In this document: piece by piece, positions 1 through 64,000 of the stretch
Numbering within the stretch: position 1 is the stretch's first letter
How the letters are laid out: each line of letters begins with the position of its first letter
Origin: Betaproteobacteria bacterium
Lineage (GTDB): Bacteria; Pseudomonadota; Gammaproteobacteria; Burkholderiales; Burkholderiaceae_D
Assembly: GCA_025362735.1 (NCBI GenBank)
Contig: JANYFL010000005.1
Location: 62,001-126,000, forward strand
DNA length: 64,000 nt
Direction: 5' to 3'
The notes under the pieces: generated by a model
The model's database searches: none
What the model saw: the letters and a program-made list of their open reading frames with translations, nothing else
Told to the model about the DNA's origin: nothing
Made by a program: the position numbers and the translations under genes

Positions 1-1
1 G

Positions 2-388
2 TTCGATACCCTCACACAAAGCCGCAGCGCATTGACCTTGCGGCATGTGCGCGAGGCCTGGTTGTTTCTGGCTATGGGCATTTATTTTGTCTGGTTTTGG
101 ACCCATGGCGGCCAAACGCTGGCCATGAAGACCTGGCATATCCGTGTGGTTGCGGCGGATGGTCGACCGATCACTAAACAACAGGCTGGATTGCGCTATC
201 TGCTGTGCTGGATGTTCCTGCTACCCACGCTGGCTCTGATCGGCTGGATCGGCTTTCGCGGCAATGAAGTTACAGGTTCCCTCATTCTCGCCTTTGCCTT
301 CCTTTTGCCACCGTTCTGGATGAAATTGGATCGCGACCAGCAGTTCCTGCATGACCGCATACTTGGTACGCGTTTGATTGTGGCTTGA
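2..388 (+). CDS. RDD family membrane protein (5' end outside window)
   Basis: The reading frame is open from the first bases of the window to the stop at 386-388, so the gene is cut at its 5' end. The visible 128 residues hold hydrophobic segments (AWLFLAMGIYFVWFW, then LLCWMFLLPTLALIGWIGF and a third) and end with the DRILGTRLIVA pattern typical of the C-terminus of RDD membrane proteins. An internal TTG at 32 could act as a start, but the RDD family normally has more sequence before the GQTLAMKTWHIRVV region, so truncation by the window edge is more likely. Its function is unknown; RDD proteins are small inner-membrane proteins. An FNR box for the next gene begins two bases after its stop. 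Confidence 0.8.
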   Translation, partial: FDTLTQSRSALTLRHVREAWLFLAMGIYFVWFWTHGGQTLAMKTWHIRVVAADGRPITKQQAGLRYLLCWMFLLPTLALIGWIGFRGNEVTGSLILAFAFLLPPFWMKLDRDQQFLHDRILGTRLIVA

Positions 389-389
389 T

Positions 390-403
390 TTGATCTGAAT
401 CAA
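390..403 (+). promoter_or_regulatory. FNR/Anr box upstream of ccoI
   Basis: TTGATCTGAATCAA is a perfect match to the FNR consensus TTGAT-N4-ATCAA. Its centre is at 396.5. Class II geometry (centre 41.5 bases before the transcript start) would put the start near 438. That leaves a leader of about 63 bases before the preferred ccoI start at 501. The -10 match in the expected place (around 423-431) is poor. Confidence 0.8.
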
Positions 404-500
404 GCCCACTCAGGAATCACCGGATAAGCTTTATCCGATGATGAATCCGTCCATTTCCCTTCCTGTTTTGACCCCTCCTTCGGCTTCGACTGGAGTTCAA

Positions 501-2882
501 ATGCATTGCTTTCATTGCAATGCTGTGATCCCTCCTTCGCGACGAGTCACAGGTGTCATCGAAGGAATTGAACATGATTTTTGCTGTCATGGTTGTTTGA
601 CCGTAGCACGCCTGACGAGTCAGGATGACATCCCGAAAGCGGTGCCTGCTGAAACTATGGGAACTGCCCATCTCGATATCACCGGTATGACCTGCGCGAA
701 TTGCGCGCGCGCCATTGAGCTGGGTTTGCAAAAACTGGACGGGATTCTCGAAAGCCGGATTGATGTGGTCGCGCGTCGGCTCCATGTGAGCTGGGAAGCT
801 TCCCGGATGGATTTCGACACCATTTCCGTGGCGATCCAAAAACTGGGTTATGGCGTCAGCAAAGTCGATACGTCGGATACGATAACGACGAACAAGTACA
901 ACTCAAAGCAGCAAGACCGACGCCGCCTGCAACGCCTGCTGCTGGCCTGGCTGGGCATGATGCAGATCATGATGCTGTCCGTTCCGGTTTATCTGGCTGG
1001 TGCTCACGATATCGAACCCGACATTGCGCAGTTACTGCGCATTGCCCAACTGGTGATTGCAATGCCGGTGATGCTATTCAGTGCCTGGCCAATTTATCAA
1101 GCTGCGTGGCGTGATCTGAAGGCGAGACAAATCGGCATGGAGGTTCCGGTCACCGCAGGACTGGCCGTCGCTGCGGGCGCAAGTCTGGTGGCAGTGCTAC
1201 GCGCTGATGGTGTCGTTTACTTTGACTCGATCACCATGTTCGTCGCACTGCTCCTGGGCTCACGCTGGCTGCAAGAACGTGGGCTGAAGCGCGCATCGGA
1301 ATACTTGAATCGATTGTCGCAAACCCATCGGCCCAAAGCCCGCCGAATTCTTGGTCTGGATCATGAGACGGAAATGGTCGATGCCGCCCATCTGTCAGCA
1401 GGCGACTTGATTCAGGTGCGTCCCGGCGAAACCTTTCCCGCAGACGGGGTCGTCGTTTCTGGAACGAGCCTTTGTTCAGAAGCCCTGCTCACCGGAGAGA
1501 GCAAGCCTGTATCGAAGCAGCCGGACGATCCGGTTCTGGCCAGCAGCAACAATCTGGAACAGGCACTCGTTGTGCGCGTCACGCATGCTGGCGAACAGAC
1601 CGCTCTGGCCGCGCTGACACGTCTGACCGAAGCCGCAAGCCGGGTCAAACCTGCACTCGTGCAATTTTCTGATCAGGCTGCACGATGGTTCATTGTTCTG
1701 ATCGGCCTGGTCGTAATCGGTGCCGCCTTGGCATGGAGCCAGATTGATCCTTCCCGCATCGTCCCGGTCACCATTGCCATTCTGATCGTGACTTGCCCTT
1801 GTGCTCTGTCGCTTGCCGTACCGATGGCGCTCGCTGCGGCGCAAGCCAGTCTGGCACGTCACGGAATCCTGGTGACTCGCTCGGCAGCGATTGAAACCAT
1901 GGGCAAGGTTGACCACATGGTTTTCGACAAGACCGGTACGCTGACGATGGGTCAGATGCAACTGGTTGATCTTGTCATTCTGCGGCCCTTGCCCAATACC
2001 CTCTGGCAAGAGCAGAGCATGGACGAACGTAACGTCCTATTGTTGCTTGCCACCGCACTTGAACTAAATTCCAATCATCCCATTGCAAATGCCTTGCGTG
2101 CAGCGGTACCGGATCCCGTCACGCTGCCAGTGCTCAGTGAAGTCAAGCTATTTAACGGCCTGGGCGTCGAAGGTACCATTGAAAATCATCGCCTGCGTTT
2201 CGGCCAGGTGGACTTCGCTCTGGGATTTGGCCGGCATCCCAAACAGGACGGGTACGCACTGCTTGGCGAGAAGAAAATCAATCACACTTGCAGCATCAGC
2301 CTGCTTGCCGATCATGAGGGGCCGCTGGCGCTTTTTTACTTCTCTGATCCGATTCGTCCAGATGCATTGGCCCTGATTGAAAGTCTGCACAAAAAAATAC
2401 CGGTCAGCATGCTTTCAGGAGACCGGCAAGAAGCTGTCTCTGCGGTCGCTCTGGCGTTGGAAATTGAAGACGCCAGAGCAGCCTGTACTCCTACAGACAA
2501 GCGCAATGCGGTCAGCGAGCGTCAGCAACGTGGCGAAATCGTGGCCATGGTCGGCGATGGCCTTAATGATGCGCCGGTGATTGCGCAAGCCGATGTATCG
2601 GCTGCTTTTGCGAGCGCCAGCACGCTGGCACAAACCCAGGCCGATTTCATCGTGCTTTCTGACCGGCTGTCCGGATTGAGTACGATTTTCGAGACTAGTC
2701 GGCGCAGTCTGAGGATCATTCGCCAGAACCTGGGATGGGCGCTGCTATATAACCTCATTGCCATCCCGGTTGCCGCCGGCGGCATGGTTTCGCCCGCTTG
2801 GGCGAGCGTGGGTATGGCCACGAGTTCATTACTGGTTGTTGGTAATTCCCTGCGGCTTTTACCGCGCTCACAAAAACTTTAG
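501..2882 (+). CDS. ccoI: CcoI/FixI copper-transporting P1B-type ATPase
   Basis: Inner-membrane copper exporter that supplies Cu for assembly of the cbb3 oxidase encoded downstream. Visible in order: an N-terminal cysteine-rich metal-binding segment (CFHC, then CCHGC), an HMA domain with GMTCANC (cysteines near residues 65 and 68), eight or so membrane segments, the transmembrane TCPCALSLAVP metal site, the phosphorylation motif DKTGTLT (about residue 475), an HP motif in NSNHPIA and the hinge GDGLNDAP. An earlier in-frame ATG at 438 has no Shine-Dalgarno and would lie on the predicted transcript start. The ATG at 501 has GGAG five bases upstream and begins MHCFHC, as in the family, so I prefer 501 (793 residues). 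ccoS follows 11 bases later. Confidence 0.93.
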   Translation: MHCFHCNAVIPPSRRVTGVIEGIEHDFCCHGCLTVARLTSQDDIPKAVPAETMGTAHLDITGMTCANCARAIELGLQKLDGILESRIDVVARRLHVSWEASRMDFDTISVAIQKLGYGVSKVDTSDTITTNKYNSKQQDRRRLQRLLLAWLGMMQIMMLSVPVYLAGAHDIEPDIAQLLRIAQLVIAMPVMLFSAWPIYQAAWRDLKARQIGMEVPVTAGLAVAAGASLVAVLRADGVVYFDSITMFVALLLGSRWLQERGLKRASEYLNRLSQTHRPKARRILGLDHETEMVDAAHLSAGDLIQVRPGETFPADGVVVSGTSLCSEALLTGESKPVSKQPDDPVLASSNNLEQALVVRVTHAGEQTALAALTRLTEAASRVKPALVQFSDQAARWFIVLIGLVVIGAALAWSQIDPSRIVPVTIAILIVTCPCALSLAVPMALAAAQASLARHGILVTRSAAIETMGKVDHMVFDKTGTLTMGQMQLVDLVILRPLPNTLWQEQSMDERNVLLLLATALELNSNHPIANALRAAVPDPVTLPVLSEVKLFNGLGVEGTIENHRLRFGQVDFALGFGRHPKQDGYALLGEKKINHTCSISLLADHEGPLALFYFSDPIRPDALALIESLHKKIPVSMLSGDRQEAVSAVALALEIEDARAACTPTDKRNAVSERQQRGEIVAMVGDGLNDAPVIAQADVSAAFASASTLAQTQADFIVLSDRLSGLSTIFETSRRSLRIIRQNLGWALLYNLIAIPVAAGGMVSPAWASVGMATSSLLVVGNSLRLLPRSQKL

Positions 2883-2893
2883 CAGAACCTGTC

Positions 2894-3070
2894 ATGGACA
2901 TTCTCTATCTCTTGATTCCGCTAAGCTTGGTCCTGGTTTTTGTGATTGGCGCCTTTCTCTGGTGGTCGGTTGACAATGACCAGTTTGAGCAGCTGGAAGA
3001 AGAGGGACAGCGCATTTTTTGTGACGATGAAGCAACTCACACTCAACGTTCCCAAAAATCTTCAACTTAG
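2894..3070 (+). CDS. ccoS: CcoS cbb3 oxidase maturation protein
   Basis: Small 58-residue protein beginning MDILYLLIPLSLVLVFVIGA, with one N-terminal membrane helix and the WWSVDNDQFEQLEEEG motif that marks the CcoS/FixS family. CcoS is needed for cofactor insertion into cbb3-type oxidase. It lies directly after ccoI, as in most ccoGHIS clusters. The start is the only ATG in the gap and the frame ends at TAG 3068-3070. The C-terminal tail is polar and of no recognised function. Confidence 0.9.
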   Translation: MDILYLLIPLSLVLVFVIGAFLWWSVDNDQFEQLEEEGQRIFCDDEATHTQRSQKSST

Positions 3071-3081
3071 TCCGAGAACAT

Positions 3082-3095
3082 TTGATCCTTATCAA
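3082..3095 (+). promoter_or_regulatory. FNR/Anr box and class II promoter of ccoNOQP
   Basis: TTGATCCTTATCAA is a perfect TTGAT-N4-ATCAA FNR site. A -10 element TAGAAT lies at 3117-3122, with its centre 31 bases from the box centre, which is the spacing of class II FNR-activated promoters. Transcription would start near 3130, giving a leader of about 67 bases before ccoN. This predicts induction of the oxidase under low oxygen by the FNR-type regulator encoded at 8922-9656. Confidence 0.85.
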
Positions 3096-3196
3096 AGGAC
3101 GGTTTGACCAGATTCATAGAATCCATTTAGGCGGTTGCTTATTGGTGAGGTATTGCAGCCACATCAGTTTGAACATGGATCGAATCGAGGTCAAAA

Positions 3197-4693
3197 ATGT
3201 CAGTAGCGGATAACAATGGAGTGACCGAGGTCTATAACGACAAGGTGGTCGCGCAATTTGCGGTCATGACTGTCGTCTGGGGCATCGTCGGCATGCTGGT
3301 CGGCGTCATCATCGCCGCCGAACTGGTATGGCCAGAATTGACCAGTGGCATTCCCTGGCTTTCTTACGGCCGACTTCGGCCGCTCCACACCAACGCGGTC
3401 ATTTTTGCGTTCGGCGGCTGCGCCCTGTTTTCTACGAGCTACTACGTCGTCCAGCGCACCTGTCAGGTCCGGCTCGCTTTCACCAAACTTGCGGCCTTTA
3501 CCTTTTGGGGCTGGCAGGCCGTCATCGTTCTCGCCGCCATCACGCTCCCGCTCGGCTTCACCAGCGGCAAAGAGTACGCCGAACTCGAATGGCCCATCGA
3601 CATTCTGATCACGATAGTCTGGGTCAGCTATGCCATCGTGTTTTTCGGCACGCTGGCACGCCGCCGTATTTCGCATATCTATGTCGCCAACTGGTTTTTT
3701 GGTGCTTTCATCCTCACCGTCGCATTGCTGCATGTCGTCAACAGCGCCGAGATGCCCGTGAGTTTCTGGCCGATGAAATCCTATTCTGCTTATGCCGGTG
3801 TGCAGGATGCGATGGTGCAATGGTGGTACGGCCACAACGCCGTGGGCTTCTTTTTGACCGCAGGCTTTCTCGGCATCATGTATTACTTTGTGCCCAAACA
3901 AGCGGGCCGCCCGATTTATTCGTACCGACTTTCTGTGGTGCATTTCTGGGCACTGATCTTCACCTACATGTGGGCAGGTCCGCATCACCTGCACTACACC
4001 GCACTGCCCGACTGGACGCAATCGCTGGGCATGGTGTTCTCGCTGATTCTGCTGGCGCCGTCCTGGGGCGGCATGATCAACGGCATGATGACCTTGTCGG
4101 GCGCCTGGCACAAACTGCGTGACGACCCCATCCTGAAATTTCTGATCGTCTCGCTGTCCTTCTACGGCATGAGTACCTTTGAAGGTCCGATGATGTCGAT
4201 CAAGACCGTCAATGCGCTGTCGCACTACACCGACTGGACCATTGGTCATGTGCATTCGGGGGCGCTCGGATGGGTTGGCCTGATTTCAATCGGCGCGCTG
4301 TACTACATGATTCCGCGCATGGTCGGACGTACCAAGATGCACAGCATTGCCGCAATCAACTTGCATTTCTGGGTGGCCACCATTGGCATCGTTCTCTATA
4401 TCGCCGCCCTCTGGATCGCTGGTGTCATGCAAGGTTTGATGTGGCGTGCGGTCGATAGCGATGGCCTGTTGACCTATACCTTCGTTGAAGCCACCAAAGC
4501 CAGTGCACCTTATTACATGATTCGTCTGTTTGGCGGTGTGCTGTATCTGAGCGGCATGCTGATCATGGCCTGGAACGTCTGGATGACGCTGGCTTCGGGC
4601 AAGAGCGTGCTGGTATCGGTGCCGCCGGTCAAGATGCATGCCCAGACTGCAGTCCTCTCGCCATCACTTGCCACTACAGCACACCCAGTCTGA
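3197..4693 (+). CDS. ccoN: cbb3-type cytochrome c oxidase subunit I (CcoN)
   Basis: Catalytic subunit of the high-affinity cbb3 terminal oxidase, carrying low-spin heme b and the heme b3-CuB centre in the inner membrane. The 498 residues form about 12 membrane helices. Family marks include [15 protein letters not shown] near the N-terminus, [11 protein letters not shown] (a CuB histidine), [14 protein letters not shown] (the histidine pair of the binuclear centre) and the late [12 protein letters not shown] segment with heme ligands. The start ATG has GAGG seven bases upstream. ccoO follows after nine bases. Cytochrome c maturation factors for its partner subunits are encoded at 45359-52518. 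Confidence 0.97.
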
Positions 4694-4702
4694 GGAACTC
4701 AA

Positions 4703-5317
4703 ATGAAACTAACTCATGACCGCATCGAACGTCACAGCGGCCTCCTGATCCTCCTGGTCATCCTGACCGTTGCCATTGGTGGCCTGGTCGAGATCGTCCC
4801 ACTCTGGTTCCAGCGCTCAACCACACAACCCATTACAGGTCTCAAACCTTATACGGCCCTGCAACTGACTGGCCGCGACGTCTATATCCGCGAAGGTTGT
4901 TACGGCTGCCACTCGCAAATGATTCGTCCGTTGCGCGCTGAAGTCTCGCGCTACGGCCCTTATTCGGTTGCAGGCGAATTCGTTTACGACCATCCATTCC
5001 AATGGGGCAGCAAACGTACCGGCCCTGATCTGGCTCGTGTGGGGGGACGTTATTCAGATGACTGGCATCGCATCCATTTGAACAACCCACGCGATGTCGT
5101 TCCGGAATCGATCATGCCTTCTTACCCCTGGCTGACCAAGACCACCCTCACTGGCGATGACGTTGCCAACAAGATGCGCGCTCTGCAAAGACTTGGGGTG
5201 CCTTATACGGAGCAGGACATTGCACAAGGCAAGGAAGCAATCCAGGGAAAAACTGAACAGGATGCCCTGATCGCCTATATGCAGAACCTTGGGGTGTTGC
5301 TCAAGAAAACGAACTGA
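4703..5317 (+). CDS. ccoO: cbb3-type cytochrome c oxidase subunit II (CcoO, mono-heme)
   Basis: Membrane-anchored mono-heme cytochrome c of the cbb3 oxidase (204 residues). A single N-terminal helix ([23 protein letters not shown]) precedes the heme-binding [15 protein letters not shown] (CxxCH). The region around [11 protein letters not shown] provides the methionine heme ligand. The family signature [20 protein letters not shown] is intact. It passes electrons from CcoP to CcoN. Spacing to ccoN (nine bases) and ccoQ (57 bases) supports a single transcript. Confidence 0.97.
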
Positions 5318-5374
5318 GGGTCTGTAGAGAATTTACTTCCTCGAACTCACTTCGGCGACTCAAAAAGGCAAATC

Positions 5375-5554
5375 ATGGACATCACTTTATTGCGCATCAT
5401 CATCACGGTACTCAGTTTCATCATGTTCATTTCAATCTGGGCATGGGCATACAGCAAGCACAATCACGACCGCCTGGAGCAATACGGATCGCTGCCGCTC
5501 GTGGATGACGACGCGCTCAATTGCAATCTTCTCTCAGGGACAAGTCATGAGTGA
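5375..5554 (+). CDS. ccoQ: CcoQ/FixQ-type cbb3 oxidase subunit IV
   Basis: A 59-residue single-helix protein (MDITLLRIIITVLSFIMFIS...) of the size and position expected for CcoQ, between ccoO and ccoP. CcoQ stabilises the association of CcoP with the CcoNO core. The HDRLEQYGSLPLVDDD tail after the helix resembles other CcoQ proteins. Its last eight bases overlap the start of ccoP, indicating translational coupling. Confidence 0.85.
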   Translation: MDITLLRIIITVLSFIMFISIWAWAYSKHNHDRLEQYGSLPLVDDDALNCNLLSGTSHE

Positions 5555-6473
5555 CGCACTGAATTCATTCTGGGATTACTACGTCGCGATCATCAGTGTC
5601 GTTTCGATACTGGCCTGCGCCATTCTGCTCAAGTCGCAAAGCAGGCGCCGCGTCGTCGGTGCCAAAATCGAGAATACCGGGCACGTTTGGGATGAGGACC
5701 TGACCGAGTTAAACAATCCACTGCCGCGCTGGTGGATGTGGCTGTTCTACATCACGATCGTGTTCGGTTTGGCTTATCTGGTGCTGTTCCCGGGCACTGC
5801 CCTTTGGCAAGGTACGCTGGGCTGGACTTCAGCACGTCAACTCAAAGCCGAGAACGAAACTGCCGAACAGCAATACGCGCCGTTGTATGCAGAATTTGCC
5901 AGCAAAAACATCAAACTTCTTGCTGAAAATCCGCGTGCGATGGCAATGGGGCAACGCCTGTTTCTGAACAATTGCGCTCAGTGCCATGGCTCGGATGCAC
6001 GCGGCTCCAAGGGGTTCCCCAACCTGACCGACAAGGACTGGTTGCATGGTGGACTACCGGAAAATATCGAGCTATCGATTCTGGATGGTCGGCATGGTCA
6101 GATGCCGCCGATGGCAGCCGCAATCGGTTCGGATGAAGAGGTCCGCAACCTGGCGAACTATGTCGCTTCACTTTCCCATGGTGGACATGACCCACTACGG
6201 GCCGCGCTCGGCAAGAGCAAGTTCATGGTCTGTGCTGCTTGTCACGGTGCTGATGGCGTCGGCAACCCCATGCTGGGCGCACCGATCCTGAACGACAGTA
6301 CATGGCTCTATGGTGGTGATGTGGAAACCATCATCGAGACCATCAACAAAGGTCGTGAAGGGGTGATGCCAGCCCATCGCAATTTGCTCGGCACCGACAA
6401 GGTTCACATCCTGGCTGCTTATGTCTGGAGCCTGTCCAATCCGCGCAGCATGATTGATACCAGTGCGCGCTAA
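5547..6473 (+). CDS. ccoP: cbb3-type cytochrome c oxidase subunit III (CcoP, di-heme)
   Basis: Di-heme cytochrome c subunit of the cbb3 oxidase, which accepts electrons from soluble cytochromes. From ATG 5547 it has 308 residues: an N-terminal segment with membrane helices (YYVAIISVVSILACAILL and WWMWLFYITIVFGLAYLVLF) and two periplasmic cytochrome c domains with NCAQCHG and CAACHG. An in-frame start further upstream (5505) lies inside ccoQ. I chose 5547 because AGGGA precedes it and MSDALNSFWDYYV is the usual CcoP beginning. Confidence 0.96.
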   Translation: MSDALNSFWDYYVAIISVVSILACAILLKSQSRRRVVGAKIENTGHVWDEDLTELNNPLPRWWMWLFYITIVFGLAYLVLFPGTALWQGTLGWTSARQLKAENETAEQQYAPLYAEFASKNIKLLAENPRAMAMGQRLFLNNCAQCHGSDARGSKGFPNLTDKDWLHGGLPENIELSILDGRHGQMPPMAAAIGSDEEVRNLANYVASLSHGGHDPLRAALGKSKFMVCAACHGADGVGNPMLGAPILNDSTWLYGGDVETIIETINKGREGVMPAHRNLLGTDKVHILAAYVWSLSNPRSMIDTSAR

Positions 6474-6494
6474 AAGTGTTCACTTCGCCTCAAC

Positions 6495-7991
6495 ATGAAT
6501 ACGCCGAATTCCGGTGGCACAGCACAGCAACGGGTCATCCGGATTGAGCCTGTTTCGAGCCCAGCAGAGGAACTCGAAGAAAGTCTTTACGAGGTTCGCA
6601 AGAAAATCTATCCGCGTGCCTTGCGGGGCTGGTTTGCCGGCTGGCGCTGGGCGCTGGTCTGGTTCACGCAACTGATTTTTTATGGTCTACCCTGGCTGCA
6701 ATGGAATGGCCGCCAGATGGTCTTGTTTGATCTTGGTGCGCGCAAATTCTACGTCTTCGGTTTTGTCTTCTGGCCGCAGGATTTTATTTACCTCACCTTG
6801 TTGCTGATCTGCTCGGCACTTGGCCTGTTCCTGTTCACCGCGATCGCGGGTCGTCTGTGGTGTGGCTATGCCTGTCCGCAGACGGTCTACACCGAAATTT
6901 TCATGTGGATCGAACGCAAGGTTGAAGGAGATCGTTACGCGCGCATGAAACTGGATGCGTCGCCACTCAATGCGAACAAGCTGACGCGGAAAACATCCAA
7001 GCACTTCTTGTGGATTGCACTAGCGTTGTTCACCGGGCTGACTTTCGTCGGCTATTTCACGCCGATTCGTGATCTGCTCCGTGAACTGACGCAATTCCGT
7101 CTGGGCCCATGGGAAAGCTTCTGGATTCTGTTCTATGGCTTTGCCACCTATGGCAACGCAGGCTGGATGCGTGAACAGGTCTGCAAGTACATGTGTCCCT
7201 ATGCACGTTTCCAAAGCGCAATGTTTGATCGCGACACTTTGGTCATCACCTATGACAGCGCGCGTGGTGAACAACGCGGCTCCCGGCCCAAATCAGTCGA
7301 CCACGCGAATCTGGCCAGCATGGGCCTGGGTGACTGTATTGACTGTGGCATTTGTGTACAGGTCTGTCCAACTGGCATCGACATTCGTCAGGGCTTGCAA
7401 TACGAGTGTATCGGTTGTGCCGCCTGTATCGATGGTTGCAACCAGATCATGGACAAGATGAATTACCCGCGCGGCTTGATCCGGTATTCGACCGAGAATG
7501 CCCTCACTCAGCTCGCCACACAAGGCGGATCGGCCTCGATTCCCTGGCGGCGCGTTTTCAGACCACGGGTGCTGGTGTATACCGCCATCCTGTCTGCGTT
7601 GGTCATTGCCACTCTCGCAGCTTTGGCTTTGCGCACGCCTCTTAAAGTCAATGTGATTCGTGACCGCGGCGTAATGGCCCGCGTGATCAGCGTTGGCGAC
7701 GAATATGGCTGGATCGAAAATGTTTATCGTTTGCAGATCATGAATCAGGATGAAGTGGCGCATCGCTATCAAGTTCGAGTTGAGGGCTTACCCGGACTCC
7801 AGCTTGAACATCTGAATGAAGAAATTAAGCTTGATGCGGCGTCTTCACGCAGCATCCCGGTCGAGCTTGAATTGCCGCCGGGACAGGAGATTGCACCAGG
7901 ATCGCATCCAGTGACCTTTCATGTTCAGTCGGTGGATCGTAGTGATCTTGTCGTCACTGAACGTAGCGTTTTTTTGATCCCTCACTTGTGA
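6495..7991 (+). CDS. ccoG: CcoG/RdxA cbb3 assembly ferredoxin-like membrane protein
   Basis: Inner-membrane polyferredoxin-type protein of the cbb3 assembly cluster, described in other bacteria as a cupric reductase that provides Cu(I) for the oxidase. Its 498 residues contain about five membrane helices, the GRLWCGYACPQTVYTEIFMW family motif, a second cysteine pair in CKYMCPYARFQS, and the ferredoxin-like clusters CIDCGICVQVCP and CIGCAACIDGC. The C-terminal domain is periplasmic and immunoglobulin-like. It lies 21 bases after ccoP and is followed by ccoH. Confidence 0.95.
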   Translation: MNTPNSGGTAQQRVIRIEPVSSPAEELEESLYEVRKKIYPRALRGWFAGWRWALVWFTQLIFYGLPWLQWNGRQMVLFDLGARKFYVFGFVFWPQDFIYLTLLLICSALGLFLFTAIAGRLWCGYACPQTVYTEIFMWIERKVEGDRYARMKLDASPLNANKLTRKTSKHFLWIALALFTGLTFVGYFTPIRDLLRELTQFRLGPWESFWILFYGFATYGNAGWMREQVCKYMCPYARFQSAMFDRDTLVITYDSARGEQRGSRPKSVDHANLASMGLGDCIDCGICVQVCPTGIDIRQGLQYECIGCAACIDGCNQIMDKMNYPRGLIRYSTENALTQLATQGGSASIPWRRVFRPRVLVYTAILSALVIATLAALALRTPLKVNVIRDRGVMARVISVGDEYGWIENVYRLQIMNQDEVAHRYQVRVEGLPGLQLEHLNEEIKLDAASSRSIPVELELPPGQEIAPGSHPVTFHVQSVDRSDLVVTERSVFLIPHL

Positions 7992-8011
7992 TCACTTCAA
8001 GAGGAGCCACC

Positions 8012-8584
8012 ATGGTTATCCCACACTCAACTCCCCCTGCTATGGATTTAGATACAGGTCTAGGTGTCAGCATTCCTCTGAGTCGACCTTGGCACCGCGA
8101 ACCCTGGCTGCTGTTCATCATTACCTTGCCTGCTCTAGCTGTGATTGCGAGCTTTATTACACTCTGGATCGCTGTGGAATGGGGTGACACGCTCGTCAGC
8201 GATGATTACTACAAGCAGGGCCTGGGTATCAATCGGGATATGGCACGCGATCTAAAGGCGACTCAAGCGGGAATCACTGGGGAGATCCGTCTTACCGGCC
8301 AGATCTTGACGGTTCGATTAAGCAATAACGAATTAGTCGCACACGAAAATACGCAGCCCGTACTGCTTCTGGTTCATCCATTTAATGCCGCTTTGGATCA
8401 GCGACTGTTACTCGTCAAAATTGGAGACAATCTGTGGCAGGCATCGACTACAGAACTGATCTCTGAAAAAATACACTGGCAGATCAGCGTGGAAACCAAC
8501 ACGTGGCGAGTGTTGACGTATAGCACCCTAACTCCGGGCACAGCAGTTCAGTTAGGGACGACAACTGCGGGAGCCGTTTCATGA
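8012..8584 (+). CDS. ccoH: FixH/CcoH family cbb3 assembly protein
   Basis: Single-helix membrane protein with a periplasmic domain, of the FixH/CcoH family that stabilises the cbb3 assembly intermediate. The helix is LLFIITLPALAVIASFITLWIA and is followed by the family motif VSDDYYKQGLGINRDMARD. A GTG at 7988 overlapping ccoG is possible. The ATG at 8012 has GAGGAG seven bases upstream and is preferred (190 residues). Its end overlaps the next small gene by four bases. Confidence 0.88.
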   Translation: MVIPHSTPPAMDLDTGLGVSIPLSRPWHREPWLLFIITLPALAVIASFITLWIAVEWGDTLVSDDYYKQGLGINRDMARDLKATQAGITGEIRLTGQILTVRLSNNELVAHENTQPVLLLVHPFNAALDQRLLLVKIGDNLWQASTTELISEKIHWQISVETNTWRVLTYSTLTPGTAVQLGTTTAGAVS

Positions 8585-8811
8585 AACGGGCGCAATACTG
8601 GATTGGAATTTTCTGGCCTTCCTTTGTCGTCGCAGGAATTGCCGAGATCGTGTTCTTTACGCTTTTTGATCCAGTTGAAATGGTGCTGTTCGGTACCAGC
8701 CTCGACATCCCCCGTATCGGCATCTACACCTTTGGTTTTTTTGGATTCTGGGGAGTTGGTATTCTGTCCAGCGGACTGACGCTGTTTCTGCAAAGCTCTG
8801 ATCAGCAGTAG
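8581..8811 (+). CDS. Small membrane protein at the end of the cco cluster
   Basis: A 76-residue protein with two predicted helices (IGIFWPSFVVAGIAEIVFF and IGIYTFGFFGFWGVGILSSG). Its ATG overlaps the ccoH stop (ATGA), so it is co-translated with the oxidase assembly genes. I do not recognise a named family, though short two-helix proteins occur at this position in other betaproteobacterial cco clusters. The context suggests a role in cbb3 assembly or stability; this is inference from position only. Confidence 0.75.
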   Translation: MKRAQYWIGIFWPSFVVAGIAEIVFFTLFDPVEMVLFGTSLDIPRIGIYTFGFFGFWGVGILSSGLTLFLQSSDQQ

Positions 8812-8814
8812 TAG

Positions 8815-8898
8815 AGCGCAATAACCGAAGGGCATTGCGCCGTATTGATTAACGCACGAGGTACCGGTGCAATGCGCTTTGCTTATTGCACCCTACGT
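8815..8898. repeat. Dispersed palindromic repeat, copy 1 (GTAGGGTGCAATAAGC type)
   Basis: Read on the minus strand, this segment starts GTAGGGTGCAATAAGC and ends CCCTTCGGTTATTGCGC. It matches the element at 15941-16024 along its full length with few differences, in the opposite orientation. Both ends carry sequences resembling GCAATAA and its complement, so the RNA could fold back. It sits between two convergent genes and may help terminate transcription. No protein is encoded. Confidence 0.8.
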
Positions 8899-8921
8899 GT
8901 GGAGCTGCGATAGCCCTGCCA

Positions 8922-9656
8922 TCAATTACAGGACGCACGCCGGGTCAGGTCTTTTAGTGCTTCCAGATTCTGGATACGAATATTTTTCTGATTGACTTCA
9001 ATTACGCCATCTGCCTGAAAGCGTGACAGCAGACGGCTGACCGTTTCAAAAGTCAGACCCAGATAACTCCCGATTTCCGCCCGCGTCATGCGCAATACAA
9101 ACTCCGTCGGTGAGTAACCACGCAACTTGAGACGTTGGGAAAGATTGACCAGAAAAGCAGCCAGACGCTCATCCGCATCACGACTGCCGAGCAGCAACAT
9201 GACCCCATGTTCGCGCACAATTTCCCGGCTCATGATCTTGTGCAAATTCAATTGCAGTTGGGGTAAACGCTGCGTGAAGTCTTCGAGATTTTCGTAATGG
9301 ATTACGCAGACATCCGAATCTTCAAGCGCCACCATGTCACAACTATGTTTGCTGCTCCCAATCCCGTCAAGACCCACAATTTCGCCCAACATGTGGAAAC
9401 CGGTGACCTGATCACGGCCATCCTCCGTAATCACCGTACTTTTCATGAAACCGGTACGAATCGCATAAAGGGCTTGAAAATCATCGCCATCTCGAAACAG
9501 GAATCCGCCGCGCTTGACACGTTTGCGGACCGACACCAAATTGTCCAGCGCATTCAAATCCTCGATCGAGAGTCCAATGGGCAGACATAGCTCTCTCAAG
9601 CTGCAGTTTGAACAGGCCGCTCGCAGTTCTTGCAATTTGGGTATCGGATGATTCAT
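8922..9656 (-). CDS. fnr: FNR/Anr-type oxygen-sensing transcription regulator
   Basis: Crp/Fnr family activator of anaerobic and microaerobic genes. It senses oxygen with a [4Fe-4S] cluster and binds TTGAT-N4-ATCAA sites such as those at 390, 3082 and 9921. From the ATG at 9656 the N-terminal cysteines fall at residues 15, 18 and 24 (ACSNCSLRELC), the same spacing as in Pseudomonas Anr. The fourth ligand is in EDSDVC. An earlier in-frame ATG at 9704 would add 16 residues that the family lacks. The C-terminal helix-turn-helix (MTRAEIGSYLGLTFETVSRLL) contains the E-x-x-S-R recognition pattern for FNR sites. It is divergent from hemN. Confidence 0.93.
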   Translation of the reverse strand: MNHPIPKLQELRAACSNCSLRELCLPIGLSIEDLNALDNLVSVRKRVKRGGFLFRDGDDFQALYAIRTGFMKSTVITEDGRDQVTGFHMLGEIVGLDGIGSSKHSCDMVALEDSDVCVIHYENLEDFTQRLPQLQLNLHKIMSREIVREHGVMLLLGSRDADERLAAFLVNLSQRLKLRGYSPTEFVLRMTRAEIGSYLGLTFETVSRLLSRFQADGVIEVNQKNIRIQNLEALKDLTRRASCN

Positions 9657-9765
9657 GGCTGGGCGATTAACTAGGAAGTTCATCCCAGTGTAGCGCAAAG
9701 TCATGACATTGGAATGTGTTTGGTGATCATTCCATATCAGGTAGATTTGAAGATCGTTAAACCCG

Positions 9766-9854
9766 CCCTCACCCTAGCCCTCTCCCCGTGATCGGGGAGA
9801 GGGGACTAAGAAGCTCCCTCGCCCACATCAGTGGGAGAGGGCGGGGGTGAGGGA
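9766..9854. repeat. Nested palindromic repeat between fnr and hemN
   Basis: The outer arms CCCTCACCC..GCCCTCTCCC and GGGAGAGGGC..GGGTGAGGG are reverse complements with two mismatched bases. A smaller hairpin CTCTCCCCG-TGAT-CGGGGAGAG lies inside the left part. The CCCTCACCCTAGCCCTCTCCC core resembles a repeat seen in many proteobacterial genomes. It lies upstream of both divergent genes, so it would separate their promoter regions rather than terminate either of them. Confidence 0.8.
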
Positions 9855-9920
9855 GACTTGTTGTCGTGTAATCAGGAATCACCAATCACAAGCGCTGATC
9901 GAACTTCTGATGAACAAACA

Positions 9921-9934
9921 TTGAGCCATATCAA
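9921..9934 (+). promoter_or_regulatory. FNR/Anr box and class II promoter of hemN
   Basis: TTGAGCCATATCAA matches the FNR consensus with one change in the left half (TTGAG). A -10 element CATAAT lies at 9956-9961, 31 bases from the box centre. This is the same spacing as for ccoN. The predicted transcript start (9967-9969) coincides with the hemN ATG at 9968, which has no Shine-Dalgarno, so the mRNA may be leaderless. Confidence 0.75.
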
Positions 9935-9967
9935 GATTCTTTTCTGCGTGGTGACCATAATCGGCTC

Positions 9968-11389
9968 ATGCTGCCCATCCCGATTGAACCTACGTCTATA
10001 GCGCACCTGACGCCTCCTGAAGCCTCTTTGCTACGTCGCTTCGAGATTCCTGGCCCTCGCTATACCTCTTACCCCACTGCCGACCGCTTTATCGAAGCCT
10101 TCGGGCCGGAGGACTACAAACACTGGTTGGCCGCTCGCGACGGTAGCAGCGCGGCCATGAATAGTCCACTGTCGGTCTATGTGCATCTGCCCTTTTGCGA
10201 ATCGGTCTGCTACTACTGCGCCTGCAACAAGGTCATCACGCGTCATCATGAGCGGGTTCCGGAATATCTTTATTTCCTCGAGCGCGAAATGCATCTGGTC
10301 AGTCAACACCTGACCGGATCGCGTCAACTGGAACAACTGCATTTTGGCGGTGGCACGCCGACGTTTTGCAGCATGGCCGAGCTGGAACATTTGATCCATT
10401 TGATTCGCAACTATTTCGAATGGACCGACTCGGGTGAATACAGTATCGAAGTCGATCCTCGCACGGTTTCACAGGTTTCGATGAAAGACCTTGCCAAACT
10501 TGGATTCAACCGCATCAGTCTAGGCGTTCAGGACTTTGATCGTGAAGTCCAGCTTGCCGTAAATCGAGTCCAAAGCTTTGAATCAACTCAAGCCATCATC
10601 GGAGCCGCGCGTTCAGCACAGATCAAGTCGATTAATCTCGATCTGATCTACGGCTTGCCGCACCAGACACGGGCCAGCTTTGCCCGTACCCTGCAGCAGG
10701 TCCTGCAACTCGCGCCCGAACGTATCGCGCTGTATCACTACGCGCATTTGCCTGAGCGCTTCAAGCCACAGCGCAGGATTCATGAACGCGACCTGCCCTC
10801 CAGCGCTGAGAAGACCTCCATACTGCTCGATGCCATTGAGACGCTCGGTGAAGCGGGCTATGACTACATCGGCATGGATCACTTCGCGCGCCCTGATGAC
10901 GAACTGGCTCGCGCTGCCCGTGATGGCCGACTGCATCGGAATTTTCAGGGCTATAGCACGCGATCTGATTGTGATCTGATCGGCCTGGGGGTTTCGTCGA
11001 TTGGAAAGATTGGCCCGACCTATGTGCAGAATGAACGGACACTTGATGCGTATTACGATGCCTTGCGCCAGGATCGTCTGCCGGTGGCGCGCGGCATCCT
11101 CTTGAATGAGGATGATCTACTGCGCCGTAGTGTAATCATGAGCTTGATGTGTCAGTTCACGATCTCGAAAGAAGTCATCGAGTCCACGTGGTTCATTGAT
11201 TTCGACCATTATTTCCAGAAAGAACTCACCGAACTGGCCAGTTTTGTCGATTCAGGTCTGGTTGAGCTGGACAAGGAATGGGTCAGTGTCACGCCAACGG
11301 GTCGCTTTCTGATCCGCGCCGTCGCGATGGTGTTCGACCGGCATCTGCGCATCGATCAACGCGCCAAGAATTTTTCACGGATCGTATGA
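9968..11389 (+). CDS. hemN: Oxygen-independent coproporphyrinogen III oxidase (HemN)
   Basis: Radical SAM enzyme that oxidatively decarboxylates coproporphyrinogen III to protoporphyrinogen IX without oxygen, giving heme under low oxygen. The N-terminal RYTSYPTADRF, the radical-SAM cluster motif CESVCYYCACNK (CxxxCxxC), the GGGTPTF motif and the C-terminal HemN domain are all visible in 473 residues, the normal length. Heme from this step serves the cbb3 oxidase encoded upstream. The stop overlaps the start of the next gene (ATGA). Regulation by FNR is predicted from the box at 9921-9934. Confidence 0.96.
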   Translation: MLPIPIEPTSIAHLTPPEASLLRRFEIPGPRYTSYPTADRFIEAFGPEDYKHWLAARDGSSAAMNSPLSVYVHLPFCESVCYYCACNKVITRHHERVPEYLYFLEREMHLVSQHLTGSRQLEQLHFGGGTPTFCSMAELEHLIHLIRNYFEWTDSGEYSIEVDPRTVSQVSMKDLAKLGFNRISLGVQDFDREVQLAVNRVQSFESTQAIIGAARSAQIKSINLDLIYGLPHQTRASFARTLQQVLQLAPERIALYHYAHLPERFKPQRRIHERDLPSSAEKTSILLDAIETLGEAGYDYIGMDHFARPDDELARAARDGRLHRNFQGYSTRSDCDLIGLGVSSIGKIGPTYVQNERTLDAYYDALRQDRLPVARGILLNEDDLLRRSVIMSLMCQFTISKEVIESTWFIDFDHYFQKELTELASFVDSGLVELDKEWVSVTPTGRFLIRAVAMVFDRHLRIDQRAKNFSRIV

Positions 11390-12180
11390 TCACCGAAGCC
11401 GCATTGTCTGCTGCCGTACTTGCCGGGCTGACCGGTGGTGCGCACTGCGCGCAGATGTGCGGACCGATCATGCTGGGTTTGAAAGGCCGGCGCGTGATTC
11501 GCGTCATTCCGGTTTCGGCGCCGGACGCCTCCTTCAACAGCGCACTCGCCTTACCGACTGCCGAATCGCTCTCCATGCCCAGAGCATGGCCGATCGAACA
11601 GGTCGGGCGCATTGCCAGTTACGCTGCTTTGGGCGCGGTCTTTGGCAGTCTGGGAAGTTTCACCTCGATTGTGAATGACTGGATTCCGCTGCAAGCCATC
11701 GCGTTCTTTCTGTTCAATCTCGTGATCGTGATTCTGGGTGCACAGATTGCAGGGCTGATGGCGCACTGGAATCTGCCGGGATTTCTTGCCCGATCCATCG
11801 GACATTTTCAGCAGCAATTTCTGTCTCGTCTCTGGCCTCCGCGCACGGGCAAGCAACGCGTCCTGTGCGGATTGGGCTGGGGCCTGATTCCCTGTGGTCT
11901 GGTCTACAGTGTTTTGCCGCTGGCTTTGCTTTCCGGAAGTGCTCTTGATGGCGCAACTTTGATGATGTTTTTCGGACTGGGCACTTTGCCAGTGCTGCTG
12001 TTCATCGGCTGGGGCGGCGGCGCCTTGAATCAGTGGATTGGTAACAGTCCATTGCGGCAATCATTGCAACGGGTGGCAGGCGGACTCGTCATCGCATGGG
12101 GATTCTGGGGCCTGCTCCACGCCAGTCAGGTTTACTTCCGGCCTTCTGCACTCCTGTTGAGTTGGTGTGCATCAGGATAA
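11386..12180 (+). CDS. UreH/TauE-SafE-like membrane protein, probable metal or cytochrome assembly role
   Basis: A 264-residue membrane protein of the sulfite exporter TauE/SafE family, UreH-like transmembrane branch. The GGAHCAQMCGPIML motif with HC-x2-MCG near the N-terminus is typical of members found beside cbb3 genes, and the GWGLIPCGLVYSVLPLAL repeat lies in the second half. About six helices are visible. Its ATG overlaps the hemN stop, so it shares the FNR promoter. Cysteine-rich N-termini like this suggest copper or heme handling for oxidase assembly; this is inference, as the substrate cannot be read from the sequence. Confidence 0.85.
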   Translation: MITEAALSAAVLAGLTGGAHCAQMCGPIMLGLKGRRVIRVIPVSAPDASFNSALALPTAESLSMPRAWPIEQVGRIASYAALGAVFGSLGSFTSIVNDWIPLQAIAFFLFNLVIVILGAQIAGLMAHWNLPGFLARSIGHFQQQFLSRLWPPRTGKQRVLCGLGWGLIPCGLVYSVLPLALLSGSALDGATLMMFFGLGTLPVLLFIGWGGGALNQWIGNSPLRQSLQRVAGGLVIAWGFWGLLHASQVYFRPSALLLSWCASG

Positions 12181-13872
12181 TCACGCAGGCTGATTGCTGC
12201 CTCTCAATTCGCGTCTCAATACTTTGCCAATCGGTGTCTTCGGCAAGCTGTCCCGGAATTCAATCAGATGCGGCCGCTTGTAGGCGGTGAGATTCGCCTT
12301 GCAATGTTCACGTATGGCTTCTTCGGTCAGATTGGGATCTTTCTTCACGAGCACCAGCTTGACCGCCTCGCCGGTCTTTTCGTCTGGCACGCCGACAGCC
12401 GCACATTCGAGCACACCCGGCATCATCATCACCACATCTTCAATCTCGTTTGGATAAACATTGAAGCCCGACACCTTGATCATGTCCTTCTTGCGATCCG
12501 TGATGGTTACATAGCCATCGGCATTGATATTGCCCACATCGCCGGTGAGTAACCAGCCTTGCTTCATGACCTTCTCGGTTTCTTCAGGTCGCTGCCAGTA
12601 ACCGGCCATGACCTGCGGGCCCTTCACGCAGATTTCGCCGGTACATTCTTCAATCGGTCGCGACCCATCGTTGACCGGCAATTCATTGAAGTCTTCATCG
12701 CGGATCGAAATATCCGTCGACGGAAACGGCATGCCGATGCTCCCATTCCAAGGCGCACCCACCGGATTAGCGGTGACGCCCGGCGAGGTTTCCGTCAAAC
12801 CATAGGCCACTGTGATGTGATGTTTGGTGGCCTGAGCCCAGCGTTCGGCCACTGCTCTTTGCACCGCTGCGCCGCCGCCCACAACCACCTTGATGCCAGA
12901 AAAATCCAGTTCCGAAAATCCGGGCGTATTCAACAAGCCATTGAAGAGGGTATTGACGCCGATGAAAATCGAAAACTTACATCCCTTCAATTCCTTGATA
13001 AAACCGGGCATATCACGCGGGTTGGTAATCAGAATCTGATTGGTGCCCCATTTGAAAAACGAGAGTGTCGCCGTCAAACAGAAGATGTGATACATCGGCA
13101 ACGGCATGATCGCAATTTCAGTGGCGGGTTTAAATGAAACAGAAACCCAGCCGCCCACCTGTTCGATATTGGCCAGGATGTTGCGGTGAGTGAGCATGGC
13201 ACCTTTGGCCACACCGGTCGTGCCGCCGGTGTATTGCAGAAAGGCCATGTCGTCGAGCGTCAGGTCAACTGGCGTATAGGAATGCTGTTCACCATGACGA
13301 AGTGCAGAGCGGAAATCGACGGCCCCATCGATATTCCAATCGGGCACCATTTTCTTTACTTTCTTGACCACCAGATTGACGATCCAGCGCTTGGGAATCG
13401 GCAGACAATCACCAATCTGGGTGGTAATGACATGCTCAACCGGGGTGCTGTCGATCACTTCCCGCAAAGTGCTGGCGAAGTTCTCGACCACCACGATTGC
13501 CTTGGCACCCGAGTCCTTGAGTTGATGTTCAAGCTCGCGCGCGGTATAGAGAGGATTGACATTCACCACGGTCAAGCCAGCGCGCAGGATACCGAACAGT
13601 GCAATGGGATATTGCAGCAGATTGGGCATCATCACCGCAACTCGCTCACCTTTTTTCATGCCAGGCAAGGATTGCAGGTAAGCCGCAAAGATACGCGTCT
13701 GCTGTTCCAGTTCGCTGTAACTGAGTGACAGGCCCAGATTGCTGAACGCCGGAGACTGAGGGAATTGCTTGCAGACCGATTCAAATAAATCAATGATCGA
13801 AGCATGCTGGCCCAACTGAATTTCGGCAGGCACCCCTGCCGGATAATTTTTCAGCCAGATTCTGTCCCCCAT
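12181..13872 (-). CDS. fadD: Long-chain fatty acid-CoA ligase (FadD)
   Basis: AMP-forming acyl-CoA synthetase of 563 residues that activates fatty acids for beta-oxidation or lipid synthesis. The ANL superfamily motifs are intact: YTGGTTGVAKGAMLTHRN (phosphate-binding loop), YGLTETSPGV, GWLLTGDVG, DRKKDMIKVSGFNVYPNEIE and the catalytic lysine near PIGKVLRREL. The start ATG is preceded by AAAGGAGAT. Its stop abuts the convergent end of the UreH-like gene with no gap, so there is no room for a separate terminator. Nothing nearby points to a specific substrate. Confidence 0.95.
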   Translation of the reverse strand: MGDRIWLKNYPAGVPAEIQLGQHASIIDLFESVCKQFPQSPAFSNLGLSLSYSELEQQTRIFAAYLQSLPGMKKGERVAVMMPNLLQYPIALFGILRAGLTVVNVNPLYTARELEHQLKDSGAKAIVVVENFASTLREVIDSTPVEHVITTQIGDCLPIPKRWIVNLVVKKVKKMVPDWNIDGAVDFRSALRHGEQHSYTPVDLTLDDMAFLQYTGGTTGVAKGAMLTHRNILANIEQVGGWVSVSFKPATEIAIMPLPMYHIFCLTATLSFFKWGTNQILITNPRDMPGFIKELKGCKFSIFIGVNTLFNGLLNTPGFSELDFSGIKVVVGGGAAVQRAVAERWAQATKHHITVAYGLTETSPGVTANPVGAPWNGSIGMPFPSTDISIRDEDFNELPVNDGSRPIEECTGEICVKGPQVMAGYWQRPEETEKVMKQGWLLTGDVGNINADGYVTITDRKKDMIKVSGFNVYPNEIEDVVMMMPGVLECAAVGVPDEKTGEAVKLVLVKKDPNLTEEAIREHCKANLTAYKRPHLIEFRDSLPKTPIGKVLRRELRGSNQPA

Positions 13873-14131
13873 GACGATCTCCTTTGTGACCTTGTTATCG
13901 GTGCCGAGCTTGTGCCAGTTCTTCGACTGTTTTGTGTTGTGCGGTGTTTATAAGACCAACGACTATGGCTACAGTTCTATCCTACCGCAACAATCAAACT
14001 TGTTAACGACTAAGCAACGTTATTCGTTTAAATTCAGAATTTGTATTAAAACTTTCCACCGCCGAGAAAAAGAAACCGAGCGCGAACATCCCTCTGGAAA
14101 TTGCAAGGGATTTTTGGGTAAGTTGGTCGGT

Positions 14132-15400
14132 TCAAGCGGGGTCATTGGCCTTGTTGTGAAGCTGGGTTGAGACGACCGGCATCACATAATCTGTACCATT
14201 CTTGAGCATGACAAACAAGACTTTAGCCAGCATCCGTGCCACCGCCCGGACCGCTTGCTGATGAGTTTTTCCTGCTGCCCGTTTCTTGTCGAAATACGCC
14301 TTTGATGCGGGAACGGCAGCAATGTGATGAACTGCCGCAATCATCATCGCATCGCGGGCGCGGCGATTCACCTGGCGCGGCACCTTGCTGCCCTTGAACT
14401 GGCCCGAACTGTGATCCAGTGGCGCCACGCCCAGATACATCGCCAGACTGTCGGTCTTGGCAAAGCGAGCCATGGAACCAATCTCGCCAGCCAGTTCACT
14501 GCCGCAGATCAAACCAAAGCCCGGCACCGTTTGGATCCGCTGCGCCATGCTGGATTCTTGGGCCAGCCCCTTGAGCTCTGCTTCCAAGGCAAGAATCTGT
14601 TGGCGCAGCGTGAGCATGTGCCGGGCATCGGACACAATCATCCTTCCCAGATAGGCTGCCGCAGTACCGAAGGTGGCTTGCTGTTGCCATTGCCGAATCC
14701 GAGCCGCATAACTTTTGCCAATCCCGGTAGTGGCCAGCAAGGTTGATAACCGAACGTTTTTGAGTTTGATCAGGTCTTCCCGCAAGACCAGGAGGTTGAG
14801 AAACCACAGATTGTCTGCTTGACCCGTAATGGCCAATAAACCCGGACAGCTCGCCTGCAAGTCGGCCTGCATGCGCTGCGATAAGCGCATCCGGTCTTCC
14901 ACCAGTTGCTTGCGTCGCCGCGTCAGGGCTTTGAGTCGGATTTCGGTTTCTCCGACCGGCGCCACTTCCTGCAAGATGGCCTTGGCCATCGGCACCCGGT
15001 CTTGTAATTGAAACAGCTCCAACATACGCCGGGCATCGATGGCATCGGTCTTGGCCGGGGCCGGAAAGATTTCCTTGAAGCGGGCCAACTTGAGGGGATT
15101 GACGTTGTAGAGCTGCCAGCCGCGCATCAGAACGCGACCATCCAGGGGCCGCGCGTAACCCCCATAGCCTTCCATCGCCACGGCCACGGCCGTGGCTTCC
15201 TGCTGACGTTCGTGGCGTTCGATGCGCTTGAAGAACGCCGTCAGACCCGGGCCATCATGGATCACGTCGAATTCATCGAGCAGGGTGCCTGCAGATAAGC
15301 CCACAGCGACCCGATGCCGGGTGCAACCGACATCGATGGCCACGTGTAATTGCGTGAAAGGCGCGCCCCTTTGCGGGCGTACCGCTGTGTCATGATTCAT
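14132..15400 (-). CDS. IS110/IS1111-family transposase (DEDD recombinase)
   Basis: A 422-residue transposase. The N-terminal RuvC-like DEDD domain shows AIDVGCTRHRVAVG (first Asp), AMEGYGGYARPL (Glu) and AKTDAIDARRM (the DxxDA pair). The C-terminal domain shows TVPGFGLICGSELAGEIG and YLGVAPLDHSSGQFKGSK, where a serine before the glycine is the conserved nucleophile. An upstream in-frame ATG at 15463 exists, but the one at 15400 has GGAGG six bases before it and is preferred. The gene appears intact. Family members insert with the help of a guide RNA encoded in the element. Confidence 0.93.
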   Translation of the reverse strand: MNHDTAVRPQRGAPFTQLHVAIDVGCTRHRVAVGLSAGTLLDEFDVIHDGPGLTAFFKRIERHERQQEATAVAVAMEGYGGYARPLDGRVLMRGWQLYNVNPLKLARFKEIFPAPAKTDAIDARRMLELFQLQDRVPMAKAILQEVAPVGETEIRLKALTRRRKQLVEDRMRLSQRMQADLQASCPGLLAITGQADNLWFLNLLVLREDLIKLKNVRLSTLLATTGIGKSYAARIRQWQQQATFGTAAAYLGRMIVSDARHMLTLRQQILALEAELKGLAQESSMAQRIQTVPGFGLICGSELAGEIGSMARFAKTDSLAMYLGVAPLDHSSGQFKGSKVPRQVNRRARDAMMIAAVHHIAAVPASKAYFDKKRAAGKTHQQAVRAVARMLAKVLFVMLKNGTDYVMPVVSTQLHNKANDPA

Positions 15401-15717
15401 GGAAACCTCCGCAACCGACGTGAAGGAAACCTTCCTGCAGTCCACGCCTATCTTCAGAGCCATGCTGATTCGTCAGCGGCACCATCCCATCAGGCTTGGC
15501 AGGAAAGTGCAAGGTGACGCAGGCGGCATTTCAGGCTGAGTGGCGATCACCGTCACCGGCGTCCGCTGCGGGCCCCTTGAGCCATCCCCGCGTCACTTCT
15601 CATGCTACGCCGGTTTCATTCCACTTGCACGGGACACGCCACATTCGTCGACTCACGCGCAGCCAGTGCCTGCCCATACCTCGCACCTGCCAACCCTCTC
15701 TTCAACCCCCTGTGTTA
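15401..15717 (-). ncRNA. Non-coding end of the insertion sequence, candidate bridge/seek RNA
   Basis: No convincing protein is encoded between the transposase start and the right inverted repeat. In IS110-group elements a stretch of this length in this place encodes the bridge (seek) RNA that pairs with target and donor DNA. The GC-rich segment contains several short self-complementary stretches, but I could not fold it. The RNA call is inference from position and family, not from a recognised motif. Confidence 0.45.
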
Positions 15718-15765
15718 CCTTGCAATTTCGAGGATAGGCCCCTTTAGTTAGCTGCTAACAACACC

Positions 15766-15901
15766 GTTCGTCCTGAGTAGGCGAGCAACGCTCGCCGTAT
15801 CGAAGGATGAGTCGCCGCGTAACAACGGTATAAAGCCTTACGGTCTGTCCTTCGATACGTTTGCCGATTGCTTGCAATCGGCAAACACTTAGGACGAACG
15901 G
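15766..15901. repeat. Dispersed inverted repeat (CGTTCGTCCTGAGTAGG type)
   Basis: The left arm CGTTCGTCCTGAGTAGG..GTATCGAAGGA and the right arm TCCTTCGATACG..CACTTAGGACGAACGG are reverse complements at both their outer and inner parts. A smaller hairpin (TGCCGATTGCTTGCAATCGGCA) lies inside the right half. Elements of this kind are scattered in many proteobacterial genomes. It stands between the insertion sequence and the repeat at 15941. Confidence 0.75.
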
Positions 15902-15940
15902 TTTTGGTATGCATAGACCTTTCAGAACCACAGAGCCGTA

Positions 15941-16024
15941 GGGTGCAATAAGCGCAGCGCATTGCACTGGAACCTCGTATTTTTGAATACGGCGCAATGC
16001 CCTTCGGTTATTGCCGCCCTACGC
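15941..16024. repeat. Dispersed palindromic repeat, copy 2 (GTAGGGTGCAATAAGC type)
   Basis: Reads GTAGGGTGCAATAAGC at its left end and CCCTTCGGTTATTGCCGCCCTAC at its right end. It matches the reverse complement of 8815-8898 almost base for base, apart from a short variable middle. The ends GTAGGG and CCCTAC are inverted. Together with the element at 15766 and the IS110-family sequence it makes 14090-16024 a repeat-rich island. Confidence 0.8.
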
Positions 16025-16131
16025 GAGCTATATGACAAGACCGACTTCAATTCTTGCAACATGTGTGACTGGTTGCCTAAAGTTTGAGTTAATCACATCC
16101 TTTGCAAAGGCAACATGACGGTCGTTTGACA

Positions 16132-17037
16132 TCAGCAGTCAACCACCTCAAAGCCGCTGTGTGGCGCAGCTGTACCCCTTCGCAATTGGCCTCCAACAAA
16201 GTTCTTACCTTCGGTAGACTGCACGAGGCTTTTTAAGCGTGACTGAATCGCACCATCGGAAAACTTGGCCTGTCCCCTAGACTCACGATACACGGTAGTT
16301 AGCTCTGCAGTCCAAGACGTTTGCCCCAGTACGACCAACTGATCTGGCTGAACGTAGTCCACCTTTGCTGTGAGCCATGGAGGCACTTTGGTTTCGTCTC
16401 GGCAGATTCTGGTGCGATAGATTCTGGCACTGCTTTCGGACGGGTTCGCGGTCACCAGAACAAAATCCGTTCTGAGGTACTCGTCTAGGCGACCGTTATT
16501 TATTTCGTACCGCAAAATGTCGTTGATGGCAGTTTGAAAATCTTCTTGCAGGAGCGTAGCAAGAATCTCGCCCGTAAGTTTGGGTAGATTAGCGAGATGA
16601 AAGTCAATGGACTCATCAAAGACAGAGTCTGAACGCGACACAGCCAGCGATGAATTTTCTTTGACAATTTCGTAGTGCCCTGGAACACCTGGACCAGAAC
16701 CGCACCAGGTGTAAACCAAAGAGCTCAAGGTCCTGAGGAATGCCGCGATTACAGATCGGCCCAGAAATTCATTTCCGGCATAGGAAATTCCACAAGAGCC
16801 CTCGTGCGAGGGATTCAGGCGGTCAGTAGAAGTGCCCGCGAGATTGAAGATCGGGACACCAATGCGAATAGGAACACGCTCGATCTTTACAGCTTCATCT
16901 GAGACGACCCGCCTATCTTGTCCTGCTCCGCGGGACAGTCGCGAATCGCTGAATATGAATGCGTGCGTGAGTGGACTGCCCTTTGTTCCTGACAGTGCCC
17001 AAGGGTCTGAATCGTATCCCGCAACGACGATGGTCAT
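16132..17037 (-). CDS. Unrecognised protein, possible proteasome-like Ntn-hydrolase
   Basis: I do not recognise a named family for this 301-residue protein. Its layout resembles proteasome beta/HslV proteins. It starts MTIVVAGY, so removal of Met would expose Thr2. SDSR (Asp31) lies where Asp17 is expected, DEAVKIERV (Lys51) where Lys33 is expected, and FNLAGTSTDR resembles the GFAGGTADA strand of HslV. A later DFVLVTAN...ARIYRTRI...LVVLGQTS pattern fits the following strands and the G-S/T-G turn. No signal peptide or membrane segment is visible. No clear Shine-Dalgarno precedes the ATG. It stands alone between repeats and aqpZ, with no chaperone ATPase beside it. Confidence 0.6.
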   Translation of the reverse strand: MTIVVAGYDSDPWALSGTKGSPLTHAFIFSDSRLSRGAGQDRRVVSDEAVKIERVPIRIGVPIFNLAGTSTDRLNPSHEGSCGISYAGNEFLGRSVIAAFLRTLSSLVYTWCGSGPGVPGHYEIVKENSSLAVSRSDSVFDESIDFHLANLPKLTGEILATLLQEDFQTAINDILRYEINNGRLDEYLRTDFVLVTANPSESSARIYRTRICRDETKVPPWLTAKVDYVQPDQLVVLGQTSWTAELTTVYRESRGQAKFSDGAIQSRLKSLVQSTEGKNFVGGQLRRGTAAPHSGFEVVDC

Positions 17038-17042
17038 GAATT

Positions 17043-17077
17043 AAGGGAATTAAAGGGCCAAGGGAATTAAAGGGACC
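17043..17077. repeat. Tandem 17-base repeat
   Basis: AAGGGAATTAAAGGGCC at 17043-17059 is followed directly by AAGGGAATTAAAGGGACC at 17060-17077, and AAGG begins a third unit. It lies just upstream of the gene at 16132-17037, where a ribosome-binding site would be expected. Confidence 0.75.
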
Positions 17078-17155
17078 AAGGCGGACTTATTTTTCTTGTA
17101 CGGAAACCCATGCCCTTACCTTTTTTGCCAACAAAAGTGGTCGCAGATTATTACT

Positions 17156-17842
17156 TCACTCGTCTGAAGCAATGAAGCGATAAACCACCGACCCAATCAC
17201 TGCCCCCACAATCGGTGCAACCCAGAACAACCACAACTGACCCAACGCCCAGTCACCGACGAACACGGCCACACCGGTACTGCGTGCCGGATTGACTGAG
17301 GTGTTGGTCACGGGAATGCTGATGAGGTGGATCAGGGTCAGGCACAGGCCAATCGCAATCGGCGCGAAGCCTTGCGGCGCGCGCTTGTCGGTAGCACCCA
17401 TGATGACGATCAGGAACAGCATGGTCATGACAACTTCGGTGACTAGTGCGGCCAGTAGTGAGTAACCACCGGGCGAGTGGGCACCATAGCCATTCGAGGC
17501 GAAGCCAGCCGATACGTCGAAGCCGGCTTTGCCGCTGGCGATGACATACAAGACGCCACCGGCGACAATGCCGCCGAACACCTGGGCGACGATGTAAGGA
17601 ATCAGCTCTTTGGCAGGGAAGCGTCCACCGGCCCAGAGACCAATCGACACGGCAGGGTTCAAGTGGCAGCCGGAGATGTGACCAATGGCAAAGGCCATGG
17701 TCAGCACGGTCAGGCCGAAGGCGAGGGACACGCCATGCAGGCCGATGCCAACGCCGGGGAAGGCCGCCGCGAGGACGGCACTGCCGCAACCACCGAGCAC
17801 GAGCCAGAAGGTGCCAATAAATTCTGCGCTGTATTTTTTCAT
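17156..17842 (-). CDS. aqpZ: Aquaporin Z
   Basis: Inner-membrane water channel of the MIP family, 228 residues and six helices plus two half-helices carrying NPAVSIG and NPARSTG. The selectivity-filter residues of AqpZ are present: Phe in LAFGLTVL, His in LIHLISIP, Thr in [10 protein letters not shown], and Arg in NPAR. This points to water rather than glycerol. The ATG at 17842 has AAGGGA about ten bases upstream. A frame extending to 17929 would run into the repeat at 17901 and is rejected. The gene stands alone. Confidence 0.95.
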
Positions 17843-17900
17843 TGCTGTTTTCCCTTGAAGTGTTGGAGCTGAATTGAAGCTAAATTGAATAACTATTCCA

Positions 17901-17985
17901 CCGTCATTCCCGCGCAGGCGGGAATCCATGTTTCATCGAATTGCTGAAGGTCAAAATGGATTCCCGCCTGCGCGGGAATGACGGC
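17901..17985. repeat. Inverted pair of GTCATTCCCGCGCAGGCGGGAATCCA repeats
   Basis: CCGTCATTCCCGCGCAGGCG at 17901 is mirrored by CGCCTGCGCGGGAATGACGG ending at 17984, and each arm is itself a small hairpin (TTCCCGC-GCAG-GCGGGAA). This is a repeat type widespread in proteobacteria. It lies between divergent aqpZ and surE, close upstream of aqpZ. Confidence 0.85.
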
Positions 17986-18129
17986 GTTAGTTTTTTGAAA
18001 TTGTGCCCGAACCCAATGACATTTGGGGCACAAGAATCCCGGCAAATTGTAAACAAAGATTGAGCAGGGCTAGAATCCGGTCAGCGGCTATTATTTCTAA
18101 TATAAAAAAATATTTTCAGGGAGCAGGTC

Positions 18130-18882
18130 TTGCGTATTCTGGTCAGTAACGACGACGGTTATTTTTCGCCCGGCATCAAGGCCCTGGCCGAGGCGATGAA
18201 GTCATTGGGTGATGTCATCGTCGTGGCGCCGGAACAGAACCACAGCGGGGCCTCGAATTCGCTGACGTTAAGCCGACCCTTGAGCGTGCGCGAGACGGCC
18301 GATGGCGTGCGCTACGTCAACGGCACGCCGACTGATTGCGTGCATATTGCGCTGACCGGTCTGCTGGAATTGAAACCCGATATCGTTGTGTCCGGTATCA
18401 ACGATGGACAGAACATGGGCGATGACACCATCTATTCGGGAACAGTGGCCGCGGCCATGGAAGGCTACCTGTTCGGTGTGCCGTCATTTGCCTTTTCAAT
18501 GGTGCAGAGAGGTTGGGAGCATCTCGATACGGCAGCGCGCGTGGCGCATGACATCGTAGAGCGGCACTTGCATCATTCGCTCGTGGATGCGGTCAAGGTG
18601 CCGTTCCTGCTCAACGTCAACATTCCGAACCGGCCTTACGATGAGTTGCAGGGCATGGCGTGTACGCGGCTGGGCAAGCGGCATCAGTCTGAGCCGGTGT
18701 TCAAACAGGAAAGCCCACGCGGCGAAACGATTTACTGGATCGGCCATGCCGGAAGCGCGCGCGATGCGGGGCCGGGAACGGATTTTCATGCGGTGGTGAA
18801 TGGACAGGTCTCGGTAACGCCTTTGCAGATTGATCTGACTCACGTGGAGCAGATGCGCAAGGTTTCTGAGTGGCTCCGTTGA
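18130..18882 (+). CDS. surE: 5'/3'-nucleotidase SurE
   Basis: Metal-dependent nucleoside monophosphate phosphatase used in stationary-phase survival, 250 residues. The N-terminal [15 protein letters not shown] holds the Asp-Asp metal ligands, followed by [14 protein letters not shown] and the [11 protein letters not shown] motif. It starts with TTG, preceded by AGGGAGCAGG, at exactly the place where SurE normally begins (M-R-I-L). It is the first gene of surE-pcm-nlpD-rpoS. The upstream region (17986-18129) is AT-rich near 18090-18115 and probably holds the promoter. Confidence 0.96.
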
Positions 18883-18892
18883 TCGCATCAAT

Positions 18893-19717
18893 ATGAAACC
18901 GCGCAATCCTCACAAATCCTGGATGACAGAAATGAAGTCGCCAGTTTCAACGGCTCAAGGCAAGGTGGTGGGTAAACCTGTAACGGCGAAAGTACAAAAT
19001 GCAAACCTTGGAGCGAGTCCTGCTCATAAACAGAAACTAATAACAACGGGAACATCCTTACCCGTACCGTCGGGAGTGGGATTGGCTTCGGAGCGATTGC
19101 GTGCGCATATGGTTGAACGCTTGCGTGAGAGTGGCATAAGAAACGCCAATGTATTGGCGGCGATGGGCTTGATCGAACGACATCGCTTTGTCGATGAAGC
19201 ACTTGCCAGCAGGGCTTATGAAAACACGGCGTTACCGATTGGGCATGCGCAAACGATTTCGCAGCCTTACATCGTCGCGCGCATGACTGAATTGTTGCTG
19301 GCGGGTGAAGCGCCAATGGACAAGGTGTTGGAGATTGGAACCGGCTGCGGTTACCAGGCTGCGATATTGAGCCGTGTGGTCAAGGAGGTGTATAGCATCG
19401 AGCGGATTCGTGCTTTGCATGACCGCGCACGATCCAATCTCCGTCCCTTCCGTTTGCCCAATCTTCGCCTGGTTTATGGTGATGGCTTACTCGGTGTCCC
19501 GGATGCTGCACCTTTTGATGCCATGTTGATTGCCGCTGCGGCTGATGATCTGCCCAGGGGCCTGCTCGAACAACTCCGAATTGGGGGTAGGGCACTGGCA
19601 CCCTTAGGGAATCAGGAACAATCCTTATGTCTGATTGTCCGAACGGCTGAACAAACCTGGTCCCGAATGGAGCTTGAACCCGTACGTTTTGTACCACTTT
19701 TATCAGGACAAATTTAA
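18893..19717 (+). CDS. pcm: Protein-L-isoaspartate O-methyltransferase
   Basis: SAM-dependent enzyme that methylates L-isoaspartyl residues in damaged proteins to start their repair. The catalytic core begins near residue 65 (RLRAHMVERLRESGIRN) and includes PIGHAQTISQPYIVARMTELL and the SAM-binding VLEIGTGCGYQAAILS. About 60 polar residues precede the core; such extensions are known in betaproteobacterial Pcm. ATG 18893 is the first start, and an internal ATG at 18923 is an alternative. It lies ten bases after surE. Confidence 0.94.
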   Translation: MKPRNPHKSWMTEMKSPVSTAQGKVVGKPVTAKVQNANLGASPAHKQKLITTGTSLPVPSGVGLASERLRAHMVERLRESGIRNANVLAAMGLIERHRFVDEALASRAYENTALPIGHAQTISQPYIVARMTELLLAGEAPMDKVLEIGTGCGYQAAILSRVVKEVYSIERIRALHDRARSNLRPFRLPNLRLVYGDGLLGVPDAAPFDAMLIAAAADDLPRGLLEQLRIGGRALAPLGNQEQSLCLIVRTAEQTWSRMELEPVRFVPLLSGQI

Positions 19718-19811
19718 GCCTGACTGCGAACCCGTAGATCTCAACAGAATCGGCGATGTTGTGGGTTAAACTGCAGGCTTGATTCACTGCTCTCATGCTT
19801 ATTTCTGGGAT

Positions 19812-20741
19812 ATGTCTACGATGTTTCGATTGACTCGCTTTCAATTGTTCAGGTCTGGCCTTGTAGCAATGAGCATGTTGCTCGCTGCCTGTGCGACCCA
19901 GAGCCCGCCTTCAGTGCCGGTGGTTGAACGTACACCATCCACGATCCCTGCAACGCCTACGCAAGCCACTGAGCAAGCCCCGGAGGTCAAGCCGGGCACG
20001 TACACGGTCAAGCGCGGGGACACGCTCATTAGCATTGCTCTGCAGACTGGGCAAGACTACAAAGATATTGCACTCTGGAACAATCTTGAAAACCCATACG
20101 TCATTTATGTGGGTCAGGTGCTGCGTATCCTGCCACCCGATGGTGCAATTGCACTGCCGGTTGGTAGTGCCCCCGCATCTGCTCCTGCCAATGTTCCAAC
20201 GAACAATACGCCGACATTCAAGGTTGAACCTCTGGGAAGTAAACGGCCTTACTCCGATGCTGCATTGGCCGAGTTGTCCAAGTCGGATAGTACCGGTTTG
20301 ACTAATGGCAGCGTGCCACCAGTTACTAAACCAGAACCACCCAAGGCTGATGTCGATGTGGGCGATGCCAATCTCGGCTGGATCTGGCCTGCGTCAGGCA
20401 AGGTTGCTCAGGAATACAACGAGGCTCGCAACAAAGGGGTATCGATCGCGGGCAAGATGAGTGATCCGGTGATTGCGGCGGCAGATGGCAAGGTGCTTTA
20501 TGTCGGCAGTGGCATCAGAGGTTATGGCAATCTCGTCATCATCAAGCACAACAGTAATTTTGTTTCGGTCTATGCCCACAACAGCAATGTCTTGGTCAAG
20601 GAAGAGCAAGTGATCAAGAAAGGGCAGAAGATCGCCGAGATGGGTAATACAGATGTCGACAATAAGGAAGTCAGTCTGCATTTCGAAATTCGCAGCCAGG
20701 GCAAGCCGGTTGACCCTCTGAAATATCTTCCTTCCAGATAA
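19812..20741 (+). CDS. nlpD: NlpD lipoprotein (LysM, degenerate M23 domain)
   Basis: Outer-membrane lipoprotein that activates cell-wall amidases during division. It has a lipoprotein signal (LVAMSMLLAAC), a LysM domain near residues 60-105 (GTYTVKRGDTLISIALQTG), a proline/alanine-rich linker and a C-terminal M23-type domain. The first zinc-ligand motif of active M23 enzymes (H-x3-D) is replaced by NKGVS, so it should be an activator rather than an enzyme. The start could be 19812 or 19821, and an earlier frame start at 19779 is less likely. The main rpoS promoter is expected inside this gene, as in other proteobacteria. Confidence 0.92.
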   Translation: MSTMFRLTRFQLFRSGLVAMSMLLAACATQSPPSVPVVERTPSTIPATPTQATEQAPEVKPGTYTVKRGDTLISIALQTGQDYKDIALWNNLENPYVIYVGQVLRILPPDGAIALPVGSAPASAPANVPTNNTPTFKVEPLGSKRPYSDAALAELSKSDSTGLTNGSVPPVTKPEPPKADVDVGDANLGWIWPASGKVAQEYNEARNKGVSIAGKMSDPVIAAADGKVLYVGSGIRGYGNLVIIKHNSNFVSVYAHNSNVLVKEEQVIKKGQKIAEMGNTDVDNKEVSLHFEIRSQGKPVDPLKYLPSR

Positions 20742-20756
20742 TCGCTTTTCATCTCC

Positions 20757-21938
20757 ATGACGAGCCATTCTGCGTCGCTGCCAACCCGCCATGCAAACGT
20801 GAAGAATAAATTGCATGGGGATGATCACGGTGAAATCATCGTTGATCTTGAAGAGATTGAAGCTGTGCGGCGTCAGCAACAGGATCCAACACCCGATGAG
20901 GAAGTCGAGCAGGACCTCGCCGATTTGGCCGAGCCGGATGACATCGTCGCACTGACCGATGATTCCCAAGGTGCAATCGATCATGCCCTGGTGACAGCTG
21001 AGGCGGACGAAGAAGAGGCAGAGGATCGCGATCCGCAAGCAGCCAAGCGCGTTCAAGGTATTGCAGTCGAGCCGGTGGAAGTCAATGAAATGGCGACCGA
21101 CGGCATCCAGCATTATTTGCAAAAGATTGGTACGCGTCCTTTGCTGACGCCCGAACAAGAGCTGGCAACTTCGACGCTTGCGGCAGCAGGTGATTTTTCT
21201 GCACGCCAGAAAATGATTGAGCATAATTTGCGTCTGGTCGTCAGCATTGCCAAGCATTATCTGAATCGCGGCGTCGCGATGATGGACCTGATCGAAGAAG
21301 GCAATCTGGGTTTGATTCACGCTCTGGAGAAATTCGATCCTTCGCGTGGCTTCCGCTTTTCGACCTATGCAACTTGGTGGATTCGCCAAGCCATTGAGCG
21401 GGCCATTCTGAATCAATCCCGTACCGTGCGTTTACCAGTGCATGTCGTGCGTGACCTCAATCAGGTTCTGCGCGGCAAGCGTCATCTTGAAGAGGCGGCT
21501 CGTGCTGAGTCGGGCGGCTCGGGACGCGAAGTGACGCATGAGCAGATTGCTCATATGCTGGGCAAGACCCGAGATGAAGTGACCGACATTCTCGCGCTTT
21601 CAGAACATACAGCGTCACTGGATGCACCTCTGGATATTGACCCCAGTCTCTCATTGGGCGATACGATTGCGGATACGGGATCGAGTACCGAAGACCGCAC
21701 TCTGAATCATCAGATTGAGGTGCTGGTTCAGGAGTGGCTGGAGGAAATGCCGTCACGGCAACGCCTGGTGATTGAACGCCGCTTCGGCTTGAATAATTAT
21801 GATCCTGCAACCCTTGAAGACTTGGCCGATGAATTGATGCTGACGCGCGAGCGGGTACGGCAGATTCAGCAGGAAGCATTGATCAAACTTAAAAAGTCGC
21901 TCAAGAAAAAGGGGCTTGGCCGCGATGCATTTCTTTAA
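20757..21938 (+). CDS. rpoS: RNA polymerase sigma factor RpoS
   Basis: General stress and stationary-phase sigma factor, 393 residues. A long acidic N-terminal stretch of about 110 residues precedes region 1.2 ([21 protein letters not shown]). Region 2 follows ([48 protein letters not shown]), then region 3 ([12 protein letters not shown]) and the region 4 helix-turn-helix ([20 protein letters not shown]). The acidic part is longer than in E. coli RpoS; other betaproteobacterial forms are also extended. It lies 15 bases after nlpD. Confidence 0.96.
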
Positions 21939-21955
21939 AGTTTGATCCAGCCAGC

Positions 21956-22729
21956 ATGATCCCTGTACTTGTTTTCGATATTGAAACCATCCCGGATGTA
22001 AATGGACTGCGCGCCCTGAATGCCTGGGATGCGGGTCTGTCCGATGTGGAAGTGGCTCAGCGGGCGTTTACTGAACGCGTAGAAAAGACTGGGCGTGATT
22101 TCATGCCGCACCATCTTCAGCGCATCGTTGCCATTTCTTGCGTGTTTCGCGACGATGAGGGTTTGCGCGTGCGCTCACTGGGTAATCTTGGTGACGGCGA
22201 AGCGCGACTGGTACAGGATTTTTTTCGCACCGTTGAAAAATACACACCGCAACTCGTGTCGTGGAATGGCGGAGGTTTTGATCTGCCGGTGCTGCATTAT
22301 CGTGGCCTTGTTCATGGCATTCAGGCCGGACGATATTGGGATCTCGGTGAAGATGATCGTGATTTCAAATGGAATAACTACATCAGCCGTTACCATACGC
22401 GCCATCTCGATTTGATGGACTTGCTGGCCATGTATCAACCTCGTGCGAGTGCACCGCTGGACGCGATGGCCAAGCTTTGTGGTTTTCCCGGCAAGCTCGG
22501 CATGGACGGAAGCAAGGTCTGGCAGGCGTATCAGGATGGGCAACTCGCTGAGATTCGTAATTATTGTGAGACCGATGTGATGAATACCTGGCTGGTGTAC
22601 TGCCGCTTTCAGTTGATGCGTGGGGCATTGTCGTCATCCGCGTATGAGGCCGAGATCACGCTCGCACGCAATACACTCGCCAATTTGCCGGACCCGCACT
22701 GGAAGGAATATCTCCAGGCCTGGTCTTGA
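21956..22729 (+). CDS. Predicted 3'-5' exonuclease related to PolB exonuclease domain
   Basis: A 257-residue protein of the DnaQ/PolB-like exonuclease fold without a polymerase domain. Acidic exonuclease motifs are visible: VFDIETIPD at the N-terminus (Asp and Glu of ExoI), LVSWNGGGFDLPVL (ExoII) and YCETDVMNTWLVY (ExoIII). It lies 17 bases after rpoS and may be co-transcribed. Family members are annotated as predicted 3'-5' exonucleases, and their cellular role is not established. Confidence 0.88.
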   Translation: MIPVLVFDIETIPDVNGLRALNAWDAGLSDVEVAQRAFTERVEKTGRDFMPHHLQRIVAISCVFRDDEGLRVRSLGNLGDGEARLVQDFFRTVEKYTPQLVSWNGGGFDLPVLHYRGLVHGIQAGRYWDLGEDDRDFKWNNYISRYHTRHLDLMDLLAMYQPRASAPLDAMAKLCGFPGKLGMDGSKVWQAYQDGQLAEIRNYCETDVMNTWLVYCRFQLMRGALSSSAYEAEITLARNTLANLPDPHWKEYLQAWS

Positions 22730-22789
22730 GTTTCTCTTTACTGACTGCGTTTTGATTGCAGCGTTCTTTGTTGTTCCTGAATTTTCCCC

Positions 22790-24145
22790 ATGCAGAATCC
22801 AGAAATCCTGATTGAATCGCTCGACCATGAAGGTCGAGGCATAGGCCGTGTTGGCGATGTCCCTGACGGCAAGGTTATTTTTGTTGAAGGTGGCTTGGTC
22901 GGCGAACGGGTGCGCTACTCCAGCTATCGCAAAAAACCGAGTTATGAGAATGCCATCGCAACCGAAATTCTTCGCGCCAGTTCAACACGCGTGGTTCCGA
23001 CGTGCCCACACTTCGGTGTTTGCGGTGGCTGTTCAATGCAGCATCTGGACGCACGTGCTCAGGTCGCCGTGAAGCAGCGGGTGCTCGAAGACAATCTTTG
23101 GCACATTGGAAAGCTGAGGCCGGATATTGTCTACCGTCCGATATATGGGCCGAGTTGGGGCTATCGCTATCGAGCCCGTTTGTCGGTTCGGCATGTGGTT
23201 AAAAAGGGCGGAGTGCTCGTCGGTTTTCACGAAAAGCGCAGTAGCTTTGTTGCCGACATGCGTGAATGCCACGTGCTGCCAGAAAAAGTATCCAAGCTAC
23301 TGGTGCCATTGCGCGAACTGATTGGCGCACTATCGATTCGTGATCGCCTGCCTCAGATTGAACTCGCGATGGGAGATGGGAACGATGCAATGGGAGGTGA
23401 GCCCGTCATCGTTCTGGTATTGCGTATTCTTGACCCGTTGAGCTCTGACGATGAAGGATTGGTGCGTGCGTTTGCAGACCAGCATCGCGTGGACTTCTGG
23501 TTGCAGAGCAAAGGACCGGATACGATCACGCCCTTTTATCCTGCAGAGTCCAGACTAGCTTATGGTTTACCTGCATTCGGCATCAAGATGCCGTTCAGAC
23601 CCGCCGACTTTACGCAGGTCAATTCCTTCATAAACCGGGTTTTGGTCAGCCGCGCTTTAAAGCTGCTTGATCCGCAACCACACGAACGCATCGCCGATCT
23701 GTTCTGCGGCTTGGGCAATTTCACGCTGCCGATTGCGCGAACCGCCAGAGAGGTGATCGGTATCGAAGGGAGTGCCGCCTTGACTGAGCGCGCGGCGAAT
23801 AATGCGGCGTTGAATGGACTGTCGCACAAAACGCATTTCTCGGTAGCGAATTTATTCGAAGCAAGTCTCGAACAATTTCGTTCACTCGGGCACTTCGACA
23901 AAATGCTGATCGATCCGCCGCGAGAAGGGGCGTTTGAAGTTGCCAAGGTGCTTTGTCAATTGGGCGATCAGGCTCCTGGCCGTATCGTCTATGTGTCCTG
24001 CAATCCATCTACACTGGCGCGCGATGCGGCGTTGCTGGTACATGAAGGACCTTATCGCCTGGTCGGCGCGGGCGTGGTCAATATGTTTCCCCAGACCTCG
24101 CATGTTGAGTCGATTGCCATGTTCGAACGCACGCTCGAGAATTAA
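22790..24145 (+). CDS. rlmD: 23S rRNA (uracil(1939)-C(5))-methyltransferase RlmD
   Basis: SAM-dependent rRNA methyltransferase of 451 residues. An N-terminal TRAM domain is followed by the iron-sulfur cysteines [15 protein letters not shown], with the fourth in MRECHVL. The SAM site is [17 protein letters not shown], and the catalytic cysteine lies in [14 protein letters not shown]. The length and motif order are those of E. coli RlmD. A strong bidirectional terminator follows 13 bases after the stop. Confidence 0.95.
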
Positions 24146-24152
24146 TGGCAAC

Positions 24153-24182
24153 AAAAAAGCCCGCATCAGCGGGCTTTTTTTT
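24153..24182. terminator. Bidirectional Rho-independent terminator between rlmD and yccA
   Basis: The stem GCCCGC-ATCA-GCGGGC (24159-24174) is flanked by a run of A on the left and at least eight T on the right. It can stop transcription of rlmD on the plus strand and of the convergent Bax1-family gene on the minus strand. Confidence 0.93.
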
Positions 24183-24208
24183 GACGGCTGAATAACTAGT
24201 CTGAGTAC

Positions 24209-24907
24209 CTAGTCCCTGTTGCCGCCGAAAATGCCGAGGATGGCCAGCAAATTCACGAACACATTGTAAATGTCCAGATAAATGGCCAGTGTGGCACTGA
24301 TGTAGTTGGTTTCGCCGCCATTGATCACGCGCTGCACGTCATACAGCATGAAGCCTGAAAAGATGGCGATGGCCAGTATCGATACGGTCAACATCAAGGC
24401 AGGTAATTGCAGAAAAATGTTGGCCAGTGCCGCGACAAAAATCACCAAGGCGCCGATCATCAGCCACTTGCCCATACCTGAAAAATCACGTTTGCTGACG
24501 GTGGCAATCGTGGCCATGGAGCCGAAAATGATTGCAGTACCGCCAAATGCCAGCATGATCAGCGATGCGCCGTTGGAAAACCCCAGCACGAAGGCCAGCA
24601 TCCGCGACAGCATCAGTCCCATGAAGAAAGTGAAGCCGAGCAGCAGGGCAACGCCTACAGAGCTGTTCTTGTAGCGTTCAATGGCAAACATCATCCCGAA
24701 TGCGCCAACCAGGAAAACGATGGTGGACACGCCGGGACGCATGGCGGCGAGATTGAGTTGCAGACCCAGCCAGGCACCAAATATCGTTGGAACCATTGAG
24801 AGCGCCAGCAGCCAATAGGTATTGCGTAGCACCTTGTTGCGGGTGGCAACTGCACCGGCCACTCCACCTGCAGCATAGGGATTGGCGTTTTGCAGATCGT
24901 TGTACAT
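24209..24907 (-). CDS. Bax inhibitor-1 / YccA family membrane protein
   Basis: A 232-residue protein with seven predicted membrane helices and the family signature near GGETNYISATLAIYLDIYNVFVNLL at the C-terminus. Members include YccA and YbhL of E. coli. YccA interacts with the FtsH protease, whose other modulators HflK and HflC are encoded at 36567-38665. Which paralogue this is cannot be decided by eye. The start has GGAG five bases upstream. It is divergent from ndk. Confidence 0.9.
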   Translation of the reverse strand: MYNDLQNANPYAAGGVAGAVATRNKVLRNTYWLLALSMVPTIFGAWLGLQLNLAAMRPGVSTIVFLVGAFGMMFAIERYKNSSVGVALLLGFTFFMGLMLSRMLAFVLGFSNGASLIMLAFGGTAIIFGSMATIATVSKRDFSGMGKWLMIGALVIFVAALANIFLQLPALMLTVSILAIAIFSGFMLYDVQRVINGGETNYISATLAIYLDIYNVFVNLLAILGIFGGNRD

Positions 24908-25051
24908 TGCATCTCCTGAGAAAAATGAGCAATTTGCTCAAAGCTAAGAGTAACAAAGTCCATGAAAGTTGCAAAACGTTCATTCGTCGCCCCTGAGTAG
25001 TCTGGTGAGCGGCTATGCCTTGATCTAAAGGGTCAATAATATAGGTCAACA

Positions 25052-25060
25052 TGCTATAAT
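25052..25060 (+). promoter_or_regulatory. Extended -10 promoter of ndk
   Basis: TGCTATAAT is a perfect extended -10 element (TG-n-TATAAT). No convincing -35 box stands upstream, which fits an extended -10 promoter. Transcription would start about 40 bases before the ndk ATG at 25107. Confidence 0.75.
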
Positions 25061-25106
25061 TTAGGGCTAATTTTTGAACTAATCCCTTATTTTTCTTGGA
25101 GTTTTT

Positions 25107-25532
25107 ATGGCAATCGAGCGTACCCTATCGATCATCAAACCGGACGCAGTGGCAAAGAATGTCATCGGCCAGATTTACAGCCGTTTTGAAGGCGCCGGGC
25201 TGAAAGTCATCGCTGCACGCATGACCCAGTTGTCCCAGGCCGAAGCCGAAGGGTTTTATGCTGTGCACAAGGCACGACCATTTTTCAAGGATCTAGTCAG
25301 TTTCATGATCTCGGGTCCCGTGATGGTACAGGTCCTGGAAGGCGAAGGAGCCATTCTGAAAAACCGCGATCTGATGGGCGCAACCGACCCGAAAAAGGCC
25401 GATAAAGGCACTATTCGCGCTGACTTTGCCGATAGTATTGATGCCAATGCCGTGCATGGTTCCGACGCTGTCGAGACCGCAGCAGTAGAAATCGCTTATT
25501 TCTTCCCGGCCCTCAACATCTACTCGCGCTGA
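25107..25532 (+). CDS. ndk: Nucleoside diphosphate kinase
   Basis: Transfers the gamma phosphate between nucleoside tri- and diphosphates to balance NTP pools. The 141-residue protein has the usual length. The start [15 protein letters not shown] and the active-site histidine in NAVHGSDA are both intact. The start is preceded by CTTGGAGTTTTT. It opens a run of core genes (rlmN, pilW, rodZ, ispG, hisS) whose order is typical of betaproteobacteria. Confidence 0.97.
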
Positions 25533-25556
25533 TCACCCAGGCGCATTGCTCGTTCT

Positions 25557-26735
25557 GTGACCCAAGGCCTCCACTCACCCGTCAACCTGCTGGACTTCGA
25601 TTCCAGTAGTCTGACCGAATGGTGCGCGCAACAGGGCGAGAAGCCGTTTCGAGCCAAGCAGTTATTGCGCTGGATCCACCAGTCGGGGGAGGCTGATTTT
25701 TCGGCAATGACCGATCTGGCCAAGTCCTTGCGCCAGAAGTTGATCGAAAGCGCTGAAATTCGCGCGCCACAAGTCGTTAGCGATCATGTTTCGACGGATG
25801 GCACGCGCAAGTGGCTGCTGGATGTGGGTAAAGGCAATGCCATCGAGTCGGTTTTTATTCCCGAAACCCGTCGTGGCACCTTGTGTATTTCTACCCAGGC
25901 GGGATGTGCCGTCAATTGCAGTTTCTGCTCGACCGGCAAGCAAGGCTTCAACCGGAATCTGACTACGGGTGAAATCATTGGTCAGCTGTGGTGGGCCAAC
26001 AATGTACTCGGGGCTGTTGCTGCCGAAGAAATTGAAAACGGTGAGCACGAAAGTGACCGTGTCATCAGCAATGTCGTGCTGATGGGTATGGGCGAACCCT
26101 TGCTCAACTATGATCAGGTTCTGCCTGCCTTGCGATTGATGCTGGATGACAATGCGTATGGCTTGTCGAAACGCCGCGTCACACTCTCCACTTCAGGTGT
26201 CGTACCGATGATGGATCGTTTGCGTGACGATTGTCCGGTCGCATTGGCGGTCTCTTTGCATGCGTCGAATGACAATCTGCGTGACGAACTGGTACCACTG
26301 AATCGTAAATATCCTTTGCGTGAACTACTCTCGGCTTGCGAACGTTATCTCGAGCGCGCTCCGCGCGATTTCATTACGTTTGAATACGTCATGCTCGACG
26401 GTGTAAACGATAGTGATGCACACGCTCGCGAACTTGTGGCCTTGACGCGTGATATCTCCTGCAAGTTCAATCTGATTCCTTTTAATCCATTTCCCAATTC
26501 AAATCTGGGTCGCTCGCCGCGTGATCGGATTCGAGCGTTTGGACAGATTTTGCTGGATGCAGGAATCGTGACAACCATACGCAAGACTCGTGGTGACGAT
26601 ATTGATGCAGCGTGCGGACAACTCGCGGGTGAAGTGAAAGATCGCACGCGCTTATCCGAACGGTCCATGAAAAAACGCGCCATTCCGATTCAAACTGCAA
26701 AGCGAGTTGAAGATTCGCATGAAGGACTGATATGA
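25557..26735 (+). CDS. rlmN: Dual-specificity rRNA/tRNA adenine-C2 methyltransferase RlmN
   Basis: Radical SAM enzyme that methylates A2503 of 23S rRNA and A37 of some tRNAs. The 392-residue protein has the cluster motif [11 protein letters not shown] (CxxxCxxC), the [11 protein letters not shown] motif and the catalytic cysteine in [13 protein letters not shown] at 25557 is the likely start. The gene overlaps pilW by four bases (ATGA). Confidence 0.95.
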
Positions 26736-27574
26736 ATCGTTTTATGTCGTCTAAACTCAAAATCGGTGTCGTGCTTTTACCGATTGCAACTTTGCTGATT
26801 TTATTACTCTCTGCCTGTGCGACCAAGACCACTAGCACGACTCAAAATACCAGTGCTGAATCAGTCGATATTCAAAATCGCGGTACCGGTGATTCCACGG
26901 ATGTTCAGAAACGCGCCAGCATTCGCTTACAACTCGCGATCAATTATTTTCAGGAAGGCAAGTTTGCCGTTGCTCTGGATGAATTGAAAGAAGCCTTGAG
27001 GCTGGATCCGAATTATGGGGATGCGCATGGCGTGCTGGCCTTGGTTTACATGGAATTGGGAGAGAAGGGTCTTGCTGAACAAAGCTTTCAGCGTGCGATT
27101 CAGCTCAAGCCGAATGACTCGGATCTGAACAATAACTACGGCTGGTTTTTGTGCCAGAACGGGCGCGAGGCTCAATCGATTCCGTACTTCGAAAACGCGG
27201 TCAAGAATCCTTTATATACGCAACCTTATCGCCCGATGCAGAACGCCGGACTATGCAAGCTCAAAGCGGGTGACAAGAAAGCTGCAGAAGAATTCTTTGC
27301 GCGTTCCTTCGCGCTGAATCCGGCTGGTTATGTTTCTGCCCTGAATCTGGCCAAAATCTATTACGGTCGTAATGAAGTTGAGCGTGCCCGTTTTTATGTC
27401 AGCCTGGTCAACAAAAGCAATGCTTTGAACGCCGAAAGTTTATGGCTCGGTATTCGGGTAGAACACAAACTCGGTAATCGGCTTGAAGAAGATAGCCTTG
27501 AGGCACGTTTGCGCCGTGAGTTCCCCAGTTCCCGTGAGACGGAATTGCTGACGCGTGGTGTTTACGATGACTGA
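26732..27574 (+). CDS. pilW: Type IV pilus biogenesis lipoprotein PilW/PilF
   Basis: Outer-membrane TPR lipoprotein that helps the PilQ secretin assemble. A signal peptide ends in the lipobox LLSACATK. Several TPR units follow ([60 protein letters not shown]). The length of 280 residues fits the family. It lies between rlmN and rodZ, its standard position. No other pilus gene is in the window. Confidence 0.92.
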
Positions 27575-28613
27575 GAAAGTGACGGCGATGGCGACTGAAA
27601 CGAAGGCAGAAAACGTAGTCGATCAAAAGCCCGTTATCGCGTCGGCTTCAATTGAAGACGAGACGCTGCCTATCGGAATGCGCTTGCGTGCCCAGCGTGA
27701 GGCGCTTGGCCTGACGATTGAAGACATTGCAGGTTCACTCAAAATTCCTGTCAGAAAAGTTAAAGCGATTGAAGCGGAGCAATGGGAGGCATTGCCCACT
27801 GGTCCCTATTTAAAAGGTTTTTTACGCAGCTACGCCAAAGTCTTGCGTATTGATGCGCAGCATTTGATCAAGCAGATTGACTCCAGCCTGACGCAGTCAC
27901 GCAGTCCTGACACCATACTGCGCATGCCGCAATCGTTTGAGACACCGCTGCCACGTCCGCCAATCGATCCAAGTGATTCGAAACTCGGTCGGCGCATGAT
28001 TTATCTTGGATTGGCCTTGCTGATTCTCATCGGTGTCATTGTCTGGTCTGGCACGCAATCATTCAGTGATCTGTTGACACGTGTAGAAGCGCCCTTTGTC
28101 AAGGAAGTGCCTCAACCAGTACAAAGCCAGGCTGAGACGGTTCCTGCATCTCAACCTGCAGCGGTTATCGATTCAACCAAGGCCGAGGGCTCAGAAACGA
28201 TTTCGACCACACTGGAAAGTCTTATTGCGCAGACTCCGGTGGCGAATGCTATCCCTGGCAATGTTGGCGCCGATCCTGCTAAGACGGTCAGTGTTAGTTC
28301 AGTGGCAACGCTTCCGCAAACGATACCTGCTGCAGCGGTTACTCTGAAGGAAAATCCGATTGCTCCAGCACCCGATGGTGTTCCCTTGGTACTGAATTTC
28401 AGTGCGGATACCTGGGTGGAAATCAAACAGGCTGACGGCAAAATTTTGATGTCGCGAGTCAATCCCGCCAATACGAGCGTCCCTTTGGTTGTTGTGCCTC
28501 CGGCTTCAGTCATCATCGGTAATGCGACAGCAGTAAAGATGCAGTATCGCAATGAGTCTTTCGATTTGTCTCCTCATGTTCAGGATAATGTGGCTCGTTT
28601 GACGCTGAAATAG
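27567..28613 (+). CDS. rodZ: RodZ-like cytoskeletal helix-turn-helix membrane protein
   Basis: Cell-shape protein linking MreB to the membrane. The cytoplasmic N-terminal helix-turn-helix (LRAQREALGLTIEDIAGSLK, about residues 30-95) is followed by one membrane helix (MIYLGLALLILIGVIVW), a periplasmic linker rich in Pro, Ala and Thr, and a C-terminal DUF4115 beta domain (LNFSADTWVEIKQADG). The ATG at 27567 overlaps the pilW stop by eight bases; ATG 27588 is an alternative start. Confidence 0.88.
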   Translation: MTEKVTAMATETKAENVVDQKPVIASASIEDETLPIGMRLRAQREALGLTIEDIAGSLKIPVRKVKAIEAEQWEALPTGPYLKGFLRSYAKVLRIDAQHLIKQIDSSLTQSRSPDTILRMPQSFETPLPRPPIDPSDSKLGRRMIYLGLALLILIGVIVWSGTQSFSDLLTRVEAPFVKEVPQPVQSQAETVPASQPAAVIDSTKAEGSETISTTLESLIAQTPVANAIPGNVGADPAKTVSVSSVATLPQTIPAAAVTLKENPIAPAPDGVPLVLNFSADTWVEIKQADGKILMSRVNPANTSVPLVVVPPASVIIGNATAVKMQYRNESFDLSPHVQDNVARLTLK

Positions 28614-28673
28614 GCCGAGCCTCTTTTTCCTTGTCACTGGCATGTTTAGTCCGGTATAAAAACCTATATCTTG

Positions 28674-29987
28674 ATGTCTGATTCTCCTTCCAAAATCGAT
28701 ACAGACCTTGACGGATCCATAAACGGTCTTGCGTCAAGACACCGAACCCGCGCGGTAGAAATTGCACATGACAACCGGCGTGTTCGCGTGGGGGGCATGG
28801 CGCCTATCGTCGTACAGTCGATGACGAATACCGATACTGCCGATGCAATCGGGACCGCAATTCAGGTCAAGGAGCTTGCCCTCGCAGGCTCAGAACTGGT
28901 GCGCATTACGGTCAACACTCCAGAAGCGGCGAGGGAAGTCGCAGCGATCCGTGAGCAACTTGATCGGATGGGGATCGATGTACCCCTCGTTGGTGACTTT
29001 CACTACAACGGACATAAGTTGCTGCAGCAATATCCTCAATGTGCGCAAGCTTTGTCAAAATATCGTATCAACCCCGGCAATGTGGGGAGCGGCAGTGGCG
29101 AGGGGAGCAAACATGAGGCCCAATTTGCTCAGATGATTGAAGTGGCCTGCCGTTATGACAAACCGGTACGCATCGGCGTCAATTGGGGCAGTCTGGATCA
29201 GGCGCTGCTTGCTCGTGTCATGGATGAAAATGCCAAGCGTCCCCAGCCGTTGGATGCGCAAATGGTCATGCATGAAGCGCTGGTCACTTCCGCCATCGAA
29301 AGCGCACATCGTGCGGAGCAACTGGGCCTGAGCAAGGATCGCATCATTCTTTCCTGCAAGGTTTCAGGTGTGCAGGATTTGATTGCCGTCTATCGTAAGC
29401 TGGCCAAGCGCTGTGACTACCCCTTGCATCTGGGTCTGACCGAAGCGGGTATGGGGAGCAAGGGCATTGTTGCATCGACGGCCGCTTTGGCCGTGCTCTT
29501 GCAAGAAGGCATCGGCGATACGATTCGTATTTCGCTGACGCCAGAGCCCGGTGGGGATCGCACTAAAGAAGTCGTTGTCGCGCAGGAAATTCTTCAAACC
29601 ATGGGGCTGCGTGCTTTTGCGCCGATGGTGATTGCCTGTCCCGGTTGCGGTCGAACCACCAGCACCTTTTTCCAGGAATTGGCCTCGGATATTCAGGGCT
29701 GGTTGCGTGAACAGATGCCGGTCTGGAAGACCCGTCATCCGGGCGTTGAGAACATGCACGTCGCGGTCATGGGCTGTGTGGTCAACGGTCCCGGTGAGTC
29801 CAAACATGCCAACATCGGTATCAGTTTGCCGGGCTCGGGCGAAAATCCGGTCGCTCCAGTTTTTGTGGATGGCGAGCGCACGGTCACCTTGAAAGGCGAG
29901 CGCATTGCCGAAGAATTCCAGGCCATCGTCGACGATTATGTGCGTCGGCGCTATTCCGTATCCCAAATCACTTCGACACAAGAATGA
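28674..29987 (+). CDS. ispG: (E)-4-hydroxy-3-methylbut-2-enyl-diphosphate synthase (IspG/GcpE)
   Basis: Iron-sulfur enzyme of the MEP isoprenoid pathway that converts MEcPP to HMBPP. It has 437 residues with a TIM-barrel N-terminal part ([19 protein letters not shown]) and C-terminal cluster cysteines in IACPGCGRT and [15 protein letters not shown] sits directly before the ATG at 28674; ATG is preferred. The stop overlaps the hisS start by four bases. Confidence 0.96.
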
Positions 29988-31321
29988 GCAGTAGCAACTC
30001 AATGGCTCCCCTCAGTGGCGTCAAGGGTATGAACGACATGCTGCCCGCTGACGCGCCGCTATGGGAGCGCTTCGAATCCGCAGTGAAAAATGTCGCGCAG
30101 GCCTATGGTTATCGCCAGATCCGTACGCCGATTCTAGAGCACACACGCTTGTTCACGCGCGGTATCGGCGAGGTGACCGATATTGTCGAAAAGGAAATGT
30201 ATTCTTTTACTGATAGGCTCAATGGGGAAGAGCTGACATTGCGTCCTGAGAACACCGCATCAGTCGTACGCGCCGTGATCGAACATAATCTGCTTTACGA
30301 TGGCCCGAAGCGGCTCTGGTATTTCGGCCCGATGTTTCGCCATGAGCGTCCGCAGCGCGGGCGCCTGCGCCAGTTTCATCAGTTCGGAGTTGAGGCGATG
30401 GGGTTTGCCGGACCGGATGTTGATGCGGAAGTGATTCTGATAGGTCAGCGCTTGTGGGATGATCTGGGCCTGAGCAATATCCGGCTTGAATTGAATACCA
30501 TAGGCCAGCCTGCCGAGCGCGCATTGCATCGTGAAGCCCTGATTGCTTATTTTTCACAGCACGAAGCTTTGCTCGATGCGGACGCCAAACGTCGTTTGCA
30601 AACCAACCCGCTGCGAATTCTGGATACCAAGAATCCGGCCATGCAGGATCTGGTCAATGCTGCCCCAAAGCTGATTGATTACGTGGGAGCGGAGTCATTA
30701 GCCCATTTTGATGGGGTGCAAACCCTGTTGAGAGAGACAGGAATTGCTTTCACGATCAATCCACGTCTGGTACGCGGCCTGGACTATTACAATCTCACCG
30801 TTTTCGAGTGGATTACCGACGCATTGGGTGCGCAAGGGACGGTTTGCGGTGGCGGGCGTTATGATCCGCTGATGGCGCAAATGGGTGGCAAGCCTGCACC
30901 AGCCTGTGGTTTTGGCATGGGTGCCGAACGTGTGATCGAGTTGTTGCGCGAACAATCTACAGAGGATGTAGACGCATCAAGCTGTGATGTTTACGTCGTG
31001 CATCAGAGCGCCCCTGCCGCAAGAGTTGCGATGAGAGTCGCAGAAGGTTTGCGTACCGTGGGTATGGATGTGATTTTGCACAGTACTGCAGATGGTCAGA
31101 GTGCGAGCTTCAAATCGCAGATGAAAAAAGCCGATGCCAGCGGCGCCAGTTTTGCCGTGATCATTGGCGAAGATGAACTGCTAGCAAACCAGGCGACAGT
31201 CAAGGCCTTACGAGCTGACGATAGTACGGCTGGAAGCATAGGCGGAACCCAGCAGCGCGTTGACTTTGACAAGCTGGCCGAATATCTGATCGATGCGCTC
31301 GTTTCTGATGCATCGCTTTAA
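29984..31321 (+). CDS. hisS: Histidyl-tRNA synthetase
   Basis: Class II aminoacyl-tRNA synthetase charging tRNA-His. It has 445 residues with class II motif 1 near the N-terminus, motif 2 ([18 protein letters not shown]), the histidine motifs [15 protein letters not shown] and GGGRYDPL, and a C-terminal anticodon-binding domain. ATG at 29984 overlaps the ispG stop. A related but non-catalytic paralogue, hisZ, is at 42272. Confidence 0.97.
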
Positions 31322-31349
31322 GACAAAGTAATTAAAGAAGAGGACTGAC

Positions 31350-32060
31350 GTGGCACTGGATCTGGAAGAACAGGAAAAACTGGCCGAAATGAAGGCCTGG
31401 TGGAATAAGTTTGGTGGCGCGCTGACGGCAGGCGCATTGGTCGCGGCTTTGGGCTTCGCCGGCTACAACGGCTGGCAATGGTATGTGCGCAAACAATCAG
31501 CCGAGGCCTCGGCTATTTTTGAGGTTCTGCGGAATGCCGCTGCCACTAAGGATGCTGCTAAACTCAAGGAAAGCACGGGCGTGCTGCTGGAAAAGTATCC
31601 CGGTACTGCTTACGCTGAAATGGGCGCGCTGACTGCGGCAAAGGCCAATCTTGATGCGGGTGATAGCAAGACGGCCAAGGCTCAATTGCAATGGGTAGTC
31701 GAACACGCCACGGATACGGAATATCAATGGATCGCGCGTCTGCGTCTGTCCGGTTTGCTGCTGGATGAAAATGCACTGGATGAAGCGCTAAAGCAAGTCG
31801 GCGGCGATGTGCCGAATGAATTCAAGGGTGCATTTGCGGATCGTCGCGGGGATATCCTTGTTGCCCAGAAAAAAATACCAGAAGCCAAAAAAGAATATGA
31901 ATCGGCCTTGAGTCAGCTGAAGCAAGACGAAAGTGTCTACGCCAACGTTGTGCAAATCAAACTGGATTCGCTTTCCAGTGAAGGCGCCGCAGCGACCTTA
32001 CTCATGCCGACTGCAACATCAGCTCAAGCGGGAGCCCAACCTGATCCGGAGAAAAAATAA
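31350..32060 (+). CDS. yfgM: YfgM family ancillary SecYEG translocon / TPR protein
   Basis: Single-pass membrane protein with a periplasmic TPR-like domain, 236 residues. The cytoplasmic start ALDLEEQEKLAEMKAWWNKFG and the helix ALTAGALVAALGFAGYNGW are the YfgM signature. YfgM associates with the SecYEG translocon and PpiD. The start is GTG at 31350 with AGAGGA upstream. The final base of its stop is the first base of the bamB ATG. Confidence 0.92.
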   Translation: MALDLEEQEKLAEMKAWWNKFGGALTAGALVAALGFAGYNGWQWYVRKQSAEASAIFEVLRNAAATKDAAKLKESTGVLLEKYPGTAYAEMGALTAAKANLDAGDSKTAKAQLQWVVEHATDTEYQWIARLRLSGLLLDENALDEALKQVGGDVPNEFKGAFADRRGDILVAQKKIPEAKKEYESALSQLKQDESVYANVVQIKLDSLSSEGAAATLLMPTATSAQAGAQPDPEKK

Positions 32061-33250
32061 TGCGGTTGATTTCTCAGACTTATTTTTCACGCTTTAAGTA
32101 TCTGCCAGTACTCCTGGTTTTATTCAGCCTGACATCCTGCAGCAGCATCACGAGCACAGTGAAAGGTTGGTTCGACTATTCGAAAAACAAACCGACTGAA
32201 CTGACGGAAATCAAAACGACGCTGCAAGTCCGTCAGCTCTGGAATATCAAGGTTGGAAGTGCGGAAAAGTTCTTTTTCACACCTGCTGTCATTGATAACC
32301 AAGCTTATGTTGCGGCAGCAGACGGCGAGATGACAAAGGTTGATTTATCCACTGGCAAATCAATCTGGTCAAACAAGGCGGGACAGGAGTTGAGCGCTGG
32401 CGTAGGCTCGGACGGTAAGCTCGTCGTCGTGGTCAGTAATCGTGGCGATATTCTGGCTTTTGACCGTGATGGCAAATCGCTCTGGAAAACGCCAACGAAT
32501 GGTGAGATTGTCAGTCCTCCCGCAGTCGGTGGCGGGGTGGTTGTGGTTCGCACAACCGACAGCCGTATTCTGGCATTTGATGCAGAGACCGGGCGCCGTA
32601 AATGGGTGTATCAACGGCAAAGCCAATCGCTCGTCTTGCGGATTGCATCCAACCTCGTCATTCACGAAGGCGTGGTTTACGCCGGAATGCCGGGGGGACG
32701 TTTGATTGCGCTGACGCTTTCAAATGGAGCCTTACGCTGGGACAGTTCGGTTGCCGTTCCCAAAGGCGCAACTGATCTTGAACGCGTCACCGATGTGGTT
32801 GGCAAGCCGGTCCTGTACGGGGCCGTGGTTTGTGCCGCGGCTTATCAGGGCCGCGTTACCTGCTTTGATGCAGTGGGTGGCTATACCATTTGGGCTCGGG
32901 ATGTTTCGAGTAGCACGGGGCTCGATATTGATGCACGCTATGTCTTCGCCACGGATGAAAAATCAGTGATGCAAGGCATGAGCAGTACAAACGGTACAGC
33001 GGTGTGGCGCAATGACCAATTACTCTATCGTGCTGTAAGTGCCCCGACTTCGATCGGACGTGCCGTTGTGGCGGGCGACTACAAGGGAATTTTGCACTGG
33101 ATGGCTCGTGAAGACGGCAGTTTTATCGCCCGCACGAATACAGACGATACGCCGCTGACCGCTCAACCCATTGTTTTTTCCAACGGCACAACGCCTGCTT
33201 TACTGGTTCAAACCCAGGGTGGCAATCTGTACGCCTTTGCGTCTGAATAA
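32060..33250 (+). CDS. bamB: Outer membrane protein assembly factor BamB
   Basis: Lipoprotein subunit of the BAM complex that folds beta-barrel proteins into the outer membrane. The signal peptide ends in the lipobox LFSLTSCSS. The remainder is an eight-bladed PQQ-type beta-propeller with repeats such as GEMTKVDLSTGKSIWSNK and RILAFDAETGRRKWVYQ. It has 396 residues, the usual length. It overlaps yfgM by one base and precedes der, the conserved order. Confidence 0.95.
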   Translation: MRLISQTYFSRFKYLPVLLVLFSLTSCSSITSTVKGWFDYSKNKPTELTEIKTTLQVRQLWNIKVGSAEKFFFTPAVIDNQAYVAAADGEMTKVDLSTGKSIWSNKAGQELSAGVGSDGKLVVVVSNRGDILAFDRDGKSLWKTPTNGEIVSPPAVGGGVVVVRTTDSRILAFDAETGRRKWVYQRQSQSLVLRIASNLVIHEGVVYAGMPGGRLIALTLSNGALRWDSSVAVPKGATDLERVTDVVGKPVLYGAVVCAAAYQGRVTCFDAVGGYTIWARDVSSSTGLDIDARYVFATDEKSVMQGMSSTNGTAVWRNDQLLYRAVSAPTSIGRAVVAGDYKGILHWMAREDGSFIARTNTDDTPLTAQPIVFSNGTTPALLVQTQGGNLYAFASE

Positions 33251-33302
33251 GACGCTGTTAAGTTTTCAATCAGATCCCTCTGCTTGATTGAGAGGGAACG
33301 CC

Positions 33303-34661
33303 ATGTCATCAATACCTATTCCTGTAATCGCCCTGGTCGGCCGACCCAACGTCGGCAAGTCCACCCTGTTCAATCGGCTGACTCGTTCGCGCGATGCATT
33401 AGTGGCTGATTTACCAGGGTTGACCCGTGATCGGCACTATGGTCAGGGAAGAGTCGGTGAGCGTCCCTTTCTGGTCATCGATACTGGCGGTTTCGAGCCG
33501 ATTGCCAAGGAAGGCATCGTGTTTGAAATGGCCAAGCAGACGCGGCAGGCGGTGACTGAAGCAGACATTGTGGTTTTTCTGGTCGATGGTCGTCAGGGTT
33601 TGGCGCCACAGGACAAACATATCGCCGATGACCTGCGCAAGACTGGGCGTGAGATTGTAATTGCTGTGAATAAAGCCGAGGGCATGATTCAGGCTAATGT
33701 CACCGCCGAATTTCATGAACTGGGTCTGGGTGATCCGCTGGCGATTTCATCGGCCCATGGCGACGGCGTTCGTGATCTGGTCGAGTTGCTGCTGGATGCG
33801 TACTACGCCAAACATCCTGCCCAGGAAAAACCGGAAGAGGGCAGTGAAGAACTGGGCCCGCGTACCATCAAGCTGGCGATTGTGGGACGCCCAAACGTTG
33901 GCAAATCCACATTAGTCAATACGCTCCTGGGCGAAGAACGGGTCATCGCCTTCGATATGCCGGGTACGACACGCGACAGCATTGAGATCGACTTCGAGCG
34001 TGGCGGTCGCCAGTACACCTTGATTGACACGGCTGGTATTCGGCGGCGCGGCAAGGTTTTCGAAGCCGTGGAAAAATTTTCCGTCGTCAAAACCCTGCAA
34101 TCGATCACGGATGCCAATGTCGTGCTGCTCCTCCTCGACGCCCAGCAGGACATTTCCGATCAGGATGCCCATATCGCCGGTTTCATACTGGAATCCGGTC
34201 GTGCTTTGGTGATTGGTGTGAATAAATGGGACGGCATGGATGACTATGCCCGTGAGCGCATCAAGCGCGACATCGACCGCAAGCTTCAGTTTCTGTCCTT
34301 TGCTCGCTTTCACTATATTTCTGCACTCAAAGGGCAGGGCATTCCGGCGCTTCTGAAGTCGGTCGATGCTGCATTTGCCGCCGCTTTTGCCAAGATTTCA
34401 ACGCCCAAATTGACGCGCGCCGTCATTGCGGCGGCAGAACGTCAGGCTCCGCCGCGTAAAGGCCTGTTCCGACCCAAGCTTCGATATGCCCACCAAGGCG
34501 GGCAGAATCCGCCAACCATCGTGATCCATGGCAATGCACTCGACCATATTTCAGATAGTTACCGCCGTTATCTCGAATCCACCTTACGTGAAAACTTCAA
34601 GCTGCAGGGTACGCCGCTGAAAATTGAGTTCCGTTCCTCGAAAAATCCCTTTGTGGAATAG
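33303..34661 (+). CDS. der: Ribosome assembly GTPase Der (EngA)
   Basis: Essential GTPase for 50S subunit assembly, with two tandem G domains. GRPNVGKST occurs twice, near residues 12 and 188, each followed by its DxxG and NKxD motifs (NKAEG, NKWDG), and a KH-like domain ends the protein ([19 protein letters not shown]). The ATG at 33303 has GAGAGGGA upstream. A TTG at 33288 is less likely. Confidence 0.96.
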
Positions 34662-34980
34662 GTCTTAGAACAGGTCTCCAAGCGGTCATTATTTTGTTTT
34701 GTAATGACGATCATAGACAGAATTTTCCCATTCTGTGAAATTAACTGGTATGTTATGGAATCTTTCGGCAAGAAAGATAGTCTATTAATGCGTCCAGTGG
34801 GGTGATTTATTGTCTGACAAGACAAACTGGCATGCATAAACGACAATTGAAGTGACGAAGAAAAATCACAAAAGCTAATAACAGGTTGAAATAACAAGAT
34901 TCGTTACCATTTCATCTGAAATCGCGATTTGATTTTCTGACGCACCGTTTTTAACAACAATATCTCCTGGAGTAGTAATC
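34662..34980 (+). other. Intergenic region before hfq
   Basis: About 320 bases without a gene. The only structure seen is an AT-rich inverted repeat GTCATTA...TAATGAC at 34685-34708, too weak in GC to be a convincing terminator. The region is AT-rich and is expected to hold the hfq promoter. CCTGGAG before 34981 is the hfq ribosome-binding site. Confidence 0.6.
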
Positions 34981-35217
34981 ATGACCAACAAAGGGCAACT
35001 TTTACAAGACCCCTTCCTGAACGTTCTGCGTAAAGAACATGTTCCGGTTTCGATCTATCTTGTAAACGGTATCAAATTGCAAGGACAAATCGAATCCTTC
35101 GACCAATACGTCGTCTTACTACGTAATACGGTTACGCAGATGGTTTATAAACATGCCATTTCGACCGTTGTGCCGGCACGCGCCGTCAACTTCAATCTGG
35201 AAGGTGCTGCTGAGTGA
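34981..35217 (+). CDS. hfq: RNA chaperone Hfq
   Basis: Hexameric Sm-like protein that pairs small RNAs with mRNAs. The 78 residues include the N-terminal [16 protein letters not shown], the Sm1 motif ([20 protein letters not shown]) and the Sm2 motif with YKHAIST. The short C-terminus is typical for betaproteobacteria. It begins the conserved hfq-hflX-hflK-hflC run. Confidence 0.97.
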
Positions 35218-35239
35218 ATTCATCAGCAATGGTCCAGTA

Positions 35240-36466
35240 TTGAAGGTAGTACAAAAAATAGGTGAGGTGGCTGCGGGGGCAGCCACAACGCCGAAGTCAC
35301 ATCGGACAGAACTCCTGCGAGCCATGCTCGTCGGGGTTGATTTTGGCAAACTCGATCAAGCCGCTAGTCTGGATGAACTGGCTCTTTTAGCTCGTTCAGC
35401 AGGAGCCGAGCCGGTCGTGGTTGTGACCGGCAAACGTTCCGCTCCTGATCCCGCGCTTTACGTCGGTTCCGGTAAAGCTGAGGAAATCGCCAGTCTCGTG
35501 CTCTCTGAACGCGTCGATGTGGTGCTGTTTGACCATGTTCTATCGCCAGCGCAGCAGCGCAATCTGGAGCGCCTGCTCAAAGTCAGTGTTGTGGATCGAA
35601 CCAGTCTGATTCTGGATATCTTCGCCCAGCGTGCCAAAAGCCACGAGGGCAAGGTTCAGGTCGAACTGGCTCAGTTGCGCCATCTTGCAACCCGCCTGAT
35701 TCGAGGCTGGACTCACCTTGAGCGTCAGAAGGGCGGTATCGGCCTGCGTGGTCCCGGTGAAACCCAGCTTGAAACCGACCGACGATTGATTGGTGAACGC
35801 GTCAAGATGCTACGAGTCAAGCTGGCGAAATTGGAAAAGCAACGTGCAACCCAACGCCGTGCACGCAGCCGCAATGGCACTTACTCCGTATCGCTGGTGG
35901 GCTATACCAATGCCGGAAAATCCAGTCTGTTTAATGCACTGACTCATGCGGATAGCTATGCCGCCGATCAACTGTTTGCGACGCTGGATACCACTTCAAG
36001 GCGTGTCTACATCGAAGGTGCCGGACAACTGGTTTTGTCCGATACGGTGGGATTTATCCGCGATTTGCCCCATCAACTGGTTGAAGCTTTCAAGGCGACA
36101 TTGGAAGAAACAGTTCACGCCGATTTACTCTTGCATGTTGTCGATGCGAACAATCCGGCGCGTATGGAACAGATCGAACAAGTCAACGCGGTTTTGGCAG
36201 AAATCGGAGCTGATCGTATTCCACAGATTCTGGTCTGGAACAAGATCGATGCCGCAGGGCTACCGCCGTCTTTAGAACGTGACGAGTATGCTACGATTCA
36301 GCGCGTTTCGGTCAGTGCCCATACGGGTGCCGGCCTGGATCTCTTGCGGCAAGCTCTGGCAGACGTATTAACCAAGACCAGTAGTGCAGTACAAACACTA
36401 CACGTGACTGATCACCAATCCAGTTCCGCACCGAGCTCCAACCTTGAACAGCCCCTTGCGGGATAA
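35240..36466 (+). CDS. hflX: GTPase HflX
   Basis: Ribosome-associated GTPase that splits stalled or heat-stressed 70S ribosomes. The N-terminal HflX domain (LVGVDFGKLDQAASLDELALL and YVGSGKAEEI) is followed by the GPGETQLETDRR linker and the G domain with GYTNAGKSSLFNAL, DTVGFI and NKID. The start is uncertain. TTG 35240, GTG 35204 (overlapping hfq) and ATG 35324 are all in frame; I report 35240. Confidence 0.93.
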   Translation: MKVVQKIGEVAAGAATTPKSHRTELLRAMLVGVDFGKLDQAASLDELALLARSAGAEPVVVVTGKRSAPDPALYVGSGKAEEIASLVLSERVDVVLFDHVLSPAQQRNLERLLKVSVVDRTSLILDIFAQRAKSHEGKVQVELAQLRHLATRLIRGWTHLERQKGGIGLRGPGETQLETDRRLIGERVKMLRVKLAKLEKQRATQRRARSRNGTYSVSLVGYTNAGKSSLFNALTHADSYAADQLFATLDTTSRRVYIEGAGQLVLSDTVGFIRDLPHQLVEAFKATLEETVHADLLLHVVDANNPARMEQIEQVNAVLAEIGADRIPQILVWNKIDAAGLPPSLERDEYATIQRVSVSAHTGAGLDLLRQALADVLTKTSSAVQTLHVTDHQSSSAPSSNLEQPLAG

Positions 36467-36566
36467 TCGCTTTTCTATGATCAATTCTTCTTCATCTTCT
36501 TTCTGGCCGCGCTTGCGTTTTTCCTGTGCAAGTTTCCTCGCTAGAGTTCTCACCCGCATCGTCACC

Positions 36567-37787
36567 ATGGCCGAAAATCAGGATGATGATAATGAGAAAC
36601 GTCCCCGTCCCAAACGCAATAACGATGGCCCGCCTGATCTCGAAGAAGCCTGGCAAGATTTCAATCGTTTTCTGAACAATCTGTTTTCGGGTAAAGGTGG
36701 GCGTAAAGGCGGTGGCTTCGGCGGCAAAATGGGTGGTGGCAATGGTGGCCCGAGTGCGCGAAGTGCTGGCATCGGAGTTGGGATTGTGGGTGCTCTTTTG
36801 GTTGCGCTCTGGATAGGCAGTGGATTCTTTATCGTTCCAGAAGGTCAGTCAGGTGTTGTGCTGCAATTTGGCAAATTCAAATACACCACCGGTGCAGGCA
36901 TACGGTGGCGCTTGCCTTATCCCATTCAGAGCGATGAACTGGTCAACGTATCCGCGGTGAGGACAGTTGAAATTGGCTATCGTCAAAACGTAAAAAGCAA
37001 GGTTGCAAGTGAGTCACTGATGCTGACGGACGATGAAAATATCATCGACATTCAGTTCGCCGTGCAATATCTGCTTAAGGACGCGACTGAATTCCTATTT
37101 AACAATCGTGCGCCAGATGACACTGTAAAACAGGCGGCAGAAACGGCGGTGCGTGAAATCGTAGGCAAAAGCAAGATGGACTACGTCTTGTATGAAGGGC
37201 GAGCTGATGTCGCCATTCAAGTCTCCAAACTCATTCAGGATATCCTGGATCGTTACAAACTGGGGGTACTGATCAGCAACGTCACGATCCAGAATGCCCA
37301 ACCTCCTGAACAGGTTCAGGCTGCCTTTGATGATGCGGTAAAGGCGGCTCAGGATCGCGAGCGTCAAAAGAATGAAGGCCAGGCCTACGCCAATGATGTG
37401 ATCCCCAAAGCACGGGGGAATGCGTCCCGTCTTGCGCTTGAAGCCGAGGGGTACAAGCAGCGTGTGATTGCTCAGGCCGAAGGTGATGCCAGCCGTTTCA
37501 AGCAAGTGGTGACAGAGTATGCCAAGGCACCTGCTGTGACCCGCGATCGTATGTATCTGGACGCAATGCAGGAAATTTTCTCGAATACCACCAAAGTCAT
37601 GGTTGATACAAAGTCCGGCAGTAACTTGCTTTATTTACCTCTTGATAAGTTGATTCAACAATCGACGCAAGACGGCAACAAGTCCGATACCCCTCAAAGC
37701 TCAATGCCGAGCATCTTGCCTTCTACCAGTCTGCTCAGTGATGATGCACGTTCCCGCGATGGCTTGCGTGATCGGGAGACGCGCTAA
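36567..37787 (+). CDS. hflK: FtsH protease modulator HflK
   Basis: SPFH/band 7 membrane protein that forms a cage with HflC around the FtsH protease. The glycine-rich N-terminus (GGRKGGGFGGKMGGGNGG) is followed by one helix (GIGVGIVGALLVALWIGSGFFIV), the band 7 domain beginning PEGQSGVVLQFGKF, and a charged C-terminus. The ATG at 36567 gives the usual HflK N-terminus. Upstream in-frame starts (36477 and 36444) add a serine/arginine-rich stretch not seen in the family. Confidence 0.92.
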   Translation: MAENQDDDNEKRPRPKRNNDGPPDLEEAWQDFNRFLNNLFSGKGGRKGGGFGGKMGGGNGGPSARSAGIGVGIVGALLVALWIGSGFFIVPEGQSGVVLQFGKFKYTTGAGIRWRLPYPIQSDELVNVSAVRTVEIGYRQNVKSKVASESLMLTDDENIIDIQFAVQYLLKDATEFLFNNRAPDDTVKQAAETAVREIVGKSKMDYVLYEGRADVAIQVSKLIQDILDRYKLGVLISNVTIQNAQPPEQVQAAFDDAVKAAQDRERQKNEGQAYANDVIPKARGNASRLALEAEGYKQRVIAQAEGDASRFKQVVTEYAKAPAVTRDRMYLDAMQEIFSNTTKVMVDTKSGSNLLYLPLDKLIQQSTQDGNKSDTPQSSMPSILPSTSLLSDDARSRDGLRDRETR

Positions 37788-38665
37788 TGAACCGCATCAT
37801 TTCCATCGCAATTGGCCTATTGCTGGCTATCATCCTGTTCCGTTCAACCGTCTATGTGGTTGATCAACGTAATTACGCGATTCTGTTTGCACTCGGTGAA
37901 ATCAAGGAAGTGATCTCCGAACCAGGGCTGCATTTCAAGTTGCCGCCGCCTTTCCAGAACATCATTTATCTGGACAAACGCATTCTGACCATTGATACAC
38001 CGGAAGCGGATCGCTTTATCACTTCCGAGAAGCGCAACATCCTGGTCGATTCTTTCGTTAAATGGCGTATTGTCGATCCCAAGCAGTATTACATCAGCGT
38101 CGGTGCTGACGAATCACGTGCCGAAGCGCGCTTGAATCAGATCATCAAGGCCGCTCTCAATGAAGAGATTACCAAGCGCACGACCCATGAAGTGGTTTCG
38201 GGAGAGCGTGACGTCGTAATGACGGCGCTACGCAACAATGTCGCCGATGAAGCCAAACAGATTGGAGTTCAAATTCTGGATGTGCGACTAAAACGGGTTG
38301 ACTTGCTTCCAGGGATCAGCGAGTCCGTTTATAGTCGTATGGAGTCAGAGCGTCGGCGCGTTGCGAACGAGCTACGCTCAACCGGTGGTGCCGAGTCAGA
38401 AAAAATCCGTGCCGATGCCGACAAACAGCGCGAAGTCATCCTCGCAGAAGCTTATCGGGATGCACAGAAAATTAAGGGTGAAGGTGACGCCAAGGCATCC
38501 AGCACTTATGGTCAGGCATTCGGCCAGAACGCCGAGTTCTATAAGTTCTATCGTAGTCTTGAAGCTTATCGAGCCAGTTTCAAGAGCCGCTCCGATGTTC
38601 TGGTGGTCGATCCCTCGTCCGAATTCTTCAAGTACATGAAGGGGTCTGGATCATCTGGAAAATAA
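37787..38665 (+). CDS. hflC: FtsH protease modulator HflC
   Basis: Partner of HflK in the FtsH-regulating complex, 292 residues. It has an N-terminal membrane helix (IISIAIGLLLAIILFRSTVYV), the VDQRNYAILFALGEIKEV start of the band 7 domain, and a long alpha-helical region (SERRRVANELRSTGGAESEK). It overlaps hflK by one base (TAATG). In most relatives DUF2065 and hisZ follow directly; here a four-gene cassette begins 17 bases later. Confidence 0.95.
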   Translation: MNRIISIAIGLLLAIILFRSTVYVVDQRNYAILFALGEIKEVISEPGLHFKLPPPFQNIIYLDKRILTIDTPEADRFITSEKRNILVDSFVKWRIVDPKQYYISVGADESRAEARLNQIIKAALNEEITKRTTHEVVSGERDVVMTALRNNVADEAKQIGVQILDVRLKRVDLLPGISESVYSRMESERRRVANELRSTGGAESEKIRADADKQREVILAEAYRDAQKIKGEGDAKASSTYGQAFGQNAEFYKFYRSLEAYRASFKSRSDVLVVDPSSEFFKYMKGSGSSGK

Positions 38666-38681
38666 TTGATACCTAGGAAAA

Positions 38682-40052
38682 ATGCCAATACCGTCGTCTG
38701 TATTATTGATAGGCTACGGCAGTATTGGGCAAGGATTAACGCCTTTATTGCTTAAGCATTTTGACCTTCAACCATCTCAAGTTACTGCAATTGCTGCTGA
38801 TGAAAATGGTAGGTCCGTATCTCAATTGTATGGTGTGCGCTATATCAACCTACCTTTGACTCCCCAGAATTATGAAGATGTACTCTGTGAGTATCTGTGC
38901 AACGGTGATTGGCTCATTAATGTTGCCGTAGAGGTATCTTCAGTCGCACTTATTGCATGGTGTCGAGAGGTGGGTGTTTTATATCTTGATACTTGCGTAG
39001 AACCATGGCCCGGTGGATATCAAAATTTTAAAAAAATTGAGGCAACGACTAATTATGCCTTGCGTCATGAGGCGTTGAGTCTGAGTCAAAAGGGAGCTCC
39101 AACTGCGGTCATTGCACATGGCGCCAATCCTGGATTAGTAAGCCATTTTGTCAAGATAGGCCTGCACGAGCTGGCAAAAATAAAAGGCATAGCAGCATCA
39201 CCATCGTGGGCTGATGTTGCCCAAAATCTGGGTGTCAAAATCATTCAGATTGCTGAGCGAGATACTCATCACACAAGAGCGCACCGACCTATCAATAGTT
39301 TTGTCAATACATGGTCTGTGGATGGCCTGATTGCCGAAGCACGGCAATGTGCCGAATTGGGATGGGGGAGCCACGAGATGAGTTTCCCTGAAAACGGTCG
39401 CAGGCATGACTACGGTGACCGGTCGGGGATTTATCTGGAAGAGTCCAGTGCGCGTGTCAAGGTTAAGTCATGGGTACCTGCAGTGGGAGAGCAATGGGCC
39501 TATATGATTTCCCACCATGAATCTTTGTCGATTGCTAATTTTCTGACTATGCATGGGGAAAAACGAGGAGAAGTGACTTATCGTCCGACGGTCTATTATG
39601 CTTACCATCCATCAGAAATGACATGTCAATCACTTGAGTATTGGCTTGCCAATGATTATGCAAACCCAAAACATAAGTGTGTTTTGCGTGATGAACTGGA
39701 ATCGGGGTTCGATCAACTGGGAGTATTGTTTGTATTCTCCGAGGGGGCATACTGGTATGGCTCTACACTGGATATTGAACGGGCTCGAAAGCTTGCTCCG
39801 CATAATAATGGAACCTCTCTCCAGGTCGTCGCAGGAATTCTAGGGGCGCTTGTATGGATGAACAAACATCCCGAAGAAGGTGTGGTTGAGGCAGAATCCA
39901 TAAATTTTGAAGAGATTATGCAAGTGGCGATTCCCTATCTGGGTAACGTTTTCGGGGTGCTCTCAGATTGGCAGCCAAGAAACAATGGGACGCTTCAATT
40001 CCATGATTTCTTATTGAGTAAATTTGACTGTAAAGAAGTCGAAATTGTCTGA
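38682..40052 (+). CDS. hss: Homospermidine synthase
   Basis: NAD-dependent enzyme that makes sym-homospermidine from two putrescines or from spermidine and putrescine. The 456-residue protein has the nucleotide-binding LLIGYGSIGQGLTPLLL, the family motif VLYLDTCVEPWPGGY and AHGANPGLVSHFVKIGL. The length fits bacterial Hss. Its base composition is visibly more AT-rich than hflC (a sampled 60-base line has 25 G+C against 39 in hflC). It is the first gene of a cassette with a YgiB-like lipoprotein, an ATP-grasp ligase and a DUF350 protein, starting 17 bases after hflC. Confidence 0.92.
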   Translation: MPIPSSVLLIGYGSIGQGLTPLLLKHFDLQPSQVTAIAADENGRSVSQLYGVRYINLPLTPQNYEDVLCEYLCNGDWLINVAVEVSSVALIAWCREVGVLYLDTCVEPWPGGYQNFKKIEATTNYALRHEALSLSQKGAPTAVIAHGANPGLVSHFVKIGLHELAKIKGIAASPSWADVAQNLGVKIIQIAERDTHHTRAHRPINSFVNTWSVDGLIAEARQCAELGWGSHEMSFPENGRRHDYGDRSGIYLEESSARVKVKSWVPAVGEQWAYMISHHESLSIANFLTMHGEKRGEVTYRPTVYYAYHPSEMTCQSLEYWLANDYANPKHKCVLRDELESGFDQLGVLFVFSEGAYWYGSTLDIERARKLAPHNNGTSLQVVAGILGALVWMNKHPEEGVVEAESINFEEIMQVAIPYLGNVFGVLSDWQPRNNGTLQFHDFLLSKFDCKEVEIV

Positions 40053-40066
40053 AAGGAAAAGGTATC

Positions 40067-40465
40067 TTGAAACGATCGCAGCGAGTCCCATTGTTGGTCA
40101 TCGGTACGATGGTGACATTGGCCGGCTGCGGTGCTGGGGAGAATCAGGAACTGCAACAGCAGCGATACAGTTCACTAGAAGATTGCAAAAATGATTGGGT
40201 TGACGATAGTCATTGCACTCAGAGTCCAGTAGGGCATGGTAGTGGAGGCGTACATGTGGGCGGTGGAGGATACTGGGGCCCCCGATACTATTGGGACCGT
40301 GATATTGGTCGCCCAGTGGTGGTTTCGCCAGAAGGCGAAACCAGTGTCGTTAATAACTCCAGGATTGGCAGTAATGGTTCATCTAGTGGTGAAACGGCTC
40401 ATGTCGGCTCGTTCTCCCGTGGAGGCTTTGGCAACTTCGCTCATCGCTTTTCAATGGGTGGCTAA
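40067..40465 (+). CDS. YgiB/YjfM-like (DUF1190) lipoprotein
   Basis: A 132-residue secreted lipoprotein. The signal peptide ends in the lipobox VTLAGCGAG. The mature part has a conserved-looking YSSLEDCKNDWVDDSHCT segment with two cysteines, a glycine/histidine-rich linker, the aromatic GGYWGPRYYWDRDIG motif and a Ser/Gly tail ending in RGGFGN. It starts with TTG, preceded by AAAGGAAAAGG. It overlaps the ATP-grasp gene by one base. The same pairing occurs in E. coli (ygiB-ygiC and yjfM-yjfC), whose function is not established. Confidence 0.8.
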   Translation: MKRSQRVPLLVIGTMVTLAGCGAGENQELQQQRYSSLEDCKNDWVDDSHCTQSPVGHGSGGVHVGGGGYWGPRYYWDRDIGRPVVVSPEGETSVVNNSRIGSNGSSSGETAHVGSFSRGGFGNFAHRFSMGG

Positions 40466-41583
40466 TGGAACGACTAAAGATCAAACCGCGTCAAGACTTT
40501 GGGAAAAAATTGGAAGAACAAGGCTTATCTTTCCATGGCTGGGATAACTATTGGAAAGAAGATGCCTGTTATCGTTTCAGTCTGAAACAAATCGAAGAAA
40601 TCGAATCGGCCACCGAAGAACTTCACACGATGTGTGTCCATGCAATGAAGGTTGTCGTTAGTACAGACCGCCTTTGGCAACTTAAGATTCCTGAGGGTTT
40701 CTGGCCAGCAATTTATGCCTCGATTGAACGAGGCGATTTTTCCCTATATGGCCGCTTTGATCTGGCTTATGACGGGAAGGCTCCGCCCAAGCTGTTGGAA
40801 TACAACGCCGACACTCCAACGTCCTTACTAGAGTCTGCCGTTTGTCAGTGGTACTGGATGGAAGATTCTTATTCTGAATTTGATCAGTTCAATTCGCTAC
40901 ATGAAAGACTGGTGGATCGTTGGAAAGTACTGCCAGGCCATGACCCCATTCATCTTGCCTCGGTAGCGGGAAATGAAGAAGATTGGGTGTGTGCGACTTA
41001 TATGATGGACACAATCATTCAAGCAGGCCGTACCGCAAAACACATTGATGTCGAAGATATTGGTTGGGATTCGAATCGAAAATGCTTCGTGGATATTGAA
41101 GGCGAGGCAATCGTAAACCTTTTCAAGCTTTATCCATGGGAATGGCTCATGCGGGAAAATTTTGGCATGCACATCATCGAAGGGACGACTCGCTTTATAG
41201 AACCGATGTGGAAAGCCGTTCTATCGTGCAAGGGGCTATTACCGATTCTCTGGGAACTATATCCCGGCCATCCCAATTTGCTCCCTGCTTATTTTGAGAG
41301 TTGGAAACTTGGCTCATACGCCAAGAAGCCTTTGTTTTCACGCGAGGGTGCAAATATCGAATTAGTTACTAACGGAAAAACAATTGCTAAGGATGATGGG
41401 CCTTATGGTAGTGAAGGTTATATCTATCAAGCCCTTTGTACATTACCGAAGTTTGACGATTGGTACCCCGTAATTGGTTCCTGGGTTGTCAATGGGGCGT
41501 CGGTAGGGATGTGCGTTCGTGAAGATATCTCTCCGATTACGACAAACATGAGCCATTTTGTACCACATTATTTTACCGATTAA
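40465..41583 (+). CDS. Glutathionylspermidine synthase-like ATP-grasp ligase (YgiC/YjfC family)
   Basis: A 372-residue protein homologous to the synthetase domain of glutathionylspermidine synthase, an ATP-grasp amide ligase. Family segments include FDLAYDGKAPPKLLEYNADTP, FKLYPWEWL near the middle, LPILWELYPGHPNLLPAYFE and SREGANIELV toward the C-terminus. There is no amidase domain. In E. coli the YgiC and YjfC relatives lack a proven substrate. Here homospermidine synthase in the same operon makes a polyamine a reasonable substrate; this is inference. The start overlaps the YgiB-like stop (TAATG). Confidence 0.88.
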   Translation: MERLKIKPRQDFGKKLEEQGLSFHGWDNYWKEDACYRFSLKQIEEIESATEELHTMCVHAMKVVVSTDRLWQLKIPEGFWPAIYASIERGDFSLYGRFDLAYDGKAPPKLLEYNADTPTSLLESAVCQWYWMEDSYSEFDQFNSLHERLVDRWKVLPGHDPIHLASVAGNEEDWVCATYMMDTIIQAGRTAKHIDVEDIGWDSNRKCFVDIEGEAIVNLFKLYPWEWLMRENFGMHIIEGTTRFIEPMWKAVLSCKGLLPILWELYPGHPNLLPAYFESWKLGSYAKKPLFSREGANIELVTNGKTIAKDDGPYGSEGYIYQALCTLPKFDDWYPVIGSWVVNGASVGMCVREDISPITTNMSHFVPHYFTD

Positions 41584-41593
41584 GGAGAATGCC

Positions 41594-41974
41594 TTGCTTA
41601 ATGCCGTTTTTGCTTTCCTTACCTATCTAGGGACAGCAGTCGTGTTGCTGGCTGCGTTTGTGTTTATTTATATACGTTTTACGCCTTACAAGGAATTTGA
41701 ACTGATTGCCCAAAACAATGACGCAGCAGCCATTGCACTGGCCGGCGCTGTACTTGGCTTCACTTTTCCACTACTGTCGTCAATCTATTACACCCAATCC
41801 ATTCCCGAGATGGCGCTTTGGGCAGCGATTACATGCGTTGTACAACTTTGTGTTTTTATCGTTCTTCGCAAGCAGGCAAAGCGAATAGAAGAGGGGCATA
41901 TTTCTTCGGCCATTATGGTTGCCACCTTCTCCATAGCAGTGGGTTTGTTGAACGCAGTTAGCATCAGTCATTGA
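41594..41974 (+). CDS. DUF350 family membrane protein (YjfL-like)
   Basis: A 126-residue membrane protein with four helices (FLTYLGTAVVLLAAFVFIYI, IALAGAVLGFTFPLLSSIYY and two more) and the NNDAAAIALAGAVLGF motif of DUF350. It starts with TTG at 41594 after a perfect TAAGGAGAA ribosome-binding site. A longer frame from 41558 would overlap the preceding gene and has no such site. E. coli YjfL belongs to the same family and is encoded in the same operon as the YjfM and YjfC relatives, which supports a shared pathway. Confidence 0.87.
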   Translation: MLNAVFAFLTYLGTAVVLLAAFVFIYIRFTPYKEFELIAQNNDAAAIALAGAVLGFTFPLLSSIYYTQSIPEMALWAAITCVVQLCVFIVLRKQAKRIEEGHISSAIMVATFSIAVGLLNAVSISH

Positions 41975-42003
41975 TGTTGTACGCTTAACTGCCAAATTCA
42001 ATC

Positions 42004-42195
42004 ATGTGGCATAGTCTTATTATCGCTTTTGCCCTAATGCTGATTCTGGAAGGGCTGTTGCCCTTTCTGTTTCCGGCCCATTGGAAAGAGACTTTTCGCC
42101 GCATGATTCAGCTTAAAGATGGGCAGATTCGTTTTTTCGGAATCTCCTCAATTGTCACTGGACTGATCCTGTTTTTCGTATTCCAGTCGTTCTGA
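42004..42195 (+). CDS. DUF2065 family small membrane protein (YjeT-like)
   Basis: A 63-residue protein with two helices (LIIAFALMLILEGLLPFLF and FFGISSIVTGLILFFVFQSF) and the RMIQLKDGQIRFFG loop typical of YjeT/DUF2065. It is normally found directly after hflC. Here it is pushed 3.3 kb away by the polyamine cassette. Its function is unknown. Confidence 0.88.
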   Translation: MWHSLIIAFALMLILEGLLPFLFPAHWKETFRRMIQLKDGQIRFFGISSIVTGLILFFVFQSF

Positions 42196-42271
42196 CTTAA
42201 AATCCTGTTTTCCCCCAATACGGCATTGTTTGCGCACTGCTGGTTGCACACTCACTTGATGCCGTCTGAAT

Positions 42272-43429
42272 ATGCCTGTCTGGTCGCTTCCCGAATCGAT
42301 TGCTGACATCTTGCCGTCTGAAGCGCGCAAGATTGAAGACCTGCGTCGCGTTTTGCTCGACCTGTTCCGTACCTATGGCTATGAACTGGTCATGCCACCG
42401 CTGCTCGAATACACCGAATCTCTATTGACCGGCACGGGCCGTGACATGGATTTGCAGATGTTCAAGCTGGTTGATCAACTGTCTGGCCGGACGATGGGGG
42501 TACGCGCCGATATGACCCCGCAGGTTGCGCGTATTGATGCTCACTTGCTCAATCGTAAGGGCGTGGCACGCCTCTGCTATGCAGGTAGCGTGTTGCACAC
42601 ACGTCCGAGCGCTTTGTTTGCGACACGCGAACCCTTTCAGGTGGGTGCCGAAATTTATGGTCATGCCGGGTTGGAAGCAGACCTGGAAATCCAGCAATTG
42701 TTGCTCGCCGCACTGAAACTTACGGGCGTGCCGGAAGTTCGGCTTGACCTCAGTCATGCCGAGGTGCTGCGGGCCATTCTTGCTGAAGACCCGAATGGTC
42801 TTGCATTCGTGGACACAATCTACCCTTTGCTGCAGACCAAGGATGCGGCTGCACTTTTTCAGCTCAATCAACTCAGTGCTCAGACGCGCGATGCGCTCGT
42901 CAATCTATGCGATCTCTATGGGGACATCGAAGTCATCGCAGCGGCGCGCAAAGTACTACCCAAACTAGACCGCATCAATGCCGCGCTGGATGCACTGGAT
43001 ACGCTCGTGAAGGCATTGCCGAGCGCGCAGACACACGCGCAGATTACGATTGATCTGGCTGACTTGCGCGGCTATCACTACGAAAGTGGCGTCATTTTTT
43101 CAGCCTATTGTCCCGGTCTTCCCAGTCCGGTTGCACGAGGCGGACGTTACGATGAAGTGGGCGAAGCCTTCGGTCGCGCTCGTCCGGCAGCGGGCTTCAG
43201 TCTTTACTTGCGTGAACTCGCCAGTTTGCTGCCTGCCGCTGCGTTGGGGGTAGCGATTCGGGCGCCTTGGGCTGCAGACGCCGCGCTAGCGCAAAAAATT
43301 GCAGGCTTGCGTGAACAGGGTGAAATTGTCATTCAGGTGCTGCCCGGACATGAACAAGAACAGGATGAATTCGCCTGTGATCGCGAACTTATCTTCCGCG
43401 CAAGTGCGTGGACAGTCCAGAAAATCTGA
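42272..43429 (+). CDS. hisZ: ATP phosphoribosyltransferase regulatory subunit HisZ
   Basis: Histidyl-tRNA synthetase paralogue that forms the active first enzyme of histidine biosynthesis together with short-form HisG. The 385-residue protein has the synthetase-like core ([39 protein letters not shown]) but lacks the C-terminal anticodon domain of HisS. Its place before purA is conserved in betaproteobacteria. No hisG is in the window. Confidence 0.94.
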
Positions 43430-43470
43430 CTTCCAACAATAATTTTTTTAATCCATCAGGAACAGGCTGA

Positions 43471-44787
<1,317 letters not shown>

Positions 44788-44791
44788 ATTC

Positions 44792-45337
44792 ATGAGTCTG
44801 CCCGCCAGCACCGATACCGATTTATGGGTCAGTTGGGCCGACTACCATCGGAGCATTGAGCAACTCTGTCTGAATATTTACGATTCGGATTGGCAGTTTG
44901 ATCACATCCTCTGTCTGGCCCGTGGGGGGATGCGCGTCGGCGATGTGATTTCGCGTATTTACGATCTGCCACTCGCTATTCTTTCAACCAGTTCCTATCG
45001 CGACGCGGGTGGCACGCAACAGAGTGCGCTTGATATTGCGCGTTACATCACCACAACGCGAGGAAATCTGGGTGGAAAAGTTTTGCTCGTCGATGATCTG
45101 GTTGATTCCGGCCATACACTGGAACAAGTCGGGTTACATTTGCGTGAGCAATATCCAGTTGTGACCGAAGTGCGTACGGCAGTAATCTGGTACAAGGCCT
45201 GCTCAAGCGTCAAGCCAGATTATTTCGTCGAACACTTACCGACCAATCCCTGGATTCATCAACCCTTCGAAGATTACGACACGATTCGGCCACAACAATT
45301 GGTGGCCTGGGTCAAGAAAGGTCAAGCGCAGGCTTGA
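44792..45337 (+). CDS. Phosphoribosyltransferase family protein
   Basis: A 181-residue type I phosphoribosyltransferase. The PRPP-binding motif VLLVDDLVDSGHTLEQVG and the ILCLARGGMRVGDVI loop are intact. Relatives next to purA in betaproteobacteria are annotated as xanthine or hypoxanthine phosphoribosyltransferase-like, but the base specificity cannot be read from the sequence. The ATG at 44792 is preferred; the longer upstream frame lies within purA. It is probably co-transcribed with purA for purine salvage. Confidence 0.88.
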   Translation: MSLPASTDTDLWVSWADYHRSIEQLCLNIYDSDWQFDHILCLARGGMRVGDVISRIYDLPLAILSTSSYRDAGGTQQSALDIARYITTTRGNLGGKVLLVDDLVDSGHTLEQVGLHLREQYPVVTEVRTAVIWYKACSSVKPDYFVEHLPTNPWIHQPFEDYDTIRPQQLVAWVKKGQAQA

Positions 45338-45358
45338 TTCGCTTTGTTGCCACATTCC

Positions 45359-46699
45359 ATGACCCTTTTCATCCTGCTTGCTGCTGCTCTCACGATTGCT
45401 GTACTCGGCTTATTTTATTGGGCCGGGCGCAACACATGGGAGACCACGCCTGAACTCGTGGTTCCTGGTCAAACCGAGCGGAACATTTTGAATGCCGAAC
45501 TCGAACTGTTGCGTGTTCAGCGACGCGAGCTTGAACAAGATGAACAATCACATCGTGTGGATGGACCACATCGTGAACAGGCCATCGTCGAACTGAGCCG
45601 TAGAGTCGACAGTTTGCTGCAGCGTAAACAGCAGCTTGAACAGGGTGGGGCAATAGAAGCCTCGCACAATCCAGGCAGATCAAGCAAGTGGTTAATATGG
45701 ACGCCAGCACTGGCCATTCCATTGCTGGCAGCGGGCCTCTACTTGAAGCTGGGCACTCCCGCTGCGCTCAATCCAGCGCAGGTGCGACCGCCCGCGGATA
45801 TGGTCGAAATTGATGGTCGTAAGGTCAGTATCAAAGAGTTGGTAGAACGACTGGAGCAACGCCTTAATGAGCAACCGGATCAGGCCGAAGGCTGGATCCT
45901 ATTGGGCGGCACCAAGTACAAGTTGGGCGATTTTGCGGGAGCTGCCAAGGCTTATCGGAAAGCCAGTGTCCTGGCTGAACAAAATCCCGAACTGAAGAGT
46001 GTTGCTCCTGACATCCTCGCTGACCTGGCCGATGCCATCGTTATGCAACAGGGTGGCCGGTTCGATGGGGAACCACAAGTTCTGGTGGAGCAGATATTGA
46101 AACTGAATCCTGTTCATCAGAAAGGCCTTGCCCTGGCTGCAGGTGCCGCCATGCGTGCCAATGATCCAGGCAAGGCAATCCCTTACTGGAAACGTCTGCG
46201 CGATACCTTGCCTGCTGATTCACCAGCTCGTGGTGAAGTTGAAGCCGTGATTGCGGAGCTCTCAGGTGGATCGATTCAAGACCAGGACAAAAAATCCGAC
46301 AAGGTCAACGAAGTGCCAGTCAAAACCGCAGCTAGAGTTGAAGGCAAGGTAACACTCTCGTCAGCACTCAAAGATCAAATTCATAGCGGCGATACTTTAT
46401 TTGTCTATGCGCGCCGTTTGGCGGGCGCCAACGGGAACGCACCGCGCATGCCACTGGCCGTTGCGCGTTTCACCATCCAGTCTGTAAGTCAGTTTCCCCA
46501 GACTTTTGAGTTGACTGAGGCAATGGCTATGGCGCCCGGATCGAGTCTCTCAGATGCCGAGCAAGCGGAAATTACCGCTCGTGTGTCGCGTAGCGGTAAT
46601 GCTATTCCAGCTTCAGGCGATCTCGTCAGCAAACCGGTTGTTGTGAAGCCTGCCAGTAATCCGAAAATCGAGCTTCTGATTGACCACACCGTGCCATGA
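45359..46699 (+). CDS. ccmI: Cytochrome c biogenesis protein CcmI (CycH)
   Basis: Inner-membrane apocytochrome c chaperone that hands apocytochromes to CcmF/CcmH. The N-terminal part has two helices (LFILLAAALTIAVLGLFYWAG and WLIWTPALAIPLLAAGLYL) flanking a cytoplasmic charged loop, followed by periplasmic TPRs (GWILLGGTKYKLGDFAGAAK) and a C-terminal beta domain. A TTG at 45344 is possible, but the ATG at 45359 gives a normal N-terminus. It is the first gene of the ccm operon here, whereas it usually follows ccmH. It overlaps ccmA by four bases. Confidence 0.88.
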   Translation: MTLFILLAAALTIAVLGLFYWAGRNTWETTPELVVPGQTERNILNAELELLRVQRRELEQDEQSHRVDGPHREQAIVELSRRVDSLLQRKQQLEQGGAIEASHNPGRSSKWLIWTPALAIPLLAAGLYLKLGTPAALNPAQVRPPADMVEIDGRKVSIKELVERLEQRLNEQPDQAEGWILLGGTKYKLGDFAGAAKAYRKASVLAEQNPELKSVAPDILADLADAIVMQQGGRFDGEPQVLVEQILKLNPVHQKGLALAAGAAMRANDPGKAIPYWKRLRDTLPADSPARGEVEAVIAELSGGSIQDQDKKSDKVNEVPVKTAARVEGKVTLSSALKDQIHSGDTLFVYARRLAGANGNAPRMPLAVARFTIQSVSQFPQTFELTEAMAMAPGSSLSDAEQAEITARVSRSGNAIPASGDLVSKPVVVKPASNPKIELLIDHTVP

Positions 46700-47370
46700 G
46701 TGGCAGCAACCCGCACAAAATCGTTTTAAAGGTTGAGGACCTTGTCATCAGGCGAGGAGCCAAGCTCTTGCTGAGCGGACTCAATTTTTCTGTTGAAGCG
46801 GGCCAGCTTCTGATTGTTCGCGGTGCCAATGGTAGTGGCAAGACCAGCCTGATTCGCACGCTTGCCGGGCTTTCTGGAAATGGTGACGATGCTAGCAAGC
46901 CCATTCACTGGCAGTTCGATGAGTCATGCGAACAAATTTCCTATGTGGCCCACCATCCGGCCATTCATCCTGCATTGACGGTATTGGAAAATCTGAAGCA
47001 GGGTTTGAGTCTGCAGCAGCATTCGGTGAACGATGAACAGATCACACCTTTGTTCAAACAGCTTGGATTAAACAAGCATCTGGTTGCTGCGCGTCTGTCT
47101 CAAGGTCAGCAACGTCGTCTTGCGTTGATGCAATTGAAACTGGCAAACCGGCCCGTCTGGCTGCTGGATGAACCTTTAACGGCTCTGGACGAAACTGCGG
47201 TCGCCTGGTTCCGTAAGGTGCTGGCTGAACATCTCAATCAAGGCGGTTGCTGTGTGATGAGTCTGCACCAGGACTTCAATTGGCCAGCTGCGCAATTGCA
47301 AAACCTGGAATTGACCCAATACGCCACGTGGCTAACTGCTGTGCCACATTCTTCAACCTCGGTGGCCTGA
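46696..47370 (+). CDS. ccmA: Heme exporter ATP-binding protein CcmA
   Basis: ATPase of the CcmABCD complex that releases holo-CcmE. The 224-residue ABC protein has Walker A (GANGSGKTSLIRTL), a signature region SQGQQRRLALMQL and Walker B (VWLLDEPLTALDE). The P-loop region fits CcmA rather than a general transporter. It overlaps ccmI by four bases and ccmB by one base. Confidence 0.94.
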   Translation: MSGSNPHKIVLKVEDLVIRRGAKLLLSGLNFSVEAGQLLIVRGANGSGKTSLIRTLAGLSGNGDDASKPIHWQFDESCEQISYVAHHPAIHPALTVLENLKQGLSLQQHSVNDEQITPLFKQLGLNKHLVAARLSQGQQRRLALMQLKLANRPVWLLDEPLTALDETAVAWFRKVLAEHLNQGGCCVMSLHQDFNWPAAQLQNLELTQYATWLTAVPHSSTSVA

Positions 47371-48038
47371 TGTTCTGGTCACTTCAACGCGATCTCAAAC
47401 TGGCGCTTCGGCGCCCGGCGGATTGGTTGTTGCCATTGGCTTTTTTCTGGATCGTCATCAGCCTGTTTCCGTTTGCGCTGGGCGCCGACACAAAGTTGCT
47501 CATACGCGTGGCGCCAGCCGTATTCTGGGTTGCCGTGTTGTTGACAGAGCTACTGGCGCTGCCACGATTGTTCCTTGATGATGATCGTCACCATATTCTT
47601 GAACAATGGATTTTCTCCGGACGTTCCATCACCGCTTTGGTCGCGGGCAAACTGCTCGCACACTGGCTAACCTGCGGGCTGGTGCTGAGCCTGATTGCAC
47701 CAGTGCTTGGATTACAATTCGGCCTGCCTCCTGAGGCGTTAATGGTGTTTATGCCGCTACTGGCTGTCGGTACCCTGGCCTTGACGCTGATCGGTGGACT
47801 TGGAGCAGCGTTAATGCTGATGACGCGTTCCGGTGGTTCGGCTTCCAGCGGTTTATTGGCCTTGCTGGTGTTACCACTGCAAATTCCAATTCTGATTTTT
47901 GGGGCAGGCGCAATGGAGGCGGTCAGTTTTGGCCTGTCCGTCTGGCCCGCAGCTTCTGTCTTGGGTGGCATCGCTTTGGGGGCTGCAGTTCTGGCGCCAC
48001 TGGCTATTGCCGTCGCAATCAGAATGGCGATTGATTAG
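47370..48038 (+). CDS. ccmB: Heme exporter protein CcmB
   Basis: Membrane subunit of the CcmAB complex, 222 residues and six helices. The start MFWSLQRDLKLALRRPADW and the segment LFLDDDRHHILEQWIFSG are typical of CcmB. The ATG shares its first base with the ccmA stop. A longer frame from 47247 would lie inside ccmA and is rejected. Confidence 0.93.
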   Translation: MFWSLQRDLKLALRRPADWLLPLAFFWIVISLFPFALGADTKLLIRVAPAVFWVAVLLTELLALPRLFLDDDRHHILEQWIFSGRSITALVAGKLLAHWLTCGLVLSLIAPVLGLQFGLPPEALMVFMPLLAVGTLALTLIGGLGAALMLMTRSGGSASSGLLALLVLPLQIPILIFGAGAMEAVSFGLSVWPAASVLGGIALGAAVLAPLAIAVAIRMAID

Positions 48039-48052
48039 ATTACGAACATCGA

Positions 48053-48820
48053 ATGAACGAATCACGCTCCAACGGACTTCAATTTGTGCTGCAGTTTGCA
48101 TCGCCGATGCGCTTTCATGCGCTCGCGTTGAAGCTGGCGCCATGGTTCGCTTTGCTCGCAGTGGTGCTGGCTTGTGCCGGTTTGTATGTGGGTCTTGTCG
48201 TTGCACCAACCGATGCGCAACAGGGTGAGGTCTATCGCATCATCTACATTCACCTGCCCGCTGCGTGGATGTCGATGTTCCTGTACTTGATCGCCGGGTT
48301 TTATGCGGTGCTGATTCTGGTTTTTCGCACTCGTATCTCGGCCATTATGCTGCGCGCCTTGTTGCCCACTGGGGCCATGTTCACTGCAGCTGCACTCATC
48401 ACCGGAGCGATCTGGGGAAAGCCAACCTGGGGCACCTACTGGGTTTGGGATGCGCGGCTGACTTCTGAGTTGATCCTGCTGTTCATCTATCTCGGCCTGA
48501 TTGCTCTCGCTGACGCGATTGAAGACGTCAACAAATCGGATCGGGCATTGGCACTTTTCACGCTTGCAGGTGTCATCAACATACCCATCATTTATTTTTC
48601 GGTCCGTTGGTGGAATACCTTGCATCAGGGCGCATCGATCAGCATGACTGCCGCACCAAAAATGGCCAGCATCATGTTAACGGGGATTCTGCTGATGAGC
48701 TTTGCAGCTTGGGCTTATGCGATAGCGGTGGTACTGTTGCGCGCTGCTAATCTGACCCTGAAGCGTGAGGCAGATGCTCGTTGGGTTGCAAGCTTGCGTG
48801 AACCGGTAGCGGAGGAGTAA
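48053..48820 (+). CDS. ccmC: Heme exporter protein CcmC
   Basis: Membrane protein that delivers heme to CcmE. The 255-residue protein has six helices and the tryptophan-rich WGKPTWGTYWVWDARLTSEL motif that binds heme, with histidines in YIHLPAAWMS and in WWNTLHQGASI. It begins 14 bases after ccmB and is followed by ccmD three bases later. Confidence 0.95.
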   Translation: MNESRSNGLQFVLQFASPMRFHALALKLAPWFALLAVVLACAGLYVGLVVAPTDAQQGEVYRIIYIHLPAAWMSMFLYLIAGFYAVLILVFRTRISAIMLRALLPTGAMFTAAALITGAIWGKPTWGTYWVWDARLTSELILLFIYLGLIALADAIEDVNKSDRALALFTLAGVINIPIIYFSVRWWNTLHQGASISMTAAPKMASIMLTGILLMSFAAWAYAIAVVLLRAANLTLKREADARWVASLREPVAEE

Positions 48821-48823
48821 TCG

Positions 48824-48949
48824 ATGCAAGATAGCCATGTGACTTACTTGACCGTTGCCTATGTCGTCACGGCGCTGTTACTGATCGGCGAGATCCTATT
48901 ATTGCGGCTTCAGTCAAAACGTGTACGGCAAAAGCAGGAGCAGGAGTAA
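48824..48949 (+). CDS. ccmD: Heme exporter protein CcmD
   Basis: A 41-residue single-helix protein (YLTVAYVVTALLLIGEILLL followed by a basic tail RLQSKRVRQKQ). Its size, single helix and position between ccmC and ccmE identify it as CcmD, which stabilises CcmE in the CcmABC complex. The GGAGGAGTAATCG before the ATG contains the ccmC stop and its ribosome-binding site. Confidence 0.85.
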   Translation: MQDSHVTYLTVAYVVTALLLIGEILLLRLQSKRVRQKQEQE

Positions 48950-48952
48950 TTC

Positions 48953-49426
48953 ATGGCAGCATTGTTTACCACGAAAAGAAAAAAGCGCCTGATCTGGGTG
49001 CTGCTGGGAATTGCCGTCCTCGCTATTGCGGTAACGCTGATTCTGAATACCTTCAAACAGAACATGGTGTTTTTTCTGACACCGACACAAATTTCGCAAG
49101 GCGAGGGTAGTAGTGCCCCCGGCAAACCAATTCGCATTGGTGGGATGGTGGTCAAAGACAGTATCCAGCGCGAGCCTGGTACGTTAAAAATGCGTTTCGT
49201 CGTTACCGATTTTTCCCACACCGTCCCTGTGATCTACGAAGGCGTGGTACCTGACCTGTTCCGTGAAGGTAAGGGCGTCGTTGCAACCGGCGTCATCGAA
49301 CCGGGCCAGGATGGACCACTGTTCAAAGCCAGCGAAATTCTGGCCAAACATGACGAGAATTACATGCCACCACCAGTAAAGGATGCGTTGAAGCCGGCGT
49401 CGAAAACAGCAGGCAGCAGCGAGTAA
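48953..49426 (+). CDS. ccmE: Periplasmic heme chaperone CcmE
   Basis: Heme-carrying protein of System I. The 157-residue protein has an N-terminal anchor (LIWVLLGIAVLAIAVTLIL), an OB-fold domain and the heme-binding histidine in AKHDENYMPP. The motif shows the usual H-x3-Y arrangement, so covalent heme attachment should be normal. Confidence 0.95.
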   Translation: MAALFTTKRKKRLIWVLLGIAVLAIAVTLILNTFKQNMVFFLTPTQISQGEGSSAPGKPIRIGGMVVKDSIQREPGTLKMRFVVTDFSHTVPVIYEGVVPDLFREGKGVVATGVIEPGQDGPLFKASEILAKHDENYMPPPVKDALKPASKTAGSSE

Positions 49427-49428
49427 TC

Positions 49429-51453
49429 ATGCTTCCTGAATTCGGTCATTTCTCCGCCATCCTCGCTCTCGCCATCGCACTGATGGCAGCGCCGTTGGGT
49501 TTCATGACTGCCAGTCGCGGCCATACCCTAGGCTTAATCCGTATCACAACCTGGTCACAGTTTGCCCTGATTCTGTTGGCTTTCGGTTGTCTGATGGCTT
49601 CATTTGCCGCCAGCGATTTTTCAGTCGTCAATGTAGCGCAGAACTCGAATTCGATTCTTCCGTTTCAATACAAGCTGGCCGCGACCTGGGGATCGCACGA
49701 GGGATCCATGCTGCTCTGGGTTTTGATGTTGACTGGCTGGTCCACGGCCTTTGCCTTCTTTTCCAATAGCCTGTCCGCCAGCTTGCGCATCCGCGTACTT
49801 GCTTTGTTGTCTTTGATTACTGCAGGGTTTTTGCTGTTCTTATTGTTCACCTCGAATCCATTTGCGCGTGTATTGCCTGCGATGCCTGAGGGCCGCGATC
49901 TGAATCCACTGCTGCAGGATCCGCTCATGGTGATTCACCCGCCGATGCTCTATATGGGCTATGTCGGCTTTTCGATCTGCTTCACAATGGCCATCGCCGC
50001 GTTGATCGAAGGCAAGCTGGATGGTGGCATCACCGGCGTTTGGGCACGAACAACCCGGCCCTGGGCATTGGCCGCATGGTCCTTTTTGACCACCGGCATC
50101 CTGTTGGGTAGCTGGTGGGCCTATACCGAACTGGGTTGGGGCGGCTGGTGGTTCTGGGACCCGGTAGAAAATGCTTCGCTGATGCCCTGGTTTGCCGGCA
50201 CCGCACTAATTCATTCTCTCGCCGTAACGGACAAGCGCAATGCGTTCAAGAGTTGGTCCGTTCTGCTCGCCATCATCGCGTTCTCGCTGTCCCTGCTAGG
50301 GACCTTCCTGGTGCGCTCCGGTGTACTGACTTCTGTTCACGCTTTTGCGACCGACCCCAAGCGTGGCATTGTCATTCTGGTTCTATTGACGCTCATCATT
50401 GGTGGCTCGCTGATTCTTTATGCCTGGCGCGCGCCATCCATCAGCGCAAGCCTTCCGTCGAATAGCAAAGGCGCACCCGGCAGTATTGCCTTCGGCATGC
50501 TTTCGCGCGAGACATTTCTGCTCGCGAATAATGTATTGATGACAGTGGCGCTTGCGGCCTTGATGCTCGGCACGCTCTATCCAATATTTCTCGACGCATT
50601 GGGCTTGGGAAAAATCTCGGTAGGGCCACCTTACTTTAACGCGGTCATGGTGCCTATTCTTCTACCTGCAGCGGTGCTGCTTGCGATGTCACCGTTCGTG
50701 CGCTGGCGTGGCATGGATACAGTTGAACTGTTACGTGATTTGTTGCTGCCTGCCGTTTTGGGTGTAGTGCTTTGTGCCCTTTTGTTTTATCTGACAGGCT
50801 GGTTGGGTCATGCCAGTGTGATGACCTGGATCGGCATTTTCGCGGCAGCATTTATTGCGACCTCCCTGATTCGCCATTACTTGCAGCAGGTTCGCTATCG
50901 TAGCGGCCAGTCCCTGATGGCCAAGCTGCGGGCCAATCCACTTTCTTACTACGGTATGTGGGCCGCACATCTCGGAATCGCGCTATTTGTTGTGGGCGTC
51001 ACGCTGGTCAAATCGTTCGAGATTGAGAAAGACTTGTTGATGACGCCGGGTCAGACGGTGAGTCTGGCTGACTATCGCATTACTTTTTCAGGTATCGAAA
51101 ATTTGCAAGGTTCTAACTACAAAGGCGTACACGGTATCTTTGATGTAAGGCATGGAGAAGCTCAAGACAGTGAACGTCTGCATGCAGAAAAGCGTGTCTA
51201 TGCCGGAGGGGGGCAGGGCATGACAGAAGCCGCGATCAGCTATGGTCTGCGACGCGATGTGTATGTTTCTCTGGGAGAACAAGATACGCATGGACAGGCC
51301 TGGGGGGTGCGCATGTATTACAAGCCCTATGTGGCCTGGATCTGGATCGGTTGCTGCCTGATGGTGCTTGGTGGACTGTTGGCCGCCTTCGACAAGCGTT
51401 ATCGTCGTATGCGACCCAGTGTCTCAAGCAAACCTGATCTCAAGTCAGCCTGA
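49429..51453 (+). CDS. ccmF: Heme lyase subunit CcmF
   Basis: Large membrane component of the cytochrome c heme lyase, 674 residues and about 14-15 helices. It has the tryptophan-rich WAYTELGWGGWWFWDPVENASLMPW heme-handling region and the conserved HPPMLYMGYVGF and SVHAFATDPKRG segments. It starts two bases after ccmE and is followed by ccmG. Confidence 0.96.
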   Translation: MLPEFGHFSAILALAIALMAAPLGFMTASRGHTLGLIRITTWSQFALILLAFGCLMASFAASDFSVVNVAQNSNSILPFQYKLAATWGSHEGSMLLWVLMLTGWSTAFAFFSNSLSASLRIRVLALLSLITAGFLLFLLFTSNPFARVLPAMPEGRDLNPLLQDPLMVIHPPMLYMGYVGFSICFTMAIAALIEGKLDGGITGVWARTTRPWALAAWSFLTTGILLGSWWAYTELGWGGWWFWDPVENASLMPWFAGTALIHSLAVTDKRNAFKSWSVLLAIIAFSLSLLGTFLVRSGVLTSVHAFATDPKRGIVILVLLTLIIGGSLILYAWRAPSISASLPSNSKGAPGSIAFGMLSRETFLLANNVLMTVALAALMLGTLYPIFLDALGLGKISVGPPYFNAVMVPILLPAAVLLAMSPFVRWRGMDTVELLRDLLLPAVLGVVLCALLFYLTGWLGHASVMTWIGIFAAAFIATSLIRHYLQQVRYRSGQSLMAKLRANPLSYYGMWAAHLGIALFVVGVTLVKSFEIEKDLLMTPGQTVSLADYRITFSGIENLQGSNYKGVHGIFDVRHGEAQDSERLHAEKRVYAGGGQGMTEAAISYGLRRDVYVSLGEQDTHGQAWGVRMYYKPYVAWIWIGCCLMVLGGLLAAFDKRYRRMRPSVSSKPDLKSA

Positions 51454-51454
51454 A

Positions 51455-52033
51455 ATGGAACACGCCTCATCCCATCACTCTTTGAATCGTTTCTGGAAAT
51501 TTCTGATTCCAGTCATTATCTTCGCCGTGCTGCTAGTGTTTTTGCTGCGCGGTCTGGATTTGAAACCAAGCGAGGTTCCTTCGCCCTTGATCGGCAAGGT
51601 TGCACCGGTCTTTACATTGCCCATCCTGAATCCCGTTGAATCCACTGAAGCCGATTCATTCAATTCTCAATCGCTGAAGGGCAAGGTCTGGTTGCTCAAC
51701 GTCTGGGCCTCCTGGTGCGTGGCTTGCCGCGAAGAGCATCCTTTGCTGATGGAATTGTCGCGTGATCCGCGTTTCATGATCGTGGGACTGGATTACAAAG
51801 ACCAGGCCGATGATGCCAGGGGCTGGTTGAAGGAACATGGCAATCCCTATCAGCAGATTGCAGCGGATGTCACTGGTCGAACCGGCATTGACTTTGGTGT
51901 CTATGGCGTACCGGAGACCTTTGTGATTGATGCAGCAGGCGTGATTCGCTACAAGCAGATCGGACCGCTGACGGAAGAAAGTGTGCGTACGAATATTTTG
52001 CCGTTGCTTCAAACCGGAGTCCATCCAAAATGA
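51455..52033 (+). CDS. ccmG: Thiol:disulfide oxidoreductase CcmG (DsbE)
   Basis: Membrane-anchored thioredoxin-like protein that keeps apocytochrome cysteines reduced. The 192-residue protein has an N-terminal helix (FLIPVIIFAVLLVFLLRG), the active site WASWCVACREEHP (CxxC) and the GVYGVPETFVID segment with the cis-proline. The ATG at 51455 is one base after the ccmF stop. It overlaps ccmH by four bases. Confidence 0.95.
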   Translation: MEHASSHHSLNRFWKFLIPVIIFAVLLVFLLRGLDLKPSEVPSPLIGKVAPVFTLPILNPVESTEADSFNSQSLKGKVWLLNVWASWCVACREEHPLLMELSRDPRFMIVGLDYKDQADDARGWLKEHGNPYQQIAADVTGRTGIDFGVYGVPETFVIDAAGVIRYKQIGPLTEESVRTNILPLLQTGVHPK

Positions 52034-52518
52034 AATGGATTCAGTTTGATTCAATCCGCCTGGTACTGAGTCTGCTCGCAGCCGTCTTTTTGATGCAAAG
52101 CGCATTGGCCCAAGACGCGAACACAGAAGTGCAAGAAGCACGATTCAAACATATCGCCTCGGAGTTGCGCTGCTTGGTGTGTAAGAGCCAAACTCTGTTC
52201 GATTCGACATCTGATCTCGCTTCCGATTTGCGTCAGCAAGTCAAAATCCAGATTGCTCAAGGCAAGAGTGATGACGAGATTCGTGCATTTATGGTGGAGC
52301 GCTATGGCGACTTTATTCTCTACAAACCACCGGTCAAGCCGACGACATGGTTGCTTTGGGGCATCCCCTTCCTGCTGCTGATTTCTGGTTTATTTTTTCT
52401 CATTCGAATGGCTAGACGTGCAAGTCATCGTCAAACGGATGAGGTATTGCCTGCAGAACGTCTTGATCAGGCGCGGGCGTGGCTGGACAACAAGCCCACA
52501 GATCAATCACCGCAATAA
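52030..52518 (+). CDS. ccmH: Cytochrome c maturation protein CcmH
   Basis: Periplasmic thiol protein that works with CcmG on apocytochrome. A signal peptide (LVLSLLAAVFLMQSALA) precedes the active-site motif LRCLVCKSQ (LRCxxC), and one C-terminal helix (WLLWGIPFLLLISGLFFLI) anchors it. The 162-residue form lacks the CcmI-like TPR domain that is fused in E. coli CcmH, which agrees with the separate ccmI gene. Its end overlaps the convergent kdoO gene by 12 bases. Confidence 0.94.
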   Translation: MKWIQFDSIRLVLSLLAAVFLMQSALAQDANTEVQEARFKHIASELRCLVCKSQTLFDSTSDLASDLRQQVKIQIAQGKSDDEIRAFMVERYGDFILYKPPVKPTTWLLWGIPFLLLISGLFFLIRMARRASHRQTDEVLPAERLDQARAWLDNKPTDQSPQ

Positions 52519-53427
52519 GGATTTTCCGGTCAGCCGTTCAAGTGTGCGCAACGGTGAGTCTTCAGGAAAGACCAGGGCGGCCATTGGGACATGAATGGTT
52601 TGCTCCATCATGTATTGCCCGCTCATCGCGGCATGCATCACCTGATCGGAATAGCAGATCCAGCTTGAACCGTGCGGAAAGCCGGTCGTAACCTGCTGGC
52701 ATTTCTCTTGATAACTGAGGTCAGCTTTGGCCGCGTCATGCAATTTCAGCATGTAGTGGTCATAGCCCGAACGAGGGCGTTTGGTGATGCCGAGTTTGTA
52801 AAGCAGTTGTGATGAGCCCGGGACTGGGCCGCGTATGTGCGGCAAGAAATGACGAGCCATTTTCTCGAAAGGCTCACCGACACGCCAGACGCGCGGTGCC
52901 GTGCCGATATTGCTAAATACCCGCAGGATGCGCATGCCATGGGTCGGGTTGGATGGAAAGGCATCAACATGCAGGCGGGTATCGTCTTTGCGCCAGGAAA
53001 GGGCAGCGGCACCTGAGCCAATGGCACGCGGTCGGAAGCTGGTTCCTGCGGCTTTCATTTTTCCGACATACGCTGGAAACAACTGACCCAGCATGCCCAT
53101 ACTGGCACTCTCGAAACGTTTAAGCAGATTCCATAGCGCGGCGCGATCATTATCGTTTGCGTTCGTGCCCAAAACGCCTTCGCGGTCAGGGCGAATGTAA
53201 ATACTTTTTCGTTTTTCGTCGGTGTAGGCCGGATCGAGATAACGCTGCTCGTCAGTGCTCAACGTAAACGCCAGCTTGGGAAGATAAATCACCGAACCGC
53301 ACTCGACCAGCTTTTGCATCGAGGTATCTGCAGCAGCTTCCTCGATCAGCCATTGATTCCGATCCACCGAAACGATGGGCTGCCAGTCAGATGGATTGGT
53401 TGTCTGCAGCAAAGTTGAGGTATTCAT
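52507..53427 (-). CDS. kdoO: Kdo hydroxylase (Fe(II)/2-oxoglutarate-dependent type)
   Basis: Enzyme that hydroxylates the outer 3-deoxy-D-manno-oct-2-ulosonic acid of lipopolysaccharide at C3, giving Ko. The 306-residue protein carries the H-x-D iron-binding motif in TRLHVDAFPSNPTHG, a distal histidine in SYSDQVMHAAMSG-like sequence, and the family segment GTAPRVWRVGEPFEKMA. Burkholderia and Legionella relatives are characterised. The ATG at 53427 overlaps the stop of the SBF-type gene by four bases, so it is the last gene of a three-gene operon. The longer frame to 53619 lies within the previous gene. Confidence 0.88.
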   Translation of the reverse strand: MNTSTLLQTTNPSDWQPIVSVDRNQWLIEEAAADTSMQKLVECGSVIYLPKLAFTLSTDEQRYLDPAYTDEKRKSIYIRPDREGVLGTNANDNDRAALWNLLKRFESASMGMLGQLFPAYVGKMKAAGTSFRPRAIGSGAAALSWRKDDTRLHVDAFPSNPTHGMRILRVFSNIGTAPRVWRVGEPFEKMARHFLPHIRGPVPGSSQLLYKLGITKRPRSGYDHYMLKLHDAAKADLSYQEKCQQVTTGFPHGSSWICYSDQVMHAAMSGQYMMEQTIHVPMAALVFPEDSPLRTLERLTGKSLLR

Positions 53428-54470
53428 GGCGCCACGATACGGATGGGATCGGGCTTGGCGGGATTGCGTGCATATCGACCAGCCAGGATCGTGCATACCG
53501 CCAACTGCAGCTGGTGGTAAAACATGATCGGCAAAACAATCAAACCCAAGCCGGGATGAGCACCAAATAACAACTTGGCCATTGGGATACCAGATGCAAG
53601 CGTTTTCTTTGAGCCACAAAACACTGCAGTGATTTCGTCTTCACGACTGAACTGAAGACGACGCGCGAGCCAGGTTGTCACTACCAGAACGATTGCAAGA
53701 ATCAGTGCCGTACCCACCAAAGTAATCAGCAACACGCCATAGCCATATCGAGTCCACAAGCCCGACTGGACTGAATCGCAAAACGAGGCATAGACCAGTA
53801 GCAGAATCACCAGCCGGTCAAAGCTGCTGGTGTAGCGTTTGTATTGTGCAAGCCAGCGCCCGATCAGCGGCTTGAGCAACTGCCCGGCGATGAATGGAAC
53901 AACGAGCAGTTTGGCTATATTGAGAATTGCATCAGTCAACTGCAAACCTTCACTAGTGGTGTTCAGCAACAGGCTGACCAATAATGGCGTCAGAAATATG
54001 CCAAGCAAGGTGGATAGCGTGGCATTGAAAATAGCAGCGGAAACGTTGCCGCGTGCCATCGCCGTCATCGCAACCGAAGAAGTGATCGTTGACGGAAGCG
54101 AACACAGGTAAAAGAAACCCAGGTTCAACGAATTCGGTAACCAGCTTCCGAACACGCCATTGAGTAGAACCCATAAAAGCGGAAACACGGCAAAACAGAA
54201 TAGCTGGATGAACACATGCAATTTCCAGTTCATGAAGCCCGTCTTCAGGCTTTCTGTCGAGAGCCCGACGCCATGTAGAAAAAAGATCGCGGCAACGCCG
54301 ATGTTGGCCAATACGTCTGCATGCAACACGCCCCCCGTTTGGCCATATTCAGGAAACAACGAGGCCAGCGTGACGGCCAGAATCATGCCCCACAAGAAGG
54401 GGTCAAGGTAGAACGGTCTTGTGCTCTTCTGTAGTTGCTTTGACGCAGGTAAATTCGCAGGCAAATTCAT
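53424..54470 (-). CDS. Bile acid:sodium symporter family (SBF-like) membrane protein
   Basis: A 348-residue transporter with ten predicted helices of the SBF/BASS fold. Recognisable parts include FLWGMILAVTLASLFPEYGQ, the SLPSTITSSVAMTAMARGN substrate-site segment and the FCGSKKTLASGIPMAKLLF crossover near the C-terminus. It most resembles the SBF-like (PF13593) branch. The substrate is unknown. The start overlaps the EVE-domain stop by four bases and its stop overlaps the kdoO start, so it is part of one transcript. Confidence 0.88.
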   Translation of the reverse strand: MNLPANLPASKQLQKSTRPFYLDPFLWGMILAVTLASLFPEYGQTGGVLHADVLANIGVAAIFFLHGVGLSTESLKTGFMNWKLHVFIQLFCFAVFPLLWVLLNGVFGSWLPNSLNLGFFYLCSLPSTITSSVAMTAMARGNVSAAIFNATLSTLLGIFLTPLLVSLLLNTTSEGLQLTDAILNIAKLLVVPFIAGQLLKPLIGRWLAQYKRYTSSFDRLVILLLVYASFCDSVQSGLWTRYGYGVLLITLVGTALILAIVLVVTTWLARRLQFSREDEITAVFCGSKKTLASGIPMAKLLFGAHPGLGLIVLPIMFYHQLQLAVCTILAGRYARNPAKPDPIRIVAP

Positions 54471-54925
54471 TTCAACAAACGCTGAATGCAGGCGTATTCA
54501 TCAGCTGTCACGGGGGTGATCGAAAGGCGGTTACCTTTTGCGAGTATTCTCATTTGTTCCAGCTTGGGTTGGCTGCGTAATTCAGGTAGTGATAGCAGCC
54601 GCGTTTTACGAATGGCACGGACATCCACCAACATCCAGCGCGGATTTTCAGGCGTCGCTTTAGGATCGTAATAAGGGCTTTTCGGATCAAACTGGGTATC
54701 GTCCGGATAGGGTGTGCTGGCCACTTCAGCCAATCCCGCAATGCCGGGTTCCGGGCAACTGGAGTGGTAGAACAGCACTACATCGCCGACCTGCATTTGA
54801 TCGCGCATGAAGTTGCGGGCTTGATAGTTGCGTACGCCAAACCAGGCGATGGTTTTTTTCGGAGCAGCCAGTGCATCGTCAATGCTGACTTCATCCGGTT
54901 CCGATTTCATGAGCCAGTAGTTCAT
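54467..54925 (-). CDS. EVE domain-containing protein
   Basis: A 152-residue protein made almost entirely of one EVE (PUA-like) domain. It has the start MNYWLMKSEPDEVSIDD, the WFGVRNYQARNFMRDQMQVGD segment and the pocket region FYHSSCPEPGIAGLAEV. EVE domains bind modified nucleobases in other systems, and the ligand of this stand-alone type is not established. It is the first gene of the EVE-SBF-kdoO operon. No clear Shine-Dalgarno is seen before the ATG. Confidence 0.9.
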   Translation of the reverse strand: MNYWLMKSEPDEVSIDDALAAPKKTIAWFGVRNYQARNFMRDQMQVGDVVLFYHSSCPEPGIAGLAEVASTPYPDDTQFDPKSPYYDPKATPENPRWMLVDVRAIRKTRLLSLPELRSQPKLEQMRILAKGNRLSITPVTADEYACIQRLLK

Positions 54926-54970
54926 AGGCAGAGAGAATAATGGAAAACGTATTCAATAAAAAAGAGGCAA

Positions 54971-55015
54971 TAAAAAAGGCTGAGGATCAAATTCAATGAA
55001 TTCAATCGTCAGCCT
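54971..55015 (-). terminator. Rho-independent terminator downstream of 6S RNA
   Basis: Read on the minus strand, the stem AGGCTGA...TCAGCCT extends inward through GATTGAATTC/GAATTTGATC with two G-U pairs and one mismatch. A run of six T follows. It separates the zapA-6S unit from the EVE-domain operon. Confidence 0.85.
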
Positions 55016-55069
55016 ACTTTGAACAACTGCTCGTTCGAACAGTTCGTCAAAACAGTACACTAAAGAATA

Positions 55070-55258
55070 AAGACCCCGCCAATGTCGCCAGACCGTAATC
55101 CTGAACCGTAGGCTCAGGGGGTAGCAGTCACCAGCACATCAGGTTCATCCGACTAGGGATGATCACAACAGCACCAGAATATTCCGCAACCGGGTCACAC
55201 ATATTGGTTCAAGGAATTTCCGGTCTACAGCATACACGGCAGGGAGACGGTTTGAACC
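55070..55258 (-). ncRNA. ssrS: 6S RNA (SsrS)
   Basis: The region downstream of zapA, on the same strand, fits 6S RNA, which binds sigma-70 RNA polymerase in stationary phase. CCCTGCC (minus strand, 55244-55238) pairs with GGCGGGG (55080-55074) to close the long hairpin. CCTTGAACC pairs with GGTTCAGG with one bulged base, the conserved inner stem. CCCCCTGAGCC resembles the conserved CCCCTGAGCC segment. A promoter TTGAAA (55286-55291) with 17-base spacing to CACTAT (55263-55268) predicts a start near 55257. The zapA-ssrS neighbourhood is conserved in proteobacteria. Confidence 0.88.
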
Positions 55259-55262
55259 TGAA

Positions 55263-55291
55263 ATAGTGGAACAACTTTCCAACGATTTCAA
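55263..55291 (-). promoter_or_regulatory. Sigma-70 promoter of 6S RNA
   Basis: On the minus strand TTGAAA (five of six bases of the -35 consensus) and CACTAT stand 17 bases apart. The predicted transcript start, about 55257, is just outside the closing stem of the 6S RNA. Confidence 0.7.
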
Positions 55292-55381
55292 ATGCCCAAA
55301 AACTTTTGAATCTGCATGTAACGCAAGTGAGTCGCAAATCCAAAACTTTTTGTCACTATCCCTGAGCAGTCGCCTTTAATT

Positions 55382-55714
55382 CTAAAGCAATTTGTCTTGC
55401 GGAGAAATGACACCATCAATAACGGCCTTCAACGATTCAATTTTATGCTGGAATTCCTGGAACGCAAGCTTGTCGGGCGATTTTTTTCCGCCGGAGCCGC
55501 TCAATAATTCATTCGCAATATTCAGTGCAGCGAAAACAGCGATCCGGTCATTGCCCGTGATCTTGCCGTGATCACGAATGGCAGTCATCTTTTCATCCAC
55601 ATAAGCCACAGCGGACATCAGCGCGTCTTTCTCCTCAGGCGCGCAACTTAGACGATATTCGCGTCCGAGAATTTGTACTGTTACATGTTGCGAGTCAGGC
55701 ATTGCGACTTTCAA
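55382..55714 (-). CDS. zapA: Cell division protein ZapA
   Basis: FtsZ-associated protein that cross-links Z-ring filaments. The 110-residue protein has the start DSQHVTVQILGREYRLSCAPEEKDAL and a C-terminal coiled coil (DRIAVFAALNIANELLS onward). It lies downstream of the ZapB-like gene on the same strand, as in many beta- and gammaproteobacteria. ATG 55702 is an alternative start. Confidence 0.92.
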   Translation of the reverse strand: MKVAMPDSQHVTVQILGREYRLSCAPEEKDALMSAVAYVDEKMTAIRDHGKITGNDRIAVFAALNIANELLSGSGGKKSPDKLAFQEFQHKIESLKAVIDGVISPQDKLL

Positions 55715-55744
55715 ATCGTGAAGCGTGAGGGATCACAGTAGAGA

Positions 55745-55942
55745 TCATTTTTCGGCAGGTAACTGATTGATCAGGCCTTCAATACGTGTTCGAGCCGTGT
55801 CAAGGCGCTCACGCATCAAACGCGACTCGGTCTCTTTTTCGGCCAATTGCTGACGCAAAGTGCGATTTTCATCGCGAAGGCGTTGCGTCAGGGCGGCTAA
55901 TTGGTGAACGCGGTCAATCAGTTGGTCGAAATTTGCAAACAT
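55745..55942 (-). CDS. ZapB-like coiled-coil protein
   Basis: A 65-residue protein that is almost wholly coiled coil (QLAALTQRLRDENRTLRQQL, then ESRLMRERLDTARTRIEGL). It is of the small family placed upstream of zapA in betaproteobacteria (TIGR02449-like). A role with ZapA at the division ring is likely but inferred from position and shape. The gap to zapA is 30 bases. Confidence 0.82.
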   Translation of the reverse strand: MFANFDQLIDRVHQLAALTQRLRDENRTLRQQLAEKETESRLMRERLDTARTRIEGLINQLPAEK

Positions 55943-56044
55943 GCGGCAATGGTAGGGGGCGCATCAAAGTGCGTCAAGCGAGTGTGTAGGTCTTGACTAC
56001 AAAGTTTGACGCCGCGCAACATCCGGGCGTACCATTCGCCCGCT

Positions 56045-56252
56045 TGGTGCCCGCGCAGATGTCCATTCAGCGCAGTTAAACGGGAAACAGGATGGTTCAT
56101 TGCACTGCAATCAACCTAACCTGTGCTGCCCCCGCAACGGTAAGCAGGAGTGTCGACGATGTTGGCCGACACACGCTTCCTCAATGCCACTGTGTTCGTT
56201 ATGAACATGGGAAGGTGATGAAGTGATCCTGCCAGCCCGGATACCGGCCAGG
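56045..56252 (+). promoter_or_regulatory. Cobalamin riboswitch upstream of btuB
   Basis: The region carries the conserved blocks of the adenosylcobalamin riboswitch in order: TGGTGCCCGCGC, CAGTTAAACGGGAAACAGG, CCTGTGCTGCCCCCGCAACG with GTAAGC, then CAATGCCACTG, GGGAAGGTG and GCCAGCCCGGATACCGGCC. It ends about 170 bases before the btuB start. Cobalamin binding should shut off the outer-membrane receptor gene. Confidence 0.95.
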
Positions 56253-56421
56253 CAATGTCGGGAACGCTGCGGGGACGCTGCGCACCGGATTGCCGCTGTC
56301 ACGCCTGTTCTTGTGCTTGTTGCTCTCTGTGTGTTGCTGATCCATGCCGGTATCGATTCGATACGGGCCGCGTTCCTTTTTTCAGCCAAACCTCGCGGGG
56401 ATGCGGGGATCAGGAACCATC

Positions 56422-58305
56422 ATGCAATCGAAAACGATCCATTTCAAAAAATCAAACTTCATTTTTCCGGCCATTGTGGCCTTGTGTAACCCGGCTTCGG
56501 CCTTGGCCGATTCAACTACATTGGCGAGCAGCCAAACCATGGGATCCTTGGTCGTGACAGCGTCACGCACACCTCAGAAGTTGGTCGATGCCCTGCCCAG
56601 TACGACCATCATCAGCCGAACAGACATTGAAAACAGTCAGGCGCAGGATGTTCTATCCTTGCTGCGCCGTCAGGTCGGTATCGAGTTTGCTCAAACCGGT
56701 GGACTCGGCGCTCAGGCTTCGGTCTTTATGCGTGGCGCGAATTCCAGCCAGGTACTGGTCATGATCGATGGCCAGCGGATTAATTCCGTGGGTTCAGGCG
56801 CGCCTTTGCTGTCACAACTCATGGTCGACGAAATCGATCATGTCGAAATTGTACGTGGCAATGTGTCCAGTCTTTACGGCTCGGAAGCCATTGGCGGGGT
56901 CATACAAATCTTTACACGACGTGCCGAAGCTGGGCCCGTTGGTGAAGTTAGTCTCCAATATGGCAGCGAACAAAACCGCGCCTTGTCGGCGCATGTCGGT
57001 ACGACCTTCGGTGAAGAAGGCAGCAAAACCCGTTTGAATTTGACAGCATCAACGCGTTCATTCGACGGTTTTTCTGCAATTGATCCCAAACGTGCATCCG
57101 GTGCTAATCCTGATAATGATGGTTATCACAATCACTCGATTTCTTTTCAGGCCTCGCAGCAAATTGGTCAACAGGAAGTAGGCGTGCGAGGCCTTCAGAG
57201 TGAAGGTAAACTCGACTTCGACAGTTCATTCGACGGGCCCACAGCCACCCATCGTGAAAACAGCCGCTTCACGACCGCCAGCGTGTATGCCAATCTGCAG
57301 CTTACGCCAGTGTGGGACAGCCAGTTTCAATATGGTGAAACCAAGGATCACAGCCACAGTACTTCTTCTTATCCTTTCTCGTTTGTAACCGGCACGACAG
57401 ACAACAAGAGCGCGCAATTCTCATGGCACAACAGTTATCACCTGGCACCGACACAGACACTGACGGCTGGTTATGAGAATCTGGATCAGAGGGGCAGTTC
57501 AACTGCCTACAGTGCCGAGTTTAAACGCACGGTTGATAGTCTGATGGCGGGTTATGTCGGGGACTATTCTGCGCAACAAGTGCAAATCAATTTCCGCCAT
57601 GATGACTATTCCGATTTTGGCGATGTCGATTCCGGGCTGGTCGCTTATGGTTACAATTTTGGTGCAGGCTGGAAAGCGATTGGTCAAGTCTCCACAGCCT
57701 TCCGCGCGCCCAGTTTCAACGATCTGTATTACCCGTTTTTCGGTAATCCAAAATTGAAGCCGGAACATTCGCGCAGCGCGGAGCTGGGTCTGCAATATGC
57801 GAAGGGACACGATTTTTTCCGTGCCTCGCTGTTCCGTACCCGTACGCGTGATCTGATCGTCTATGACTCGACGATCTTTGCCGCCAACAATATCGCTCGC
57901 GCTCGTTCGACCGGTCTGGAACTATCGGGCAGCACCGTCTGGGAGGATTGGGAATTGTCAGCCAATCTGACCATGCCACGACCGATTGACGAACAGACCC
58001 AGCAGCCATTGTTGCGTCGTGCGCATCGTAATTTCAACCTAGCGGTTGCACGAAACTTTGGCTCGTGGCGCGTCAGTGCGGACGTTCAGGATGCCGGTGC
58101 GCGTTACGATTCGGATATCAACACTTTTGCACGCATCCAGTTGAAAAGCTATAGCGTGACCAATCTGGGTCTGCGCTACACCTTCAATCCGAATATGAGT
58201 GCTGGGCTTGCTTTGACCAACGCGTTCGACAAAAACTACAACCTGGTTGATGGCTACAACACGCAGGGGCGGGCACTCAATTGCACTTTGGTTGTGAAGT
58301 TTTAG
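56422..58305 (+). CDS. btuB: TonB-dependent vitamin B12 receptor BtuB
   Basis: Outer-membrane cobalamin receptor, 627 residues. It has a signal peptide (FIFPAIVALCNPASALA), a TonB box region before GSLVVTASRTPQKLVD, the plug domain (DALPSTTIISRTDI, NSSQVLVMIDGQRINS, VRGNVSSLYGSEAIGGVIQI) and a 22-strand barrel ending in a C-terminal phenylalanine (TLVVKF). The frame is open from 56344, but the ATG at 56422 has CAGGA upstream and starts a proper signal peptide. The riboswitch and following btuC-btuD fix its role. Confidence 0.95.
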   Translation: MQSKTIHFKKSNFIFPAIVALCNPASALADSTTLASSQTMGSLVVTASRTPQKLVDALPSTTIISRTDIENSQAQDVLSLLRRQVGIEFAQTGGLGAQASVFMRGANSSQVLVMIDGQRINSVGSGAPLLSQLMVDEIDHVEIVRGNVSSLYGSEAIGGVIQIFTRRAEAGPVGEVSLQYGSEQNRALSAHVGTTFGEEGSKTRLNLTASTRSFDGFSAIDPKRASGANPDNDGYHNHSISFQASQQIGQQEVGVRGLQSEGKLDFDSSFDGPTATHRENSRFTTASVYANLQLTPVWDSQFQYGETKDHSHSTSSYPFSFVTGTTDNKSAQFSWHNSYHLAPTQTLTAGYENLDQRGSSTAYSAEFKRTVDSLMAGYVGDYSAQQVQINFRHDDYSDFGDVDSGLVAYGYNFGAGWKAIGQVSTAFRAPSFNDLYYPFFGNPKLKPEHSRSAELGLQYAKGHDFFRASLFRTRTRDLIVYDSTIFAANNIARARSTGLELSGSTVWEDWELSANLTMPRPIDEQTQQPLLRRAHRNFNLAVARNFGSWRVSADVQDAGARYDSDINTFARIQLKSYSVTNLGLRYTFNPNMSAGLALTNAFDKNYNLVDGYNTQGRALNCTLVVKF

Positions 58306-58314
58306 GGTCTGTTC

Positions 58315-59295
58315 ATGAAACGTGCACTGGCGATCTGGCTAATCCTGGCGATTCTCGCCATGCTAGTCGTCGCCTTTGCGCTTTCAATCGGTAGCGCCAG
58401 TCAAGGATGGAATCAGAGTTGGTCAGCCCTGTTTGATACTCAGCATCCCGCGCATGAAGTGATGATCAAGTTGCGCCTGCCGCGTATTGCTGCAGGTTTC
58501 GCTGTGGGTGCGATGCTTGCCGTGGCTGGAGCCTTGTTACAGGTTCTGTTGCGCAACCCACTCGCCGAGCCTTACGTATTGGGCTTGTCGGGCGGCGCAG
58601 CGATGGGTGCTCTAGGGGCGATTGCGTTGGCGCTACCGTCCCTGATGATCAGTGCATCCGCAGCTTTGGGTGCTGGATTTTCACTCCTGCTTTTACTGCT
58701 GGTCGCGCAGCGCGAATTCTCTGCGACGGCATCGATTGCCGCGAGTGAACGTCTGCTGCTGACTGGCGTGATGCTGGCCGCAGTTTGGGGCGCACTGATT
58801 TCTTTATTGCTAAGCTTGTCTCCAGAAAAACAGCAAAGCATGCTGTTCTGGTTGATGGGCGATTTAAGTGCCGCGCTTTCGCCGGGACCGATCTGGATTG
58901 TGCTGGCGGTCATTCTCAGCGCTGCCATGTTTGATGCACCCCGATTGAATCTGCTGGCTCGCGGCGAACAGACTGCAGCCAATTTGGGTGTCCGGGTTGG
59001 TGCATTGAAGCTGCGTATTGTCATGCTCGCTGCGTTGGCAGCTGGTGCAGCGGTGTCGATTGCAGGGACGATTGGTTTTGTCGGCTTGGTTGTTCCGCAT
59101 TTGTTGCGATTAATCTGGCGCAATGATCAGCGCGTGCTGCTACCGGCTTGCGCACTAGCAGGGGGAACGGTCGTCGTGCTGGCCGATACCCTGGCCCGTA
59201 CCTTGATCGCACCGCGCCAGTTGCCGGTTGGTGCCATCATGGCCGTGCTGGGTGCGCCCATCTTCCTGTACCTGCTTTGGCGGCGGGCGAAATGA
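58315..59295 (+). CDS. btuC: Vitamin B12 ABC transporter permease BtuC
   Basis: FecCD-family inner-membrane permease, 326 residues and about ten helices. Characteristic segments are VMIKLRLPRIAAGFAVGAML, LAVAGALLQVLLRNPLAEPY, the PYVLGLSGGAAMGA motif and IGFVGLVVPHLLRLIW near the C-terminus. It begins nine bases after btuB. No periplasmic binding protein (BtuF) is in the window. The B12 assignment rests on the riboswitch and on btuB. Confidence 0.93.
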   Translation: MKRALAIWLILAILAMLVVAFALSIGSASQGWNQSWSALFDTQHPAHEVMIKLRLPRIAAGFAVGAMLAVAGALLQVLLRNPLAEPYVLGLSGGAAMGALGAIALALPSLMISASAALGAGFSLLLLLLVAQREFSATASIAASERLLLTGVMLAAVWGALISLLLSLSPEKQQSMLFWLMGDLSAALSPGPIWIVLAVILSAAMFDAPRLNLLARGEQTAANLGVRVGALKLRIVMLAALAAGAAVSIAGTIGFVGLVVPHLLRLIWRNDQRVLLPACALAGGTVVVLADTLARTLIAPRQLPVGAIMAVLGAPIFLYLLWRRAK

Positions 59296-60092
59296 ACATT
59301 CATTCAGTACGTCTCGAGAGCCGGGATTTGCATCTCGAAGTCGGTTCGCGTGTGTTGGTGGAACAGCTCAATTTTTCTGTCGAACCCGATCAGTTCTGGT
59401 GCGTGCTCGGACGAAATGGCTGCGGCAAAACAACGTTGTTACAAGCCCTGGCCGGTTTGCGAAAACCTGAATCAGGCCAGGTCATGCTGAATCAACGTGC
59501 GCTGTCATCCTGGAACTGGCGTCAACTGGCGCAAACGCGCGCCTTGCTCCCGCAAAAGATTGTCGACGTGTTTTCATCAACGGTGCTGGAATCGGTGATG
59601 ACCGGACGTTTTCCGCATCAACAGTCCGGCTGGCATCGGCGCTTTGGTTTCGACGATGCGGATGACCGCGCGATTGCGCTCAGCTGTCTCGAAGAAGCCG
59701 GGATACTCGAATTGGCCGGACGTGACATCTTGTCGCTTTCAGGCGGTGAACGTCAGCGTGTTGCCATCGCTACTTTATTGGCGCAACAACCCAGGCTGGC
59801 TCTGCTCGACGAACCGGTCGCCCATCTCGACCTCGACGTGCAGCTCATCGTCATGAATGCACTCCAACGCAGGCTATCTCAACATCGGGATTCGTTTAGC
59901 GTTTTGCTCACCCTGCATGACGTCAATCTGGCCCAGCGCTACGCGACGCATGTGCTGCTTTTCATGGGCAATGGCAACGTACTGACCGGTGAAAAAACCG
60001 AAGTTTTGACCGCTGAAAATCTCTCTCTCGCCTTCAATCATCCCGTCCGGAAAATCAGTTCCGCGCATGAATTCTGGTTTGCTGCGGTTTGA
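59292..60092 (+). CDS. btuD: Vitamin B12 ABC transporter ATP-binding protein BtuD
   Basis: ATPase of the B12 importer, 266 residues. Walker A (GRNGCGKTTLLQALAG), the signature LSGGERQRVAIA, Walker B (LALLDEPVAHLD) and the switch histidine (LTLHDVNLAQRYA) are intact. The ATG overlaps the btuC stop by four bases. The longer frame from 59148 is inside btuC and is rejected. Confidence 0.94.
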   Translation: MNIHSVRLESRDLHLEVGSRVLVEQLNFSVEPDQFWCVLGRNGCGKTTLLQALAGLRKPESGQVMLNQRALSSWNWRQLAQTRALLPQKIVDVFSSTVLESVMTGRFPHQQSGWHRRFGFDDADDRAIALSCLEEAGILELAGRDILSLSGGERQRVAIATLLAQQPRLALLDEPVAHLDLDVQLIVMNALQRRLSQHRDSFSVLLTLHDVNLAQRYATHVLLFMGNGNVLTGEKTEVLTAENLSLAFNHPVRKISSAHEFWFAAV

Positions 60093-60315
60093 GAGAGAAA
60101 AAGCGAAAATTAACGCACAGTTGTGCTTATTCCGGATTTAGCGTATAAAGCGCTCTGCAAGATTCTCAAGTCAAGATTTTCAGGTCGTTAGTCATCGTCT
60201 GTGTAGTACGGTACTTCGCTTAGTCAATTCCTTCCCTTGATGGTCCTGCTTTACGACGCAGTAGGCGTAACAATTCGTCGAGCCGTCATCATTATTAATT
60301 TTTAAGGAAAGTAAC

Positions 60316-60519
60316 ATGGCAACAGGTACCGTTAAGTGGTTCAATGACTCCAAAGGCTTCGGCTTTATTTCTCCTGACGAAGGCGGCGACGATTTGTTCG
60401 CACACTTCTCGGCGATTCAGGGCAATGGCTTCAAGACTCTGCAAGAGAATCAAAAAGTTTCGTTCGACGTCACCAAAGGCCCAAAAGGTCTGCAGGCTTC
60501 GAACATCAAGCCCGTCTAA
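60316..60519 (+). CDS. Cold-shock protein (CspA family)
   Basis: A 67-residue single cold-shock domain binding single-stranded RNA and DNA. The RNP1 motif [11 protein letters not shown] and RNP2 motif DLFAHFSAI are intact. The start has AAGGAAAGT upstream. The 223 bases between btuD and this gene have no other feature and probably include a long 5' leader, as is common for csp genes. The strong terminator at 60544 follows directly. Confidence 0.96.
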
Positions 60520-60543
60520 ATCAGACTGCTTGAACTGAACTAG

Positions 60544-60570
60544 AAAGCGCGCAGCAATGCGCGCTTTTTT
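60544..60570 (+). terminator. Rho-independent terminator of the cold-shock gene
   Basis: AAAGCGCGCA-GCAA-TGCGCGCTTT forms a perfect ten-base-pair stem with a GCAA loop, followed by T residues. It ends the csp transcript before the ParA gene. Confidence 0.94.
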
Positions 60571-60689
60571 CATTGGCAAATTGGTGAGGGGGTTCAATAT
60601 TTTTGATCAGACAATTTTCCTGATCATCAATCCTGTTGAACTTCGTCTCACGACAAAAATAAAAATTCAAAACCGATCCAAGAGGAATC

Positions 60690-61313
60690 ATGCCGGTAAT
60701 TCTCGTCGCCAATCCTAAAGGTGGAGTTGGCAAAAGCACACTGTCTACAAACCTGGCGGGTTATTTCGCGCGGCAGGGATTGCAAACCATGCTCGGTGAC
60801 ACCGACAAGCAGCAATCGTCGCGCACCTGGCTGAATCTGCGTCCAGCCACATTACCCAAAATCAATACCTGGGGCACAGAAGACAATGGCATGGTTCGTC
60901 CACCTAAAGGCGTTACCCATATCGTGCTCGATACGCCTGCGGGTCTGGGTGAGGATCAGCTGAAAGATCTTCTCAAGATCACGGACAAGATTATTGTCCC
61001 GCTGCAACCCTCCATGTTCGACATTCTCGCGACGCGACATTTTCTTGAGGAGCTGGCAAAACACAAATCCGTGCGTGAAGGTCGCGTCAGTGTTGGCGTG
61101 GTCGGAATGCGCGTTGACGCGCGCACCCATGCTGCTGAGCAGCTGCAACGCTTCGTCGAAACGCTTGGATTGCCAGTGCTGGGTTATCTGCGCGATACCC
61201 AGAACTATGTTCAGCTTGCCGCGCACAGTCTGACGTTGTGGGATGTTGCGCCATCGCGGGTTGAGAAGGATTTAACCCAGTGGGAAACGTTGTTGAATTG
61301 GGTCAGAAAGTGA
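60690..61313 (+). CDS. ParA/MinD-family ATPase (orphan)
   Basis: A 207-residue Walker-type ATPase. The deviant Walker A motif NPKGGVGKSTLSTNLAGYFA begins near residue 8, and GDTDKQQSS and VLDTPAGLG carry the following acidic motifs. There is no parB or DNA-binding gene next to it, so it is not a standard partition operon. Orphan ParA proteins place other cargo such as chemoreceptors, carboxysomes or conjugation factors; the cargo here is unknown. It starts MPVILVANPKG after AAGAGGAATC. Confidence 0.9.
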   Translation: MPVILVANPKGGVGKSTLSTNLAGYFARQGLQTMLGDTDKQQSSRTWLNLRPATLPKINTWGTEDNGMVRPPKGVTHIVLDTPAGLGEDQLKDLLKITDKIIVPLQPSMFDILATRHFLEELAKHKSVREGRVSVGVVGMRVDARTHAAEQLQRFVETLGLPVLGYLRDTQNYVQLAAHSLTLWDVAPSRVEKDLTQWETLLNWVRK

Positions 61314-61340
61314 CTCCATCTGGTCAATCAATTACACGCC

Positions 61341-61775
61341 CTAATGTGGTGGCGCTTCGTTTATTTGTAGCCAAAACGTCCCGACTTGTTGAACCATTTC
61401 CCGATATTTTTCAAACTCGACCGGCTTGACCAAGTAAGCATTGGCGCCATACTCATAGCTTTCAATAACATCCCTATCCTCGCGAGAAGAAGTAAAAACA
61501 ACAACGGCAATGCGTCGCAGTAAGGGATCGGTCCGGATTTGCTTAAGGACTTCGATGCCGCCTATCTTTGGCATATTGAGATCCAATAAAATCAGGACGG
61601 GATTGCCTGATTTTCTCTCAGAAAAATGGCCTCGGCAATAAAGATAGTCGAGTGCTTGATCACCATCGCGCGCCACGTCAATTACATGGTTTTCACGATA
61701 TTGCGCTAAAGCCTTAGTCGCGAGATCGACGTCGAATTTGCTGTCATCGACGATCAGAATATTTTTCTGTCCCAT
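61341..61775 (-). CDS. Rcp1-like single-domain response regulator
   Basis: A 144-residue receiver domain without an output domain. The acidic pocket is at Asp10 and Asp11, the phosphorylated Asp at 65 (LLDLNMPK), Thr95 and Lys117 (LVKPVEFEKY). The form SYEYGANAYLVKPVEFEKY is typical of the Rcp1 class that partners bacteriophytochrome- and ethylene-type kinases. It begins ten bases after the kinase stop, so the two form an operon. The output is unknown, as Rcp1-type regulators usually act by protein contact. Confidence 0.92.
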   Translation of the reverse strand: MGQKNILIVDDSKFDVDLATKALAQYRENHVIDVARDGDQALDYLYCRGHFSERKSGNPVLILLDLNMPKIGGIEVLKQIRTDPLLRRIAVVVFTSSREDRDVIESYEYGANAYLVKPVEFEKYREMVQQVGTFWLQINEAPPH

Positions 61776-61785
61776 TTTCTTGGTC

Positions 61786-62958
61786 TTACGAGGCTATCTT
61801 GAGTGTAAAGAAAAATGAGGCGCCTTCTCCGAGCTTGCTCTCGGCCCATATGCGGCCCCCGTGCCGTTCTACAATCCGCTGGACCGTAACCAAACCAATA
61901 CCGGTTCCTTCGAATTCGTCCTCCCCGTGCAAACGCTGAAAAACACCAAACAATTTATTCTGGAATCTTGGGTCAAATCCTACGCCATTATCTTTTACGC
62001 TAATGACCACTTCGTCAACCTGCAAAAGTTGACAGTCAATCTGTATGACTGATGGTTTACGTCCCCGTGTAAATTTCACTGCATTCGACAGCAGATTCGT
62101 AAATACCACTTCCAATAGGGTTGGGTCACCCTGCACAGAAGCCAGCTTGCCAATCTCCCATTCAATAGGGCGTCCATCGGTCGCTTGCATGCAATCCAAA
62201 CGAGCGGCCTCCACGACCGCGGTCAGATCAACGGTCTCGCGACGCATATTCATGCGCCCGGTGCGCGAAAAAGCCAGCAGATCATCGACCAGACGCCCCA
62301 TTTTTGTGGTCGTTTCTATGATGCCATCAAGATAGCGCATCTCATCTTCGCTTAGATGTTTGGACTCATCCAAAAGTAACTTTGAATAACCCTGGATGTG
62401 GCGTACTGGAGCCCTTAAGTCGTGAGAAACGGAGTAACTGAAAGATTCAAGCTCCTTATTGGCGGCTTCGAGCTCAATCGTTCGTTTTTCCAGAGACTGA
62501 TTGATGATTTGAAGATTCTTTTCCACATCCCTGCGGCGTAACACTTCATTTTGCAATTCAATGTTTGCCAGACGAAGCTGGTCTGGGCTTGGGATCGCCA
62601 GTGCCTTGGGCACCAGTGGCCAAGCCATAATCGCTGTCAATAAGGACACAGCGGCCGTGAACACCTTGACGGCCGCTTCTTCCCAGTAGTGTGGGCTCCA
62701 TATATTCACGATTGAAAAAATATGCGTAGTGCCACATGCCATGACAAAAACGCCGAACATCACAAGCAGCCACTTGAATGGGAAATCTGGCCGCTTGGTC
62801 ACGAAGTACCACAGGGCGATTGGAATCGAAAAGTATGAAATTGCGATCAAGGCATCGGAAGCAACCTGTGTCCACAGCAAAGAGGGAATCCACAAATAAC
62901 AATGTCCATGTGGCAATAAACCATTGTCTGAGAAGAAATTGGTAAAGATGCTTAGCAT
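61786..62958 (-). CDS. Ethylene receptor-like histidine kinase
   Basis: A 390-residue membrane histidine kinase. Residues about 31-128 form three to four helices that match the ethylene-binding domain of plant ETR1 and of cyanobacterial Etr1: SDALIAISYFSIP, FPFKWLLVMFGVFVMACGTTH and KVFTAAVSLLTAIMAW. The ETR1 residues Asp25, Tyr32, Ile35, Pro36, Cys65 and His69 align without a gap to Asp35, Tyr42, Ile45, Pro46, Cys75 and His79. The copper ligands Cys and His are kept. A coiled coil follows, then HisKA (SYSVSHDLRAP, His179) and an ATP-binding domain with DNGVGF and GTGIGLV. There is no GAF domain. The start MLSIFTNFF is the only ATG that keeps the full domain. Confidence 0.85.
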   Translation of the reverse strand: MLSIFTNFFSDNGLLPHGHCYLWIPSLLWTQVASDALIAISYFSIPIALWYFVTKRPDFPFKWLLVMFGVFVMACGTTHIFSIVNIWSPHYWEEAAVKVFTAAVSLLTAIMAWPLVPKALAIPSPDQLRLANIELQNEVLRRRDVEKNLQIINQSLEKRTIELEAANKELESFSYSVSHDLRAPVRHIQGYSKLLLDESKHLSEDEMRYLDGIIETTTKMGRLVDDLLAFSRTGRMNMRRETVDLTAVVEAARLDCMQATDGRPIEWEIGKLASVQGDPTLLEVVFTNLLSNAVKFTRGRKPSVIQIDCQLLQVDEVVISVKDNGVGFDPRFQNKLFGVFQRLHGEDEFEGTGIGLVTVQRIVERHGGRIWAESKLGEGASFFFTLKIAS

Positions 62959-63377
62959 GTTGTTTTATCTCCCCTTTTAGCAATCCAATCCACTCGAACA
63001 TTAGTCGAGTATCCAGCATCCAGAATGGCAAATGACATCAAACAATATGCAGCTCAGACAAGATGTGAATTCAATTCAATGATAAAAGACAACACTCCCC
63101 AAGAACAGCGAATCCACGAGATAGGGTGATCATTGTTGTATGGATTGGGTTGGGCCAGACGTTTCAGGATGAATGAAAAGTACGTTTCGTCCGAGTTCTG
63201 GAACCAGAACGGCTTTTGGTGATGCTGAATGTTGATCGTCACCGTTTTGCAAGCAAATTGTCATACCTCCGTCATTTGGCCTGAATAACATGCCTCGCAT
63301 CTGCTAATGCTTTGGGCGAAGGGGCGCCGAGCGGGCAGATTCCTCCCCTTACATCCCAAAGATCATGGAGTAAATCA
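62959..63377. other. Intergenic region between the divergent kinase and PHP genes
   Basis: About 420 bases with no convincing gene. It should contain the promoters of the kinase operon (minus strand) and of the secreted PHP-domain protein (plus strand). Open frames seen here are short, lack ribosome-binding sites and resemble no known protein. No repeat or hairpin with a T-run was found. Confidence 0.6.
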
Positions 63378-64000
63378 ATGAAACTCGAATTCAGCAAGAG
63401 TCAGATTGCCCTCGCGGTGATCGCAACGTTGAGCGCCCTGGCTGCTGCGCCAACGGTGGCGACGGCAGACGGCAAAACAACGGGCAAATATGTTGCGGGT
63501 GATTTCCATAATCACACGACCTGCTCAGACGGTTCGATCTCGATGCAGAAACTGGTCAAGAAAGCAACCGACAAGAGTGATGGCACGTTTGGTCTGGACT
63601 GGTTTGTCCAAGCTGGTCACGGCGGTAACGGCAACCGCAACTGTACATTGGTTGAAGACGCCAGCCTTGCGACACCCGCTTATCCATTACGCACGGGTGC
63701 AACGCCATTCGACGTTCCTGCATCAGGCAATCCCTCGCCCTCACAATACACCGGCCCGAACACGACCTGGGCTCAAAGCATTGGCGTCAATAACGTCAAA
63801 GGCTCGGTCTCTGGCAGTGGGAACAGCAAGAACATGTGGCGCTGGCAGTCACTGCAGGAATTTCAGTATCCCCTGATGGAATACCTGTCGTCGTATCTCA
63901 ATCGTCCATTATTCCTCGGCACCGAGTCCGTGGTTGCTGGCCACGAACACGCATCGATGTCTGTCATTACCGGCCAGATGCCGATGGCACTCGATTCGGT
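63378..64000 (+). CDS. Secreted PHP-domain protein (3' end outside window)
   Basis: The frame is open from ATG 63378 (GGAG seven bases upstream) to the window end, so at least 207 residues are visible. A signal peptide (QIALAVIATLSALAAAPTVATA) is followed by GDFHNHTTCSDGS, the H-x-H...D metal motif of PHP phosphoesterases, then QAGHGG and GTESVVAGHEH, which could supply further metal ligands. It is therefore probably a periplasmic or exported metal-dependent phosphoesterase or related hydrolase. The substrate is unknown and the C-terminal part cannot be seen. Confidence 0.8.
   Translation, partial: MKLEFSKSQIALAVIATLSALAAAPTVATADGKTTGKYVAGDFHNHTTCSDGSISMQKLVKKATDKSDGTFGLDWFVQAGHGGNGNRNCTLVEDASLATPAYPLRTGATPFDVPASGNPSPSQYTGPNTTWAQSIGVNNVKGSVSGSGNSKNMWRWQSLQEFQYPLMEYLSSYLNRPLFLGTESVVAGHEHASMSVITGQMPMALDS

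Follow-up and report, generated by a model that had tools for sequence, protein, structure and literature searches.

A predicted ethylene-receptor two-component system in a Betaproteobacteria genome and its possible connection to c-di-GMP

Two adjacent genes in the 64,000-nucleotide stretch of DNA analysed here (the window, to which all unlabelled positions refer) probably encode a bacterial ethylene-receptor two-component system, a reading of the sequence that we hold at roughly three in four. The membrane domain of the kinase is certainly homologous to ethylene receptors, and ethylene is the likely ligand. The case for ethylene sensing rests on more than the plant receptor ETR1, because ethylene receptors have been demonstrated by experiment in two bacterial species, as AzoEtr1 and SynEtr1. 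The interest of the present genes lies mainly in the chance of tying ethylene to c-di-GMP, for which they suggest a direct route.

In the proposed mechanism, Asp35, Cys75, and His79 of the kinase would hold Cu(I), which would bind ethylene in the membrane. As has been suggested for AzoEtr1 and SynEtr1, the empty receptor would autophosphorylate, here on His179, and hand the phosphate on to the regulator at Asp65, and ethylene binding would turn the kinase down. Since the regulator has no output domain, it may act by binding another protein. The response might concern attachment or biofilm and c-di-GMP, and a second protein of the genome with the same membrane domain, a predicted diguanylate cyclase, might control c-di-GMP directly.

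The kinase and its predicted copper site

Sensor histidine kinase: The kinase gene (61786..62958, minus strand) encodes 390 amino acids, in which the ORF list and Pfam place an ethylene-binding-type membrane domain and a HisKA-HATPase_c core with no linker domain between them. An earlier note, made from the letters of the window and a list of its open reading frames, had given coordinates, strand, and lengths for this ORF and for that of the regulator, and all of these are reproduced in an ORF check. The membrane domain is ETR1_N (PF25487; residues 27-122, 62593..62880, minus strand) with an E-value of 7e-38 and 129.2 bits against a cut-off of 27, a match far beyond chance. In a profile check set beforehand the domain stays in the ethylene-receptor family, ETR1_N being the sole Pfam family found in the membrane part at E ≤ 0.01. 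At the same threshold no GAF, PAS, or further sensor domain is found in the kinase, in keeping with the earlier statement that it lacks the GAF domain of ETR1 and runs from the membrane domain straight to the kinase. The core comprises HisKA (residues 171-232, 62263..62448, minus strand) and HATPase_c (residues 277-388, 61795..62130, minus strand), and inspection of the sequence finds His179 and the N, G1, and G2 boxes all present; we take His179 to be the phospho-acceptor and the boxes to have their usual meaning. The note had also called the core phytochrome-type, which is loosely supported, as the best solved relative is the histidine kinase 8f71 at 142 bits and the bacteriophytochromes, at 98 bits, come behind several other kinases.

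Membrane domain: Three membrane helices are predicted for the kinase. An AlphaFold2 model on 12 aligned domains, evaluated by DSSP, has three long helices at residues 25-55, 62-87, and 91-112, with a mean pLDDT of 86.8 and block values of 82-96 over the helices. For this domain a profile search finds no solved relative at E ≤ 1, and a fold search of the PDB returns no match at E ≤ 0.001.

Binding residues: The reference in our alignments is the N-terminus of ETR1. Aligned to it, Asp25, Tyr32, Ile35, Pro36, Cys65, and His69 of ETR1 have identical counterparts in Asp35 (62854..62856, minus strand), Tyr42, Ile45, Pro46, Cys75, and His79 (Cys75 to His79, 62722..62736, minus strand), and the seventh binding position, Ile62, falls on Val72 (62743..62745, minus strand), so that six of the seven are identical. 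The constant offset of +10 that the note had read for all seven positions is thus recovered. Its description of the alignment as gapless is correct up to about ETR1 residue 85 (residue 95 of the kinase) and fails beyond, where three residues fewer precede the conserved lysine, Lys91 in ETR1 and Lys98 in the kinase (62665..62667, minus strand; offset +7 rather than +10); the exact position of the gap between ETR1 residue 85 and Lys91 differs between two alignments. The shortening is common to the Azospirillum protein and all 12 rows of the alignment used for the model, and is therefore a plant-bacterium difference and not damage. Asp25, Cys65, and His69 form the copper site of ETR1 (PMC12643061), Cys and His being its ligands, and seven residues of AtETR1 are needed for ethylene binding (PMC11819568). 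Across 103 bacterial domains, including that of the window, Asp25 is kept in 97, Tyr32 in 101, Ile35 in 96, Pro36 in 95, Ile62 in 96, Cys65 in 101, and His69 in 102. All seven occur together in 77 of these domains, and the Asp-Cys-His trio is complete in 94.

PHGxC..W motif: Ahead of helix 1, the kinase carries PHGHCYLW at residues 16-23 (62890..62913, minus strand), a motif marked by its conservation in bacterial domains. His17 and Gly18 are each present in 101 of the 103 domains, Cys20 in 100, and Trp23 in 101, a constancy close to that of Cys75 (101) and His79 (102). The motif extends to five cyanobacterial sequences and the Azospirillum one, and is not seen in a weak Deinococcus match to ETR1_N (76 bits). 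Where the window kinase has HGHC, plant ETR1 carries a CNC motif. The single cysteine of the cyanobacterial proteins has been noted and a disulfide suggested (PMC6682694); the histidine goes unmentioned where the accessible part of that paper treats the cysteine. The motif is a possible second metal contact or copper-loading site.

It is rather improbable, though not negligibly so, that the domain senses Cu(I) itself, or redox or another gas at the copper site, with ethylene not being its natural ligand. Such a sensor would fit the strong conservation of the copper residues Cys and His, which rank with the most constant positions of the domain, the second near-invariant His-Gly-x-Cys motif ahead of helix 1, and the further ethylene-independent roles for which PMC11819568 leaves room. 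On the other hand, AzoEtr1 binds ethylene with high affinity, and disruption of the receptor in Azospirillum or Synechocystis results in constitutive ethylene responses (PMC11819568). Moreover, the pair is flanked by a ParA-like ATPase and an ORF that matches no Pfam family, not by copper genes. The source genome has three copper P-type ATPases over the family cut-off, a presence that says little because the family occurs in 14 of 14 control genomes.

The response regulator and the setting of the gene pair

Response regulator: The second gene (61341..61775, minus strand) encodes a single-domain response regulator of 144 amino acids and of Rcp1/CheY type. It starts 10 nt after the kinase stop, downstream on the same strand, which is the spacing that had been noted. 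Pfam finds Response_reg at residues 6-128 and thus a receiver only, with Asp10, Asp11, Asp65, Thr95, and Lys117 intact in the sequence. We take these residues to have the roles known from other receivers, Asp65 being the phospho-acceptor. The earlier label "Rcp1-like" finds support in matches to RcpA (93.5 bits) and Rcp1 (92.9 bits), above which stand three other receiver entries at 144 (5ic5, named CheY), 128, and 99.6 bits.

Flanking DNA: No conserved third gene is seen beside the pair in the window. The next gene, on the opposite strand, is a ParA-like ATPase ORF (60690-61313, plus strand) that converges with the regulator gene at a distance of 27 nt and whose best NCBIfam model, ParA_partition, scores 107 bits, under its cut-off of 180. 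The ORF on the other flank has no Pfam match. Predicted promoters and terminators in 61200-63500 number 3 and 4 against 3.1 and 2.6 in shuffled sequences, and being so near the shuffles they offer nothing usable. Further off on the plus strand, an Rfam cspA thermoregulator match (60149-60572, 94 bits) covers a 67-aa cold-shock-like ORF at 60316-60519, and the stretch 56028-60092 holds a cobalamin riboswitch followed by ORFs named by eye as TonB-receptor-like, a BtuC-like permease, and an ABC ATPase. Elsewhere in the window, a copper-type P-type ATPase (TIGR01511, 422 bits) lies beside the cbb3 oxidase genes ccoN and ccoO and a FixP/CcoP-type cytochrome (438-2882, 3197-4693, 4703-5317, and 5505-6473, plus strand).

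Recurrence of the pair: The kinase-regulator pair recurs in another genome (G057, locus L065) among unrelated neighbours, with an exonuclease gene on one side and an IS transposase on the other. Among the four nearest relatives of the window in the EBD tree, which is built on few columns and leaves 50 of 101 inner branches unresolved, the regulator is found next to L065 only. It is absent from L144 despite sufficient room, none is seen at L147, and at L145 none appears before the contig ends 590 nt on; the regulator is thus not fixed to the subclade of the window. A wider view comes from 99 ETR1_N proteins with broad surroundings, namely the window, 5 loci, 3 plasmid loci, and 90 further loci, some of them near contig ends; ETR1_N matches under about 110 bits are excluded from this set (22 of 77 in the family, 4 of 29 in the order, and 7 of 27 in the phylum). 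A separate receiver ORF follows in at least 17 of the 99, a lower bound because the regulators of L071 and L072, the latter annotated, escaped the search. That the kinase signals to some other protein, the adjoining regulator not being its partner, is therefore favoured by the bare L144 of the same subclade and opposed by the ten-base spacing on one strand in the window and by these 17 or more receivers, and we regard it as unlikely.

Distribution, Val72, and a second predicted receptor of the genome

Distribution: ETR1_N matches at E ≤ 0.001 were counted in four overlapping genome samples, with the source genome included: the same family (66 of 392 genomes), the same order (27 of 399), the phylum (23 of 299), and relatives (15 of 60). 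Over the curated cut-off the genomes number 65, 25, 23, and 15, respectively, and there is no match in 14 control genomes. In a plasmid collection, 19 records match the membrane domain of the window, seven of them from Azospirillum, and a conjugative plasmid of Novosphingobium ES2-1 carries a kinase-regulator pair; a phage collection yields no match to the membrane domain. In the EBD tree, a 64-row branch holds both the Azospirillum protein and the window (support 92, short of the starred level). At L172, L173, and L174, a single chain carries ETR1_N and, after it, two kinase matches, and Ser replaces Pro36.

Val72: Valine stands at the Ile62 position in six of the 103 domains, namely L166 and five others (window, L065, L144, L145, and L147). 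These five group in a single branch of the EBD tree (support 88, short of the starred level) and keep all other binding residues, so that Val72 is the state of a kinase lineage and not a slip of one sequence. A degenerate receptor, in which Val72 abolishes ethylene binding and the kinase is constitutive or otherwise controlled, can point to the one replaced residue among seven and to weak family members that clearly lose binding residues (e.g., L035, L037, L058, and L060), yet it is very unlikely given the conservative change from Ile to Val, the six other sites intact, the residues kept throughout the Val72 branch, and a shortening before Lys98 that the Azospirillum protein and all 12 model rows share.

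Second ETR1_N protein: Besides the predicted ethylene-receptor kinase, the source genome encodes a second ETR1_N protein of 494 amino acids (G000:C7 6303-7787, minus strand; L001:382-1866, minus strand; L070), whose membrane domain is joined through PAS to GGDEF where the window kinase has its kinase core. The two are identical at 87 of 171 residues over the membrane domain and linker. All seven binding residues and Lys91 are present in alignment to ETR1, and the intact GGDEF motif and I-site make the protein a predicted diguanylate cyclase. It belongs to another branch of the EBD tree, with 28 rows, starred at 96, and without the window. GGDEF has 18 matches in the source genome. Downstream of the gene, on the same strand, an ORF resembles by eye the start of MutL. 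Two receptors in one genome are already on record for Geitlerinema, and a diguanylate-cyclase gene is grouped with GeiEtr2 (PMC6682694).

Association with GGDEF: Among the 99 proteins, 25 are tied to GGDEF, 13 by fusion to GGDEF or GGDEF-EAL and 12 through a following GGDEF-EAL ORF on the same strand within 1500 nt. In the downstream ORFs of L066, L128, and L138, Pfam finds a receiver ahead of GGDEF-EAL, and at L134 a GGDEF-EAL protein with two receiver stretches. At L067 and L166 an EAL ORF lies upstream, outside this count. On the EBD tree, whose columns are few and in which 50 of 101 inner branches lack resolution, fusion requires at least five changes and the linked state at least ten. GG(D/E)EF and the I-site are kept in 13 of 13 fusions. 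A copper residue is changed in five of the 13 (Asp25 to Asn in L180, L191, L193, and L196; Cys65 to Ser in L167), so perhaps not all of them bind copper and ethylene; the fused copy of the source genome keeps its copper residues.

Operon linkage to c-di-GMP genes was tried as statistical proof and rejected: GGDEF-EAL follows 12 of 86 unfused ETR1_N proteins, as against GGDEF or EAL after 4 of 40 control HisKA kinases (one-sided Fisher p 0.38). The control consists of 40 of the 41 HisKA matches listed for G033, G471, and G794, out of 128 matches in all, and thus favours high-scoring kinases; 2 of the 40 proteins had no kinase hit in our own search and were kept. It says nothing on fusion, because its members were chosen as kinases. 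For kinases with a separate receiver directly downstream, 7 of 17 are GGDEF-linked versus 4 of 40 in the control (p 0.011), in a subset picked after seeing the table and with interrelated members.

c-di-GMP: Ethylene lowers c-di-GMP in Azospirillum, where the pathway from receptor to response is stated to be unknown (PMC11819568), and this published fall adds weight to the c-di-GMP idea. No report of an ethylene-binding diguanylate cyclase was found in a literature search that took in the accessible parts of PMC11819568, PMC6682694, and PMC4686702, most subscription papers lying outside its reach. We tentatively propose, as plausible rather than probable, that ethylene is wired directly to c-di-GMP in the source genome and many related bacteria. 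A one-component receptor (ETR1_N-PAS-GGDEF, or ETR1_N with GGDEF-EAL) would make or break the messenger on gas binding, and the kinase-regulator pair would feed the same network, in some relatives via an adjacent receiver-GGDEF-EAL protein. If so, the c-di-GMP fall in ethylene-treated Azospirillum would be one case of a general logic. As the source genome encodes two compact predicted receptors that differ in output, one being a predicted diguanylate cyclase, the question can be put to one purified protein.

Comparison with known ethylene receptors

Plant ETR1: The ETR1 sequence shares the copper and binding residues with the window kinase at 37% identity over 125 aligned columns. In contrast, the window kinase has no GAF domain, has HGHC for CNC and three residues fewer before Lys91/98, and its regulator is separate.

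SynEtr1: Compared by description, SynEtr1 of Synechocystis PCC 6803 resembles the window kinase in having an ethylene-binding domain and a histidine kinase, and it signals by phosphotransfer (PMC11819568, PMC6682694). SynEtr1 is a light sensor as well and contains PAS and GAF domains (PMC11819568, PMC6682694), whereas the window kinase has neither domain. Its regulator slr1213 activates a small RNA (PMC11819568), and the window regulator differs in lacking an output domain. SynEtr1 is, beside AzoEtr1, the other experimentally proven bacterial receptor, and proteins of this sort are predicted for many bacteria (PMC11819568).

AzoEtr1: AzoEtr1 of Azospirillum brasilense consists of the membrane domain, PAS, and kinase, and binds 14C-ethylene with high affinity through its first 130 residues; a 135-aa regulator without an output domain is encoded directly downstream (PMC11819568). 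AzoEtr1 and AzoRRetr1 are like the window pair in ETR1_N, the histidine kinase, and the single-domain regulator directly downstream (PMC11819568), and the Azospirillum sequence also has the HGxC motif and the Asp, Cys, and His residues. The window regulator, used as a phmmer query, did not retrieve that of Azospirillum, and the two are thus not close. AzoEtr1 has a PAS domain and 525 amino acids (PMC11819568), whereas the window kinase lacks PAS and has 390. As the type of ETR1_N kinase with regulator is already described in AzoEtr1 and SynEtr1, the window pair belongs to a known type and is a shorter form than AzoEtr1.
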